The notes below the pieces were generated by a model, which was not told where the DNA came from, searched no databases, and saw only the letters and a list, made by a program, of their open reading frames with translations. Positions 1 to 64,000 of a stretch of DNA of 64,000 nt are shown piece after piece. Positions within the stretch are counted from its first letter, which is position 1; the number at the start of each line of letters is the position of its first letter. The DNA comes from Jiella pelagia (lineage in GTDB: Bacteria > Pseudomonadota > Alphaproteobacteria > Rhizobiales > Rhizobiaceae): NCBI RefSeq assembly GCF_026898155.1, contig NZ_CP114029.1:2956001-3020000 (forward strand), written 5' to 3'. A program made the translations under genes and the position numbers.

Positions 1-1336
1 TGCGAATCCTGCGGCGAGTGGAACACCATCGTCGAGGAGAACGCCTCCGGCGGCATCGGCGGCGGGCCGCAGCGGGGCTCCCGGCGCAAGGGCCGGCCGT
101 CGGCGCTGCTTCCCCTGTCGGGCGAGATCGAGGAGGCGCCGCGCATCGTTTCGGGCATCGACGAGGCTCGACCGGGCGACGGGCGGCGGCATCGTCCGCG
201 GCTCGGCGATCCTCATCGGCGGCGATCCCGGCATCGGCAAGTCGACGCTGCTGATGCAGGCGGCCGCCGCCCTGGCGCGGCGCGGCAGTTCGGTCGTCTA
301 CGTCTCCGGCGAGGAAGCGGTGGCGCAGGTGCGGCTGCGCGCCCAGCGGCTGCAGGCGGCGGACACCGACGTCATGCTGATGGCCGAGACCAACGTTGAG
401 GATATCCTCGCGACCCTCGCGGAGGCCAAGCGTCCCGACCTCCTGATCATCGATTCGATCCAGACGCTTTGGTCGGACTTCGCCGAATCGGCGCCCGGGA
501 CCGTCACCCAGGTGCGGGCCGGCGTGCAGGCGCTGGTGAAATACGCCAAGTCGAGTGGAGCCGCCGTGATCCTCGTCGGCCACGTCACCAAGGACGGCCA
601 GATTGCCGGCCCGCGCGTCGTCGAGCACATGGTCGATGCCGTCCTCTATTTCGAAGGCGAGGGCGGCCACCATTTCCGCATTCTTCGCACGGTGAAGAAC
701 CGCTTCGGCCCCACCGACGAGATCGGCGTCTTCGAGATGGGCGGGGAAGGCCTGCGGGAAGTCGCCAATCCGTCCGAGCTTTTCCTCGGCGAGCGCAACG
801 CCAAGTCGCCCGGCGCGGCGGTCTTTGCCGGCATGGAGGGCACCCGCCCGGTGCTGGTCGAGATCCAGGCCCTCGTCGCGCCGTCGGCGCTGGGCACACC
901 GCGCCGGGCCGTGGTGGGCTGGGACCAGCCGCGGCTTGCCATGGTGCTCGCCGTGCTCGACGCGCACTGCGGTGTGCGCCTCGGCCAGCACGACGTCTAT
1001 CTCAACGTCGCCGGCGGTTTCCGCATCTCCGAGCCGGCGGCCGATCTCGCCGTCGCCGCAGCGCTGGTCTCGTCGCTGTCGGGCGCACCGCTGCCGCCCG
1101 ACTGCGTCTATTTCGGCGAGGTCAGCCTGTCGGGGGCCGTGCGCCCCGTCGCCCATGCGGCGCAGCGGCTGAAGGAGGCCGAGAAACTCGGCTTCTCCCG
1201 CTCGGTCCTGCCGGACTCCACCGCAGATCTGCCGAAATCCCCCGGCATGCGGATCGAGGCGGTGGAAGCGCTGCCCGATCTCGTCGCCAAGGTCGCGGCC
1301 GGAGGCTCGATCCAAGGCTCCGGCGAAGAGGCTTGA
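1..1336 (+). CDS. radA: DNA repair protein RadA, 5' end missing, frame broken once
   Basis: RadA is a RecA-like ATPase that helps process branched recombination intermediates. The window opens inside the gene, at the second cysteine pair of the N-terminal C4 zinc finger (CESCGEWNT). A Walker A motif (GGDPGIGKST) lies at 218-247, the Walker B region (LLIIDSIQT) follows, and the RadA-specific KNRFG motif is at 694-708. The C-terminal part is the Lon-like fold typical of the family. The first part reads in frame 1 and the rest in frame 2. The break is at GAGGCTC (163-169), where GAGCTC would encode the expected Glu-Leu of GIDELDRATGGG. I treat it as one gene with a one-base insertion, probably a sequence error. 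cvpA follows after about 100 bases. Confidence 0.93.
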   Translation, partial: ANPAASGTPSSRRTPPAASAAGRSGAPGARAGRRRCFPCRARSRRRRASFRASTRLDRATGGGIVRGSAILIGGDPGIGKSTLLMQAAAALARRGSSVVYVSGEEAVAQVRLRAQRLQAADTDVMLMAETNVEDILATLAEAKRPDLLIIDSIQTLWSDFAESAPGTVTQVRAGVQALVKYAKSSGAAVILVGHVTKDGQIAGPRVVEHMVDAVLYFEGEGGHHFRILRTVKNRFGPTDEIGVFEMGGEGLREVANPSELFLGERNAKSPGAAVFAGMEGTRPVLVEIQALVAPSALGTPRRAVVGWDQPRLAMVLAVLDAHCGVRLGQHDVYLNVAGGFRISEPAADLAVAAALVSSLSGAPLPPDCVYFGEVSLSGAVRPVAHAAQRLKEAEKLGFSRSVLPDSTADLPKSPGMRIEAVEALPDLVAKVAAGGSIQGSGEEA

Positions 1337-1439
1337 AGCCGCCCGTGAATCTTTTAGTGAAAATTATGCCGCAAAACGGTAATGGGGTGTTCGGCCGCGA
1401 CGGGCCGCCGCCGACCCCTCGACCCTGGAAGTCTCTAAG

Positions 1440-2066
1440 ATGTCAATCACACTGCTCGACGCCAGTCTCGTTGCGATCATGCTGGTTTCGGCCCTTTTAG
1501 CGATGGTGCGCGGTTTCTCGCGCGAGGTTCTGTCGATCGTTGCCTGGGCGGTCGCGGCGCTCGTCGCCTTCATGTTCTATGCCGAGCTGACGCCCTATGC
1601 CGAGCAGTACATCTCCTCGCGGACCGTCGCGATGGCGGCTTCGGCGGCGGCGATCTTCATCGTCACGCTGATCATCGTCTCCTTCATCACGCTGAGAATT
1701 GCCGACTTCATCATCGACAGCCGCATCGGCGCCCTCGACCGGGTGCTCGGCTTCGTCTTCGGCGCCGTTCGTGGGCTCCTCCTCGTCGTCGTCGCCATGC
1801 TGTTCTTCAACTGGCTGGCGCCGGAGAACCAGCCGGAGTGGATCGCCAACTCCGCCTCCAAGCCCTATCTCGACGATCTCGGCAAGCAGCTGGTCGCAGC
1901 GCTGCCCGAGAACCCGGAGGGCCTGATCATGGATCAGATCGACAATCTGCAGCAAGGCGGCGAGCCTGTGGAAGGCCAGGTTCCGGCGGCCGAGGAACCG
2001 ACGACCATCGACGGCGCCATCGAGGGTGCGGCGACGCCGGACACCGACGAGGAACCGGCCAATTGA
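1440..2066 (+). CDS. cvpA: CvpA family membrane protein
   Basis: A 208-residue inner-membrane protein of the CvpA (colicin V production) family, which often sits beside purF. Four hydrophobic segments are visible at about residues 4-22, 32-48, 64-86 and 101-126. They are followed by an acidic, low-complexity, probably cytoplasmic tail rich in Glu, Pro and Ala. purF begins 130 bases downstream on the same strand, which matches the classical cvpA-purF pairing. The biochemical role is not settled in the family; involvement in envelope homeostasis and colicin V export is reported in enterics. Confidence 0.9.
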   Translation: MSITLLDASLVAIMLVSALLAMVRGFSREVLSIVAWAVAALVAFMFYAELTPYAEQYISSRTVAMAASAAAIFIVTLIIVSFITLRIADFIIDSRIGALDRVLGFVFGAVRGLLLVVVAMLFFNWLAPENQPEWIANSASKPYLDDLGKQLVAALPENPEGLIMDQIDNLQQGGEPVEGQVPAAEEPTTIDGAIEGAATPDTDEEPAN

Positions 2067-2196
2067 GCCGGCTTCGCCTCGATGCCGATGGCGCGGTGAG
2101 GGCGTTTCGGCGTCCTTGCCGCAAGCATGACTCGCGATCGGCGGCGAAAGTCCCTATATCTGGAAACTCACACCAGCCAGCGGAACGCGGATAGAC

Positions 2197-3651
2197 ATGG
2201 ACGAGACGCCGTTCGGCGACGACGACACGCTGCATGAAGAATGCGGCGTTTTCGGCATTTTTGAGCGGGCGGACGCCGCCGCCGTGGTGACGCTCGGGCT
2301 GCATGCGCTCCAACATCGTGGCCAGGAAGCGGCCGGCATCGTCTCTCATGACGGCACGCAGTTTCATGTCGAGCGACATTCGGGGCTGATCGGCGACACC
2401 TTTACCAAGCCGCAGGTGCTCGAGCGCCTGCCGGGTATGTCGGCGATCGGCCACACCCGCTACGCCACCACCGGCGGCGGCGGTCTCAGAAACGTACAGC
2501 CATTCTTTGCCGAGCTTTCGGCCGGCGGCTTTGCCGTCGCCCACAACGGCAACATCACCAATGCCATGACCGTGCAGCGCGAGTTGCAGCGGCGCGGATC
2601 GATCTTCTCATCGACGTCGGATACCGAGACGATCTTGCATCTCGTCGCCACCAGCGGCGCGCGGGCTTTCGTCGACAAGCTGATCGACGCCCTGTCGCGC
2701 CTTGAAGGCGCCTTCTCGCTGGTCGGTCTTTCGGCCAATTCGCTGATCGGCGTACGCGATCCGCTCGGCATCCGGCCGCTGGTCCTCGGCGAATTCGAAG
2801 GCTCGCTCATTCTTGCCTCGGAAACCTGCGCCCTCGACATTATCGGCGCCGATTTCGTCCGCGATATCGCGCCCGGCGAGATGGTCGTGATCACCGAGAG
2901 CGGGATCGAGAGCGTCTTTCCGTTCCAGTCGCGCCGGCCGCGCTTCTGCATCTTCGAATATGTCTATTTCGCCCGGCCGGACTCCAATGTCGAAGGCCGC
3001 AACGTCTACGACATCCGCAAGAAGATCGGCATGGAACTCGCCCGCGAGAGCCATGTCGACGCCGACGTCATCGTGCCGGTGCCCGATTCCGGCGTGCCAG
3101 CGGCAATCGGTTATGCCCAGGCGGCGAAGCTTCCCTTCGAACTCGGCATCATCCGCAACCACTATGTCGGGCGCACCTTCATCCAGCCGACGGATTCGAT
3201 CCGCCACATGGGTGTGAAGCTGAAGCACAACGCCAATCGCAAGATGATCGAGGGCAAGCGGGTCATCCTCGTCGACGATTCGATCGTCCGCGGCACGACA
3301 AGCCAGAAGATCGTCCAGATGGTTCGCGAGGCCGGTGCCAGCGAGGTGCACATGCGCATCGCGTCGCCGCCGACGCGGGCCTCGTGTTTCTACGGTGTCG
3401 ACACGCCGGAGAAGGCCAAGCTCCTCGCCTCGCGCATGACCATCGAGGAGATGGCCGAGTTCATTCAGGTGGATTCGTTGGCCTTCCTGTCGATCGATGG
3501 GCTTTACCGGGCCTGCGGCGAAGAGGAGCGGTCGAAGGTCTCGCCGCAGTTCTGCGACGCCTGCTTCACCGGTGATTACCCGACCTCGCTGACCGACCAG
3601 GACGGGGCGGACAATGTCCGCCAGCTGTCGCTCCTCGGCGGCGCTGGCTGA
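2197..3651 (+). CDS. purF: amidophosphoribosyltransferase
   Basis: Catalyses the first committed step of purine synthesis: glutamine plus PRPP to 5-phosphoribosylamine. The protein has 484 residues. Cys16 in HEECGVFG is the predicted glutaminase nucleophile, so a 15-residue propeptide would be removed, as in the Bacillus-type enzymes. The PRPP-binding motif VILVDDSIVRGTTS is at residues 356-369. Cysteines in RPRFCIFEY, RASCFYG and the C-terminal FCDACF match the four ligands of the [4Fe-4S] cluster in that subclass. The ATG at 2197 places the nucleophile correctly. It probably forms a unit with cvpA, and the SDR gene follows after 55 bases. Confidence 0.96.
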   Translation: MDETPFGDDDTLHEECGVFGIFERADAAAVVTLGLHALQHRGQEAAGIVSHDGTQFHVERHSGLIGDTFTKPQVLERLPGMSAIGHTRYATTGGGGLRNVQPFFAELSAGGFAVAHNGNITNAMTVQRELQRRGSIFSSTSDTETILHLVATSGARAFVDKLIDALSRLEGAFSLVGLSANSLIGVRDPLGIRPLVLGEFEGSLILASETCALDIIGADFVRDIAPGEMVVITESGIESVFPFQSRRPRFCIFEYVYFARPDSNVEGRNVYDIRKKIGMELARESHVDADVIVPVPDSGVPAAIGYAQAAKLPFELGIIRNHYVGRTFIQPTDSIRHMGVKLKHNANRKMIEGKRVILVDDSIVRGTTSQKIVQMVREAGASEVHMRIASPPTRASCFYGVDTPEKAKLLASRMTIEEMAEFIQVDSLAFLSIDGLYRACGEEERSKVSPQFCDACFTGDYPTSLTDQDGADNVRQLSLLGGAG

Positions 3652-3706
3652 ACTCTGAGACGACAAGAAGACGACAAGACAGCACGATAAAGGGGAGGGA
3701 TCGGCG

Positions 3707-4448
3707 ATGGCCGGACGGCTCGAAGGCAGGACCGCGCTGGTGACCGGCGCTTCGCGCGGCATCGGCTATCAGATCGCCAAGCAGATGGCGGCCGAGGGCG
3801 CCCATGTCATCGCGCTGGCGCGGACCGTCGGCGGGCTGGAAGAGCCTCGATGACGAGATCAAGTCGGCCGGCGGATCGGCCACCCTTGTTCCCCTCGACC
3901 TCACCGACATGGGGGGCATCGACCGGCTCGGCGGGGCGATCAAGCAGCGGTGGGGCAAGCTCGACGTCCTGGTCGCCAATGCCGGTCTCCTCGGCGTCCT
4001 TTCGCCGATCGGCCACATCGAGGCGAAGGTCTTCGACAAGACCATGACCGTCAACGTCACCTCCACCTGGCGGCTGATCCGCTCGGTCGACCCGCTGCTG
4101 CGCGCCTCCGATGCCGGCCGCGCCATCGTCATGTCCTCGGGCGCCGCCCATTCGGCCAAGGCCTACTGGTCGCTCTATGCGGCGACCAAGGCGGCCTGCG
4201 AGGCCATGGTCCGCTCCTGGGCGAACGAGGCGATGAACACGCCGCTGCGCGTCAACGCCGTCAATCCCGGCGCCACCCGCACCCGGATGCGCGCCGAGGC
4301 GATGCCCGGCGAGGACCCCAAGAGCCTGCCGACCGCCCGTGAGGTCGCCGCGAAGATCCTGCCGCTCGCCTATGATGATCTGACGGAGACGGGCAAGATC
4401 TTCGACGTGCGGGAGAACAGGTTCCTGACCTATCAGGACCCGGCCTGA
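3707..4448 (+). CDS. SDR family NAD(P)-dependent oxidoreductase, frame broken once
   Basis: A short-chain dehydrogenase/reductase of 246 residues once one base is removed. The N-terminal TGASRGIG cofactor-binding motif, the VANAG motif and the YAATK catalytic Tyr/Lys pair are all present. The start is well supported by a strong purine-rich ribosome site (AGGGGAGGG) just before the ATG at 3707. The frame breaks at GAGCCTC (3842-3848), where GAGCTC would give the expected Glu-Leu after GGLE. The substrate cannot be told from sequence. The gene follows purF, an arrangement I recall for an SDR in related genomes. Confidence 0.88.
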
Positions 4449-4557
4449 ACGAGGCAAGCCTGCCGAATTGCCAAGAGGGCGGCCACCTTTTGCTGTGATG
4501 TTGACACCAACATGGCCGCTGCAAATCGGACTTTCCCAAGGATGGCCTCGACGATCG

Positions 4558-5082
4558 TCACTTTCCAGGTAAAGTGAATACACCACTGAATTTGTTTACG
4601 ATGTAGGGGGCGAACAGGGTCAGGCCGGTGATCAAGAATGTGCCGATCTCGCTCAGGTATTTCAACTCTGCACCAACGGCAAATCTGAGCATTGCAAACA
4701 ATCCAAACCCCATGAACAAAAACAAAAGCATCACGCTTCCCATAAACGCGATCACCCGACTTGAGCTTGAAACCATGGTGGGTACCAAAACGACTTTACC
4801 ATCAGCTCCAAGGAGCTGCTCGCCGTTTGCATTCTTTGCGGGTAGCTGAACGTCTTCAGACAGCGCCTGCGAAAGAGAAAAACTGGCGCTGCTGGCAATA
4901 GATTTTCGAATATAAGACAAAGCTATGGCAATCAGTACGATCAAAATGACCAAGATGATGTAAACGAAGGTGGTGCCGATTCTATCGCCGGCGGCGTTGC
5001 TCGCGGGGCTGGTTGCTTGCGCAATGCTAGGGCTGCTCCATTGAAAAAGCATGCCACTTAATACCACTATGAGAGACCGCAT
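4558..5082 (-). CDS. hypothetical membrane protein, AT-richer than its surroundings
   Basis: A 174-residue protein I do not recognise. It begins with a likely signal peptide (MRSLIVVLSGMLFQ to about SIAQA), has one long hydrophobic segment at about residues 35-58, a soluble stretch of about 50 residues, and two more hydrophobic segments towards the C terminus. The ATG at 5082 is preferred over one four codons upstream because a GGAG ribosome site sits about ten bases before it. Base composition and codon use are clearly AT-richer than the neighbours, which suggests recent acquisition. It lies alone on the minus strand between the SDR gene and phnM. Confidence 0.65.
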   Translation of the reverse strand: MRSLIVVLSGMLFQWSSPSIAQATSPASNAAGDRIGTTFVYIILVILIVLIAIALSYIRKSIASSASFSLSQALSEDVQLPAKNANGEQLLGADGKVVLVPTMVSSSSRVIAFMGSVMLLFLFMGFGLFAMLRFAVGAELKYLSEIGTFLITGLTLFAPYIVNKFSGVFTLPGK

Positions 5083-5261
5083 GTCACGCTCCATCAGAAC
5101 GAGGATGGGTCAGCTTACTCTCAAATCTACAACTTACAATCGGGTTATTCTCATATTTCCGCAAGGGTATAGGTGAACCAGGAGAAAATGGCTCGTCCGC
5201 ACCCTGGGCCGTATCGAGAAACCCAGGGATTTCGCGGCAGAAATTGCATCAGTTGGTCTTG

Positions 5262-6401
5262 TCAGGCGAAACGCCGTCCTTCGCGCCAGACGGCGCGCAC
5301 CACCGGCGGCTCGCCCGACCGATGGGCCACCCGGATCAGATCGGCGCGCAGCCCCATGGCAATGCGGCCGCGGTCGGCGAGGCCTACCGCTTCGGCGGGA
5401 TTGGCCGAGGCGAGCCGGGTCGCGCCCGGCAGTGAAGCGTCGCCGGCGTCGGCAAGCGTGAACACCGCCTGGATCAGGCTGAACGGCACGTAGTCAGAGG
5501 ACAAGACGTCGAGTAGCCCGGCCCGCAGCAGGTCGATCGCCGAGATGTTGCCGGAATGGGAGCGGCCGCGCACGATGTTCGGCGCGCCCATCAAGACCTT
5601 CATGCCGGCCTCGCGCGAGGCCCTCGCCGCCGCGATCGAGGTCGGAAACTCGGCGACCCGCGTTCCGAGCGCGACGGCTTCCTCGACATGGGCGCTCGAC
5701 GCGTCGTCGTGGGAGGCCAGCGTGATGCCGCGTTCGAGGCATTTGGCGGCGATCGCCTTGCGATGCGGCCCGGCGTTCCGTTCCGACTGGGCGATGCGGG
5801 CGGCGGAAAACGCCTCGAAGTCGGCTTCGCTCATCTTGAACTTGTCGGTCAGATAGGCCTTGAGCGCGACGAGATCGTGGAACTGCCGCTGGCCGGGTGC
5901 GTGGTCCATGAGCGACACGAGCCGCAGCCGCGGCTGGTCCATCAGCCGCTCGAAGCCCTCGATCACGTCGTCGGCAGAGACTTCGCAACGCAGGTGGAGG
6001 AAGTGGTCGGCGCGCAGCCGGCCCTCCGTCCCCGCCCGATCGATCGCGGCGGCCAGCGCCACGACCTTGTCGATGTCGGAACGGGTGTTCTCGTCGGAGC
6101 CGACGCGCAGGGCATCGAAGACGGTGGTGATGCCCGAGGTGGCGACCTGGCCGTCATGGGCCTGAACCGCTGCCGTCTCGTTCCAGACGACGCCGGAGCG
6201 GGGGTGATGGTGCCCTTCGATCTGGTCGGTATGAAGTTCGACGAGCCCCGGCAGAAGATAATCACCCCCCAGGTCCTCGCCCCCGGCCGATAGACCGGGC
6301 AGGATCTCCGCGACGACGCCGTCGACAATGCGAAGTCCCCCATCGAGGACTTGCTCCTCAAGGACGAGGCGGGCATTGGCGAGGATGGTTTCGGCTTTCA
6401 T
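5262..6401 (-). CDS. phnM: PhnM-like phosphonate metabolism diphosphatase (amidohydrolase)
   Basis: A 379-residue amidohydrolase of the PhnM family. In the C-P lyase pathway PhnM converts alpha-D-ribose 1-methylphosphonate 5-triphosphate to the 5-phosphate, releasing diphosphate. Metal-site motifs visible include LVELHTDQ near the N terminus, LMDHAPGQRQF in the middle, ITLASHDDASS, and SGNISAIDLLR plus SSDYVP near the C terminus. No other phn gene is in the window: the gene stands between a hypothetical gene and the gcrA terminator. The rest of the C-P lyase genes may lie elsewhere, or the enzyme may serve another purpose. Confidence 0.87.
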   Translation of the reverse strand: MKAETILANARLVLEEQVLDGGLRIVDGVVAEILPGLSAGGEDLGGDYLLPGLVELHTDQIEGHHHPRSGVVWNETAAVQAHDGQVATSGITTVFDALRVGSDENTRSDIDKVVALAAAIDRAGTEGRLRADHFLHLRCEVSADDVIEGFERLMDQPRLRLVSLMDHAPGQRQFHDLVALKAYLTDKFKMSEADFEAFSAARIAQSERNAGPHRKAIAAKCLERGITLASHDDASSAHVEEAVALGTRVAEFPTSIAAARASREAGMKVLMGAPNIVRGRSHSGNISAIDLLRAGLLDVLSSDYVPFSLIQAVFTLADAGDASLPGATRLASANPAEAVGLADRGRIAMGLRADLIRVAHRSGEPPVVRAVWREGRRFA

Positions 6402-6483
6402 GCGTGCCTCGCAAGGAGCTTGGACGTGGCGGGCGTGTGGTGCTGCTGCCGCGGAATGGTGCAGTCCGGGTTTTCGAAAAACG

Positions 6484-6514
6484 AAAAGCCCGTGGCGTAC
6501 GCCGCGGGCTTTTT
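6484..6514 (-). terminator. Rho-independent terminator of gcrA
   Basis: A near-perfect stem (AAAAGCCCG...CGGGCTTTT, extended inwards by a G-U pair and GGC/GCC) closes on a GTAC loop. It lies 30 bases beyond the gcrA stop codon. Read on the minus strand, the stem ends in TTTT, and after CG there is a second short T run. It is structurally symmetric, so it could also stop transcription in the other direction. Confidence 0.8.
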
Positions 6515-6543
6515 GTCGTGCCGAACTTTCGTCCGTCGGATCG

Positions 6544-7092
6544 TCAGCGCGCGCGCCGCCGCTCTGTCACCGCCTGGAAGGCGAGCTTGGCATGGAACGA
6601 GCAATAGGGCGTTCCATCGCCGGAATGATCGCCACAGAAGTGGAAGTCGGGCGACAGCGGATCGCCGATCGGCCATTTGCAGGTCCGCTCGGTCAGCTGC
6701 ACGAGCGACAGCTTGCGCGTCATCGGTACCACCTCGGCGCCCTTGCGCACGATCGGCGCGGCCTCTTCCTCGATCTCCTGATGGATCTCGACCTTCAGCG
6801 CCGTCGCGCCCATCGTCCGGGCGACCGGACGGTTCGCCTGCACCACCTGGGCGGCGACGACCTGCGAGGCAACGACGCGCGGCGCCGCCGCGATCACCGG
6901 CTCGGCGATGGCGGCCACGACGGGCTGTGCTTCCGGCGCCGATTTCGCCCGGGATTCCAGTTTCAGTCGATGCACCTTGCCGATCACCGCATTGCGGCTG
7001 ACGCCGCCGAGTTTCTCGGCGATCTGGCTGGCGCTGTGTCCTTCGGTCCAGAGTTGGCGCAGCATTTCTACGCGTTCGTCTGTCCAACCCAT
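6544..7092 (-). CDS. gcrA: GcrA cell cycle regulator
   Basis: A 182-residue GcrA protein, the alphaproteobacterial factor that acts with sigma-70 at promoters carrying GANTC sites methylated by CcrM. The N-terminal DNA-binding region is clear (WTDERVEMLRQLW at residues 3-15, then SASQIAEKLG and SRNAVIGKVHRL). An Ala/Val-rich linker follows, and the C-terminal sigma-interaction region carries CKWPIGDP, FHFCGDHS and YCSFHAKLAF. It is transcribed alone, with its own terminator downstream. The upstream region holds GANTC sites and clustered CTAG tetramers. Confidence 0.95.
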   Translation of the reverse strand: MGWTDERVEMLRQLWTEGHSASQIAEKLGGVSRNAVIGKVHRLKLESRAKSAPEAQPVVAAIAEPVIAAAPRVVASQVVAAQVVQANRPVARTMGATALKVEIHQEIEEEAAPIVRKGAEVVPMTRKLSLVQLTERTCKWPIGDPLSPDFHFCGDHSGDGTPYCSFHAKLAFQAVTERRRAR

Positions 7093-7534
7093 TGGCTTGC
7101 TCCTTCTTCACGGAAGCGGCGCCCGGAATCCAACACCCGTCCGCGCAAGCCAATGCGTGGTTGGGGACACAAGATGTATGGTGAGACTAGGTCCGCCGCT
7201 CGAAGTCTAGTATCTAGGCACGGAATTTACCGTATCGCCCGACTCGCTGACAAGAGTCGCTCGTCAAGGAAACGACCCTTATGGTGTTTTTCCCCAGCCA
7301 ATATGGGTATCGCGCAACGTAAAACCAACTGCCGAGACACGCGCAATGCATTCGGCGGCGGGAAATTCGCGGCTCTTGCCTCGCAGCGCACGTGAGGGCA
7401 TGTTATATGAGTGCATCCGAGACATCGGAAATGCATGCAAAGCCTGCCCCGTCGGCAGGCTTTGACGTTTTCAGGAGCATCCGTCGTCGCCCCTGTCGCC
7501 AAGGGCACGGCGCTCCCACGAGAGTTGACACGCC
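7093..7534. promoter_or_regulatory. divergent control region between gcrA and argD
   Basis: A 442-base gap between divergent genes. It contains three GANTC sites (GAATC 7126-7130, GACTC 7241-7245, GAGTC 7254-7258), the CcrM methylation target recognised with GcrA. It also has three CTAG tetramers within 31 bases (7187, 7207, 7214) and a terminator-like hairpin at 7439-7463 near argD. No gene is evident. I cannot place exact promoters. Confidence 0.5.
7439..7471 (+). terminator. terminator-like hairpin in the argD leader
   Basis: A perfect ten-base-pair stem (AAAGCCTGCC...GGCAGGCTTT) with a five-base loop is followed by GACGTTTT. It ends about 70 bases before the argD start codon and on the same strand. 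It could be an attenuator or the end of a short upstream transcript. No protein-coding gene was recognised upstream of it on the plus strand. Confidence 0.5.
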
Positions 7535-8749
7535 ATGGCCCAGCAACCGATCGACACCTCTCCACTCTACCAGACCTATCAGCGCGCGCCGCTCGTCGTC
7601 GAGCGCGGCGAAGGCATCTGGCTGGAGACGCGAGACGGGCGACGGTTCATGGACCTTTCGGGCGGCATCGCGGTCAACGTCCTCGGCCATGCCCATCCGC
7701 ATCTGGTCTCGGCCCTGACGGATCAGGCGGAAAAGCTCTGGCACACCTCGAACCTCTTCGAGATCCCGGGCCAGCGCCGGCTGGCCGAGCGGCTGACGGC
7801 CAACACCTTCGCCGACAAGGCGTTCTTCGCCAATTCCGGCGCCGAGGCGCTGGAATGCGCGATCAAGACCGCGCGGCGCTACCAGTATGTCTCCGGTCAT
7901 CCCGAGCGCTACCGGATCCTCACCTTCGAGGGCGCCTTCCATGGCCGGACGCTGGCGACCATCGCCGCCGGCGGTCAGGCGAAGTACCTGGAAGGCTTCG
8001 GCCCGAAGGTCGAGGGCTTCGACCAGCTGGTCTTCGGCGACGAGGCGGCGCTGCGCCAGGCGGCGGCCGGCGCAGATGTCGCGGCGATCCTGATCGAGCC
8101 GATCCAGGGCGAGGGCGGCATCCGTACCGTGCCGACGCCGTTCCTGCAGCTGATCCGCGACCTCTGCGACGCCAACGGCCTGCTCCTGATCTATGACGAG
8201 GTGCAGACCGGTGTCGGACGCACCGGGCGCTTCTACGCCTACGAGAATTCCGGCGTTGCGCCGGACATCATGGCGTCCGCCAAGGGCATTGGCGGCGGCT
8301 TCCCGCTGGGCGTCTGCCTGGCGACCGAAGAGGCGGCCAAGGGCATGACGCCCGGCACGCACGGGACCACCTATGGCGGCAATCCGCTGGCCACTGCCGT
8401 CGGCAACGCCGTGCTCGACGTGGTCCTCGAGGAGGGCTTCCTTGAGGAGGTTCGCCGCAAGTCGCTGTTCTTCAAGCAGTCGCTTGCCTCGCTGGCCGAC
8501 CGCTACCCAGAGGTCATCGAGGCGATCCGCGGCGAGGGCCTGTTGATTGGCCTGAAGATGCGCGTGCCGAATACCGAGATGATCGCGGCGCTGCGCGAGG
8601 AGGCCGTGCTCGCGGCGCCGGCAGGTGACAACGTCGTTCGGCTGTTGCCGCCGCTGAACGTCACCGAAGAAGAAATCCGCACCGCCATGGAGCGGATCGA
8701 GAACGCGGCAGCGCGGCTGTCGCCGGCGCTGCAACGCGCGAGTGCATGA
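7535..8749 (+). CDS. argD: acetylornithine aminotransferase
   Basis: A 404-residue class III PLP-dependent aminotransferase that converts N-acetylglutamate semialdehyde to N-acetylornithine in arginine synthesis. Visible features are the [14 protein letters not shown] region, FHGRTLAT, the [14 protein letters not shown] motif with the PLP-contacting Asp, and the PLP lysine Lys250 in [13 protein letters not shown]. The ArgD assignment rather than another omega-aminotransferase rests on the length, these motifs and the adjacent argF, whose start overlaps or abuts the argD stop. The pair with hslO is likely one transcript. Confidence 0.94.
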
Positions 8750-8750
8750 G

Positions 8751-9695
8751 ATGACGATGACGACGAACCCGCGCCATTTCCTCGACCTTTCGCAAGTCTC
8801 GAAGGGCGACCTGAGATCGATCATCGACGACGCCGGCCGCCGCAAGGCGCTTCTGCCGGGCGGAGACAAGCCGCTGGCCGGCAAGATGCTGGCGATGATC
8901 TTCGACAAGCCCTCGACCCGCACGCGCGTCTCCTTCGATGTGGCGATGCGCCAGCTCGGCGGCGAGACGCTGTTTCTCTCCGGCGCCGAGATGCAGCTCG
9001 GCCGGTCCGAGACCATCGCCGACACCGCCCGTGTCCTGTCACGCTACGTCGACGCCATCATGATCCGCACCACCGAGCACGAGCGGCTGATCGAGATGGC
9101 CGAGAATGCAACGGTGCCGGTGATCAACGGCCTTACCGACGATACCCATCCCTGCCAGATCATGGCCGACCTGATGACCTTCGAGGAAAGGCGCGGGCCC
9201 GTGAAGGGCAAGATCTTCGCTTGGTCCGGCGACGGCAACAACGTGCTCGCCTCCCTCGCCGAGGCCTCGGCGCGTTTCGATTTCGAGCTGCGGATCGCGA
9301 CGCCGAAGGGGTCCGATCTCGACGGCCGCTTCATCGATTGGGCCCGTGGCGAGGGGGCGCAGATCCTCACCACCGAAGATCCGCTCGAGGCGGTTTCCGG
9401 CGCCGACTGCGTCGTCACCGACACCTGGGTGTCGATGGGGCGCGAGGACCATGCGCGCGGCCACAACGTCTTCATGCCCTATCAGGTCAACGGGCGGCTG
9501 ATGGCGAAGGCCAAGCCCGAGGCGCTGTTCATGCATTGCCTGCCGGCCCATCGCGGCGAGGAGGTGACGGACGAGGTGATCGACGGGCCGCAGTCGGTGG
9601 TCTTCGACGAAGCCGAGAACCGCCTTCATGCCCAGAAATCCATCCTCGCCTGGTGTTTCGGCGAGGTGACGCCCGGAAGCTCGGCCCATGTCTGA
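8751..9695 (+). CDS. argF: ornithine carbamoyltransferase
   Basis: Forms citrulline from ornithine and carbamoyl phosphate. The 314-residue protein carries the carbamoyl-phosphate site STRTRVSF, the HPCQ motif ([10 protein letters not shown]), and the ornithine-side motif [11 protein letters not shown] near the C terminus. The ATG at 8751 lies immediately after the argD stop; a second ATG two codons later is possible. Its last eight bases overlap hslO. The argD-argF-hslO order is common in this bacterial group, so I expect a single transcript. Confidence 0.95.
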
Positions 9696-10686
9696 GAACG
9701 AGCGCGTGCTTTCGTCCGACGATCTCGCCGGCGATGATGCTGTCGTGCCCTTCGCCGTCGAGGCGCTCGACGCGCGGGGACGCGGTGTGCAGCTCGGCCC
9801 GATGCTCGACCAGATCCTGGCGCGGCACGACTATCCCGAGCCGGTTTCGCGGCTGCTCGCCGAAATGATCGTGTTGACAGTCCTGCTCGGCACGTCCTTG
9901 AAGTTCGAGGGCAAGTTCATCGTCCAGACCCAGACTGACGGGCCGGTCGATCTTCTCGTCGTCGACTACGCCACCCCGTCGAGCGTCAGGGCCTATGCCC
10001 GCTTCGACGAGGAGGCGCTGGAGGCCGCAGTCGCGGCCGGTGCGACGAGTTCGGAGGAACTGCTGGGCAACGGCACGCTCGCCCTGACGGTGGATCAGGG
10101 CGCCTACACCCAGCGCTATCAGGGCATCGTCGAACTCGCCGGGCAAAACATCGAGGCCGTCGCCGAGGCCTATTTCCGCCAGTCCGAGCAGATCCCGACG
10201 ACGGTGAAGCTCGCCGTCGCCAAGATCGCCCGGCGCGGCGCGAAAGGCTTCGTCGAGAGCTGGCGGGCAGGCGGATTGATCGCCCAATTCCTGCCGGAGT
10301 CTCCCGATCGCATGCGCATGCCCGATCTTCCGGGCGGCGATCTGCCCGAAGGGGTGGAGGAATACGAAGAGGGCGACGAGTTCGACGACTCCTGGCTCGA
10401 GGTGCGGGCGCTGGTCGATACGATCGAGGCCTCGGAACTCACCGATCCGGAAGTCGGCGTCGAGCGGCTGCTCTTCAGGCTGTTTCACGAGCGCGGCGTC
10501 AGGGTCTTCCCCGCCGACCGCGTCCTCGACGACTGCTCCTGCTCGCGCGAGCGCATCGGCGAGGTGCTGTCGAACTTCTCCGCCGAGGAGATCGACGAGA
10601 GCATCGAGGAGGGCCGGATCAAGGTCACCTGCGAATTCTGCGGGACGAACTACGAGTTCGACCCAAAAGAGTTGCAAGGGGAATGA
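9688..10686 (+). CDS. hslO: Hsp33 redox-regulated chaperone
   Basis: A 332-residue cytoplasmic holdase activated by oxidation and unfolding. The C-terminal zinc-binding redox switch is visible as CSC (in [10 protein letters not shown]) and, about 30 residues on, CEFC (in [11 protein letters not shown]), the classical CxC...CxxC pattern. The start overlaps the argF stop by eight bases, which argues for translational coupling. The middle of the protein has an acidic insert ([13 protein letters not shown]) seen in many alphaproteobacterial Hsp33 proteins. Confidence 0.94.
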
Positions 10687-10787
10687 GCAGGCATTGCCGC
10701 CTCTCTATGGATCTTGCGGATTAGCTTCCTCCGAAGCGGCGGGCCGGTCGGGCTCGTTCGCTTCAGCACGAGACGGCGTCTTGCGCG

Positions 10788-10903
10788 CCATTAGACTAGA
10801 GCGGGATGAGATGAGCTTCGCTCATCACCTTGCTCCAACTTCCTGTTTGCGCATTATATTTCCCGAAAACCGGTTCCCATTTTTCGGGATCACGCTCTAA
10901 TGG
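10788..10903. repeat. Rhizobiales-type intergenic palindromic repeat
   Basis: About 116 bases bounded by an eight-base inverted repeat (CCATTAGA...TCTAATGG), with TAGAGCGGGAT near the left end and ATCACGCTCTA near the right. The internal AAAACCGGTTCCC and TTTTCGGGATCACGCTCTA stretches match, from memory, a repeat found in many copies in Rhizobiales genomes. It sits in the convergent gap after hslO. Confidence 0.7.
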
Positions 10904-11018
10904 CGTGTGCCGCCAAAGTTATGCAAGCGACTGTAGGCGGCCGTTGATCACGCCATGCCGTTGGCAAGCGTCAGCGCGTGAAGAGGCGCAGCCCTCAATG
11001 GCCGGGGGCTCTCCAACC

Positions 11019-11042
11019 GGCGCGGGAGTTCGAGCCCGCGCC
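11019..11042 (-). terminator. GC-rich hairpin after cysNC, possible terminator
   Basis: A perfect eight-base-pair stem (GGCGCGGG/CCCGCGCC) with an eight-base loop lies 14 bases past the cysNC stop codon. There is no T run, so it may slow or protect rather than terminate transcription. Confidence 0.35.
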
Positions 11043-11056
11043 AGTCCCGTATTCCC

Positions 11057-12948
11057 TCAGATATACCCTTGCTCGCGCAGATACTCGACCACCTGGTCGG
11101 CGAGGCTCCTCCGGGGACGACATGCCGCCGGCCAGTGAAATCTCCGGCTGCTCGGGCGCCTCGTAGGGGCTGTCGATGCCGGTGAAGTTCTTGATGCGGC
11201 CTTCCCGCGCCTTCTTGTAAAGGCCCTTCGGGTCGCGCTTCTCGGCGACGTGCAGCGGCGTGTCGACGAAGACCTCGACGAATTCGCCCGGCTCCAGGAG
11301 GTCGCGCGCCAGCCGCCGCTCGGAGCGGAACGGCGAGATGAAGGAGCACAGCACGATGACGCCCGCATCGACGAAGAGACGGGCGGTCTCGGCGACACGG
11401 CGGATGTTCTCCACCCGGTCCACCTCGGTGAAGCCGAGGTCGCGGTTGAGCCCGTGGCGGACGTTGTCGCCGTCGAGGAGATAGGTGTGCTTGCCCAGCG
11501 CGAAGAGGCGCTTTTCGACGAGGTTGGCGACGGTCGACTTGCCGGCGCCGGAAAGTCCGGTGAACCAGATCGCCGCTGGCCGCTGGCCCATCGCCTCGCC
11601 ACGGCGATGCTTGTCGAGATCGACCGCCTGCCAGTGGATGTTCGAGGCCCGCCGGAGGGCGAAATCGATCATGCCGGCGCCGACCGTCAGATTGGTCAGC
11701 CGGTCGATGACGATAAAGCCGCCGGTCTCGGGATTCTCGGCATAGGCATCGAAGGCGATCGGTTCGCGGAAGGACAGGTTGACGACCGACACCTCGTTCA
11801 GGTCGACCTTCTTGGCCGCCAGATGCTGGAACGAGTTGACGTCGACATTGTACTTGATCTCGGTGACCGAGCCCGGGACCGTCTTCGTGCCGATCTTGAA
11901 GAGATAGGGGCGGCCCGGGACGAGCGCGTCGTCATGCATCCAGATGAGATGGGCCGAGAACTGGTCGGCGACTTCCGGCCGCTGGTTGGCGTCGCACAGG
12001 AGATCGCCGCGGGAGATGTCGATCTCGTCGGTGAGCGTGATGGTCACGGCCTCGCCGGCGATCGCGCTTTCCTTCTCGCCGTCGAAGGTGACGATCGACT
12101 TGACCGTGCTCTTGCGTCCGGAGGCCGCGACGAGGAGCCTCCTCGCCGACGCTCACGGTGCCCGAGGCGAGCGTGCCGGAATAGCCGCGGAAGTCGAGAT
12201 TGGGGCGGTTGACCCATTGCACCGGGAAGCGCAGCGGCCGCTCGGTCGCGGCGCCGCGCACGTCCACCGTCTCGATGTGCTCGAGCAGCGTCGGGCCATC
12301 GTACCAGGACAGATGTTCGCCGCGCTGGGTGACGTTGTCGCCGAAGCGTGCCGACATCGGGATCGGCTGGATGTTCGTGAAGGCAAGCTCGTGGGCGAAG
12401 GACCTGTAGTCGGCGAGGATCTCCTCGAACACGTCCTTCGAGTAGTCCATCAGGTCGATCTTGTTGATCGCCAGGACGACGTTTTTGATGCCCAGCAGCG
12501 AGGCGATATAGGAGTGCCGGCGGGTCTGCGTGAGGACGCCTTTCCTCGCATCGATCAGGATGACCGCGAGATCGGCGTTGGAGGCGCCAGTCGCCATGTT
12601 GCGGGTGTACTGCTCGTGGCCGGGGGTGTCGGCGACGATGAATTTGCGCTTTTCGGTGGCGAAGAAGCGATAGGCGACGTCGATGGTGATGCCCTGCTCG
12701 CGCTCGGCCTCCAGGCCGTCGACGAGGAGCGCGAAGTCGATGTCCTCGCCGACCGTGCCGTGCTTAGCTGAATCCTTCTGCAGCGTCGCCAGCTGGTCCT
12801 CGAAGAGCAGCTTGGTGTCGTAGAGCAGCCGGCCGATCAGCGTCGACTTGCCGTCGTCCACCGAGCCGCAGGTGAGGAAGCGCAGGAGATCCTTGCGCTC
12901 CTGGCGGGAGAGATATTCGGCGAAGGCCGCGGGGTCGAAATTGTCCAT
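11057..12948 (-). CDS. cysNC: bifunctional sulfate adenylyltransferase large subunit / APS kinase, frame broken twice
   Basis: A fusion that with CysD makes APS and then phosphorylates it to PAPS. The N-terminal half is a translation-factor-type GTPase with [17 protein letters not shown] and NKIDL motifs; the C-terminal half is APS kinase with [20 protein letters not shown] and [10 protein letters not shown]. It has 629 residues after correction. Two frame breaks occur, both at expanded GAGCTC sites: GAGCCTC at 12135-12141 in the GTPase part, and GAGGCTC at 11102-11108 near the C terminus, whose correction restores the ending [14 protein letters not shown]. The start overlaps the cysD stop (TGATG). 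The neighbours cysD and cysQ suggest PAPS supply for sulfation (NodQ-like role). Confidence 0.93.
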
Positions 12949-13875
12949 CAGAAATAGCCCTCGCGCTTCTTCTTCTCCATCGATCCGGCCTCGTCGTGGT
13001 CGATGAGCCGGCCTGACCGCTCGGAGGTGCGGGCGATCAGCATCTCGTGGACGATTTCCGGCAGCGTTGCGGCCGGCGACTCCATCGCCGCCGTCAGCGG
13101 GTAGCAGCCGAGGGTGCGGAAGCGGATCAGCCGCATTTCCGGCGCCTCCCCAGAGGCGAGCGGCAGGCGCTCGTCGTCGACCATGATCAGCATGCCGTCG
13201 CGCTCGACGACGGGGCGCTTGGCCGCGAAGTACAGGGGCACGATCGGGATGTTCTCTTTCAGGATGTACTGCCAGATGTCGAGCCTCGGTCCAGTTCGAC
13301 AGCGGGAAGGCGCGGATCGACTCGCCCTTGCGCACGCGGGCATTGTAGAGGTTCCACAATTCCGGGCGCTGGTTCTTCGGGTCCCAGCCGTGGTTCTGCG
13401 TGCGGAACGAGAAGATCCGCTCCTTGGCGCGGCTCTTCTCCTCGTCGCGGCGAGCGCCACCGAAGGCTGCGTCAAAGCCGTATTTGGTCAGCGCTTCCTT
13501 CAGCGCGTCGGTCTTCATGATGTTGGTGTAGACGGACGAGCCGTGGGTGAAGGGCGTCACGCCCTCTCTCACGCCGTCCTGATTGGTGTGGACGATGAGG
13601 TCCATCCGCGCATCCCTGGCCGCCTGATCGCGAAAGGCGATCATCTCGCGGAACTTCCAGGTCGTGTCGACATGCAGAAGCGGAAAGGGCGGCGGCGAAG
13701 GATAAAAGGCCTTCTTCGCCAGATGCAGCATGACCGAAGAGTCCTTGCCGATCGAATAGAGCATCACCGGATTGCGAAACTCGGCCGCAACCTCGCGCAT
13801 GACGTGGATCGATTCCGCTTCGAGGCGCTGCAGGTGGGTGAGTTGTTGGGCCTTGCTGGCTAGCGATGCCGACAT
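12948..13875 (-). CDS. cysD: sulfate adenylyltransferase small subunit, frame broken once
   Basis: The catalytic ATP-sulfurylase subunit: sulfate plus ATP to APS, driven by GTP hydrolysis in the CysN partner. The 308-residue protein (after correction) has the PP-loop [12 protein letters not shown], the DTTWKF motif, [15 protein letters not shown] and the C-terminal [11 protein letters not shown]. The frame breaks at GAGCCTC (13281-13287), where GAGCTC restores NWTELDIWQYI. It is translationally coupled to cysNC. A second, divergent copy is at 19747-20650, so the genome has at least two ATP sulfurylases. Confidence 0.94.
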
Positions 13876-13958
13876 CGGTGGATCAGTCCTTCATTCCGGC
13901 GACAAGACGGCGCGGTGTATCCAAATCGCTATCGCGACATGGCGATGGGGAGACGCTC

Positions 13959-14768
13959 TCAGACACGATCTTCCGCCAATTTCGTGGCGAGCAGAGGGTC
14001 GGCGAAGGCGACGAAGTGCGGGTTGGCGAAATCGACGTCGCTCGCTTGGCGCCGCTTGCCGTAGCGAAGCGGCACGCCGTCGAGGGTCGTGACCATACCT
14101 CCGGCGGCCCGCAGGACGGCGTCGCCGGCGGCCGTGTCCCACTCCATCGTCCGGCCGAGGCGGGGATAGACGTCGGCTTCGCCTTCGGCAACGAGGCAGA
14201 ATTTCAGCGACGATCCGCGCGAGACGAAGCGTTCCACCTCGTAGCGCTTCAGCCATTCCCCGGTCTCGGCCGAGCCGTGTGACCGGCTGCCGACGGCGAC
14301 GAGACGCTGCGGCGCCTTGCGGGCGGTGATCGGCTGCCGCTCGCCGAGCGTTCCGCCTGCGACATCCGCCTTGAAGGCGCCTTCGCCGGCAGATCCCGCC
14401 CACAATTTGCCAAGCGCCGGGGCATAGACGACGCCGGCGATGGGAACGCCGTCTTCAACGAGGGCGATGTTGACCGTGAAGTCGCCGTTGCGGCCGACGA
14501 ATTCCTTCGTCCCGTCCAGCGGATCGACCAGAAACAGGCGGCTCGCCTCTTCCGGCACATGGCCAGCCGAGACGGCCTCCTCCGCCACCATGACGACGTC
14601 CGGCGAAAGCTTGGCCAAAAGCGGCTTCATCGCCGCCTCGCATCTAAGGTCGGCCTCGGTCACCGGAGAGGCGTCCGCTTTCGTCTGCGTCTCGAAGGAT
14701 GTTCCGTAGATCGCGAGTATCTCTTCGCCGCCCTCAAGGGCAATCGCGGTCAGCTCTGCAAGGGTCAA
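13959..14768 (-). CDS. cysQ: 3'(2'),5'-bisphosphate nucleotidase
   Basis: A 269-residue inositol-monophosphatase-fold enzyme that hydrolyses PAP (adenosine 3',5'-bisphosphate) to AMP. The metal-binding signature DPLDGTKEFVGRNGDF and the C-terminal EWDTAAGDAVLRAAGG motif are both intact. PAP is the by-product when PAPS is used by sulfotransferases or PAPS reductase. Its place directly upstream of cysD-cysNC on the same strand makes this a complete PAPS-making and PAP-clearing operon. No sulfotransferase is in the window. Confidence 0.93.
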   Translation of the reverse strand: MTLAELTAIALEGGEEILAIYGTSFETQTKADASPVTEADLRCEAAMKPLLAKLSPDVVMVAEEAVSAGHVPEEASRLFLVDPLDGTKEFVGRNGDFTVNIALVEDGVPIAGVVYAPALGKLWAGSAGEGAFKADVAGGTLGERQPITARKAPQRLVAVGSRSHGSAETGEWLKRYEVERFVSRGSSLKFCLVAEGEADVYPRLGRTMEWDTAAGDAVLRAAGGMVTTLDGVPLRYGKRRQASDVDFANPHFVAFADPLLATKLAEDRV

Positions 14769-15257
14769 TGCGGGCTCGCTCGTCTTTTACCGATAAGGCC
14801 GTTCCCTTATGGAAAATCGGCGGATCAGACAACGCTGGTCGTCGGCACGGGCAATTTGCGTCTGCCGATGTTGCTTTGCAGCACGCATAGCAGATGGTCG
14901 CGCCCGTGCAAGCCTGTGCCAGCTGGCGAGGCATTGGAACCGGGAAGCGGTTGTGGCGAATGACGCACAGCCGCCGATGAAAACATCGCTGCGCTGATTT
15001 TGTGACCTGTTCGAATGGACCAGTTCGGATACGCTAACGGCGGACAGTGCCGCGGGGGAGGCACTTCGACATTTCGAGACGGGCGCGTCGGGGGACGAGG
15101 CCGATTTTTCAGACGACGACGGTAAAGCGGTGGGCGCAGAAGCGTTCCAACGCTGACGCCGACGGCATGGGGGACTTGAATGACGGCCAGGACGACGGCT
15201 GAGGTGAACTCTCCGGAGGCTGCGCCTGGCGACGCGGCGGGGCGGACGAGGTTCCAT
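14769..15257. other. divergent intergenic region, no gene seen
   Basis: About 490 bases between cysQ (minus) and the polysaccharide export gene (plus), counting from the preferred ATG of the latter. Promoters for both should lie here but I cannot place them. The ATG at 15180 would extend the export gene into this stretch. Confidence 0.4.
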
Positions 15258-16454
15258 ATGCGCAGCGGCGCGAGGCTTGTTCTCGCAGCTCTGGCGGCGG
15301 GGCTTCTGTCGGGCTGCGCGGCGCTGCCGGCGGCCGGGCCGACGGCCGGTGCCTTTGTCGGCAATGTCGACGAGAATGCGGTGCAGTGGCGCGACGGCTA
15401 TCTGCTCGTGCCGGTCGACAGCAACGTGCTCGCCTATCAGCAGGAAGAGCCGCGCCCGAGCTTTCGCGGCATCGCCAGCCAGTCGCTGCCCTCCGACAAC
15501 GGCATCGGCGTCGGCGACGTCGTCCAGGTGACCCTGTTCGAGGCCGGCGTCGGCGGGCTGTTCTCCTCCTTGAATTCCGGCGGCCAGGGCTCCTCCTCGG
15601 TGCGCCTGCCCGAGCAGCAGGTCGCCCGCGACGGCTCGATCACCATTCCCTATGCCGGCCGTATCCGCGTCGCCGGCTCGACCGCCTCGGCTGTCGAGCA
15701 GCGCATCGTTGGAGCCTTGAGAGATCGCGCGATCGAGCCGCAGGCCGTGGTCGCCGTCGCGCAGGGCAATTCGACGGCGGTGACGGTGACCGGCGACGCG
15801 GTCACCGGCGCCTCGGTGCCGATCCCGAATTCGGGGCTGCGGCTCCTCGACCTGATCGCGCGGGTCGGCGGGCCGAAGACGCCGATCTACGAGACCGCCG
15901 TGTCGCTGACCCGCGGCGGGCGGACGGTGCAGATGCCGTTCTCCGAACTCGTCAACGACCCTTCCGAGGACGTCTATGTGCGGCCCGGCGATGTCGTGCT
16001 CCTGACCCGCCAGCCGCGCACCTACGTGGCGCTGGGGGCGACCGGCAAGAGCGACCAGCTGCCGCTGCAGGGCTACGAGATGTCGCTGGCCGAGGCGCTC
16101 GCCCAGATGGGTGGGCTGAACCCCAATCTCGCCAATCCCAATGGCGTCTTCCTCCTGCGCCGGGAGCCCGGCGCCGAGATGGTCGCGCGCTACGAGGGCC
16201 AGGCCTTCACCCGCGCAGCGCCCGGCGAGGACGCGACCCATCTGCGGGGCGAGATCCCGGTGATCTACCGCTTCAACCTTCGCGAGCCCTCCGGGCTTCT
16301 CCACGCCCAGGACTTCCGCATCCACGACGGCGACATGCTCTATGTCGCGACCGCCCCTTACGTCCCGGTCAAGCAGGCCCTCGACGCGGTCAGCGGCGTC
16401 GTCACGCCGGCGCTGACCGCAGCCAACACCGCCAGCATCATCTCGACGCGCTGA
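15258..16454 (+). CDS. polysaccharide export outer-membrane lipoprotein (Wza/KpsD family)
   Basis: An outer-membrane channel component for capsule or exopolysaccharide export. From the ATG at 15258 the protein has 398 residues and begins with a textbook lipoprotein signal (MRSGARLVLAALAAG, then LLSGC with the lipid-modified Cys). That start also has a GAGG ribosome site; an ATG 26 codons earlier (15180) gives an implausible leader. A Poly_export-like domain follows (GVGDVVQVTLFEAG, then PYAGRIRVAG), with SLBB-like segments (VTVTGDAVTGASVPIPN and the stretch around KSDQLPLQGYEMSL). No other polysaccharide gene is adjacent. It faces the PAPS operon, which is suggestive of sulfated polysaccharide, but this is inference. 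Confidence 0.85.
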   Translation: MRSGARLVLAALAAGLLSGCAALPAAGPTAGAFVGNVDENAVQWRDGYLLVPVDSNVLAYQQEEPRPSFRGIASQSLPSDNGIGVGDVVQVTLFEAGVGGLFSSLNSGGQGSSSVRLPEQQVARDGSITIPYAGRIRVAGSTASAVEQRIVGALRDRAIEPQAVVAVAQGNSTAVTVTGDAVTGASVPIPNSGLRLLDLIARVGGPKTPIYETAVSLTRGGRTVQMPFSELVNDPSEDVYVRPGDVVLLTRQPRTYVALGATGKSDQLPLQGYEMSLAEALAQMGGLNPNLANPNGVFLLRREPGAEMVARYEGQAFTRAAPGEDATHLRGEIPVIYRFNLREPSGLLHAQDFRIHDGDMLYVATAPYVPVKQALDAVSGVVTPALTAANTASIISTR

Positions 16455-16602
16455 TCCATCCCGTCGGCGAAGGGTTCAAGGGCCGGGTTCACCCGAGGCC
16501 GGCCCTGCCGGACCGGCGCTCTTTCGAAGCACCGCCTTCACGACAGAGCCGAGCGGTGCGCCGAACACGCAGGCTCGCCCATTTCGGCGGCGGTCCGGCC
16601 CC

Positions 16603-17730
16603 TCATCGCCCGTTGAAACGGGCGACGAACCCTCGGTCGATCCGATCCTTCAGCCAAAAGAAAAGCCATGACTGGAGCGCCACACCGTTTCGGGCGGCGA
16701 TCGCCTCGCCATCGGCGAGCGCGAGAAGCATGAGATAGGCCGTCTGTGCCCGATATCGGCGCAGCGACCGGCCGCAAGCTGCGCGGCGAAGGTTCTCGGC
16801 GAGCACTGGGCCTTGCCGGACTGCGAAGACACCTGCTTTTGGCCGCTCCTGGCCGAGAAGCGTGACGCAGTCGCCGGCGGCGAAGATCGTGTCGTCATCT
16901 TCCGCCTGAAGCGTCGGGCGAACCTTCAGAAAGCCGGCTTCGTCGACGGAAAGGCCGGATCGGCGCAACAACTGCGGCGCGGCGGCGGCGGTCGTGACCA
17001 GCACCGCATCGGCCCTGATGAAGCGCCCATCCTCCAGAACGATGGCCTGCGCCTCGATGCGCGCGGCTCTCTGGCCCTCCACAAGTTCGATCCTTGCGGC
17101 CTTCAGCGATCGGCGCGCGATCCGCCGGCCGCGTTGCGGCAGGCCGGAGAGAAGCTCCCTGCCGGCGATCAGGCTGACGGCGACGTCACGGCCGCGGATC
17201 CCGTTTCCGCTCGCCGTGTCGTCGGCACGCCTTCGCAGGGCGTGGGCGAGCTCGAAGCCGGCAGGCCCGCCGCCAATGACGGCGAGAGCCTCGATGCTGC
17301 CACTGCGAAGGCCGGCAAGAAGACTGTCCAACCTTTGCCGGAGGCTCGAGATCGGCTTGACGACGAGGCCATGGGTTTCGGCGCCGTCGATCGCCGAGAC
17401 GTCCGGAACGATGCCGAGATCGAGGGAAAGAAGCGAATAGGGGACCGGGGGATATCCGTCGACGACGACTTCGCGGCGGGTCCTGTCGATCGCCGTCGCT
17501 GCGGCATGGAGGAAGCGTGCGCCGGCCCGTTCGGCAAGGCGTTGAAGGTCGATCTCGCCGGAGTCGATGTCGTATTGTCCCGACACCCGGCCCGGCAGCA
17601 TGCCGGAATAGGGCGCGGAGGCTTCCTTGGCGATCAGCGTCAGCCGGGCGTCTGCCAGCGGCTTTTTCGCAAAGGCTTCGAGGACGAAGAGATGGGCGTG
17701 GCCGCCGCCGATGAGGACGATGTCGCGCAT
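16603..17730 (-). CDS. FAD-dependent pyridine nucleotide-disulfide oxidoreductase
   Basis: A 375-residue NDH-2-like flavoprotein. The N terminus MRDIVLIGGGHAHLFVLEAF has the dinucleotide-binding GGGHAH seen in the oxidoreductase domain that in some bacteria is fused to SelD. A second nucleotide-binding loop is at ALAVIGGGPAGFELAHAL, and the FAD-contacting FAAGDCVTLLG and KAGVFAVRQGPVLAENL motifs are near the C terminus. Here it stands alone without a SelD domain. The electron acceptor and substrate are unknown. It is convergent with the export gene and has no obvious partner. Confidence 0.82.
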   Translation of the reverse strand: MRDIVLIGGGHAHLFVLEAFAKKPLADARLTLIAKEASAPYSGMLPGRVSGQYDIDSGEIDLQRLAERAGARFLHAAATAIDRTRREVVVDGYPPVPYSLLSLDLGIVPDVSAIDGAETHGLVVKPISSLRQRLDSLLAGLRSGSIEALAVIGGGPAGFELAHALRRRADDTASGNGIRGRDVAVSLIAGRELLSGLPQRGRRIARRSLKAARIELVEGQRAARIEAQAIVLEDGRFIRADAVLVTTAAAAPQLLRRSGLSVDEAGFLKVRPTLQAEDDDTIFAAGDCVTLLGQERPKAGVFAVRQGPVLAENLRRAACGRSLRRYRAQTAYLMLLALADGEAIAARNGVALQSWLFFWLKDRIDRGFVARFNGR

Positions 17731-17831
17731 GGGGAGAGGCTATGGCCGATGCTTCGAGCGCCGGCAAGCCGCCGCGACGCCGCATGCCGGCCAACCCGGG
17801 CGCACGGCCTCATTACAGGACCTGCGGGCGG

Positions 17832-17909
17832 TCAGCCGAGAACGCCGCAGATCACCGAGGCGCAGACGATGACCGCGGCGGCGAGCTGCAGGAGTTCCAT
17901 CACCGGCAT
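17832..17909 (-). CDS. possible 25-residue hydrophobic peptide
   Basis: A tiny open frame encoding a single hydrophobic segment (MPVMELLQLAAAVIVCASV and then ICGVLG). It lies between the cysN2 hairpin and the flavoprotein gene. No good ribosome site is visible before either ATG. Small membrane peptides look like this, but so do chance frames. Very uncertain. Confidence 0.2.
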   Translation of the reverse strand: MPVMELLQLAAAVIVCASVICGVLG

Positions 17910-17944
17910 CGGCGGTCGGTAGCGGCGGCGCTCGCCGCCGATCG

Positions 17945-17981
17945 GGCGAAAGCCGGCCTCCTCGCCGAGCCGGCTTTCGCC
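17945..17981 (-). terminator. strong hairpin after cysN2, probable terminator
   Basis: A perfect twelve-base-pair stem (GGCGAAAGCCGG/CCGGCTTTCGCC) with a 13-base loop lies about 30 bases past the cysN2 stop. There is no clear T tract. It marks the probable end of the assimilatory sulfate operon. Confidence 0.55.
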
Positions 17982-18007
17982 TTCCTGGCGATCGGCGCAG
18001 CAGGCGG

Positions 18008-19747
18008 TCAAATGCCGCCTCCCGAGTCGACGACGGTCGGGTCGAGCCTTTTCTCCTCCGGCAGGCGGTCGGCGCCGAAGGCGACGGCGAGGAACGGCCG
18101 CAGCACGAAGTCGAGGATCGCCAGCACCGGCACCAGAAGGAGCGGCATCTGGAAGATCAGTGCCAGAAGACCGACGAGGACGGAGCCGGCGATCCGTGCC
18201 CGGATCTTCGCCTGGCGATGCTTCTCGTCGCCGCGCGCGGCCTCGCCGAGCCAGAGGTCCGCCACACGGGCAAGGCCTGTGCGGGGCTCGGCCGAGCCCT
18301 CCGTCTTAGCGGCCTCTGCTTCGCCGATGCTGCGCACGACGCCGAGTGCCACCGTCTCGTTGCTGACCGGATCGATGAGGATGAAGGCGCCGAGATCGCG
18401 GTTCTCGCCATAGGGCAGCGCGACGACCGGCCGCTCCGCCGTCAGCGTCACCCGGCCGATCTCGTTCATCGACAGCGCGTCGGCGGGCTTCGCCTCGTAG
18501 GAATGGATGTCGATGGCGGCATCGAGGGTGGTCAGCGTCGCTGGCGTCTGGGCGCTGGCGATCTTGAGGATGAGCCGTCCGCCCTGGATCAGCGGCCGGT
18601 TGGCCATCCAGAGCAGGTCGCCCGAAAAGCTCCGCGAGACGCCCGCCGCGGCCGCCTCGGACACCAAAACGTCGCCGCGCGAGACATCGATCTCGTCGGC
18701 AAGCGTGACCGTCACCGCCTCGCCGGCCTCGGCGCTGTCCACTTCGCCGTCCGGGCCATGGACGCCCTTGACCCGGCTCCGGCCACCCGAGGGCAACGCG
18801 ACGATGGCGTCGCCCTTCGTCACCTTGCCGCCGACGATCGAGCCGGAAAAGCCGCGGAAGTCGAGATTGGGCCGGTTGACCCACTGCACCGGCAGCCGGA
18901 ACGGCTCGGCGCCGGCGTCGAAGGTCTCCGGCTCGACGGTTTCGAGGCGCTCGAGCAGCGTCTCGCCGCGATACCAGGGCGTCTTCGGCGAATGCGTGAC
19001 GATGTTGTCACCGGCCTTGGCCGAGACCGGGATGAAGGTGACGTCGGTGAAGCCGAGCGCCGGCAGGATCGCCTCGTAGCCGCGCTTGATCTCCTCGAAA
19101 CGCTCTTGGCTATAGTCGACGAGGTCCATCTTGTTGATCGCGACGATCACCGACTTGATGCCGACCAGCGAGGTGATGAAGGAGTGCCGCCGGGTCTGGG
19201 GCAAAATACCCTTGCGCGCGTCGACGAGGATCACCGCGAGTTCGGCCTGGGAGGCGCCGGTCGCCATGTTGCGGGTGTACTGCTCGTGGCCAGGCGTGTC
19301 GGCGATAATGAATGCGCGGTTGCCGGTCGAGAAGTAGCGATAGGCGACGTCGATGGTGATGCCCTGCTCGCGCTCGGCCGAAAGCCCGTCGACGAGGAGC
19401 GCGAAGTCGAGATCCTCGCCGGTGGTGCCGAACTTCTTCGAATCGCGCTTCAGCGCGTCCATCTGGTCGTCGAAGACGGAGTTGGTCTCGAACAAGAGGC
19501 GGCCGATCAGCGTCGACTTGCCGTCGTCGACGGAGCCGCAGGTGATGAAGCGCAGGAGCGAGGCGGCAGGGGAGACGAGGGGCTGCATCGCGCCTTGCGG
19601 ATCGACCACCGCGCCGTCGGAGACCGGATCAGCCCCCGTGTCGGGCGCCGGGCCGGCAAAAGTCTCGTCTTCGAGGGCTGCGGGGGCCGAGCGTTGGGCG
19701 AGGTCGGCCTCGTCGGGAAGGCGGCGGGCCTGGGTCGGGCTGGTCAT
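18008..19747 (-). CDS. cysN: sulfate adenylyltransferase large subunit with N- and C-terminal extensions
   Basis: A 579-residue GTPase subunit of ATP sulfurylase with the same core motifs as CysNC ([29 protein letters not shown]) but no APS kinase domain. About 65 low-complexity Ala/Pro/Asp residues precede the GTPase. At the C terminus, after a basic stretch ([16 protein letters not shown]), two hydrophobic segments (around [18 protein letters not shown] and [15 protein letters not shown]) end in a soluble tail. This resembles a DUF2061-type membrane module, so the enzyme may be membrane-attached. The start overlaps the cysD2 stop. It makes APS for the APS reductase encoded upstream. Confidence 0.93.
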
Positions 19748-20650
19748 CAGAAATAGCCTTCCTGCTTCTTCTCTTCCATCGAGGCGCCGGAATCCTGGTC
19801 GATGACCCGCCCCTGGCGCTCCGAAACGCGCGAGCCGCGCATTTCGGCGATGACGTCGTCGAGATTTGCCGCGGAGGATTCCACCGCTCCCGTCAGCGGG
19901 TAGCAGCCGAGGGTGCGAAAGCGGACCATCATCGTCTCGACGCTCTCGCCGGGCTTCAGCTCCATGCGCTCGTCGTCCTTCATGATCAGCGCGCCGTCGC
20001 GCTTCACGATCGGGCGCGGCGCGGCGAAATAGAGCGGCACGACGGGGATGTTCTCGATGGCGATGTAGTCCCAGACGTCCTGCTCGGTCCAGTTGGACAG
20101 CGGGAAGACGCGGAAGCTCTCGCCCTTCTTCTTGCGGGTGTTGAACAGGCGCCAGGGCTCCGGCCGCTGGTTCTTGGCGTCCCACCGATGTTCCGGGGTG
20201 CGCAGCGAGAACACCCGCTCCTTGGCGCGGCTCTTCTCCTCGTCGCGACGGGCGCCGCCGAAGGCCATGTCGAACTTGTACTTGTCGAGCGCCTGCTTCA
20301 GCGCCTCGGTCTTCATCACGTCGGTGTGGACGCGCGATCCGGACGCGAACGGGTTGATCCCGGCCCTGACGCCCTCCTGGTTGGTATGGACGATCAGGTC
20401 GACGCCGAGGCTCCTTCGCCCGGCGGTCGCGAAACTCGATCATCTCCCGGAACTTCCAGGTCGTGTCGACATGCAGCAGCGGGAAGGGCGGTTTGCCCGG
20501 CTTGAAGGCCTTCATGGCGAGATGCAGCATCACCGCCGAGTCCTTGCCGATCGAATAGAGCATCACCGGATTCTCGGCGCTCGCCGCCGCCTCGCGGATG
20601 ATGAAGATGGACTCGGCTTCGAGCCGCTGCAGATGGGTCATGTGCTTCAT
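19747..20650 (-). CDS. cysD: sulfate adenylyltransferase small subunit, second copy, frame broken once
   Basis: The second ATP sulfurylase catalytic subunit, 300 residues after correction. The PP-loop [27 protein letters not shown] and the C-terminal [11 protein letters not shown] are present. The frame breaks at GAGGCTC (20407-20413), where GAGCTC restores the reading through [19 protein letters not shown]. The ATG at 20650 is chosen because family similarity begins just after it ([11 protein letters not shown]). It is paired with cysN2 by a TGATG overlap and is transcribed in the same direction as cysH-cysI, from which a 690-base repeat-rich gap separates it. Confidence 0.92.
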
Positions 20651-20754
20651 GGTCGAAGCCTTCGTGTTTGCGCGGGAGGGGCCGTTCCGATGCGGGAAAC
20701 GACGGCCTTCCAACCGGACGCGGCGTCAACGGGGGTTGGCGCCAAGATTGATGT

Positions 20755-20990
20755 CGTCATCCTCGGGCCTGTCCCGAGGATCTACTGCCGGAGGCGGATA
20801 TCCGCGATCTCGGCGACTGATACCGTCGGCCCCGGTCTTTGACCGGCGCCAATGGGTCTACGCTCAATCGCCGCGCGGGCTTGATACCAACAGCCCGGGA
20901 GTCATTCTCCAGGGCTGTTGGTATGAGCTATTCCAGCAACGCCACTTCCGGACGCTGCAGGAGATCCTCGGGACAAGCCCGAGGATGACG
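20755..20990. repeat. inverted pair of a 29-base intergenic repeat
   Basis: The unit at 20755-20783 (CGTCATCCTCGGGCCTGTCC, then CGAGGATCT) recurs inverted at 20962-20990 with two mismatches. Each copy is itself nearly palindromic around its centre. The pair brackets the hairpin at 20884-20924. Units of this type are common between genes in alphaproteobacteria. Confidence 0.65.
20884..20924. repeat. long perfect-arm hairpin between repeat units
   Basis: Thirteen-base perfect arms (ATACCAACAGCCC/GGGCTGTTGGTAT) continue inwards, after one G-A mismatch, into a GGAG/CTCC stem with a five-base loop. A structure this good could stop or protect transcripts. It lies between cysH and cysD2. Confidence 0.65.
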
Positions 20991-21083
20991 CCGAGGAGCG
21001 GCCGGCGCTCATCCCACTGTGCCGGCGACCCACAGCGGCGCCGCCGTCTTCGCCAGCGTCTGTCCGCGATCTTTCCGCATTCT

Positions 21084-21214
21084 TCATCCCGGACTTGACC
21101 CGGGATCCACTCCAAATTTTCCAAACCGCCGAGACCGATCAGATTCTGATCACATTCTGAACCGGACAGCTGCGTCGCCGCAGAGGCATGGATCCCGGGT
21201 CAAGCCCGGGATGA
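21084..21214. repeat. inverted pair of a 26-base intergenic repeat
   Basis: The unit at 21084-21109 (TCATCCCGGACTTGACCCGG, then GATCCA) recurs inverted at 21189-21214 with one difference, enclosing about 80 bases. The motif built on GGATCCCGGGTCAAGCCCGGG is, from memory, one of the most frequent intergenic repeats in alphaproteobacterial genomes. Confidence 0.7.
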
Positions 21215-21336
21215 CGAAGCGGGGAGGTTTGCCGCCCCCTCGTGCCAAGCCGAACAGAACGTCCTTTGCGTTGACGAAGATATTCTGCCTGCTTCCCGGA
21301 GGATGTGGCAACGGACCACCCGAGAAGGTGGCCCCT

Positions 21337-22089
21337 TCAGATCCCCGCGCCTTCCGCCACCGTCGTGCGATCCGGCACGTGCAGGCCGCATTCGCGCTTG
21401 GTATCGTCTTCCCACCACCAGCGGCCGGCGCGCTCCGGCTCGCCGGGCTGGAGCGCCCGGGTGCACGGGGCGCAGCCGATGGACAGGAAGCCCTTGGCAT
21501 GCAGCGCGTTGATCGGCACGCCGTGGTCGTCGTTGAAATGGGCGATTCTTTCGCGCGCGAGGTCGAGCAGCGGATTGACCTTGATCAGCTTCTTCTGGGT
21601 CTCGTAGCTGGCAAACGCCATGCCGAGGCGGTTCTGCGACTGGTCGCCGCGCAGGCCCGTGACCCAGGCGCTCGCGCCCTCCAGCGCCCGGCCGAGCGGC
21701 TCGATCTTGCGGACGCCGCAGCAGTTCAGCCGGAACTCCTTGGCATAGTAAAAGCCGTCGATGCCCTGTTCCTCGATGAGGTTTTCCAGCGCCTCGGCCT
21801 GCGGATACTTGGCGTGGATGCGCTTGCCGTATTTCTCCTCGGTCTCCCGCCAGACATCGTAGGTCTCGGGAAAAAGCCGGCCGGTGTCGAGGGTGACGAC
21901 GTCGATCTTGATGTTGTTGGCGAAGATCAGATGGGTGAGCATCTGGTCTTCGAGCCCGAGGCTGGTGGTGAAGACGATGCGGCCCTTCACTTTGTCGCGC
22001 AGGGTCTGGAGACGCTCGAGCGGCGACAGGACGGCGAATTCGGCGTCCAGCGTTTCGGCGAGGAGGTTCGGATCCTGGATCATGGTCAT
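21337..22089 (-). CDS. cysH: assimilatory APS reductase (thioredoxin-dependent, iron-sulfur type)
   Basis: Reduces adenylyl sulfate to sulfite. The 250-residue protein has the CC...CxxC cysteine set (LNCCGVRKIEPL and SIGCAPCTRAL) that ligates the [4Fe-4S] cluster of APS-preferring enzymes; PAPS-specific CysH proteins lack it. The catalytic ECGLH near the C terminus is also present. The start at 22089 overlaps the DUF934 stop (ATGA). This makes the neighbouring cysD2-cysN2 pair, which lacks APS kinase, the natural APS source. Confidence 0.94.
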   Translation of the reverse strand: MTMIQDPNLLAETLDAEFAVLSPLERLQTLRDKVKGRIVFTTSLGLEDQMLTHLIFANNIKIDVVTLDTGRLFPETYDVWRETEEKYGKRIHAKYPQAEALENLIEEQGIDGFYYAKEFRLNCCGVRKIEPLGRALEGASAWVTGLRGDQSQNRLGMAFASYETQKKLIKVNPLLDLARERIAHFNDDHGVPINALHAKGFLSIGCAPCTRALQPGEPERAGRWWWEDDTKRECGLHVPDRTTVAEGAGI

Positions 22090-22595
22090 GCCCCTTTGCG
22101 TGCTGCGAGGCGTTTTTGAAGGATGCTCGGGCCGCGCCCGTATCCGCTCTGGTAGTGCTCGGTCATCGTGTCCTTGGCGGCCAGCCACTGCTGCACCGGC
22201 TGGCGGTTCGCCATGGTCTCCGGCAGCTCCACCTCGGTGAAGCCGCAGGCAAGCGCATCGGCGAACTCGTCGGCAATCAGCGGGCCGGAGGCGCGCAGCG
22301 TTCCCGAAAAGCCCTCGCGAGCGATCTTCTTCGCCAGGGAGAAGCCGCGGCCGTCGGCAAAGGCCGGGAACTCGATGGCGACCAGCGCGATCTTGCCCAG
22401 TTGCGGCTTCACATCCTCGATCGGCGTCGATCCGGGGAGGGAGACGCCGAACTCGGCGCCCGGCCGGGCCTTGGCGAATTCATCGGCGATCGCCAGCGGA
22501 ATCAGCACCGGGCCGTCCACGGCGAGCGCCGCATCGATCGTGTCGGCGCGGGTGAAGCGATCCTCGACCGCGCCGTCTTCTCTGATCAGCGTCAT
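22086..22595 (-). CDS. DUF934 family protein of the sulfite reduction operon
   Basis: A 169-residue DUF934 protein. The family occurs almost only beside cysI and cysH and is thought to support electron delivery to sulfite reductase, but no reaction has been demonstrated that I know of. It overlaps both neighbours: cysI upstream (TAATG) and cysH downstream (ATGA). Tight coupling of this kind implies a shared role with CysI and CysH. Confidence 0.88.
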   Translation of the reverse strand: MTLIREDGAVEDRFTRADTIDAALAVDGPVLIPLAIADEFAKARPGAEFGVSLPGSTPIEDVKPQLGKIALVAIEFPAFADGRGFSLAKKIAREGFSGTLRASGPLIADEFADALACGFTEVELPETMANRQPVQQWLAAKDTMTEHYQSGYGRGPSILQKRLAARKGA

Positions 22596-24283
22596 TATTC
22601 CGCCGCCTCGCTCTCGACCGCCCGGCTTTCGATGAAGGCCGTGAAGCCGGTCTTGAAGGGCTCAGGCCCGGTGCGCCGGACCGTCTCGATGAAGCTCTCG
22701 CTCCCCTGCTTTTCGGCCAGATAGGTCTCGACGATCGCCTCGATCGCAGCCGGCACGTCCTCGGCGTCGATACCGGGGCCGAGACGTTCACCCAGAGCGG
22801 CATGCTCCGTCGCGTCGCCGCCGACGGTTATCTGGTAGTTTTCGCGGCCGCCCTTTTCGAGGCCGAGAATGCCGATCGCGCCGACATGGTGGTGGCCGCA
22901 GGCATTGATGCAGCCGGAGATCTTGATCGGCAGCTCGCCGATCGCCTTCTGGCGCTCCTGATCGGCGAAGGTCTTGGCGATCGCCTGGGCGATCGGGATC
23001 GACTTCGCCGTTGCAAGCGCACAGTAGTCGAGGCCCGGGCAGGCGATGATGTCGGTGATCAGCCCGGCATTGGCCGAGGCGAGACCCGCCGCCTTCAGGG
23101 CCGCATGCACGGCCGGGAGGTCATCCTTCTTCACATGCGGCAGAACGAGGTTCTGCGAGTGGGTGACGCGGAACTCGTCGAAGGAGTATTTCTCGGCGAT
23201 GTCGGCGAAGGCGCGCATCTGGTCGGCGCTCATGTCGCCGGGCACCGCACCGATTTCCTTCAGCGCGATGGTCAGCGCGATGTAGCCCGGCTGCTTGTGC
23301 TCGAAGGAATTCTGTTCGACGAAGCGGTCGAGTTCCGGATCGATCGCCCGCGCCTGATCCAGCACCTGCGAGACGTCCGGCAGGGCCTCGTAGGTCGGGG
23401 CCGCAAAATAGGCGGCGATCCGCTCAACCTCTTCCTCCGGGGCGTTGATCGTCGGCCCGTCGAGCTTGGCATACTCCTCCTCGACCCGGGCGCGGAATTC
23501 CTCCTCGCCGGTCTCGTGGACGAGGATCTTCACCCTGGCCTTGAACTTGTTGTCGCGCCGGCCTTCGGAATTGTAGACCCGCATGACGGCTTCGAGATAG
23601 GCGAGCAGCTCGTCCTTCGGCAGGAACTCGCGCACCACCTTGCCGATCATCGGGGTGCGGCCGAGGCCGCCGCCGACGATGACCTCGTAGCCGACCGCGC
23701 CCTGATCATTGCGCTTCAGCTTCAGACCGATGTCGTGGACCATGATCGCCGCGCGGTCGTGCTCGGCGCCGGTCACGGCGATCTTAAACTTCCTCGGCAG
23801 CCAGACGAATTCCGGGTGGAGGCTCGACCACTGGCGGATCAGCTCGGCCGTCGGCCGCGGGTCCTCGACCTCGTCCCTGGCGACGCCGGCAAACTGGTCG
23901 GAGGTGACGTTGCGGATGCAGTTGCCTGAGGTCTGGATGCAGTGCATCTCGACGTCGGCGAGGAGTTCGAGGATGGTCGGCACGTCCTTCAGCTTCGGCC
24001 AGTTGAACTGCAGGTTCTGGCGCGTGGTGAAGTGGCCGTAGCCCTTGTCGTAGGTCTCGGCGATATGGGCGAGCATGCGCAACTGCGCGGAATTGAGCGT
24101 GCCGTAGGGCACGGCGATGCGCAGCATGTAGGCGTGGAGCTGGAGATAGAGGCCGTTCTTCAGGCGCAGCGGCTTGAACTCGTCCTCCGACAGCGAGCCG
24201 TCCAGCCGCCGTTCCACCTGGCCGCGGAACTGGGCGACGCGTTCGCGCACGAAGCGCTCGTCGAATTCGTCGTAGCGGTACAT
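22595..24283 (-). CDS. cysI: assimilatory sulfite reductase hemoprotein
   Basis: Six-electron reduction of sulfite to sulfide using siroheme and a [4Fe-4S] cluster. The 562-residue protein has the two-repeat nitrite/sulfite reductase fold. The N-terminal half carries GHFTTRQNLQFNW and QTSGNCIRN. The cluster ligands are visible near the C terminus as CPGLDYC (CX5C) and GCINACGHHHVG (CX3C). A nitrite reductase role is possible for the family, but the neighbours cysH, DUF934 and DUF2849 point to sulfite. It is coupled to DUF934 by a four-base overlap. Confidence 0.93.
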   Translation of the reverse strand: MYRYDEFDERFVRERVAQFRGQVERRLDGSLSEDEFKPLRLKNGLYLQLHAYMLRIAVPYGTLNSAQLRMLAHIAETYDKGYGHFTTRQNLQFNWPKLKDVPTILELLADVEMHCIQTSGNCIRNVTSDQFAGVARDEVEDPRPTAELIRQWSSLHPEFVWLPRKFKIAVTGAEHDRAAIMVHDIGLKLKRNDQGAVGYEVIVGGGLGRTPMIGKVVREFLPKDELLAYLEAVMRVYNSEGRRDNKFKARVKILVHETGEEEFRARVEEEYAKLDGPTINAPEEEVERIAAYFAAPTYEALPDVSQVLDQARAIDPELDRFVEQNSFEHKQPGYIALTIALKEIGAVPGDMSADQMRAFADIAEKYSFDEFRVTHSQNLVLPHVKKDDLPAVHAALKAAGLASANAGLITDIIACPGLDYCALATAKSIPIAQAIAKTFADQERQKAIGELPIKISGCINACGHHHVGAIGILGLEKGGRENYQITVGGDATEHAALGERLGPGIDAEDVPAAIEAIVETYLAEKQGSESFIETVRRTGPEPFKTGFTAFIESRAVESEAAE

Positions 24284-24349
24284 TCAAGCGTCCTTTGTCG
24301 TCTGTCTCGCCGCGCGGGCCGGCGCCACGAGGTGGCGCAATATCGGATT

Positions 24350-24700
24350 TCAGCGAAGCGGCGGAAACTCGGCCTGCTTGCCCATGTCGGGATGGATCGA
24401 CGGGCCCTTCTGGCGCATCACGTCGCGGAAGTGCTTGGCGACCGGCAGTCCGCCGTCGGTCAGGTCGACGGGAACGAGATAGGGGTCGATCACCAGATTG
24501 GCGGCCGCAGCGGCCTTGCCCTCGGCTTCCATGGCGGCGGCCGTCTCGGCGTCATGAGCGATTTTCGCCGCTGAGGGATCGCGGGTCCAGCCTGCATCTG
24601 TCTTGAAGACGGTGTCGCCCTCGAGAAGGTGGCTCGCCATCAGGATCGCCGGCAGCTTCTCGCCGCGCACCTTCGATCCTGCCCGGTGATCCTTTGCCAT
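24350..24700 (-). CDS. DUF2849 domain protein upstream of cysI
   Basis: A 116-residue protein of the DUF2849 family, which in alphaproteobacteria is regularly the small gene before the sulfite reductase gene. It contains the conserved LPAILMASHLLEGDTVF stretch and a C-terminal segment ending in GKQAEFPPLR. The ATG at 24700 is preferred to a longer frame from 24748 because family similarity starts near it. Function unknown; its position as first gene of the operon is the best clue. The siroheme synthase gene often found next to it is absent here. Confidence 0.85.
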   Translation of the reverse strand: MAKDHRAGSKVRGEKLPAILMASHLLEGDTVFKTDAGWTRDPSAAKIAHDAETAAAMEAEGKAAAAANLVIDPYLVPVDLTDGGLPVAKHFRDVMRQKGPSIHPDMGKQAEFPPLR

Positions 24701-25377
24701 CACGCGTCTCCAGTCTGGTGTTCGAGGCCGCCGGTTGCGCCGCCACATCGCCTCTAGATGCTGGCCGTCTCGCCCATCGAGCCGTCAGCCGACCCAGTCA
24801 AGGCGAGCCCGTCTGGCCGTACCAAGTCTAGTGTCGTTCTAGATAGGCCGGATCGACCGGGCGATCACCGTCAGCGATTGCCTTGTCGGGCGGCAGAGGG
24901 AAACAAATTTGCCGGCGGACCGGGATGCGGGGAAGATTCGTGCGGGGAGGTGGAGCAGGCCATCATGCTGTCGAAACCAGGGCAGCGAAGCCAGGCGGTG
25001 TCTGTGGGATTCACACCAGCCTCAGCGGAATGTGAGCGCTGAATATGGGAAATCTTTGCCTGCCCCACCTGGTCGCGGCGATGGTTTTCACCTACGGCGG
25101 GTGATGGCAGTGGGCGACGGCCGACCATCTCTGCAGCACGCGCATGATCGCGGGCGAAGCCCGGATCTCCTTCCGGCCGTTCGTCGGAACAGGTCGCGGT
25201 TAGTCTCATCAAGGGGGGCAGGCCGCAGCCAACGAGCCGCAATCACCGCTGCGACAGGACATGCTGAGCCGGGGCGATGGCACCGCAAGGCATCGGCGCT
25301 TGCTCGGTCAATTGCCGAGCGTTCCGGCTCGCGGCAGCTTCGACGCAGGATCGTGCTGGTGCAGATATGCGCGTTTA
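24701..25377. other. 677-base region upstream of the sulfite reduction operon
   Basis: No convincing gene. Next to the operon start are two CTAG tetramers exactly 11 bases apart (24828 and 24839), and a third at 24754. Further away, two short stem-loops stand in tandem: GGTGT/ACACC at 24997-25017 and TCAGCG/CGCTGA at 25022-25042. I recognise no known riboswitch in it. Confidence 0.4.
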
Positions 25378-25602
25378 TCAGGTGCGGCCGCGCTTGATCC
25401 GCTTTTTCGGCTCGCGTTTCGCAGGCGCAGGAGCAGGAGTTTCATCCGCCTCCTGCGCGATCCGCAGGGCCTTCAGCCGCGCCGATTTCTCGCGCGTCGC
25501 GTCGGATTCCTGCTGGATGAGGGTCATTGCCGACCCTTTTTCATGGCGATCCGCCGGCGCACCGAACACCCGTTCGGCTCGTGCCAGGACTTTTTCGTTC
25601 AT
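25378..25602 (-). CDS. small hypothetical basic protein
   Basis: A 74-residue hydrophilic protein with no recognised domain. The N-terminal half is mixed charge (MNEKVLARAERVFGAPADRH) and the C terminus is a Pro/Ala stretch ending in a strongly basic tail (KREPKKRIKRGRT). Such tails often bind nucleic acid, but this is a guess. It stands alone on the minus strand downstream of cspA. Confidence 0.5.
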   Translation of the reverse strand: MNEKVLARAERVFGAPADRHEKGSAMTLIQQESDATREKSARLKALRIAQEADETPAPAPAKREPKKRIKRGRT

Positions 25603-25737
25603 GATCGTCTCGCTTTCTCGTGAGCCGGCCGCAACGGTGAATATAGGGCGTCAGGTGGCATCCGAACAGCGGCGCACTTTCGCGGGTATTCACGCTTGCC
25701 GGGGCGCCGCATCGGACGCGCGGGCTGGGCGGCAGGC

Positions 25738-25769
25738 AATAAAAAAAGGCCGGGCGAACCCGACCTTCC
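25738..25769 (-). terminator. Rho-independent terminator of cspA
   Basis: On the minus strand the sequence reads AAGGTCGGG, a TTCG loop, CCCGGCCTT and then a run of T residues. The stem has one G-T wobble. This is the clearest intrinsic terminator in the window. It lies about 57 bases past the cspA stop codon. Confidence 0.9.
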
Positions 25770-25825
25770 TCATCGCTCTCAGGCGCTGCCAGTACATCCG
25801 TGGTCAGCGCGTCGGAGCAAGTTTC

Positions 25826-26035
25826 TTAGACAGCCTGCAGGTTGTCGGCCGACGAACGGCCGGTGCGGCGGTCGGTGACGACTTCGAACTGCAGCTTCTG
25901 GCCTTCGACGATGGTGCCGAGGCCGGCGCGCTCAACGGCAGTGGCGTGGACGAAAACGTCCGTAGCGCCGCCTTCCGGAGCAATGAAGCCGAAGCCTTTT
26001 TGAGTATTGAAAAACTTAACGGTTCCGACAGGCAT
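25826..26035 (-). CDS. cspA: cold shock domain protein
   Basis: A 69-residue single cold-shock-domain RNA/DNA chaperone. RNP1 (KGFGFIAPE) and RNP2 (VFVHAT) are present in the usual order. The ATG at 26035 has an AAGGAG ribosome site and gives the typical N terminus MPVGTVKFFN. The gene is monocistronic, with a strong terminator downstream. The long upstream gap would allow the structured 5' leader common in cold-shock mRNAs. The gene symbol is generic, since bacteria carry several paralogues. Confidence 0.95.
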   Translation of the reverse strand: MPVGTVKFFNTQKGFGFIAPEGGATDVFVHATAVERAGLGTIVEGQKLQFEVVTDRRTGRSSADNLQAV

Positions 26036-26660
26036 GACGATCTCCTTCGTATCGACATAGTGGTGTGGAGTGGACCGAGTGCCCATTCCTTGGCTTTTCG
26101 ATTTTGAAGAGAAGATCAGTCGGTGCGCCTCTGTCCGATAGGGGTGTCTGAGACACCTGATGCCGAAGCGGCTGGCGCGGAACCGAAATTTTACAAGCAA
26201 GATCGATGGGTTGAATATGCCCTTGGATTGTGTCCGGCGCAAGGCAGGGCGGTAGCTTTATTTTTAAAGGCCGGTGCGCCTCGGCTTCGAGGGTACTCTC
26301 AGCGCCTTGGAAATGAGAAAGCCTCGCCGCTCGATGCTGAGGTTCGTTTCGCACCTGATGAATCCCTGGGCCATCTTCTGACTGTCCGGATGGCGAATGC
26401 GCTTGCAAGGACCGCTGTGGGCGGCTTGCTCCTTATGATGTCCATTTCGAAGCACTCCGCTTCCACGAGACGGCGCGGCCACCCGGCGACGCTTCTAGCG
26501 CGAGGATCTCTCGGCCGGTCGATTTGCCCTCGAGGCAGGAGCGGGTCACTATGGTGCCGGGCATCGGACGAGATGCTTCGATCCAGGCGACCTCGAGTGC
26601 GAGTTCGATCGGCGGCTGGTCGTCGGGATGCCCGGAACAGTTTCTTGGGAGGAAAGCAGC
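26036..26660. promoter_or_regulatory. divergent control region between cspA and the binding-protein gene
   Basis: A 625-base gap between divergent genes. A near-perfect operator-like palindrome (GGTGTCT, G, AGACACC) lies at 26143-26157, about 110 bases before the cspA start codon. No conserved reading frame was seen. Promoters for both genes should lie here. Confidence 0.45.
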
Positions 26661-27890
26661 ATGAAATTTCTGAAGACGGTTCTCTTGGCAAGTGCAGCCA
26701 CGGCCATGGCCGGCGCGGCCAGTGCGCAGGACGGCGGCGGCATCAGCAACGACACCGTCAAGATCGGCATGATCCTCGACATGTCCGGCGCCTACTCCTC
26801 TCTGGACGGCCAGGGTTCGGTCGCCGCCGTCCAGATGGCGATCGACGAGATGGGCGGCACGGTCGACGGCAAGCCGATCGAGCTGTTGTCGGCCGATCAC
26901 CAGAACAAGTCGGACATCGGCACCAGCATCGCCCGGCAGTGGGCGGACCAGGACAATGTCGACCTGATCCTCGGCGGGGCGAATTCCGGCGTCGGCATCG
27001 CGCTGCAGGGCATCACGGCCGAGAAGAACGTCGCCTACATCAACAATGGCGGCGCATCCAACGCGCTGACCAACGAGAACTGCGCGCCCGAGACGGCCCT
27101 CCATTGGACCTACGACACCGACGCTCTCGCCAACGGCACCGCGGTGGCGATGGTGAAGGAGGGCAACAAGTCCTGGTACTTCATCACCGCCGACTACACC
27201 TTCGGCCACAATCTGGAAAAGACCGCGGCCAACGCCGTGACGGGGAATGGCGGCGAGGTCGTCGGCCAGGTCTCCGCGCCGTTCCCGACGGCGGACTTTT
27301 CCTCCTTCCTCCTGCAGGCCCAAGGCTCGGGCGCCCAGGTCATCGGCCTCGCCAATGCCGGCACCGACACCCAGAACTCGGTCAAGCAGGCGCAGGAGTT
27401 CGGCATCGTCCAGAGCGGCCAGAAGCTCGCCTCGCTCCTGCTCTTCATCACCGACGTCGACGCCCTCGGCCTCGACGCGGCGCAGGGGCTGACGCTCACC
27501 ACCGGCTTTTACTGGGACTTCGACGACAAGGCGCGGGAATGGAGCGCCAAATACGAGGAAAAGACCGGGTCCAAGCCCTCGATGGTGCAGGCCGGCATGT
27601 ATTCCTCGGCGCTGCAATATCTGAAGGCGGTGGAAGCGGCCGGAACGGACGATCCGAAAAAGGTCATCGCGCAGCTGAAGACGATGCCGATCGAGGACGC
27701 CTTCGCCCGCAACGGCAAGGTCCGCGCCGACGGTCTGATGATGCACGACATGTATCTCGCCCAGGTGAAGACCCCGGACGAGAGCAAGGAAAAGTGGGAC
27801 TACTACAAGATCATCCGGACGATCCCGGGCGAGGACGCGTTCCAGTCGATCGAGGACGGCTTGTGCGAGGTGGCGAAGAAGGCTCAGTGA
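26661..27890 (+). CDS. ABC transporter periplasmic binding protein, branched-chain amino acid type
   Basis: A 409-residue type I periplasmic binding protein of the LivJ/Peripla_BP_6 group. It has a clean Sec signal peptide (MKFLKTVLLASAATAMAGA, cleaved near ASAQDG). The mature N terminus VKIGMILDMSGAYSSLDGQG is characteristic. A ribosome site (GGGAGGA) precedes the ATG at 26661. No permease or ATPase gene is adjacent, so the protein either works with a transporter encoded elsewhere or is an orphan. The ligand cannot be named: members bind amino acids, amides or aromatic acids. Confidence 0.88.
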   Translation: MKFLKTVLLASAATAMAGAASAQDGGGISNDTVKIGMILDMSGAYSSLDGQGSVAAVQMAIDEMGGTVDGKPIELLSADHQNKSDIGTSIARQWADQDNVDLILGGANSGVGIALQGITAEKNVAYINNGGASNALTNENCAPETALHWTYDTDALANGTAVAMVKEGNKSWYFITADYTFGHNLEKTAANAVTGNGGEVVGQVSAPFPTADFSSFLLQAQGSGAQVIGLANAGTDTQNSVKQAQEFGIVQSGQKLASLLLFITDVDALGLDAAQGLTLTTGFYWDFDDKAREWSAKYEEKTGSKPSMVQAGMYSSALQYLKAVEAAGTDDPKKVIAQLKTMPIEDAFARNGKVRADGLMMHDMYLAQVKTPDESKEKWDYYKIIRTIPGEDAFQSIEDGLCEVAKKAQ

Positions 27891-27894
27891 TGTG

Positions 27895-27938
27895 AGGGCG
27901 GGCGATCCGCGAGCTTCTCGAGGCTTGCGGGCCGCCCG
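27895..27938. terminator. imperfect GC-rich hairpin between convergent genes
   Basis: Arms around GGGCGG...CCGCGAGC and GCTTGCGGGCCGCCC fold with one bulge and a short loop between the stops of the binding-protein and UbiH-like genes. There is no T run. It is a plausible shared terminator, not a certain one. Confidence 0.35.
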
Positions 27939-27946
27939 GCCGGCAT

Positions 27947-29195
27947 TCAGATCGCTTCGCCCCTGAGTAACCGCGGGCTCGGCCCCTTGGTCAGCCCCGC
28001 CGCCTGGCCGATGAAGAAATCCTTCAGCGCCGGCGCCCGGTCGACCAGCGACAGGCCGAAGGAGCGGGCCATGCGCAGGACGGAGTTGTCGTTGGAGAAG
28101 AGCCGGTTCAGGACATCGGTGGTGATCCCCATCTGCAGCGTGTCGAAGCGGCGCCAGCGCTGGTAGCCTTCCAGGACGTCGAGGGCGCCGATGTCGAGGC
28201 CGCGCCGTTCGGCATCGACGACGGTCTCGGCCAGCGCCGCGGCGTCCTTGAAGCCGAGATTGAGGCCCTGGCCGGCGATTGGGTGGATGCCGTGGGCGGC
28301 ATCGCCGGCGAGCGCGATGCGCGGCCGGACGAATTCCCGGGCGAGCGTCAGCCCCAGCGGAAAGGCCTTCTTCGGCCCTTCAACGGTCAGGGCGCCGAGC
28401 TTGTGGCCGAAGCGCTGTTCGAGCTCGAGTTCGAACACCATGTCGTCGGACGCGACCAGCCGTTCGGCCTCGCGGGTCGGCTCGGTCCAGACCAGCGAGG
28501 AGCGATTGCCCTTCAAAGGCAGGATGGCGAAGGGGCCGGAGGGGAGGAAATGCTCCTCGGCCCGGCCTTCGTGCGGGCGCTCGTGGGCGACGGTGGCGAC
28601 GATGCCCGACTGGCCGTAGTCCCAATGCAGGGTGCGGATGCCTGCCATGTCGCGGATCGCCGACTTCACCCCGTCGCAGGCGACGAGCAGCCGGGCGCCC
28701 AGGGTCTCACCGTCCGACAGCCTGACGTCGACATGGCCGATGCTCTCGGAAATTCCTTTGACGGCGATGCCCTGGCGGATGGCGATGCCGAGGCTCGCCG
28801 GCCCGCCGTCTCAGCGCGCCGTTGAGGGCGACGTTCGGCGTCATGTGGGCGAAGGGCTCGCCCGGCCGCGCCTCGCCGCCGAACGTCAGGAACACCGGGC
28901 GGACGGCGTCGCCGGTTTTGGAATCGGTGACGATCATCTCGGTGATCGGCTGGGCCTCGCCTTCAATCTCCGGCCAGATCTGCAGCTGGTTGAGCATGCG
29001 GATGGCGGCGGCGGCGATGGCCGAGGCGCGGCCATCTTTTTCCCACACGCCTTCTGGCGCCGCGTCGACGATGGTGACGGCGAGATGCGGCGCGGCCTGC
29101 TTGATCGCGACGGCCGTGGTCAGGCCGACATAGCCGGCGCCGGCGACGAGGATGTCGACCATCTCGGCGGGGGTCTCGAAGGGAGTGTCGCTCAT
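27947..29195 (-). CDS. UbiH/UbiF-family FAD-dependent hydroxylase, frame broken once
   Basis: A 415-residue (after correction) aromatic-ring hydroxylase of the ubiquinone biosynthesis family. The N-terminal FAD site (VDILVAGAGYVGLTTAVAI) and the second FAD motif (RIALAGDAAHGIHPIAGQGL) are both clear. The frame breaks at GAGGCTC (28790-28796), where GAGCTC joins ALRRRAGE to LGIAIRQGIAV. An intact GAGCTC lies elsewhere in the same gene (28421-28426). Which ring position it hydroxylates cannot be judged. It is convergent with the binding-protein gene and divergent from tesB. Confidence 0.89.
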
Positions 29196-29318
29196 CGTCG
29201 TCTCGTCTCTCACGGCTTGATCTTCGTGCCGGCGGTGGGCCGGCAATCGGGGGCGAGGCTTTGCGATGCCTCCGGGCACGCTATACGAGAATGGCGAAAC
29301 CCGACGGAGTATCTATGG

Positions 29319-30185
29319 ATGACCGAACCCGTTGAACAGCTTCTGGCCGTTCTCAGCCTCGAAAAACTCGAGGAAGACCTGTTTCGCGGCACCAGCCCGG
29401 ATGTCGGCTGGCAGCGGGTGTTCGGCGGCCAGGTGATCGCCCAGGCGCTGTCCGCGGCGATCCGCACGGTGCCGCAGGAGCGCGGCTGCCATTCGCTGCA
29501 TTCCTATTTCCTGCGGCCGGGCGATCCCAAGGTGCCGATCGTCTATACCGTCGACCGGATCCGCGACGGCGGCTCGTTCACCACACGCCGGGTGGTGGCG
29601 ATGCAGCACGGCGAGGCGATCTTCTCGCTTTCGGCCTCGTTCCAGAGGCACGAGGAGGGCTTCGAACATCAGATCACCATGCCGGACATTCCGAAGCCCG
29701 ACGAACTGCCCCATGGTGAGGCCTTGGAGGAAATCCTGAAGAACGCCCCGAGCGCCGTTCAACGCTACTGGAAGCGGCCACGGGCGATCGAGTTCCGCCC
29801 CGTGGTGCTCGATCACTACATTTCCGGCAAGAAGCTCGATCCCTATCAGCACGTCTGGGTGCGGTGCCGCGGCGAGATCGGCGACGATCCGGTGTCGAAC
29901 ACCGTCGTCCTCGCCTATCTCTCCGACATGACGCTGCTCGATACGGCGCTCTTCGCCCACGGCCTTTCGGTCTTCGACGAGCGCGTCCAGGCGGCGAGCC
30001 TCGACCATGCCATGTGGTTCCACCGCCCGGTGCGGGTCTGCGACTGGATGCTCTACACGCAGGATTCGCCGTCCTCCTCGGGAGGAAGGGGGCTGACCCG
30101 CGGCTCGCTCTACGGCCTCGACGGCACGCTCGTCGCCTCGGTCGCGCAGGAGGGCTTGATCCGGCCACGAAGGCCGGCAAGCTGA
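29319..30185 (+). CDS. tesB: acyl-CoA thioesterase II
   Basis: A 288-residue double-hotdog thioesterase that hydrolyses acyl-CoA. The N-terminal LEEDLFRGTSPDVGWQRVFG and GQVIAQAL stretches are typical of TesB, as is YLSDMTLLDTAL in the second hotdog and SLDHAMWFHRP near the C terminus. The start MTEPVEQLLAVLSLE at 29319 fits the family. It is divergent from the UbiH-like gene across about 120 bases. Physiological substrate unknown. Confidence 0.92.
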   Translation: MTEPVEQLLAVLSLEKLEEDLFRGTSPDVGWQRVFGGQVIAQALSAAIRTVPQERGCHSLHSYFLRPGDPKVPIVYTVDRIRDGGSFTTRRVVAMQHGEAIFSLSASFQRHEEGFEHQITMPDIPKPDELPHGEALEEILKNAPSAVQRYWKRPRAIEFRPVVLDHYISGKKLDPYQHVWVRCRGEIGDDPVSNTVVLAYLSDMTLLDTALFAHGLSVFDERVQAASLDHAMWFHRPVRVCDWMLYTQDSPSSSGGRGLTRGSLYGLDGTLVASVAQEGLIRPRRPAS

Positions 30186-30263
30186 GACGCATGGTGGTAT
30201 CGCCGACCGCCGGAGCGCCGTCCTTCGAGGGTGCGCGGGCGTCCATTGAGAGGAACTTCGACG

Positions 30264-31202
30264 TTGGCACAGCGGCCATACTACTATCTCGGCGGCAAAC
30301 GCGGCCTGACCCGGCTTTCGAGCGGTGAACCCTTCGTTGTCTATTCCGCAGCGCCGGACATCGCGACCTGGATCATCCTCAACGGCGAGTGGGAGACCTT
30401 CGTCGACGACGTGTTGATGGCGTTCGTGCGTCCTGGCGATGTTGCTGTCGATATCGGCGCCAACATGGGCTATTATAGCGTCAAGCTGGGCGTTCGCATT
30501 GGCGAGGCGGGCAGGCTGTACGCGTTTGAGCCGCATCCCGAACTTGCCGACGTCCTGTTGGAGAACGTCGACATCAACGATCTGAGGCGGCGGACCACGA
30601 TCTTCCGGGCCGCTGCCGGCGATACGCAGGAAGCGGCCCGGCTGATCTACCATCCGAGCTTTCCCGGCGGGGGAACCGTTCGATCGCTGAGGATCGGTCC
30701 GACCAAGGGCCATGCAATGGTCGAGATCGAGACACTTCGTCTCGACGATGCGCTGCGCGAGGTCGCCAAGATCGATCTGATCAAGATGGACGCCGAGGGT
30801 TCCGAACCCCGCGTCCTGCTGGGCGCTCGCGAGCTTCTCGATCGCTCGCCGGACGCGGTCATCGTCACGGAATTCTGGTGGAACGCCTGGAAGGATAGCT
30901 GCGATCCCGTCAGCCTCTTGAGGGATGTCGCCAACGGCCGGCGGATGTTTCATATCTGCGTGGATGGACGGCTTTCGGAGCTTCGGCAGAACGATCTCGA
31001 AAGCCGCCTCCGCGCAGGCGGCACGATGTATCTCCTTCTCGTGCCGGATACGGCGGAGCGGTCCACGCAGCTCGGCGCCTTGCTCGGCAGGAACGGGACC
31101 ACCGCCGGCCGGCATAACGGCAGAGGGTTTGGGGACGCGTTGAAACGCAGTTCGGCCCGCTGGACATCTCGGCTGAGGGCCAAGGCGAGCGGGCGGACCT
31201 GA
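30264..31202 (+). CDS. FkbM family SAM-dependent methyltransferase
   Basis: A Rossmann-fold methyltransferase of the FkbM family, about 312 residues from a TTG at 30264 (MAQRPYYYLGG); an ATG at 30231 would add 11 residues. The SAM motif VAVDIGANMGYYSVKLG is intact, followed by LYAFEPHPELADVLLENV and LIKMDAEGSEPRVL, all hallmark stretches. FkbM proteins O-methylate sugars or small molecules; the substrate here is unknown. The C terminus carries a basic, low-complexity tail. It lies between tesB and the purine cluster without evident link to either. Confidence 0.83.
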   Translation: MAQRPYYYLGGKRGLTRLSSGEPFVVYSAAPDIATWIILNGEWETFVDDVLMAFVRPGDVAVDIGANMGYYSVKLGVRIGEAGRLYAFEPHPELADVLLENVDINDLRRRTTIFRAAAGDTQEAARLIYHPSFPGGGTVRSLRIGPTKGHAMVEIETLRLDDALREVAKIDLIKMDAEGSEPRVLLGARELLDRSPDAVIVTEFWWNAWKDSCDPVSLLRDVANGRRMFHICVDGRLSELRQNDLESRLRAGGTMYLLLVPDTAERSTQLGALLGRNGTTAGRHNGRGFGDALKRSSARWTSRLRAKASGRT

Positions 31203-31347
31203 CTGTTCCGCCCGGTCTGGGGGCGGATCGCCGCTGCGGAAGCGGCTTCCCCGGGGGCGCTGGCCGAGATGGCCGTTCCGCTTGCACAGACGCGTGCCAA
31301 CGTTGCACAATGCTTGACCAGATGGTCAAAAAATCGAAGGTGCCTTC

Positions 31348-31707
31348 ATGCCGGACGCGGCGCGGCTCACCACACATGTCCTCGACACGATGCACGGCCG
31401 GCCCGCCGCCGGGATCCGGATCGAGCTCGCACGTCTAGCCGATGGCGGGATGCAGCCGCTGAAGAGGGTTATCACCAATTCGGACGGACGGGTCGATTCG
31501 CCGTTGCTTGCCGGCACGGAGATGCAGCCGGGCGAATACGAGCTGACCTTCTTCGTCGGCGAGTATTATCGTGGCCTCGGCGTCGATCTGCCCGAGCCGG
31601 CGTTTCTCGACGTCGTGCCGATCCGCTTCGGCATCGCCGAGCCGGTGCACTATCACGTGCCGCTGCTCGTCTCCCCTTACGCCTATTCGACATACAGGGG
31701 CAGCTGA
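31348..31707 (+). CDS. uraH: 5-hydroxyisourate hydrolase
   Basis: A 119-residue transthyretin-like enzyme that opens 5-hydroxyisourate, the product of urate oxidation, to OHCU. The N-terminal [20 protein letters not shown] and the C-terminal YRGS tetrapeptide are the family signatures. The stop overlaps the xdhA start (TGATG). It is the first gene of the purine block and acts downstream of PuuD, encoded at 42216. The decarboxylase uraD, the next step, is not in the window. An intact GAGCTC lies in this gene (31423-31428). Confidence 0.95.
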
Positions 31708-33209
31708 TGGCCCAGCCGACGATGCCCGCGAGCCGGCCGATCCGCTTCGTTCTCAACGGCGAGACACGGGAGGTGTCCGGCGCCCTCCCGACGACGACGC
31801 TGCTCGACTATCTGCGCGGCCCCGAGCGGCTGACCGGCACCAAGGAAGGCTGCGCCGAGGGCGACTGCGGCGCCTGCACCGTGCTTCTTTGCGAGCCGGA
31901 CGGGGCGGATGGCATCGCCCGCCGCTCGGTCAACGCCTGCATCCAGTTTCTGCCCGCCATGAATGGTCGGGCGGTCGAGACCATCGAGCATCTCGGCCGT
32001 GACGGGCCGACGCCTTTGCAGGTGGCGATGGTCGAAAACCATGCCAGCCAGTGCGGCTTCTGCACCCCCGGCTTCGTCATGCAACTGCATTCCGCCTGGC
32101 TCACCGGCGCGCTGACCGATCGCCAGTCGGTCAAGGACGTCATCTCGGGCAATCTCTGCCGCTGCACCGGCTACGGCCCGATCGTCGAGGCGGGGCTGGA
32201 ACTTGCCGCAGAGCCTGTGCCGGATACGGCCGAGGCGGATGCAGAGCTTGCAACACGCCTCGCCGACTTGGAAGGCGAGGGCGTCTTTGCCTATGAGTTC
32301 GGCGATCATCGCTGGTTCGCGCCGAGCGATGTCGACGATCTGGCCGACACCTATGCCGCCCATCCGGAGGCGATCCTCGTCGCCGGGGCGACCGATGTCG
32401 GGCTGTGGGTAACGAAGCAGTATCGCGAGCTGCCGCTGTTGATCGACGTTTCCAAGGTCCGCGACCTGATGATGATCGAGGAGCGGCAGGACAAGGTCTA
32501 TATCGGTGCAGCCGTCACCCACCGCGTGGCGCAGGATATCCTTGGCTCGATCCATCCCGATCTCGGCGAAATGCTGCGCCGCTTTGCCGGCTACCAGATC
32601 CGCAATGCCGGGACGATCGGCGGCAACATCGCCAACGGCTCGCCGATCGGCGACCTGCCGCCCTGTCTCATCGCGCTCGGCAGCCGGTTGTTCCTGCGCA
32701 AGGGCGACGATCTGCGCATCCTGCCGCTGGAAAATTTCTTCATCGAATACGGCAAGCAGGACCGGGCCAAGGGTGAGTTCGTCGCCGCCATCGAGGTGCC
32801 GCGGCTCGGCGACGACCAGCGCTTCTTCGCCCACAAGATATCGAAGCGCTTCGACAGCGACATCTCGGCGGTGATGGCCGCCTTCTGCCTGACCTTCGAT
32901 GGGGACATTGTTTCCGACGCAAGACTCGCCTTCGGCGGCATGGCAGGCATTCCGAAGCGGGCCAAGGCGGCGGAGGCCGCGCTCGTCGGACGGTCGTTCG
33001 ATGCGGCGGCTGTGGCGGAGGCCATGGCCGCGATGGCAACGGATTTCTCGCCGCTGACGGACATGCGGGCGACCGGCGGATACCGGCTGAAGACGGCGCA
33101 GAACCTGTTGAAGCGCTTCCAACTCGAACAGGCAGGTGAAGTCTCCGGCCGCATCGCCGTCATCGGGCCGGAGGCGCTCGACCTTCAGGCGATCGGCGGA
33201 GCGTCGTGA
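31707..33209 (+). CDS. xdhA: xanthine dehydrogenase small subunit (iron-sulfur and FAD)
   Basis: A 500-residue subunit that carries electrons from the molybdenum site to NAD. The N-terminal [2Fe-2S] domain has CAEGDCGACTVLL, the second has CGFCTPGF and NLCRCTGYG. An FAD-binding domain follows, with LVAGATDVGLWVTKQYR and RNAGTIGGNIANGSPIGDLPP. The ATG at 31707 is set by overlap with uraH, and the stop overlaps xdhB. Together the two subunits oxidise hypoxanthine and xanthine to urate. Confidence 0.96.
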   Translation: MAQPTMPASRPIRFVLNGETREVSGALPTTTLLDYLRGPERLTGTKEGCAEGDCGACTVLLCEPDGADGIARRSVNACIQFLPAMNGRAVETIEHLGRDGPTPLQVAMVENHASQCGFCTPGFVMQLHSAWLTGALTDRQSVKDVISGNLCRCTGYGPIVEAGLELAAEPVPDTAEADAELATRLADLEGEGVFAYEFGDHRWFAPSDVDDLADTYAAHPEAILVAGATDVGLWVTKQYRELPLLIDVSKVRDLMMIEERQDKVYIGAAVTHRVAQDILGSIHPDLGEMLRRFAGYQIRNAGTIGGNIANGSPIGDLPPCLIALGSRLFLRKGDDLRILPLENFFIEYGKQDRAKGEFVAAIEVPRLGDDQRFFAHKISKRFDSDISAVMAAFCLTFDGDIVSDARLAFGGMAGIPKRAKAAEAALVGRSFDAAAVAEAMAAMATDFSPLTDMRATGGYRLKTAQNLLKRFQLEQAGEVSGRIAVIGPEALDLQAIGGAS

Positions 33210-35638
33210 TGGACGAGACCCGCATCCAGGACCGTTCCGGCGCCGGCCAGCCGGCCGTTTCGTCCCTGAACGAGCGCCCGCCGACCCACGAGGCGAAGAT
33301 CAGGGGCGGCGTCGCGTCGGCCATCGCCCACGACAGCGGCATGAAGCACGTGACGGGCGCCGCCCGCTACGCCGACGACGAGCCGGAACTGCCGGGCACG
33401 CTGCAGGTGTTCATCGCCATGTCCCAGCGCGCCCATGCGCGCATTGTCCGGCTGGACATCTCGGCCGTGCGAGCCGCCCCTGGTGTCGCAGCAGTGCTGA
33501 CAGCCGACGACATTCCCGGCCAGAACGACTATTCGCCGGTTTTCGGCGACGATCCGATCTTCCCGCCGCTGACGGGCGATGGGGCGATCGTGCAATATGT
33601 CGGCCAGCCGCTCTTCGCCGTCGCGGCCGAGACCGAATTGCTCGCCCGGAGCGCGGCGCAGCTTGCCAAGATCGAGTGCGAGGACCTTCCGGCGGCGATC
33701 TCCATCGACGAGGCGCTCGCTCATGCCGATGCCGCGGGCGAGGATCTTTTGCCGGCTTACGAGATGCGCCTCGGCAATTCGGCGGCCGCGCTCGAGGCGG
33801 CGCCGAGGCGGGTAAAAGGCCGGATCGAAATCGGCGGCCAGGATCATTTTTATCTCGAAGGCCAGATCGCCACGGCCGCGCCGATGGAAGACGGCGACGT
33901 CTTCGTGCGCTCCTCCACCCAGCATCCCTCCGAGGTCCAGCACAACGTTGCCAAGATGCTCGGTCGCCCCGACCACGCAGTGACGGTCGAGCTGCGGCGC
34001 ATGGGCGGCGGCTTCGGCGGCAAGGAGAGCCAGCCGGCGTTGTTCGCGGCCGTCGCCGCTCTCGTGGCGGTCAAGACCGGGCGGCCGGCGAAATGTCGTC
34101 TCGACCGCGACGACGACATGGAAATGACCGGCAAGCGCCACGAGGTGCGGATCGACTACGACCTCGGCTTTGCCGACGACGGGACGATCCACGCCGCCGA
34201 CTTTTCGCACGTCGTGCGCTGCGGCTATTCCCGCGATCTGTCCGCCGCCATCGCCGACCGGGCGATGTTCCACGCCGACAACGCCTATGACCTGAAGGCC
34301 GCCCGTATCCATTCTCGCCGGCTGAAGACCCACACCGTTTCCAACACCGCATTCCGGGGCTTCGGCGGGCCGCAGGGGATGGTCGGCATCGAGCGAGCGC
34401 TCGACGAGATCGCCTTCCTCACCGGTCTCGATCCGCTGGACGTCAGGAAGCGCAACTTCTACCCGGCGATCGGCCCGGATGCGAACGTCGAGCCGGCCTT
34501 CACGCCCTACCACATGCCCGTCACCGACAGCGTCATCGGCGAGATCGTCGACGAGTTGGAAGCCTCGTCGGACTATCGCGCGAGGCGCGAGGCGGTGAAG
34601 GCCTTCAACGCCCGCAACGCGATCTTCAAGAAGGGCCTGGCGCTCACGCCGGTCAAATTCGGCATCTCCTTCACGACGACCCATCTCAACCAGGCCGGCG
34701 CCCTCGTCCATGTCTACAAGGACGGGTCGGTGCATCTGAACCACGGCGGCACCGAGATGGGGCAGGGGCTGTTCGTCAAGGTGGCGCAGGTCGTGGCGGA
34801 AGAATTCCAGATCGACCTCGAGAAGGTGAAGATCACCGCGACGACGACGGCCAAGGTGCCGAACACCTCGGCGACGGCGGCCTCTTCGGGTTCGGACCTC
34901 AACGGCATGGCGGCGCAGAATGCCGCGCGAACCATCAAGGACCGGCTGATCGACTTTGCCGCGGAGCGCTATCACGTGCCTCGCGACCAGGTGGTGTTCC
35001 AGCCGAACCGGGTGCTCATCGGCAACATGGAGAAGCGCTTCTGCGATCTCGTCGGCGAGGCCTATCTCGCCCGGATCTCGCTGTCCTCGACCGGCTTCTA
35101 CGCCACCCCCGAGATCGACTACGACCGGGAGGCGGCGAGCGGCCGGCCGTTCTACTACTTTGCCTATGGCGCGGCCTGTTCCGAGGTGGTGATCGACACG
35201 CTGACGGGAGAATACAAGCTTCTGCGCGCGGACATCCTCCACGACGTCGGCAAGTCGCTGAACCCGGCGATCGATATGGGCCAGATCGAGGGCGGCTTCA
35301 TTCAAGGGATGGGCTGGCTGACGACGGAGGAACTCTGGTGGGATGACAAGGGACGGCTGAAGACCCACGCCCCCTCCACCTACAAGATCCCCACCGCCAA
35401 CGACCGGCCGGACGACTTGCGCATCGCCATCTGGGAGAAGGGCGAGAACCGCTCTGAGACAGTCTACCGCTCCAAGGCCGTCGGCGAGCCGCCCTTCATG
35501 CTGGCGATCTCGGTGTTTTTGGCGCTGACCGACGCGGTGTGTGCGGCGGGGGGCGGTCGCGCGTTTCCGCGCCTCGATGCCCCGGCGACGCCGGAGCGGG
35601 TGCTGTGGGCGGTGGAGGATGTGCGGGGCGCGCGGTGA
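33209..35638 (+). CDS. xdhB: xanthine dehydrogenase molybdenum-binding subunit
   Basis: An 809-residue catalytic subunit carrying the molybdopterin cofactor. Substrate and cofactor motifs visible are GGQDHFYLEGQIA, RRMGGGFGGKES, FRGFGGPQGMVG and GTEMGQGLFVK; the catalytic Glu is expected in VGEPPFMLAISVF near the end. It begins at the ATG overlapping the xdhA stop (TGATG). Length is normal for the family. Confidence 0.96.
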   Translation: MDETRIQDRSGAGQPAVSSLNERPPTHEAKIRGGVASAIAHDSGMKHVTGAARYADDEPELPGTLQVFIAMSQRAHARIVRLDISAVRAAPGVAAVLTADDIPGQNDYSPVFGDDPIFPPLTGDGAIVQYVGQPLFAVAAETELLARSAAQLAKIECEDLPAAISIDEALAHADAAGEDLLPAYEMRLGNSAAALEAAPRRVKGRIEIGGQDHFYLEGQIATAAPMEDGDVFVRSSTQHPSEVQHNVAKMLGRPDHAVTVELRRMGGGFGGKESQPALFAAVAALVAVKTGRPAKCRLDRDDDMEMTGKRHEVRIDYDLGFADDGTIHAADFSHVVRCGYSRDLSAAIADRAMFHADNAYDLKAARIHSRRLKTHTVSNTAFRGFGGPQGMVGIERALDEIAFLTGLDPLDVRKRNFYPAIGPDANVEPAFTPYHMPVTDSVIGEIVDELEASSDYRARREAVKAFNARNAIFKKGLALTPVKFGISFTTTHLNQAGALVHVYKDGSVHLNHGGTEMGQGLFVKVAQVVAEEFQIDLEKVKITATTTAKVPNTSATAASSGSDLNGMAAQNAARTIKDRLIDFAAERYHVPRDQVVFQPNRVLIGNMEKRFCDLVGEAYLARISLSSTGFYATPEIDYDREAASGRPFYYFAYGAACSEVVIDTLTGEYKLLRADILHDVGKSLNPAIDMGQIEGGFIQGMGWLTTEELWWDDKGRLKTHAPSTYKIPTANDRPDDLRIAIWEKGENRSETVYRSKAVGEPPFMLAISVFLALTDAVCAAGGGRAFPRLDAPATPERVLWAVEDVRGAR

Positions 35639-35641
35639 GGC

Positions 35642-35884
35642 ATGGCGGGTGGCGAGATGGACATCGACGGTTTCAACGCGACTGTCACGTTTGATCCAGA
35701 AATCTCCATGTTTCGCGGCGAGTTCCTTGGGATTGGCGGTGGGGGCGATTTCTATGCGGCCTCGAAGGAGGAGCTGGAACGGGAGGGACGGTTTTCCCTC
35801 AGAATCTATCTCGAGGTTTGTGCGGAAAGTGGCGTCGACCCTCGTTCGCACGAGCCGGGAACGCCAGATGCCGGGGAAACCTGA
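35642..35884 (+). CDS. HicB-like orphan protein without toxin partner
   Basis: An 80-residue protein resembling the N-terminal, partly degraded RNase-H-like fold of HicB antitoxins: FNATVTFDPEISMFRGEFLG, then GGGGDFYAASKEELEREGR and LRIYLEVCAESGVDP. The C-terminal DNA-binding domain of typical HicB proteins is absent; the end is a short tail. No hicA toxin gene is adjacent. It starts four bases after xdhB, so it may be cotranscribed. It may be a decayed antitoxin or a solitary HicB-fold protein. Confidence 0.6.
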   Translation: MAGGEMDIDGFNATVTFDPEISMFRGEFLGIGGGGDFYAASKEELEREGRFSLRIYLEVCAESGVDPRSHEPGTPDAGET

Positions 35885-35904
35885 ACCGATGGCGGCTGGG
35901 AACC

Positions 35905-36096
35905 CCCCTTTGTCCTGCCGGATATCTCCCCCACAAGGAGGGAGATCGGCGGCTTGGCGGTTCGGTGCTTCCTCATGTCCGTTCGAGCCATGGGAACCGG
36001 TTCTGCGGCAGTTCTCACCAATCGAAGGAAGAACGCGGCGTCGGCGCGAGATCGATCTCCCCCCTTGTGGGGGAGATGTCCGGCAGGACAGAGGGA
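35905..36096. repeat. rhizobial palindromic intergenic element (copy 1)
   Basis: Left arm (TTTGTCCTGCCGGATATCTC, then CCCCACAAGG) and right arm (CCTTGTGGGGGAGATGTCCG, then GCAGGACAGAGGG) are inverted copies enclosing about 110 bases. It resembles the RIME-type mosaic elements described in rhizobia. A second copy is at 41955-42135. Together they bracket xdhC and the ABC transporter. Confidence 0.8.
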
Positions 36097-36172
36097 GATA
36101 TCGCAGGGCGCGGACGCCAGACAGGCGCGAAAGCGGCCACTCCCACTTCGGCATCAATCCTGGGCCGGCCAT

Positions 36173-36994
36173 ATGACCACCCTCCACGCCACCGCCCGCG
36201 CCACCCTCGCCGAGGCCCAACCCGCCATCCTCGTCACCGTCGAGACCGCCCTCGGCTCGACCCCCCGCGAGGCCGGAGCGCGGATGCTCATCACGGCAAA
36301 CGAAGTCTCCGGCACTATCGGCGGCGGGCGGCTGGAATTTGATGCCATCGACAAGGCGCGCCGGATGATCGCAGCCGGCGAGGCGGCGGGAACGAGCGAC
36401 GTGCCGCTCGGTCCCGAGATCGGCCAGTGCTGCGGTGGCCGGGTCGGGCTGTCGTTTCGGCGCGTCGATGCGGTGCTACTCGAAGCGCTTGCGAAAGAGG
36501 CTGAGCATGCGCGGGAAACGCTGCCCGCCGTCATGATCTTCGGGGCCGGCCATACCGGCCGCGCGCTCGCCGCCGCGCTGGCGCCGTTGCCGCTGGCCGT
36601 GACGCTGATCGATTCGCGGCCCGAGACTCTCGCCGATATTCCCGAAGCCGTGCGATGCGTCGCTGCCGCCATGCCCGAGGCGGTGGTCGACGACGCGCCT
36701 CCCCATGCCGCCTATGTCGTCATGACCCACGACCACTCGCTGGATTTCCTCGTCGCCGCTGCCGCGCTGGCTCGCCCCGACGCCGCCTATGTCGGGATGA
36801 TCGGCTCGGCGACCAAGCGGGAGCGCTTCCGCCGCCATCTCGCCGAGGATGGACGCGAATCGGATGCCGCCCGCCTGACCCTGCCGATCGGCGGCGCGGC
36901 GCTGCGCGACAAGCGGCCCGAGGTCATCGCAACGCTGGCGGCGGCGGAAATCGCCACTTGCCTGTTAAAACATCAGGAAGAAACCCTGCCGTGA
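36173..36994 (+). CDS. xdhC: xanthine dehydrogenase accessory protein XdhC
   Basis: A 273-residue maturation factor that binds molybdenum cofactor and delivers the sulfurated form to XdhB. The N-terminal AILVTVETALGSTPREAGAR and SGTIGGGRLEFDAI, the cysteine in IGQCCGGRVGLSF, and the Rossmann loop VMIFGAGHTGRALAAAL are present. The ATG at 36173 is chosen over a much longer upstream frame that runs through the repeat element. Confidence 0.93.
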   Translation: MTTLHATARATLAEAQPAILVTVETALGSTPREAGARMLITANEVSGTIGGGRLEFDAIDKARRMIAAGEAAGTSDVPLGPEIGQCCGGRVGLSFRRVDAVLLEALAKEAEHARETLPAVMIFGAGHTGRALAAALAPLPLAVTLIDSRPETLADIPEAVRCVAAAMPEAVVDDAPPHAAYVVMTHDHSLDFLVAAAALARPDAAYVGMIGSATKRERFRRHLAEDGRESDAARLTLPIGGAALRDKRPEVIATLAAAEIATCLLKHQEETLP

Positions 36995-37063
36995 TGCTTG
37001 GCACGGGGCTTGTCCGGATGCCATAGTGAGCACGGTCGAGCGACGAGCAAGGGTTGGGAATCC

Positions 37064-38659
37064 ATGGCGGAAACGGCGGTGGCGCCACGTCTGGAACTGA
37101 AGGGCATCTCAAAGCGCTTTCCCGGCGTCGTCGCGAACGATCATGTCTCCTTCGCCGTGCCTGCCGGCGCAATCCACGCGCTGCTCGGCGAGAACGGCGC
37201 CGGCAAATCCACCCTCGTCAAGATCATCTACGGCGTGCAAGGGGCCGACGAGGGCGAGATCGTCTTCGACGGCCAGCCTGTGCGCATCGGTTCCCCGCGC
37301 GAGGCGCGGGCGCTGGGAATCGGCATGGTGTTCCAGCACTTCTCGCTGTTCGAGGCGATGACGGTGCTGGAGAACATCGCGCTCGGCATGGACGAGCCGC
37401 CGCCGCGGCGCGAACTGGAAGCGCGGGTGCGCCAGGTGCTGGACACCTACGGCCTGTCGCTCGATCCCTACCGCCACGTCCACACCCTGTCCGTCGGCGA
37501 GCGCCAGCGCATCGAGATCGTCCGCGCGCTCCTGCAGCAGCCGAAGCTCCTGATCATGGACGAGCCGACCTCGGTGCTGACGCCGCAGGAGGTGGAGCAG
37601 CTGTTCACGACGCTGCGGCGCCTCGCCGCCGAGGGCTGCTCGATCCTCTACATCTCCCACAAGCTGCACGAGATCAAAGCCCTCTGCCAGTCGGCCACCA
37701 TCATGCGAGGCGGCAAGGTGGTCGCGACCTGCGATCCGCGCGAAGAGTCGGCGCAGTCCATGGCGGAATTGATGATCGGCGGCAGCCTCAAGGCGCTTTC
37801 CGACAAGTCGGGCGCGGCGAAGGGCGAAGCGCGCTTCGTCGTCGCCTCGCTGTCCGCGCCCGGCGAGCCGCCCTTCGGCACCAGCCTGAAGGACGTCTCC
37901 TTTGCCGTGCGCTCGGGCGAGATCTTCGGCATCGCCGGGGTCGCCGGCAATGGTCAGAACGAGCTTCTCGCCGTCGTATCGGGCGAAAATCAACGGGGCG
38001 TCTCCGGCTCGATCCGTCTCGACGGCACCGAGCTGGCCCGCCTTTCGGTCGGCGCCCGCCGCAGGGCCGGGCTCGCGAGTTCGCCCGAGGAGCGCAACGG
38101 CCACGCCGCCGTGCCGGCCATGACGCTCACTGAGAACGCCATCCTGTCCGCCCGCAGCCGCATGGGCCTCGCCTCCGGCGGCGTCATCCGGGCGAAGGCG
38201 GCGCGGGACTATGCGGCGAAAGTCATCGAGGCCTTCTCGGTCAAGGCGACCGGCCCCGGCGCTGCAGCCGGGAGCCTCTCCGGCGGCAACCTGCAGAAGT
38301 TCGTCATGGGCCGGGAGATCATGCAGAACCCGGCCGTCCTCGTCGTCTCCCAGCCGACATGGGGCGTCGACGCCGGGGCGGCCTCCTTCATCCGCCAGGC
38401 GATGATCGATCTCGCCGCCAAGGGCGCCTGCGTCGTCGTCGTCAGCCAGGATCTCGACGAACTTCTCGAACTCTGCGACCGTCTCGCGGTGATCAACGAG
38501 GGGCAGCTGTCGGAGCCGATGGCCGTCAAGGGCATCTCGATCGAGCGCGTCGGGCTTCTGATGGGCGGGATCCATGGCGCCGGACAGGTGGGGGCGAAAG
38601 CCGATACGGGCACAGGCCGGGCGCCGGCCGAGAAAAAGCACCTGGAGCCTGCCCTGTGA
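37064..38659 (+). CDS. nucleoside-type ABC transporter ATP-binding protein
   Basis: A 531-residue protein with two ABC domains in tandem, the architecture of sugar and nucleoside importers. The first Walker A is GENGAGKST with a signature LSVGERQR; the second P-loop is degenerate (VAGNGQNELL) with signature LSGGNLQK, the usual asymmetry in this family. The ATG at 37064 places the first strand correctly. Downstream are two permeases and a BMP-type binding protein, so this is the motor of a four-component importer. Placement among purine catabolic genes suggests purine nucleosides or bases as cargo. Confidence 0.92.
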   Translation: MAETAVAPRLELKGISKRFPGVVANDHVSFAVPAGAIHALLGENGAGKSTLVKIIYGVQGADEGEIVFDGQPVRIGSPREARALGIGMVFQHFSLFEAMTVLENIALGMDEPPPRRELEARVRQVLDTYGLSLDPYRHVHTLSVGERQRIEIVRALLQQPKLLIMDEPTSVLTPQEVEQLFTTLRRLAAEGCSILYISHKLHEIKALCQSATIMRGGKVVATCDPREESAQSMAELMIGGSLKALSDKSGAAKGEARFVVASLSAPGEPPFGTSLKDVSFAVRSGEIFGIAGVAGNGQNELLAVVSGENQRGVSGSIRLDGTELARLSVGARRRAGLASSPEERNGHAAVPAMTLTENAILSARSRMGLASGGVIRAKAARDYAAKVIEAFSVKATGPGAAAGSLSGGNLQKFVMGREIMQNPAVLVVSQPTWGVDAGAASFIRQAMIDLAAKGACVVVVSQDLDELLELCDRLAVINEGQLSEPMAVKGISIERVGLLMGGIHGAGQVGAKADTGTGRAPAEKKHLEPAL

Positions 38660-39789
38660 GCCTGATGCGGCTGGAGTCGAGGCGGCAGGAAAGCCGCGCC
38701 ATGATGCTGGCGGCGCCGGTGATCGCGGTCGCAGCGACCCTTCTCGTCGGCGCCGCGCTGTTCACGCTGCTCGGCCATGACGGGCTCGGCGCGGTGTACG
38801 AGATCTTCGTCAAGCCGCTGTTCAATCCCTATCGCTGGCAGGACCTCCTGGTGAAGGCCGCACCGCTGGCGATGATCGCGACCGGCCTTGCCATCGGTTT
38901 TCGGGCCAATGTCTGGAACATCGGCGCCGAGGGCCAGTACATCCTCGGCGGCCTCGCCGGCACCGGCGTCGCCCTCGCCACCCTCGACATGACCGGATCC
39001 TGGATCCTGCCGGCGATGCTCGTCTGCGGCATCCTCGGCGGCATGGCCTGGGCAGCGATCCCGGCGCTCCTGAAGACGACGCTCGGGGTCAACGAGATCC
39101 TGTCGAGCCTGATGCTCAACTATGTCGCGATCCAGATCCTCTATTACCTGATGCGCGGGCCCTGGAAGGACCCGATGGGGTTCAACTTTCCCCAGACGGC
39201 GATGTTTACCGCCGACCAGACGCTGCCGATGGTGGTGCCCGGCACGCTGATCCATCTCGGCGTGCCGCTGGCGGCCGCCGTCGCCCTGACCGCCTTCCTG
39301 GTCCTGGCGCGCACCGTCACCGGCTTCCAGATGAAGGTGGTCGGACTTGCTCCGAGGGCAGCCGCCTTCGGCGGCTTCGGCGCCGCCTCGACGGTGTGGA
39401 TCGCGCTCCTTGCCGGCGGCGGCCTCGCCGGTCTCGCCGGCATCATCGAGGCCGCCGGCCCGTTCGGCCAGATGGTGCCGCAGTTCCCCACCGGCTACGG
39501 CTACACCGCCATCATCGTCGCTTTTCTCGGCCGGCTGAACCCGCTCGGCATCCTGCTGGCCGCGATGGTCCTGGCGCTGACCTATGTCGGCGGCGAGAGC
39601 GCCCAGACGACTATCGGCTTGCCCTCGGCGGCGACGGGCGTCTTCCAGTCGATGATGCTGTTCTTCCTGCTCGCGGCCGACATCCTGGTGCGCTACCGCC
39701 TCGTTTCCGGCCGTCCCGCCACGGTCGCCGACACGGCGGCGAATCCCGCAGCCAAGGCAGAGCCCAAGCCCAAGGCGGTGACGGCATGA
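38656..39789 (+). CDS. nucleoside-type ABC transporter permease 1
   Basis: A 377-residue integral membrane permease of the BPD_transp_2 family. Multiple hydrophobic segments begin near residue 17, and the family motif GFRANVWNIGAEGQYILGG is present, as is LGVNEILSSLMLNYVA. The start is a GTG overlapping the ATPase stop (GTGA); an ATG three codons later is an alternative. The C terminus ends in an Ala/Pro/Lys tail. The stop overlaps the second permease (ATGA). Confidence 0.92.
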   Translation: MSLMRLESRRQESRAMMLAAPVIAVAATLLVGAALFTLLGHDGLGAVYEIFVKPLFNPYRWQDLLVKAAPLAMIATGLAIGFRANVWNIGAEGQYILGGLAGTGVALATLDMTGSWILPAMLVCGILGGMAWAAIPALLKTTLGVNEILSSLMLNYVAIQILYYLMRGPWKDPMGFNFPQTAMFTADQTLPMVVPGTLIHLGVPLAAAVALTAFLVLARTVTGFQMKVVGLAPRAAAFGGFGAASTVWIALLAGGGLAGLAGIIEAAGPFGQMVPQFPTGYGYTAIIVAFLGRLNPLGILLAAMVLALTYVGGESAQTTIGLPSAATGVFQSMMLFFLLAADILVRYRLVSGRPATVADTAANPAAKAEPKPKAVTA

Positions 39790-40710
39790 GTCTCGACCTT
39801 CTCGTCGCCATCCTGATGACCGTCGCGGGCGCCGCGACGCCGCTGCTCATCGCCGGGCTCGGCGAGGCTCGTCGTCGAAAAATCCGGCGTCCTCAATCTC
39901 GGCGTCGAGGGCATGATGCTGATCGGCGCCGTCACCGGCTTTGCCGTCGCCACCACCACCGGCCTGCCCGTCCTCGGAGCGCTCGGAGCAATGGCGGCCG
40001 CGGCGCTCGCCGCCTCGATCTTCGCCTTCCTCGTCCTCACCCTGATGGCCAACCAGGTGGCGACGGGCCTTGCCCTGACGATCTTCGGCACCGGCGTCTC
40101 GGCGCTCATCGGCGCCCCCTTCGTGGGCATCACCACGCCCACCTTCGGGCCGATCTTCCCCGAAGCCCTGACGTCGTCGCCGCTGCTGCGCCTCGTCTTC
40201 GGCCATTCGCCGGTGGTCTATCTCGGCCTCATCCTGACCCTCGCCGTTGCCTGGTTCCTCGCCCGCTCCCGGGCCGGGCTGATCCTCAGGGCCGTCGGCG
40301 AGTCCGACACCGCCGCCCATGCGATCGGCTATCCGGTCCTGACGGTGCGCTATCTCGCCATCCTCTTCGGCGGGGCGATGGCCGGGCTTGCCGGCTCCTA
40401 TTATTCCCTCGTCCTCACCCCGATGTGGGCCGAGCGGCTGACGGCGGGCAGAGGCTGGATCGCCATCGCCCTCGTCGTCTTTGCCTCGTGGAAGCCCGGC
40501 CGCATGCTCGCCGGCGCCTATCTCTTCGGCCTCGTCATCACCATGGAGTTGCAGGCGAAAGCCGCCGGCTTCAACATGTTCGCGCCCGAGGTTCTCGCGG
40601 CGCTTCCCTACGTCGCGACGATCGCCGTCCTCGCGATCATCTCCGCCGCCAAGCGCGGCGGCGCCAACGCCCCGGCCTGTCTCGGAAAATCCTTCCGGGC
40701 GACGGCCTGA
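39786..40710 (+). CDS. nucleoside-type ABC transporter permease 2, frame broken once
   Basis: A 307-residue (after correction) partner permease. The first 26 residues (MSLDLLVAILMTVAGAATP, then LLIAGLGE) and the remainder (VLNLGVEGMMLIGAVTGFAV onwards) are joined by restoring GAGCTC at 39864-39870, where the window has GAGGCTC; this gives the family motif GELVVEKSGVLNLGVEGMM. The start overlaps the permease 1 stop (ATGA). It pairs with permease 1 to form the channel. Confidence 0.9.
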
Positions 40711-40744
40711 TCCAGACCCTACGAACGACCAGGAGAGACCTTCG

Positions 40745-41836
40745 ATGTTCGAACTTTCGAGACGCAAGCTTCTTGCCGCCGGCGCCGCCATCGGTTTCGC
40801 CGCGACCTCGGTCGCGCCGGCCTTCGCCCAGGACGGCAAGGAGACGGTCAAGGCGGCCTTCGTCTATGTCGGTCCGGTCGGCGATTTTGGCTGGACCTAC
40901 GCCCACGACCAGGCCCGCCTCTGCCTGGAGAAGAACCTCGGTGACAAGGTCGAGACCAGCTATGTCGAGAACGTCGCAGAGGGCCCGGACGCCGAGCGCG
41001 TCATCCGCCAGCTCGCCCAGGACGGCAACGATATCGTCTTCACCACCTCCTTCGGCTTCATGAACCCGACGATCAAGGTCGCCAAGCAGTTTCCGGACGT
41101 GAAGTTCGAGCACGCGACCGGCTACACCACCGGCGGCAACGAGAACATGGGCCTTTATAATTCCAAGTTCTACCAGGGCCGCGCCGTGCTCGGCACCATC
41201 GCCGCCAAGATGTCGAAGTCAGGCAAGGCCGGCTATGTCGCCTCCTTCCCGATCCCGGAAGTCGTCATGGGCATCAACGCCTTCCAGCTCGCCGCACAGA
41301 AGATCAATCCGGACTTCAAGACCCAGGTGGTCTGGGTGAACTCCTGGTACGATCCGGCCAAGGAAGCAGACGCCACGCGCGCGTTGCTCTCCCAGGGCGC
41401 CGACGTCATCACCCAGCACACCGATTCCCCGGCGCCGCTGCAGGCGGCGGAAGAGGCCGGCGCCATCGCCTTCGGCCAGGCCTGGAACATGGAGAGCTTC
41501 GCACCGAACGCCCACATGACGGCGATCGTCGACCAGTGGTGCCCCTACTACACCGGCCGCGTCCAGGCGCTGCTCGACGGAACCTGGGAGGCCGACAACG
41601 TCTGGCTCGGCATGAAGGAGGGCGAGGTCGAGATGGCGCCCTTCAACGCCAAGATGCCCGAGGACGTGAAGGCCGCCGCCCAGAAGATCGTCGACGACAC
41701 CAAGGCAGGCACCTACGAGGTCTTCACCGGCCCGATCAAGGACCAGTCCGGCGAGGTGAAGGTGCCCGAGGGCGAGGTCGTCCCCGAGGGCGACCTGTTG
41801 AAGATGGACTGGTACGTCGAAGGCGTGCAGAGCTGA
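40745..41836 (+). CDS. BMP family ABC transporter substrate-binding protein
   Basis: A 363-residue periplasmic protein of the BMP/PnrA family, which binds purine nucleosides in characterised members. The N terminus (FELSRRKLLAAGAAIGFAA) has a twin-arginine-like signal rather than the lipobox usual in Gram-positive members. FVYVGPVGDFGWTYAHDQAR and the HATGYTTGGNENMGLY stretch are characteristic. It follows permease 2 after 34 bases and completes the importer. The ligand is inferred from family and context. Confidence 0.92.
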   Translation: MFELSRRKLLAAGAAIGFAATSVAPAFAQDGKETVKAAFVYVGPVGDFGWTYAHDQARLCLEKNLGDKVETSYVENVAEGPDAERVIRQLAQDGNDIVFTTSFGFMNPTIKVAKQFPDVKFEHATGYTTGGNENMGLYNSKFYQGRAVLGTIAAKMSKSGKAGYVASFPIPEVVMGINAFQLAAQKINPDFKTQVVWVNSWYDPAKEADATRALLSQGADVITQHTDSPAPLQAAEEAGAIAFGQAWNMESFAPNAHMTAIVDQWCPYYTGRVQALLDGTWEADNVWLGMKEGEVEMAPFNAKMPEDVKAAAQKIVDDTKAGTYEVFTGPIKDQSGEVKVPEGEVVPEGDLLKMDWYVEGVQS

Positions 41837-42215
41837 GAAGCGGGACTTAAGGCGTCGGTCTTTTCCCGAGGGACTGAGCCGGTCGACAGATCGGCTTAGT
41901 CTCGAAGGGTTAGGGCCGCGGGTGTATCTCGGTCTTCTGCAACGTTTGTGCCGAGGCACCCCCTCTGTCCTGCCGGACATCTCCCCCACGAGGGGGAGAT
42001 CGAAACTGCCTGTGCCGCCACGGCCAACATTCAATGTCGAAGCCAGCACCAGCGATTCAGACCTGACGCAAATGGCGAAGCTGCCGATCTCCCCCCTTGT
42101 GGGGGAGATGTCCGGCAGGGCAGAGGGGGGCACCCCGGACGCGGCGCTTCCCTGCTTGAAACAAACACCCAGCGCCCGCCCAAACGCCGTCCCCACCCAA
42201 GGAACCCGACCCCGC
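41837..42215. other. intergenic region holding a repeat element
   Basis: About 380 bases between the binding-protein gene and puuD, largely occupied by the palindromic element at 41955-42135. No gene was seen. Confidence 0.6.
41955..42135. repeat. rhizobial palindromic intergenic element (copy 2)
   Basis: Arms built on GCACCCCCTCTGTCCTGCCG, then GACATCTCCCCC (left) and its inverted counterpart (right) enclose about 90 bases. It is the same family as the element at 35905-36096. The arms are better preserved here. Confidence 0.85.
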
Positions 42216-43465
42216 ATGTGGACATACCTCTCCGAATGGCTGCAGTTCGCGGTGCGGTGGATCCATGTGATCACCGCCATGGCCTGGATCGGCTCGTCCT
42301 TCTATTTCATCGCCCTCGATCTCGGCCTCCGGCGTCGGCGCGAACTGCCCGAGGGCGTTTCGGGCGAGGCTTGGCAGGTGCATGGCGGCGGCTTCTACAA
42401 CATGCGGAAATACACCGTCGCCCCGCCCGAGATGCCGGACGATCTGACCTGGTTCAAATGGGAGAGCTATTCCACCTGGCTGTCCGGCGCGGCGCTCTTG
42501 TTCCTCCTCTATTACGTTCAGGCCGATCTTTTCCTGATCGACCCGGAGGTGGCCGACCTGCCGGTCTGGGGCGCCAGCCTGATCGGCATCGCCGGTCTGG
42601 CGCTCGGCTGGGTGGTCTACGACGCCCTCTGCAAATCCCCCTGAAGAACAACGACACGGCCCTGCTCGCCGTCCTCTTCGTCTATGTCGTCGTCTCGAGC
42701 TATCTGTTTTCGCAGGTGTTCTCCGGCCGCGGCGCGATGCTCCACACCGGCGCGCTGATCGCGACGATCATGACCGCCAACGTCTTCCTTCTGATCATTC
42801 CGAACCAGAAGATCGTCGTTGCGGACCTCAAGGCCGGCAGGAGCCCGGACCCGGCGCTGGGCAAGGCGGCCAAGCAGCGCTCGCTGCACAACAACTACCT
42901 GACCCTGCCCGTGATCTTCCTGATGCTCTCCAACCATTATCCGCTGGCCTTCGCGACGGAGTGGAACTGGGCGATCGCCGGGCTGGTGCTTTTGATCGGC
43001 GCCATCGTCCGGCATTTCTTCAACACCATGCATTCCACCGGCGAAAAGCTCTGGTGGTGCTGGCCGCTCGCCGGCATCGTCTTCATCGTCGTCATCACCC
43101 TGTCCGGCGCGCCGGGCTGGCGCACGGCCGGGGCCGAAGTCTCGAACCGCGAATGGCGCGGCGATCCGCAGGTGGCGCTCGCAAACTCGCGGCATTTCGA
43201 GGAGGTGGAGCAGATCGTCCTGTCCCGCTGCTCCATGTGTCATGCCCGCGAGCCGCTCTGGCCCGGCATGACCCACCCGCCGAAGAACATCCCGCTGGAG
43301 ACCTCGGACGACGTCGTCCACTACGCGGCGCTGATCGAGCGCCAGGCGGTGCGCAGCCACGCCATGCCGCCCGGCAACATCACCGGCCTCGAACCTGCCG
43401 AACGCGAGATCCTCGCGCGTTGGCTCGCTGACGGCGATGCACCCGGCCTCGGCAGGGGGCTGTGA
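42216..43465 (+). CDS. puuD: membrane-bound urate hydroxylase with cytochrome c domain, frame broken once
   Basis: Oxidises urate to 5-hydroxyisourate and passes electrons to its own C-terminal cytochrome c. It has 416 residues if one base is restored. The N-terminal membrane part has several hydrophobic segments, with WIHVITAMAWIGSSFYF and HNNYLTLPVIFLMLSNH; the haem site is CSMCH near the C terminus. The frame breaks within AAATCCCCCTGAAG at about 42633-42646: a run of five C where six would join YDALCKSP to LKNNDTALL. That is a homopolymer shortfall, different from the GAGCTC breaks. It acts between XdhAB and UraH. Confidence 0.92.
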
Positions 43466-43496
43466 GAACCGCCGCGGCGGCGCTATCATCCCACCC

Positions 43497-44891
43497 ATGA
43501 CAGGACGAACCGGCACCATCGCGATCCGTGGACGGCTCCTCTCCTTCGACGCCGACCCGGCGATCGAGGGCGAGGCGGGTGCCGTGCGCTTCATTGAGGA
43601 CGGCATCGTCGTCGTGAAGGAGGGCATGATCGTCGAGGTGGGGGAGGGGCCGGCGATCGCCCGGCGTCTCGGCCCGGGCGTGCCCCTCGTCGACCATCGG
43701 CCGCATCTCGTCCTGCCCGGCTTCATCGACCCGCATCTGCATCTGCCGCAGACGCAGGTGATTGCCTCCTACGGCGCCGAGCTGATGGAGTGGCTGGCGA
43801 AATACACCTTTCCCGAGGAGCTGCGCTACGGCGACAGCGCCGTCGCGGGCGAGGCGTCGCGCTTCCTGCTCGATACGCTGGCGGCCAACGGAACGACCAC
43901 GGCGGCGGTCTACTGCACCACCCATCAGGTGAGCGCCGAGGCGTTTTTCACCGAGGCCGAGCGGCGGGGCCAGCGGATGATCGCCGGCAAGGTGATGATG
44001 GACCGGAACGCGCCGGAGGGCCTGCTCGACACGGCCGAACTCGGCTACGAGCAGACGAAGGAGCTGATCGCGGAGTGGCACGGACGCGGGCGCCTCGAAG
44101 TCGCGATCACCCCGCGCTTCGCCCCGACTTCCAGCGAGGCGCAACTTGAGGCGGTGCAGGCGCTCGCCACCGAGCATCCGGACCTGCCCATCCAGACGCA
44201 TCTTTCGGAAAACCACGGCGAGATCGCCTTCGTGGCGCAGGCCTTTCCCTGGTCAACCGACTACACCGACGTCTACGAGCGCTACGGCCTCGTGCGGTCC
44301 CGGGCCTTCTTCGGCCACTGCATCCATCTGTCCGAGCGCGAGCGCTCGGCGCTGGCGGAAAAGGGCGCATCGGCGATCTTCTGCCCGACGTCGAACCTCT
44401 TCCTCGGCTCCGGCCTCTACGATCTCGCCGCGTCTCGTGCGCTTGGCCTGAAGACCGGCATCGCCACCGACATCGGCGGCGGCACGTCCTATTCCATGCT
44501 GACGACGGCGGCCGAAGGCTACAAGGTGCTGGCGCTCAAGGGCCAGCGGCTGCCGGCCTTCGAGGCCTTCCACATGCTGACGGCCGGCAATGCCGAGGCG
44601 CTGGGCATCGGTGACAAAGTTGGCCAGCTTTCGCCCGGCTTCGAGGCCGACCTCGTCGTCCTCGACACGAAGGCGACGGGCCCGCTGCGGCGGCGCATGG
44701 AGCGGGTGGAGACGCTGGCCGAGGAACTTTTCGCCCTGATGATCCTCGGCGACGAGCGGACGACCGTCGCGACCTACGCGGCGGGACGACGGATCTACGA
44801 CCGCTATCAGGCCGGGCTGCGGCCGCTGGCGCCGAAGCTCGACCAGGCGCCCTCGCCGAGCAGTCCGCAAGCCGGCGAAAGCGCCCAGTAA
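43497..44891 (+). CDS. guaD: guanine deaminase
   Basis: Converts guanine to xanthine, feeding XdhAB. The 464-residue amidohydrolase has the metal-binding PGFIDPHLHLPQTQ, then THLSENHGEI, FGHCIHLSERE and the catalytic IATDIGGGTSYSML. The ATG at 43497 lies 31 bases after puuD, so cotranscription is likely. Together with xdhAB, xdhC, puuD, uraH and the importer it completes a route from guanine to the product of 5-hydroxyisourate hydrolysis. Confidence 0.95.
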   Translation: MTGRTGTIAIRGRLLSFDADPAIEGEAGAVRFIEDGIVVVKEGMIVEVGEGPAIARRLGPGVPLVDHRPHLVLPGFIDPHLHLPQTQVIASYGAELMEWLAKYTFPEELRYGDSAVAGEASRFLLDTLAANGTTTAAVYCTTHQVSAEAFFTEAERRGQRMIAGKVMMDRNAPEGLLDTAELGYEQTKELIAEWHGRGRLEVAITPRFAPTSSEAQLEAVQALATEHPDLPIQTHLSENHGEIAFVAQAFPWSTDYTDVYERYGLVRSRAFFGHCIHLSERERSALAEKGASAIFCPTSNLFLGSGLYDLAASRALGLKTGIATDIGGGTSYSMLTTAAEGYKVLALKGQRLPAFEAFHMLTAGNAEALGIGDKVGQLSPGFEADLVVLDTKATGPLRRRMERVETLAEELFALMILGDERTTVATYAAGRRIYDRYQAGLRPLAPKLDQAPSPSSPQAGESAQ

Positions 44892-45155
44892 AGGGCTTTG
44901 CGCTTGCCCTTGCGGTAAAAATTCGCCGCCTCGGTATGAACCCCGGCATGTCGGCTCCCGGGTGAGATCGCGAAGCGATATCAAGGCCGCTACGCAATCC
45001 TTTTTTCCGCCCCCGACCCTGAACTTCCCCGGCGTTCGGGCGTTGCGACTGGACATGCGATCCAGCCCGCCTATCCCTTAACCCTGTGCTCAGCGACCGC
45101 CGGTGTTCCCATGGCGGTCTTCACCTGACCCGAAACCTTTGAAGAAGGTTCGTGC

Positions 45156-47200
45156 ATGGCCGATGCCGATCTGCAGCCCAAGAAGCCGAAGAAAGCCCTG
45201 AAGGCGAAGAACGCCGAGGGGGAGGCACTCCTGTTCGCGCTCGCCGAGGACCGCGTCGCCATCGAGGGCGTCGAGCCCGAGGTCGACGGAGGCCGTTTCG
45301 CTGTCAAACGCGCCACGGGCGAGCCTTTGACCGTGTCGGCGGACATCTTCTGCGATGGCCACGACAAGATCGATGCGGCGCTGGTCTATGGCCCGGCCGA
45401 CGTCGATCCGTCGAAGTGGTCCGAAGCCAGGTTTGAATTCGTCACGAACGATCGCTGGCAGGCGACGGTCACCTTCGACGAGCCCGGCCCCTACCGCTAT
45501 TCCATCATCGCCTGGCGCGATCTCTACGCCACCTGGCGCGACGAGGCGAAGAAGAAGCGCGACGCCGGCAAGCTGACCGATCTGGAGCTGATCGAGGCGC
45601 GCGAGCTGGTGAAGAAGGCGAGTGAGTCCGGCCGCGGCGCCAAGGGCGACCCGCGGGCCTTGGCCAAGCTGCTCGAGCGGCTGGAAAAGCACGCCGCCAA
45701 GGGCGACCACGACGGCCAGTACCAGCTGATGCAGTCGGATGAGGCCACGCAGCTCCTCACACAGGCCGGTGTGCGCACCAACTTGTCACGTTATCCCGGC
45801 TCCTTTCCGGTGTGGGTCGATCGGGAGCGGGCGGCTTTTTCCGCCTGGTACGAGATCTTCCCGCGCTCGCAGTCGGGCGACGTCAATCGCCACGGCACTT
45901 TCGACGACGTGATCGCGCGCCTGCCCGACATTGCGGAAATGGGCTTCGACGTCCTCTATTTTCCGCCCATCCATCCGATCGGCTCGACGAACAAGAAGGG
46001 CAAGAACAACACGCTGACGCCGAGCGAGACCGATCCCGGTAGCCCCTATGCGATCGGCTCGAAGGACGGCGGCCATGACGCGATCCATCCCGAGCCTCGG
46101 TTCGTTTCAGGATTTCGCCAGGCTGATCGAGGAATCGAAAAAGCACGGGCTCGAGATCGCCATCGATTTCGCCATCCAGTGCTCGCCCGACCATCCCTGG
46201 ATCAAGGAGCATCCGGAATGGTTCGACTGGCGGCCGGACGGGACGATCAAGTTCGCCGAAAATCCGCCGAAGAAATACGAGGACATCGTCAACGTCCATT
46301 TCTATCGTGGCGCGCTGCCGTCGATCTGGTACGAGCTGCGCGACATCGTCCTGTTCTGGCTGGACAAGGGTGTTCGGATCTTCCGGGTCGACAATCCGCA
46401 CACCAAGCCGTTCCCCTTCTGGGAGTGGATGATCGCGGAAGTGCGCAAGGTCGATCCGGGCGCCATCTTCCTCGCCGAGGCCTTCACCCGGCCGAAGGTG
46501 ATGAAGCGGCTCGGCAAGGTCGGCTACAACCAGTCCTATTCCTACTTCACCTGGCGGAATGCCAAGGCGGAGCTGGCGGAATATCTGACCGAGCTGACGA
46601 CCGAAGAATGTGCCGAATACATGCGGCCGAATTTCTTCGTCAACACGCCGGACATCAACCCGCTCTATCTCCAGACGTCCGGACGCCCGGGATTTCGCAC
46701 CCGGCTGGCGCTCGCCGCAGGGCTTGCCGGCAATTACGGCATCTATTCCGGCTTCGAGGCTCTGCGAGTTCCTGCCCATGCCGGGCAAGGAGGAGTATCT
46801 CAACTCGGAGAAATACGAGATCCGCGCCTTCGACTGGCATGCCGAGGGGAACATCCGCGAGGACATCGCCTTCTTCAACAAGCTGCGCAACGACGAAGCT
46901 TCGATGAAGGATTTCCGCTCGCTTGCCTTCTTCAATTTCTGGAACGAGCAGGTCCTCTATTTCGCCAAGCGGACCAAGGACCTTTCCTCCTATCTTCTGT
47001 TCATGGTGAACCTCGATCCGCACCACGATCAGGGCGGCCATTTCGAGGTGCCGCTCTGGGAGTTCGGCCTGCCGGATGATGGGACGATCCACGCGACGGA
47101 CATGTCCAGCGGCAAGACCTTCGCCTGGACCGGCAAGATTCAGCACTGGTGGCTGAACCCGCAGGATTGCCCCTACGCCGTCTTCAAGCTTACGCGATAA
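45156..47200 (+). CDS. glgE: alpha-1,4-glucan:maltose-1-phosphate maltosyltransferase, frame broken twice
   Basis: Extends alpha-glucan chains using maltose 1-phosphate. It has 680 residues after correction, normal for GlgE. A Lys-rich N-terminal leader and a beta-sandwich region precede the GH13 barrel; the probable nucleophile Asp is in [14 protein letters not shown] and the general acid Glu in [10 protein letters not shown]. Breaks lie at GAGCCTC (46092-46098), where GAGCTC joins AIHPE to LGSFQDFAR, and at GAGGCTC (46756-46762), joining IYSGFE to [12 protein letters not shown]. The next genes, treS-mak and glgB, complete the pathway. Confidence 0.93.
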
Positions 47201-47229
47201 GAACCAGAACGCTGAAAGCGCTATTCTCC

Positions 47230-50559
<3,330 letters not shown>

Positions 50560-50563
<4 letters not shown>

Positions 50564-52797
50564 CACCCACCCCCACAACCACCCCTGCCGGCATCGAGCA
50601 CCGTCCCGAAGAGCATCAAGCCTTCGAAATCGGTCGCGGCGTCCACGGTGATCCGTTTTCCATCCTCGGGCGGTTCGGCGTCGAAGGCGGCGCGATCGTC
50701 CGGGTGTATCGTCCGGGCGCCCATTCGGCGACGGTGATCGACGGCGCTGGCAAGGAACTGGCGGCTCTCGAACCGTTCGGGCCGGAAGGCTTCTTTAGCG
50801 GTTTCGCGGCCGGCCTCGACGCCACCTCGCCCTACCGGATGCGCTACAGCCATGGCGGCGGCGCCGGCTGGGACGAGGAGGATCCCTACCGCTTCGGTCC
50901 GATCCTCGGCGATCAGGACGTCTATCTTATCGCCGAGGGCAGTCATTATCGGTTGTATGAAAAGCTCGGCGCCCATCCGACGACGATGGACGGAACGCCG
51001 GGCGTCGCCTTCGCCGTCTGGGCGCCGAACGCGCGGCGGGTCTCGGTGGTCGGCCACTTCAACTCATGGGACGGTCGCCGCACGGTGATGCGCAAGCGCC
51101 ATGAATGCGGCGTCTGGGAGCTGTTTGTCCCGCATCTCGGCCGGGGCGAGGTCTATAAGTTCGAAGTCATCGGCGCCGACGGCAATATTCAGCCTCTGAA
51201 GGCCGATCCGGTCGGCTTCGTGCAGGAAACGGCCCCATCTACGGCCTCGGTCGTCGACGGTCTCGTCGAGCACGAATGGCAGGATGGCGACTTCCGGGCG
51301 CAATCGGCCGAATGGCAGAGCCGCGAGGCGCCGATCTCGATCTACGAGGTGCATCTCGGCTCATGGCGCCGCGGCAAGGACGACTCTATTCTTGACTACG
51401 ACGATCTCGCGGGCGAACTCGTCGCCTACGTCAAGGATATGGGCTTCACCCATGTGGAGTTCCTGCCGGTTTCCGAGCACCCATTCTATGGGTCGTGGGG
51501 CTATCAGCCGATCGGCTTGTTCGCGCCCTCGTCGCGCTGGGGCTCGCCGGAAGCCTTCGCCCGGCTGGTCGATGCGCTTCACCAGGCGGGAATCGGCGTC
51601 CTGCTCGACTGGGTGCCGGGCCACTTCCCGACCGACGTCCATGGCCTCGTGCGCTTCGACGGCACGGCCATCTACGAGCATCCCGACCCGCGCCGTGGCT
51701 TCCACAGGGACTGGAACACGCTGATCTACGACTATGGCCGGCCGGAGGTGAAGAACTTCCTCGTCGCCAACGGCATGTACTGGCTCGACCAGTTCCACAT
51801 AGACGGCCTGCGCGTCGATGCCGTCGCCTCGATGCTCTATCTCGACTATTCCCGCAATCAGGGCGAATGGGAGCCCAACATCCATGGCGGGCGCGAAAAC
51901 CTCGAGGCGATCGCCTTCCTGAAGGACGCCAACGAGCGGGTCGGCGAATACTTCCCCAAGGCGACCACGCACGCCGAGGAATCCACCGCTTTTCCGGACG
52001 TGTCCCGGCCGACCTATGCGGGCGGTCTCGGATTTCACTTCAAGTGGAACATGGGCTGGATGCACGACACCCTGCATTACATGCAGGAGGACCCGGTCAA
52101 TCGGCGCTACCACCATCATCACATGACCTTCGGGATGGTCTACGCCTACTCGGAAAACTTCGTCCTGCCGCTGTCCCACGACGAGGTGGTCTACGGAAAG
52201 GGCTCGCTGCTCGGCAAGATGCCCGGTGACGAGTGGCAGAAGTTCGCCAATCTGAGGGCCTATTACGGCTTCATGTGGAGCCATCCGGGCAAGAAGCTCC
52301 TGTTCATGGGCTGCGAGTTCGGCCAGTCGGCGGAGTGGAACCACGACCAGTCGCTCGACTGGCATCTGCTCGAACAGCCGAACCATGCCGGCGTGCAGCG
52401 GCTCGTGCGTGATCTCAACACGCTGTATCGGGAGATCCCGGCGCTGCATCAGCTGGATTGCGACGCGGCCGGCTTCGAATGGGTCGACACCGCCAATGTC
52501 GAGGAGAGCGTCATCGCATTCCTGCGCAAGGATCGCGAGGGTCGCCAGGTGCTGATCATCTCGAACTTCACGCCGATCCCGCGCCACGGCTACCGGGTCG
52601 GGGTTTCGAAGCCTGGCACCTGGACCGAGCGGCTCAACACCGACGCCGAGATCTATGGCGGCTCGAATGTCGGCAACATGGGTGGCAAGATCGCCGAGGA
52701 GGAGTCCGTCCATGGCCGGCCCTATTCGATCTCGCTGACACTGCCGCCGCTGGCGACCGTGGTCATGGTCCACGAGGGAGGAGCCGAACAGGAGTAA
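50560..52797 (+). CDS. glgB: 1,4-alpha-glucan branching enzyme
   Basis: Adds alpha-1,6 branches to alpha-glucan. The 745-residue protein has an extra N-terminal domain, a CBM48 ([20 protein letters not shown]), and the GH13 catalytic barrel with [15 protein letters not shown] (nucleophile Asp), [11 protein letters not shown] (acid Glu) and [13 protein letters not shown]. The start overlaps the treS-mak stop by four bases, so glgE, treS-mak and glgB form one operon. Confidence 0.96.
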
Positions 52798-52828
52798 GGT
52801 GCGACGCGGCTGCCGCGCGATCGAGTCG

Positions 52829-54055
52829 TCAGGCGTGGAGGTTCAAGGCGGCAATTGAGCCGTCCATCGAGGCGGCATCAGTCTGCCGCCTCGGGCCGCA
52901 TTCGACGCGATTGCGACCGTTGGCCTTGGCTCGATAGAGCGCTTCGTCGGCCACGGCGAGCAAGCGATCGAGGTTTTCTGCATACCGCGTCGAGGCAATG
53001 CCGATACTGACCGTTATGCTCGCGTTCTCCGCTCTGTGCGCCAGCATGACTTCAGCGAAACGGGCTCTCAGCGTTTCTGCAAACTGCGCACCCGCCGCCT
53101 CGTCGCGATCGGGAACCATGATGACAAACTCCTCGCCGCCCAGTCTTGCGAAGGTGTCGCCAGGAGCGATGCTGGCGCGGACCAACGCAGCGAACGCCCT
53201 CAGCACCTCGTCGCCAAAGGCATGGCCAAAGGCGTCGTTGATCTGCTTGAAGTTGTCGAGATCAAGCATCAGCAGCGTCGTTTCGCGACGGTCGGAAACG
53301 CGGCTCCAGGCCGCTTGTGCCTTCATCTGAAAGCTCCGGCGGTTGTCTGCGCCGGTCAGGTAGTCCGTCTCGGCGAGCCTGACGAGCGAGCGCTCGCGCT
53401 TCTCGCGCAGCAGCGCGAGAAGCAGATAACCCGCAATGACGGAGGTCCACAGGCCTTCGATGATGACGATTTCGAAGCCGAATGCGCGTTGCGCCTCGGA
53501 AATCGGCCCGAAGATCGCGCTTGCCCAGGCGGCACGGATCGCAAAGAAGCCAGCTCTCAACATCATCAACAGGGCAAGGGCCCGTCCCAACCGGCTGGCA
53601 TCACCGGAAAGGGCCGCGATGGCAGTCATGATCGAGATGCCTGACGTCAGCACGGACGTCACGGCGACGCGGTTGTCGAAGCCGGAAGCGAGCGGACAAA
53701 GCCACCAGAACAGCATCCAGAGAAGACTGGGCCCGACAACGACGACGAGATTGGCGCGATGACCGTAATAGCGCCAGATCCCTGCGCAAACGGCGCTGTA
53801 GGACAACAGGAACATGACGTTCGCGAGGGCGATCGAAACGATCTCGATACCGTCGTATCGACGCAGCGGGAATAGACCTGAGGCGACAGCACTGCCGAGG
53901 AACGCGGCCGCCCACCAGAGTCCGGCCGGATCGCGAAATCTGCGCCATTCGGAAAACAGCGCGGCTCCGGCGATGACGAACGTTCCCATCGCCAGGAAGA
54001 ATATCAACTGGACGCTGCTGATCATGGTTTCATCTGTGCTCAACGATCGCGCCAA
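52829..54055 (-). CDS. membrane-bound diguanylate cyclase (GGDEF)
   Basis: A 408-residue protein that probably makes cyclic di-GMP. The N-terminal half has about six or seven hydrophobic segments without a recognised sensor fold; the C-terminal half is a GGDEF domain starting near LAETDYLTGADNRRSF, with the active-site motif RLGGEEFVIMVP. The inhibitory I-site is degenerate: five residues before GGEEF the expected RxxD reads APGD, so product inhibition is probably lost. Two starts are possible (54055 or 54025). It is convergent with glgB. Confidence 0.88.
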   Translation of the reverse strand: MARSLSTDETMISSVQLIFFLAMGTFVIAGAALFSEWRRFRDPAGLWWAAAFLGSAVASGLFPLRRYDGIEIVSIALANVMFLLSYSAVCAGIWRYYGHRANLVVVVGPSLLWMLFWWLCPLASGFDNRVAVTSVLTSGISIMTAIAALSGDASRLGRALALLMMLRAGFFAIRAAWASAIFGPISEAQRAFGFEIVIIEGLWTSVIAGYLLLALLREKRERSLVRLAETDYLTGADNRRSFQMKAQAAWSRVSDRRETTLLMLDLDNFKQINDAFGHAFGDEVLRAFAALVRASIAPGDTFARLGGEEFVIMVPDRDEAAGAQFAETLRARFAEVMLAHRAENASITVSIGIASTRYAENLDRLLAVADEALYRAKANGRNRVECGPRRQTDAASMDGSIAALNLHA

Positions 54056-54429
54056 ACGCTACGGACCGGACGGTGCCCAGCGTTCGGAAGGAGACGACTG
54101 CAACGTTGGCATGCTCGCGCGCAAAAGCCCGCTGCCTTAGCACGATCGAAGCCTTGTCCTCATCATCGGGTGGATGTCTCTAAAAAGCTTTAATTCCCAA
54201 AGGGAAGCGGCGCCGGACACCATTCGCTCGGACCCGCGCGAGGCCACGGCAAGGGCCCAGATTCTGGCTCACCTTTCCCCACATCCCACCACCTTCCTGC
54301 TCTGTTCGCGTTGGCAGACCTCCGTGCGGATAGGGGGCGGAGACGAGCCACTCCGCTCGGTATTACCGGCATTCCGGCCACCGTCCGACCTGCATCCAAC
54401 GATCTTGCCGATCCTCGGAACCCCGCGGA
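54056..54429. other. intergenic region, nothing recognised
   Basis: About 370 bases between the GGDEF gene start and the transglutaminase gene stop. I see no gene, repeat or strong hairpin. Confidence 0.4.
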
Positions 54430-55308
54430 TCAGCCGATCGGCACCACGTCGACGAAATGATCGGTCGCCTGCGGCCCGGCGGTGACGAAGGCCCCGGCGA
54501 TCGGCAGTGCGTCCGAATAGTCGCGGCCGACGGCGACGACGATGTGGTCGTCGCCGGCAAGGATCCCGTTGGTCGGATCGAAGCCGACCCAGCCGATGTC
54601 GTTTCCGAGCCAGGCGTCGACCCAGGCGTGCATGGCGTCGGCGCCTTCGAGGCGGGGCTGGCCCTTCGGCGGCTCGGTGCGCAGGAAGCCGCTGACATAC
54701 CGGGCGGGGATGCCGTTCGCCCGCAGGCCGGCGATCATCACGTGGGAGAAATCCTGGCAGACGCCGCGCTTCTGGGCGAAGGCCTCGGCGACGCTGGTGC
54801 CGACGCTGGTCGAGCCGGGCTCGTAGGCGAAGTCGGCGCGGATGCGCTTCGTCAGCGCCATGACCGCTTCGCCCGCCGGCTGCTTCGTCGTCTCGAAGCC
54901 TTCCGCTACATAGGCCGTCAATGCGGCGAGCGGAGCGATGCGGCGGCTGGGGCCGAGATGGTGGAGCGGCGAGCCGCCCTCAGCCGAACGGCAATGCAGC
55001 GCTTCGTCCGCGAGCGCGTGGAGGCTCGGCGAGGCGTCGAGGGCTGCCGGTGGCCGGTCGACCGTGACCTTGGCCTCCATGACGACGGACAATTCGGTCT
55101 GCGGCGTGAAGAAAGCGATGGCATCGACGCCGTTGTGGAAGAAATCGACCTCCCGCGCATGCTCGCCGGGGCGGGGGGCGATCGCCACCTCCACTTTCTG
55201 GAGCGTCTGCCCCCCGCCGTCGCGCGGGCGCACGCGCAAGAGGTGGCGGGCATCACTCACGGCAGAGGGGTAGTCGTAGGTGATCTTCAGGCGGATGGCG
55301 TATTTCAT
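54430..55308 (-). CDS. transglutaminase-like cysteine peptidase family protein
   Basis: A 292-residue protein with the N-terminal beta domain and the transglutaminase core typical of bacterial COG1305 proteins. The catalytic triad is visible: Cys in AQKRGVCQDFSHVM, His in GADAMHAWVDAWL and Asp in GWVGFDPTNGI. No signal peptide is seen, so it is probably cytoplasmic. The start overlaps the stop of the ATP-grasp/alpha-E gene (ATGA). The pair belongs to a conserved cluster predicted to make and trim peptide linkages; the substrate is unknown. Confidence 0.9.
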   Translation of the reverse strand: MKYAIRLKITYDYPSAVSDARHLLRVRPRDGGGQTLQKVEVAIAPRPGEHAREVDFFHNGVDAIAFFTPQTELSVVMEAKVTVDRPPAALDASPSLHALADEALHCRSAEGGSPLHHLGPSRRIAPLAALTAYVAEGFETTKQPAGEAVMALTKRIRADFAYEPGSTSVGTSVAEAFAQKRGVCQDFSHVMIAGLRANGIPARYVSGFLRTEPPKGQPRLEGADAMHAWVDAWLGNDIGWVGFDPTNGILAGDDHIVVAVGRDYSDALPIAGAFVTAGPQATDHFVDVVPIG

Positions 55309-57727
55309 TCCGGTCCCCCGCTCCATTCGGCCGCCGCCCGCGGGCTCGACAGGAGATAGCGCTGGGTGAGGAGGTCGGAGATCAGCGCCAGATCGCCGAC
55401 GATTCGATCGAGAAAGGCGCTGTCGACCTCGACGGCGTCGGCCGTCTGCAGTCGCACCTTCAGCCGGGCGAGGCGGCGGAACAACAGGTCGGGCGTCTCG
55501 CCGAGATGCACTCCCGGCAGCGCCGAGGTGACCTCGGCGAGGGTGTTGATCTGGAAGGCGAGGGAGCGCGGATTGAGCGGGTCGAGGACGGCGAGATCGA
55601 CCACCGTCTCCTCCGAAAGGTCCACCGAGTAGCGCCGGCGATAGGTGACGGAGGAATCGGTGAAGGTGAGCAGCGCTTCCAGTGCGCCGACGGGCGCCTC
55701 GCCTGAAAGCAGGGCCGAGACCACCGCCGCCGTCGCCTGGCCGCGCTCCAGCGCCCGGCCGCACTGCATGAAGCGCCAGCCGGTGAAGCGGTACATGTTC
55801 TCATGGGCAAGGCCGGCAAAGCCCGAGTGATGGGTGAGGATGGCGCTGGTCAGGCCGACGACGTCCTCGTCCTTCTCGGCGATGGCGTCGAGAATGAGGG
55901 CGACGATGTCCTTCAGCGTGCGCCAGGCGTCCGGGGAGAAGCGCTCGCGGATGCGCGAGGCGGTGTCCGCCGCCTGCCGGGCGAGGCCGAGGAGACCGCG
56001 CTCGGGATGCCCGCCCTCGATCTCGACGCCGTAGTCCTCGAGGATCGTCGCGATGCGGGCCTCGAGGCTCGCCCTCGCTCCAGCCCTCGCCGGCGCGCCC
56101 GGCATGGAGCCGCAACAGCCGCGCCGCCACCTCGCCGCGCTCGGCATAGCGGCCGAGCCAGAACAGGTTGTCCGCCGCCCGGGCCGGCAGCGCGCCCGGA
56201 AGGCGCCGGGAGAAGCGGTCACCCTTCGGCCCGAGCAGCGTCACCGGCTTGGCGGCCGGCGCGGGCGAGGGGATCCAGACGTCGATCGAGCCGCCGCCCC
56301 GCTGCATCGAGATCACCCGCGCATCGCGCGAATCGGCGACCCGTGCGAAGCCGCCGGGCATGACGTGCCAGCCCTCCTCGTCACGCATCAGGAAGGCGCG
56401 CAGCGTCACCGGCCGCGCTTCCAGTCCCTCCTTGCCCCAGACTGGGGTCGTCGACAACGCGGCGATTTCCTGTCCGACGAGAGTGACGCCCTCGCGGGTC
56501 GTGGCGGGAACCTTCTGGCCGCCGGTGCCCGGGCGCGCCGCCATCTCACCCATCACCGGAAAGTGCGGGGCGCCGGGAAAGGCCGGGCCGAGCTGCAGCC
56601 GGGACGCGTTCTCCTCGACGAAGCGGCGGATCTTCTCCTGGCCGCACCACCAGGTGGCGATGGTCGGCAGCGTCAGTTCCTCGCCAAGCAACGCCTTGGC
56701 CAGCGGCTTCTGGAAGGCGAGCAGCGCCGGTGTCTCGAGAATGCCCGCGCCGAGCGCGTTGACCAGCGTCAGGGCGCCGGAGCGGACGGCGCGGACGAGA
56801 CCCGGCGTGCCGATGCGCGAGCCGCCGAAAAGTTCGAGCGGATCGCAGAAATCCGCGTCGAGCCGCCGCCATAGGACGCGGATCGGCTGGAATCCGTCGA
56901 CGGTCCGCACTTCGGCGCAGTCGTCATGGACGACGAGGTCGCCGCCTTCGAGGAGGAGAAGACCGAGATAGCGGGCGAGATAGGCGTGTTCGTAATAGGT
57001 CTCGTTGTGCGGGCCGGGCGTCAGAAGGCCGATGCGGGCCCGCTCCGGCCCGCCGAGGGCGAACAGCATCTCCCGGAACCTTCGGAAGAATCCGGCGAGG
57101 CGCTCGACATTGAGGGCGCGGGAGACGTCCGGAAAGGCCTTTGATGTCGCGACGCGGTTTTCCAGCGCGAAGCCCGCTCCCGAGGGGGCCTGGGTGCGGT
57201 CGCCGAGCACCCACCAGCGCCCGTCCGGCCCGCGTCCGAGGTCGACGGCAATGAAGGAGAGGAGCGGCGCGCCGAGCCTTGCCTGATCTGCGAGGGGCCT
57301 CAGGAACTCCGGATTGCGTCCGAGGAGGATGCCCGGCAACACGCCCTCGGCAATCACCCGCCGCTCGCCATAGAGGTCGGCGAGCAGCTTTTCCAGGAAG
57401 GTGGCGCGCTGGACGAGACCGTCGCAGAGTGTCGTCCACTCGCCCCGGTCGATGACCAGCGCCGGGTGGCCGAGGGGCCATTCGTGGCTCTGCTCGCTGC
57501 CCTCGCCATAGACCTGGTGGAAGACGCCTGCCTCGGAGAGATACTGCCGGGCCGAGCCGAAGCGCCGGTCGAGCCTCGCCCGTCGCCATCGGCGCGAGCT
57601 TGCCCATCAGCGGCGCGTAATGCGGCCGGACCGTGCCGCCGGGGGCGATCATCTCGTCCCTGCCCTTGGCGGCGAGGGCGGCATAGCGGCGAATGAGGTC
57701 GGGTTCGGGGGGCACGTGATTCCGCAT
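55305..57727 (-). CDS. circularly permuted ATP-grasp / alpha-E domain fusion, frame broken twice
   Basis: An 806-residue (after correction) two-domain protein. The N-terminal part is the circularly permuted ATP-grasp ligase (DUF404/DUF407 type) with LLGRNPEFLRPLADQARLG, WVLGDRTQAPSGAGFALENR and LLTPGPHNETYYEHAYLAR. The C-terminal part is the alpha-helical alpha-E domain (DUF403), starting at ARAADNLFWLGRYAERGEV. In many genomes the two are separate genes. Breaks are at GAGCCTC (57571-57577), joining MATGE to LDRRFGSARQYLSE, and at GAGGCTC (56064-56070), joining GWSEGE to LEARIATILEDYG. Predicted to form amide bonds; product unknown. Confidence 0.91.
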
Positions 57728-57789
57728 GATGATCGTTGTTCGGCTATGCTACAGGGCTGCCGACCCGTCGATCATAGAGTACAAATCGC

Positions 57790-58602
57790 ATGCGCGCGCG
57801 CCTCAAGACCATTCTGCTGTCGAACCCCTGGGAACGCTTCATCGTCTCCCTGATCATCGTCAACGCGGTGATCCTCGGCCTGGAGACCGACGCCTCGATC
57901 ATGGCTTCCTTCGGCCATGTCCTGATCGCCCTCGACACCTTCATCCTCGGGCTCTTCGTCCTCGAGATCGCCTTGCGCATCTATGCCTTCGGCTGGCGAT
58001 TCTTCACCCAGCCCTGGTCGCTGTTCGACTTCTTCGTCGTCGGCATCGCGCTGGTGCCGGCGACCGGGCCGCTGACGGTGCTGCGGGCGCTTCGCATCCT
58101 GCGGGTTCTCCGCCTGATCTCGGTCGTTCCGTCGCTGCGCCGCGTCGTCGGCGGTCTGGTCGCGGCGCTGCCTGGCATGGGCTCGATCATCGGCCTGTTG
58201 CTTCTGACCTTCTACATCTTCGCGGTCATGGCGACGAAGCTCTATGGCGGGACCTTCCCGGACTGGTTCGGCACGCTCGGCGCGTCCTTCTACACCCTCT
58301 TCCAGGTGATGACGCTGGAAAGCTGGTCGATGGGCATCGTCAGGCCGGTGATGGAGGCGCATCCCACCGCCTGGCTGTTTTTCGTGCCCTTCATCCTGTG
58401 CACGACCTATGCGGTGCTCAATCTCTTCATCGGTGTCATCGTCTCGGCGATGCAGGACGAGCAGTTGGCGAATGCCGAAGCGGAACAGTCGCACCGTCAC
58501 GACGAGAACCTGGAGATCCTCGCCGAGGTGAAGGCGATGCGGGCCGAGATCGCGGATCTGCGGGCGGCGACGGAGCGCAGGGCGCCCGGATCGCAAGGCT
58601 GA
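57790..58602 (+). CDS. bacterial voltage-gated sodium channel (BacNav)
   Basis: A 270-residue six-helix ion channel. The S4 voltage sensor LTVLRALRILRVLRLISVVP carries regularly spaced Arg. The pore loop reads FQVMTLESWSMGIVRPV; TLESWSM is the sodium selectivity filter of characterised channels such as NavAb. The C-terminal tail (from about DEQLANAEAEQSHRHDENLE on) looks like the four-helix neck and coiled coil of the tetramer. It is divergent from the ATP-grasp gene with only 62 bases between starts. It likely serves motility, pH or osmotic responses, as suggested for relatives. Confidence 0.93.
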   Translation: MRARLKTILLSNPWERFIVSLIIVNAVILGLETDASIMASFGHVLIALDTFILGLFVLEIALRIYAFGWRFFTQPWSLFDFFVVGIALVPATGPLTVLRALRILRVLRLISVVPSLRRVVGGLVAALPGMGSIIGLLLLTFYIFAVMATKLYGGTFPDWFGTLGASFYTLFQVMTLESWSMGIVRPVMEAHPTAWLFFVPFILCTTYAVLNLFIGVIVSAMQDEQLANAEAEQSHRHDENLEILAEVKAMRAEIADLRAATERRAPGSQG

Positions 58603-58904
58603 GACCCGGGCGGAGCGTGCCCCTTCGGGAGGCCGGGACGGCCGGTGTCGAAAGCGGGGGATGAAGGCAAGGCGCCGGTTGTGGCCGATAGCACCGGCTC
58701 AGAACCGCAGGGCCCACCACGCGGCACGATAAGCAGATTCAACGCTCAAGGGCGTATTCTGGCGCGCCGGCGGCAACTGGCGGCTTCGCCACGCATGGTC
58801 GCGACTCATCGGTCTCCTACATGGGGTGAGACACTTGCCGGGGCGCGGACGGACGCTCCGTCCAGTCGGAGTTGTCCATCATCCGTCTTGCCAGCGAGGT
58901 CCAG
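58603..58904. other. intergenic region, nothing recognised
   Basis: About 300 bases between the channel gene and the PRC-barrel gene. No gene or convincing structure was seen; the promoter of the PRC-barrel gene should lie near its right end. Confidence 0.4.
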
Positions 58905-59333
58905 ATGCAACTGAAATCCTTCCCTGCCACAGCCGCGCTCGTCGTTCTGACGGGCACGGCAGCGCTCGCACAGGATCTGCCGGATCTGTCTTCGGCCTCG
59001 AGCGATGCCGTCTCGGCTCTTTCCGATGCGGCTGAAAGCAAGCTCTTGATCGCCGACCTGATCGGCGCCGAAGTCTCGGACCCATCCGGCAACACCGTCG
59101 GGACGGTGGACGATCTGGTGGCCATTCCGGGTGGGCGCATCGTCGCCGCACTGATCAAGCCGAGCGATGGCGGCGACCTCGTTCCCGTACCATTCAAGGC
59201 AGTGAAGGTTTCGCAGACGGCCGACAAGGCGTCCGCTGCGCTGCCCGACACGCTGGGTGCGATGCGCGACAGTTCGGTCGTCCAGAAACTGTCCGATGCG
59301 CTCGGCTCACTGGCGGACGGCTCCGTCGACTGA
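58905..59333 (+). CDS. secreted PRC-barrel-like protein
   Basis: A 142-residue protein with a Sec signal peptide (MQLKSFPATAALVVLTGTAA, cleaved near LAQ). The mature part has an Asp/Ser/Ala-rich spacer, then a PRC-barrel-like fold: LLIADLIGAEVSDPSGNTVG, TVDDLVAIPGGRIVAALI and VPVPFKAVKV. The ATG at 58905 has a GAGG ribosome site. The role is unknown; periplasmic PRC-barrel proteins are common and poorly characterised in this group. Confidence 0.78.
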   Translation: MQLKSFPATAALVVLTGTAALAQDLPDLSSASSDAVSALSDAAESKLLIADLIGAEVSDPSGNTVGTVDDLVAIPGGRIVAALIKPSDGGDLVPVPFKAVKVSQTADKASAALPDTLGAMRDSSVVQKLSDALGSLADGSVD

Positions 59334-59415
59334 ACCGGGCCGGCATGTGCGCTCCGTCCGTCTCTGGCGGGCCAGGCGGACTTGGATATGTCGGTGGCGC
59401 CGCTTGGGCTGTGTC

Positions 59416-59684
59416 TTATCGATGCTCGTCCGCGTAGGCTTCGAGCACGCCGCTCATCGTTTCGGCTGGATCAGTTCCCTGCCGCTCGAAGAATTCCATC
59501 CCCGTCCGGCTGAGGGTGATTGACACGCTGGATCGCGTCCGCGGCGGGTGGGGCACCGCATCCTTCCAGAAGTCGTCGCCGAGTTCCTCTCCGTCGGGAG
59601 CGTCCGACGGAGAGGAAGTTCATCGGCCTCATCCATGGCCCGCAACGCGTCCAGCGAGACCCGCCGAATATCGTTGTCGGTCAC
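59416..59684 (-). pseudogene. orphan BrnA-like antitoxin, frame broken at a hairpin
   Basis: The N-terminal half reads MTDNDIRRVSLDALRAMDEA and the C-terminal half, in another frame, continues APDGEELGDDFWKDAVPHPP and then VSITLSRTGMEFFERQGTDP, ending MSGVLEAYADEHR. This is the layout of BrnA/DUF4415 antitoxins: charged linker, FW motif, ribbon-helix-helix. The halves join if one base is added; the total is then 89 codons plus stop. The break falls within a perfect inverted repeat at 59594-59623. No brnT toxin gene is adjacent. It could be a decayed antitoxin or a base lost in sequencing. Confidence 0.65.
59594..59623. repeat. perfect 12-base inverted repeat at the frame break
   Basis: CCTCTCCGTCGG and CCGACGGAGAGG flank a six-base spacer. 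The hairpin lies inside the coding region of the BrnA-like gene at the point where its frame changes. It may be the cause of a deletion or of a sequencing dropout. Confidence 0.7.
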
Positions 59685-59750
59685 GTGTGCCTTCTTTCCA
59701 CGCCGTTATGATGCGAAGACGTCCCACCCGGTCTCCACCTCCAATCGGCG

Positions 59751-62700
59751 TCACATCACAGCCAGCCCCGCCGGCCGCCTCAGATCCAGCGTCGCCGGGA
59801 AAGACGGGTCCGGAATCTCGCGCACCGGCTGGTAGGATCCCGGCGTGTGGCCGATGTCCTCGAAGCGGGCGAGGCGCCGTGCCTCGGCCTCGTAGGAATT
59901 GACCGGGAAGGTCTCGTAGCTGCGGCCGCCCGGATGGGCAACGTGGTAGACGCAGCCGCCGAGCGAGCGCTTCGACCAGCGATCGTAGATGTCGAAGGTG
60001 AGCGGCGCGTGGGCCGGGATCGTCGGGTGGAGGCCCGAGGCCGGCTGCCAGGCCTTGAAGCGCACGCCCGCGACCGCCTCCTTGCCGCGGCCGGTCGCCA
60101 TCATCGGCACCTCGCGGCCGTTGCAGGTGACGATGTGGCGGGCCGGGATGAATTCCGACAGCTTCACCTGCAGCCGCTCGACGGAGGAATCGACGAAGCG
60201 CACCGTGCCGCCGATCGCCCCGGTCTCGCCCATGACGTTCCACGGCTCCAGCGCCTGGCGCAGCTCCAGCGTCATGCCCTCGCGCTCGATCCGGCCGCAG
60301 AAGGGGAAGCGGAACTCCGACTGGGCCTCGAACCATTCGGGCTTCAGCGGATAGCCTGAGCGGGAAAGATCGGCGAGGACGCCCTGGAAATCCGCCCAGA
60401 CGAATTCCGGCAGCATGAAGCGGTCGTGCAGTTCGGTGCCCCAGCGCACGAACTTGCCCTCTTCCGGCGCCTTCCAGAACTTCATGATCAGCGCCCGGAT
60501 CAAGAGCTGCTGGGCCAGACTCATCTTCGGCTCGGGCGGCATCTCGAAGCCGCGGAACTCGACGAGGCCGAGCCGGCCGGTCGGCCCGTCCGGCGAATAG
60601 AGCTTGTCGATGCAGATCTCGGCCCGGTGGGTGTTGCCGGTGACGTCGATCAAAAGGTTGCGGAACAGCCGGTCGGTGAGCCAGGGCGGGGTCGAGAAGC
60701 CGTCTCGCGTCACCTGGGCCATGGCGATCTCCAGCTCGTAGAGCTGGTCGTGGCGGCCCTCGTCGACGCGGGGCGCCTGGCTCGTCGGGCCGATGAACAG
60801 GCCGGAGAACAGGTAGGACAGCGAGGGATGGCGCTGCCAGTAGAGGACGAGCGACTTCAAAAGGTCCGGCCGGCGCAGGAACGGCGAATCCAGCGGCGTC
60901 GCCCCGCCGACGACGACGTGGTTGCCGCCCCCCGTTCCGGCATGCTTGCCGTCGATCATGAACTTGTCGGTGCCGAGCCGCGACTGACGGGCGTCCTCGT
61001 AGACGCCCATGGTGATCGCCTTCGACTCTTCCCAGGACGCCGAAGGATGGACGTTGACCTCGATGACGCCGGGATCCGGCGCGACGCGGATGACGTTGAG
61101 GCGCGGATCGGCCGGCGGGCCGTAGCCCTCGATCTGGACCGGCAGGTCCTCGCGGATGGCGATCTCCTCGATCGCACCGAGAAGGTCGAGATAAGCTTCG
61201 GCGGATTCCAGCGGCGGCATGAAGACGCAGAGCTTTCCGTCGCGCGGCTCGATCGACAGCGCGGTGCGCACATGGCCGACGATCTCGCCGACGACCGGCG
61301 AGGCAGGGCCGCCGGAAGACGCCGCGCTGCCGGCTGCCGTGCCCGCAGGTAGAGGGCCGAGCGGCTGCATCCTCTGGCGCCCGCCGCCATCACGCTCGGC
61401 GCTCTGCGACATCCCACCGATCGATTGTGTCACACCGCCAGCGCCATCTTGCGGCGCGTCGGCCGGTCCGCCCATGTGCTGCTGCATCTCCACCCGGCCC
61501 CATTGCTGACGGCTCTGCGGCGGCAGCGGCGGGAAGGGCTGGGTCGGATCGTCGGGATGGATGAACGGGAAATCCGCCGGGCCGAGATGCGGCAGGGCGG
61601 CGAGCGGCAGGCGGTAGCCCATGGCGCTGTCGCCGGGCACGAGGAAAAGGTTCTTGCGCCGTGTCTTCCACCGCTCGGACAGCCATCGGACGCCCCGCGC
61701 CCGACCCTGCCAGGCCTGCACCGGCAGGACGTGGCCGGTCGGATTGGGCAGCCCGCGCTCGAACACCTTGGCGAGGCGGGCCCGCTCCTCCCGGTCCTCC
61801 AGCTTGGAATCCGTCGGCTCGACGTTTTCGGGCAGCTGCGCCTCGCGCAGCAGCCAGTAGCCGGCGTCTTCGAAGGCGGGAAGCACGTTGTCGGAGGGCA
61901 CGCCGATCGCTTCGGCGACGGCCTTGGTGAAGCGCTCGGATTCAGCCGTGCCCACGGGCGCCGCATCGGTCTCGCGGGCGATCGCCTGCGGGTTCTGCCA
62001 GATCGGCACGCCGTCCTTGCGCCAGTAGAGCGAGAAGGTCCAGCGCGGCAGCGTCTCGCCGGGATACCACTTGCCCTGGCCGTAATGGAGGAAGCCGCCC
62101 GGTGCGAAGCGATCGCGCAGCTTGCGGATCAGCTCGTCGGCGAGCCCGCGCTTGGTCGGGCCGGTGGCGTCGGCGTTCCATTCCGCCGCCTCGAAGTCGT
62201 CAATCGAGACGAAGGTCGGCTCGCCGCCCATGGTGAGGCGGACATCGGCGGCCTGCAACTCGGCATCGACCTTCTTCCCGAGTGCGTCGAGCCTCCTCCC
62301 AGCTCTCGTCGGAGAACGGGTAGGAGACGCGCGGGCGCTCGGCGACGCGGGTGACGGACATGGCGAAGTCGAACTCGACCTCGGCATAGTCGACGCCGCC
62401 GGAGATCGGCGCGGCCGAGCGATAATGCGGCGTCGCCGCGAGCGGTACGTGGCTTTCGCCGGTGAGGAGGCCCGAGGTCGGGTCGAAGCCGATCCAGCCG
62501 GCACCGGGCAGATAGACCTCCGCCCAGGCATGCAGGTCGGTGAAGTCGACGTTGGTGCCGGCCGGGCCGTCGAGGGCGACCTTGTCGGGCTTCAGCTGGA
62601 TCAGGTAACCGGAGACGAACCGGGCGGCAAAGCCCAGATGCCGCATGACGTTGACCAGCAGCCAGGAGGAATCACGGCAGGAGCCGGAGCCCTTTTCCAG

Positions 62701-63216
62701 CGTTTCCTCGGGCGTCTGCACGCCCGGCTCCATGCGCACCAGATATTCGACGTGGTTGGCGATCGTCTGGTTCAGCCCGACGAGGAAGTTGACCGTGTGG
62801 CTCTCCGAGCGGTCGAGATCCTTCATGAACCGCTCTACCAGCGGGCCCATCGGCTCGGGCACCAGATAGGCGGCGAGATCGCTCTTGAGGATGGGATCGT
62901 ATTCAAAGGGCCAGGCCTCGGCGGCCTCCTCCACGAAGAAGTCGAACGGGTTGTAGACCGTCATGTCGGCGAGGAGATCGACCTCGATGCGGAACTCCGT
63001 CGCCTTTTCCGGGAAGACGAAGCGGGCGAGATAATTGCCGAACGGGTCCTGCTGCCAGTTGATGAAGTGGTTTTCCGGCGAGACCTTCAGCGAATAGGAC
63101 GGCACCTTCGTGCGCGAATGGGGGGCGGGACGGAGCCGGATGACCTGTGGAGCGAGGGTGACGGGACGGTCGTATTTGTAGTGCGTCAGGTGGTTGAGCG
63201 CGGCAAGTATCGACAT
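59751..63216 (-). CDS. DUF2126 protein with N-terminal transglutaminase domain, frame broken once
   Basis: A 1154-residue (after correction) protein. The first 280 residues are a transglutaminase-like domain with Cys in [16 protein letters not shown], His in [14 protein letters not shown] and Asp in [11 protein letters not shown]. The remainder is DUF2126, with [36 protein letters not shown], a Gly/Gln-rich linker, and conserved C-terminal stretches such as [13 protein letters not shown]. The break is at GAGCCTC (62289-62295), where GAGCTC joins DESWEE to [12 protein letters not shown]. The start at 63216 gives [19 protein letters not shown] core member of the ATP-grasp/alpha-E cluster; activity unknown. 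Confidence 0.9.
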
Positions 63217-63435
63217 GGTCGCTTTCGTCTTTGCGGGGAGCGTCCCGTTTCGTTTCGCCAGTAAGCTTACCGTCATCTTGCGGTGCGGCAAGGCTTATCC
63301 GGCTTTCCGGGTCGCCAGGGCGCGGATGTAACGCTGCGATATTCACTCCGGCCGGGCTTTTGGCCGGAACCAGCCATCCTTCCAGACATTGACGGGCGCA
63401 ACGTTTTTCGCGCGATCCGCGCGCCGAGGTCCCTG

Positions 63436-64000
63436 ATGAAACTGTTTTCCTGCCCCGCCTGCTCACAGGTCGTGTTCTTCGAGAACGTCCTGTGCGAGCG
63501 CTGCGGCCATGCCCTCGGCTACGAACCCGACACGAACCGGATGCTGGCGCTGGAGCCCGACGACGGCATCTTCGTTTCCGCCGGCACTCATTCGGATGGG
63601 GCGAGCTGGAAATACTGCGCGAACTACGAATACGGCGTCTGCAACTGGCTGATTCCCGGGGACAGCGCCGACCAGTTCTGCCGGGCCTGCCGCCACAACG
63701 TCACCGTCCCGGACGTCTCCGATCCCGACAACATCCCTCGCTGGCGGAAGATGGAGATCGCCAAGCGGCGGATGGTCTACACGCTCATCCGTCTCGGGCT
63801 GCCGCTGATCACCCGCGACGAAAATCCCGACGGGCTGGGCTTCGACTTCCTCGCCGAGACGCCGGGCGAGCCGCATGTGATGACGGGGCACGACAACGGC
63901 CTCATCACCATCGCCCTCACCGAGGCCGACGACGCCGAGCGTGAGAAGCGGCGCACCTCGATGGGTGAGCCCTACCGCACCCTCCTCGGCCATTTCCGCC
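63436..64000 (+). CDS. putative zinc-ribbon metallopeptidase (COG4307-like), 3' end outside window
   Basis: The first 188 residues of a protein that runs past the window end. The N terminus is a zinc ribbon (MKLFSCPACSQVVFFENVLC, then ERCG), with more cysteines in CNWLIPGDSADQFCRACR. The peptidase motif would lie beyond the end. The family is often encoded beside DUF2126 and ATP-grasp/alpha-E genes, which fits its place here, divergent from the DUF2126 gene. The ATG at 63436 follows directly after a GGTCC stretch with a weak ribosome site. Confidence 0.8.
   Translation, partial: MKLFSCPACSQVVFFENVLCERCGHALGYEPDTNRMLALEPDDGIFVSAGTHSDGASWKYCANYEYGVCNWLIPGDSADQFCRACRHNVTVPDVSDPDNIPRWRKMEIAKRRMVYTLIRLGLPLITRDENPDGLGFDFLAETPGEPHVMTGHDNGLITIALTEADDAEREKRRTSMGEPYRTLLGHFR

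Follow-up and report, generated by a model that had tools for sequence, protein, structure and literature searches.

A fused ATP-grasp/alpha-E protein, probably a pseudoenzyme, in a conserved transglutaminase and DUF2126 gene cluster of Jiella pelagia

A conserved gene cluster around a fused ATP-grasp/alpha-E gene

We analyzed a stretch of 64,000 nucleotides from Jiella pelagia (the window), which ends with genes for transglutaminase-fold proteins, a fused ATP-grasp/alpha-E protein and a DUF2126 protein. To our knowledge, no product is known for this ATP-grasp/alpha-E/DUF2126 system, and the locus raises the question of which of its proteins may act as the ligase. The window cluster is of a known kind, combining a circularly permuted ATP-grasp, alpha-E, transglutaminase and DUF2126. 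The four components grouped by the initial annotation (transglutaminase, ATP-grasp/alpha-E, DUF2126-transglutaminase and zinc-ribbon peptidase) were all confirmed by Pfam (Table 1). Its assignment of the locus to a peptide system described by comparative genomics was also supported, with CP_ATPgrasp, Alpha-E, Bact_transglu_N/Transglut_core and DUF2126 linked and above the Pfam cut-off; the system definition (Iyer et al. 2009 type) follows later papers. A search of NCBIfam with the proteins of the window cluster found no family at E 1e-3.

Table 1. Features of the window and of the second locus in the same genome
Feature	Position	Strand	Basis or remark
TG1, stand-alone transglutaminase-fold protein (Bact_transglu_N + Transglut_core)	54430..55308	-	Pfam
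CP_ATPgrasp + Alpha-E fusion (circularly permuted ATP-grasp)	55305..57727	-	Pfam; two frameshifts
Ion_trans channel protein, lying between the fusion gene and TG2-DUF2126	57790..58602	+	Pfam
PRC-barrel protein, between fusion and DUF2126 genes	58872..59333	+	Pfam
TG2-DUF2126, N-terminal transglutaminase-fold + C-terminal predicted glutamine-synthetase-fold ligase domain	59751..63216	-	Pfam, model; one frameshift
Zinc ribbon + Peptidase_Mx metallopeptidase	63436..64000, runs past window	+	Pfam
Second locus: ATP-grasp, alpha-E, Anbu	~C1:1693269-1696591		1.3 Mb from window
Anbu	C1:1695860-1696588		beside separate ATP-grasp and alpha-E

To delimit the conserved core, we used the best 80 loci of at least 422 confirmed relatives, picked by similarity in the ATP-grasp part. 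Among these best 80, TG1 was found in all and a DUF2126 gene on the same strand in 73, in agreement with the earlier expectation of conserved linkage in related genomes. DUF2126 is missing near the fusion in the other 7 of the best 80, including the Jiella loci L014 and L015, two of the four closest, and is itself in two ORFs in L053 and L080. The fusion gene's stop and the start of TG1, computed as the first Met ahead of the domain, overlap. The peptidase gene is divergent from TG2-DUF2126; it is complete in L005 (L005:11284-12513), and HExxH is kept in 17/17 of the orthologues found. The two intervening genes fall outside the conserved core: the channel gene occurs in 6 of the best 80 loci, and the PRC-barrel protein has no match in them at E 1e-8. 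A trehalose/glycogen link was considered because TreS and GlgB adjoin the cluster, and was rejected: TreS is found in only 12 of the best 80 loci, and we thus treat both genes as local neighbourhood.

The system is widespread in the phylum, since DUF2126 was found in 84 and alpha-E in 156 of the 299 sampled genomes. The fused frame occurs in at least 83 of them, which, like its presence in all of the best 80 loci, shows that the fusion is not a peculiarity of the window. In 72 of the 73 genomes having both, no more than 6 kb separates the fused gene from DUF2126. The two are not always found together: DUF2126 had no match in 10 of the 83 genomes with the fusion, and 8 DUF2126 genomes have a single alpha-E and no fused frame (e.g., L096); some of these cases are on broken contigs.

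Integrity and active site of the fused protein

In the window, the fusion is split over three frames (57748-57575, 57561-56068 and 56078-55308), the frame shifting near 57.57 kb and again near 56.07 kb, and TG2-DUF2126 over two, with a break near 62.29 kb. The claim that ligase and alpha-E form a single polypeptide hence holds for the relatives, where the fusion is one ORF in all of the best 80 loci, but not for the window as assembled. One might read these frameshifts in two genes of the cluster as a sign that this strain carries a relic of it, decaying or already pseudogenised. We consider this very improbable, since the same assembly, whose completeness is 85%, also cuts a Proteasome-family gene (presumably hslV), the second ATP-grasp and TreS, and since the fused gene is intact in the relatives L013-L016. 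The three pieces of the window match the intact orthologue of L013 at 88-96% and that of L014 at 74-89%. The frameshifts in the fusion and in DUF2126 are most likely assembly indels.

To assess the ATP-grasp site, we compared 125 fused proteins with 47 stand-alone relatives (46 plus PDB 3N6X). E161, N163, K321 and K368 are present in 47/47 stand-alone proteins, but in only 1, 0, 3 and 11 of the 125 fused ones, respectively, and E161 and N163 are both lost in 124/125. The window piece has G, R, P and G at these positions, i.e., G-x-R replaces E-x-N, and the Gly-rich loop of the ATP-grasp is lost in the fused form. By analogy with GspS, we take E161 and N163 to be metal ligands and the two lysines to be those contacting ATP. 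In hhalign comparisons, the stand-alone D...E-x-N stretch falls opposite D318...E330-x-N332 of E. coli GspS, with an E of 0.43 that is not significant alone; neither the stand-alone nor the fused profile was significant against GspS/YgiC, and the motif was in register with the stand-alone profile only. The E-x-N motif and the pair of lysines are intact in 3N6X (the stand-alone circularly permuted ATP-grasp Mfla_0391 of Methylobacillus) as well as in GspS, whereas the window fusion lacks them. A further candidate metal ligand, D428 in 'VDLRPF' (47/47 stand-alone, 0/125 fused), has no alignable counterpart in GspS and is therefore called family-conserved only.

The fused protein nevertheless keeps, in a model of the L014 orthologue, a glutathione-synthetase-like fold, together with the alpha-E motif R-[YFWH]-x-E-R. 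The Z score of this model is 38.7 against 3N6X, with which the window fusion shares the fold of its ATP-grasp part, about 19-23 against glutathione and homoglutathione synthetases and 18.6-20.9 against GspS. The fold of the ATP-grasp part is also what it has in common with glutathionylspermidine synthetase, glutathione synthetase and Cp1B of E-64 synthesis (PMC12568646). In the tree, a single branch with an SH-aLRT of 100 splits 57 fused from 47 stand-alone proteins. Judging from the alignment, the fused branch is still under constraint: 87 sites are at least 90% conserved among the 125 fused proteins.

The single-chain protein had been annotated as the ligase; alpha-E would then be its substrate or carrier domain. 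The retained fold and a CP_ATPgrasp_2 score far above the Pfam cut-off would fit such an active peptide ligase, as would the phosphate release from ATP described (PMC6376114) for an ATP-grasp of the Yersinia Anbu operon, a protein separate from its alpha-E. Set against the loss of the metal- and ATP-binding residues in the window piece and in nearly all relatives (K321 in 122/125, K368 in 114/125, beside the E-x-N pair), this reading seems very unlikely, and the sequences make it very probable that the fused protein has no normal ATP-grasp catalysis. Loss of the ATP-binding residues is also the outcome that the initial annotation had named as refuting it. The former active site may instead have taken on a different chemistry, as in some pseudokinases, e.g., an ATP-independent amide transfer or the binding of another nucleotide. 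The altered motif is itself conserved, with Arg at the N163 position in 114/125 and Glu at the D319 position in 124/125; the P and G of PSG are kept in 125/125, and D148, aligned with the GspS metal ligand D318, is acidic in 125/125, which makes other nucleotide chemistry possible. Yet most fused proteins have lost both phosphate-side lysines along with the Gly-rich loop, and the literature searched yielded no biochemical data, so we regard this alternative as rather unlikely, if less so than an active ligase. No functional study of the fused protein or of DUF2126 was among the literature matches listed. Inactive members of this ATP-grasp family are already recorded in Pfam.

DUF2126 and the two transglutaminase-fold proteins

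A second candidate ligase, overlooked in the initial annotation, is DUF2126. In PMC2588565, the M. tuberculosis Rv2566 type, a transglutaminase with a carboxylate-amine ligase that resembles TG2-DUF2126 in its described architecture, is put among the carboxylate-amine ligases. A model of the DUF2126 domain of the L016 orthologue (mean pLDDT 65.5) gave VIA Z values of up to 13.5 to glutamine synthetase (GS) and 11.5 to Dop, with about 240 residues aligned, and a Foldseek E of 0.015 to YbdK. Many Glu, His and Arg are invariant in 36 DUF2126 sequences. When the PDB was searched by sequence with TG2-DUF2126, the only convincing matches were to its transglutaminase part. The model thus suggests that DUF2126 is likely the GS-fold ligase of the window. 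The presence of two separate transglutaminase-fold proteins, noted earlier, was borne out by their Cys-His-Asp motifs: C184/H233/D249 of TG2 are invariant in 36 aligned sequences, and the TG1 motifs are found in all of the best 80 loci, or in 47 of these 80 when a stricter pattern demands all three.

A second locus with Anbu and relation to known operons

The proteasome-like peptidase was thought to be absent. This is true of the window, where no Anbu was found, but not of the organism: one Anbu gene lies at the second locus, beside separate ATP-grasp and alpha-E genes, so the "missing" peptidase is not missing. The readable piece of this stand-alone ATP-grasp (L004) keeps the E, N, K and K as well as the Gly loop. 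The only two Bact_transglu_N matches of the genome are in the window, with none at the Anbu locus. In NCBIfam, the second-locus ATP-grasp and alpha-E had no family at E 1e-3, and Anbu had one match, far under its cut-off. Anbu is unmatched in 33 of the 84 DUF2126 genomes, and hence does not define the DUF2126 branch. At least two alpha-E matches were found in all 83 genomes with the fused frame and in 4 of the 73 other alpha-E genomes, one of the four being the window genome. Both halves occur in one locus in L093-L095, L097 and L098, as well as in Enterobacter (L182) and Caballeronia (L183). Several points weigh against the reading favoured below: D148 stays acidic in all fused proteins and a few of them keep K368 or E161, DUF2126 is not always with the fusion, its model has a low mean pLDDT, and shared loci are no proof of a complex.

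The Anbu operon (PMC6376114, PMC5666114) has ATP-grasp, alpha-E, transglutaminase and Anbu, the same four families as the window genome. The second locus resembles it but lacks the transglutaminase, while the window cluster differs in its fused, site-degenerate ATP-grasp/alpha-E, in having DUF2126 and in lacking Anbu. When co-expressed, the Yersinia operon proteins showed no specific interaction with Anbu (PMC6376114). B. cenocepacia I35_5080-83 (PMC5491218) encodes DUF404/407, DUF403 and two transglutaminase-like proteins. These are the same families, and it is probably the same kind of operon, although ATP-grasp and alpha-E are separate genes in the rows printed in that paper and fused in the window. 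It is NtrC/sigma54-dependent according to the same source. Similar control of the window operon was considered and is not supported, as there is no excess of sites upstream of the DUF2126 gene: among 65 loci, sites with at least 11/12 matches were found in 0 (0.24 expected from mononucleotide shuffles) and with at least 10/12 in 4 (3.18 expected). Stand-alone ATP-grasp operons had a sigma54 site in 10/49 (0.19 expected), with none in L004, the genome's own copy. In other lineages, this stand-alone half may thus be under nitrogen control.

Discussion

The reading we favour, by a modest margin over even chances, is that a pseudo-ATP-grasp/alpha-E adaptor works with the DUF2126 ligase, two transglutaminase-fold enzymes and the distant locus. 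Its basis in fold, linkage, residue loss and co-occurrence with a second alpha-E is observed. The window would then encode half of an amide-ligase system distributed over two loci. As the fused protein would be unable to bind Mg-ATP in the usual way, it would most likely bind and present a substrate, or dock to the active paralogue; this adaptor role is put forward tentatively. Amide bonds would be made in cis by DUF2126, with its GS fold, and also by the stand-alone ATP-grasp beside Anbu. From their folds and motifs, TG1, the TG2 domain, the zinc peptidase and Anbu may cleave, deamidate or transfer the ligase products; we infer this division of labour and the order of the steps.

More broadly, and with some reserve, the fused proteins may represent an ancient branch of pseudo-ligases, nearly all of them inactivated, which function only where an active stand-alone ATP-grasp/alpha-E pair is also present, and usually with DUF2126 (73/83 genomes). 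This would make a two-ligase machine bridged by a pseudoenzyme, encoded in two loci here and in one in others. Having lost the parts for ATP use, the fused "ligase" probably acts as a helper, the joining being left to other enzymes. An assay of this protein by itself would then be expected to fail, which moves the focus at the bench. If it is indeed a pseudoenzyme, the combination of interest is DUF2126 and the stand-alone ATP-grasp together with the fused protein.

The cluster in the window and among its relatives

The cluster comprises a stand-alone transglutaminase-fold protein (TG1), a circularly permuted ATP-grasp and alpha-E in one protein (the fusion), and a transglutaminase-fold domain joined to DUF2126, a predicted glutamine-synthetase-fold ligase (TG2-DUF2126). 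It belongs to a known kind of system and occupies the window (C1:2956001-3020000) from 54.4 kb on. The frameshifts in the fusion and TG2-DUF2126 genes are likely assembly indel errors, because a Proteasome-family gene, presumably hslV (C1:1974173-1974683, two frames), a second ATP-grasp and TreS are also cut in this assembly (5.95 Mb, 3 contigs, completeness score of 85%). The orthologue of the fusion in locus L013 is intact and matches the window's three fusion pieces at 88-96%. TreS-maltokinase and GlgB genes adjoin the cluster (window positions 47291-52797), with the TreS start in a different frame.

Genes of the cluster, with positions counted within the window
Gene	Position	Strand	Remark
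TG1	54430-55308	minus	overlaps stop of fusion
ATP-grasp/alpha-E gene (fusion)	55305-57727	minus	split over three frames
TG2-DUF2126	59751-63216	minus	split over two frames
Zinc-ribbon Peptidase_Mx gene	63436 on	plus	whole gene present in locus L005
Ion channel gene and PRC-barrel gene	inside cluster span	plus	

We kept the best 80 of at least 422 confirmed relatives at the window locus. The nearest named ones, among the matches listed, are the MAG Fulvimarina sp. NAT173 (96%) and three Jiella species (84-90%). The initial annotation had placed ATP-grasp and alpha-E in one polypeptide, and the relatives bear this out, with a single ORF in all of these best 80 loci. The proposed gene linkage is likewise conserved: DUF2126 is present in the same direction as the fusion and TG1 in 73 of them, while the zinc peptidase occurs in 17 and TreS in 12. 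DUF2126 was not seen in 7 of the 80, including the Jiella loci L014 and L015, which extend 10 kb to either side; in L053 and L080 it is split into two ORFs.

Distribution in the phylum and merged loci

Among 299 genomes sampled from the phylum, alpha-E was found in 156, Anbu (a proteasome-like peptidase) in 102 and DUF2126 in 84, all of which fall within the alpha-E genomes when the sets are compared by hand. A fused gene, counted as a single stop-free open frame no shorter than about 800 aa (coordinates transcribed by hand), occurs in at least 83 genomes, at least 73 of them with DUF2126; when 45 of the 83 were fetched, ATP-grasp and alpha-E shared one frame in every case. Among the matches listed, the starts of the fused gene and DUF2126 lie at most 6 kb apart in 72 of 73 genomes with both, and two or more alpha-E matches, any of which may be just part of a gene, occur in 83/83 genomes with a fused gene vs 4/73 of the remaining alpha-E genomes. 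The window genome, with its broken copy, is one of these four. Counting against a strict pairing rule, again among the matches listed, no DUF2126 match appears in 10 of the 83 genomes, and 8 genomes with DUF2126 lack a fused gene and show just one alpha-E match.

Of 51 genomes that have DUF2126 as well as Anbu, 16 have the two starting at most 15 kb apart. In loci picked for this closeness (L093-L097), stand-alone ATP-grasp, alpha-E, Anbu, TG2-DUF2126, fusion and TG1 are merged in one cluster (L093-L095, L097) or merged without the fusion (L096); L098, picked on other grounds, has all these genes except Anbu. In an Enterobacter roggenkampii plasmid (L182), the order is ATP-grasp, alpha-E, large transglutaminase, ATP-grasp of fused size and transglutaminase; it recurs in Caballeronia (L183), with an added zinc metallopeptidase. 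The large transglutaminases of both were read as TG-DUF2126 by length and place. The plasmid (NZ_CP116251.1, IncFII, 90.7 kb) carries arsC and an IS26 element near this five-gene version. In the window genome, the cluster and its second locus, L004 (stand-alone ATP-grasp, alpha-E, Anbu), are 1.3 Mb apart, and the only two Bact_transglu_N matches are both in the window. Downstream of Anbu, at a distance of 1.9 kb, is a gamma-glutamyltranspeptidase gene (L004:12449-14035).

A DUF2126 model of middling quality (L016 orthologue, pLDDT 65.5) matched transglutaminase 3ISR in its N-terminal part; the remainder resembled glutamine synthetases over about 240 residues, with Z up to 13.5, and also matched Dop (Z 11.5). 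Foldseek returned YbdK (E 0.015). This agrees with PMC2588565, where the Rv2566 type is listed as a transglutaminase combined with a carboxylate-amine ligase.

Regulation and published relatives

Sigma54-like -24/-12 sites (at least 11/12) precede 10 of 49 stand-alone ATP-grasp operons (L093-L098, L101-L140, L182, L183, L004) vs 0.19 expected from mononucleotide shuffles; none was found before 65 alphaproteobacterial DUF2126 genes at this threshold. We take Rv2569c to be a TG1 homologue. It was published as a serine protease (PMC11081392), in a main text where "transglutaminase" is absent. Yersinia Anbu has no peptidase activity, the ATP-grasp of its operon releases phosphate, and Anbu is raised in nitrogen-limited P. 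putida (PMC6376114, PMC5666114); PP2685-2687, a transglutaminase-like gene and neighbours, are up under nitrogen limitation (PMC3325844); a Burkholderia cluster is NtrC/sigma54-dependent (PMC5491218); and these domains and urea genes vary together across marine metagenomes (PMC3597751). PMC12239564 concerns an ATP-grasp/transglutaminase operon of a different sort, PMC12568646 covers Cp1B, and PMC13207237 and PMC12542648 each name an ATP-grasp protein in one table row, with no tie to this family.

Loss of predicted active-site residues and constraint in the fused protein

A predicted model of the fused protein (L014 orthologue; pLDDT 83.2, pTM 0.81) shares its fold, and the order of the fold's elements, with the stand-alone structure 3N6X (Methylobacillus protein Mfla_0391; Z 38.7), with glutathione and homoglutathione synthetases (Z about 19-23) and with glutathionylspermidine synthetase, GspS (Z 18.6-20.9). 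We compared residues in 20+20 stand-alone and 20+20 fused loci from many GTDB families, plus the 80 loci and L093-L098, giving 125 fused and 46 stand-alone sequences (47 with 3N6X). Stand-alone proteins carry the motifs LEDN...PSG, VKE..GSGGYGM and ADDK; fused ones have LGDR...PSG or alike, and the other two motifs are gone. E161, N163, K321, K368, G374 and D428 are each kept in 47/47 stand-alone sequences vs 1, 0, 3, 11, 5 and 0 of the 125 fused ones, respectively, and position D148 is acidic throughout the fused set (72 D, 53 E). At the first four sites the window's fusion piece has G, R, P and G; the genome's stand-alone copy, as far as it can be read, has E, N, K and K. Three extra fused proteins from plasmid records (Tsukamurella, Enterobacter, Caballeronia) lack E161 and N163, with K368 kept in the Enterobacter one; in the stand-alone copies from Enterobacter and Caballeronia, E161, N163, K321 and K368 are all present.

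In E. coli GspS, Mg is bound by D318, E330 and N332 and ATP by K498 and K533; its sequence shows all five residues, and hhalign aligned the stand-alone family's D...E-x-N segment with D318...E330-x-N332, at a non-significant E of 0.43. The Pfam text for CP_ATPgrasp_1 reportedly describes active and inactive versions.

At these residues the ATP-grasp part of the fused proteins is degenerate. The fused family itself is not in decay: 87 aligned positions reach 90% conservation or more in the 125 fused proteins vs 148 in the 47 stand-alone ones, nine positions are conserved in both sets yet different (N163, for instance, is replaced by Arg and D319 by Glu), and 122/125 fused ORFs, searched whole, contain an R-[YFWH]-x-E-R motif. 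In a rapid tree covering 57 fused ATP-grasps and 47 stand-alone ones, which took in 12 of the 80 window-like loci and has some long terminal branches, a single branch parts the two (SH-aLRT 100). The central claim of the initial annotation, that the single-chain fusion is a peptide ligase, fails the refuting condition set with it, as the metal- and ATP-binding residues E161, N163, K321 and K368 are lost in nearly all fused proteins; a more specific, testable model takes its place.
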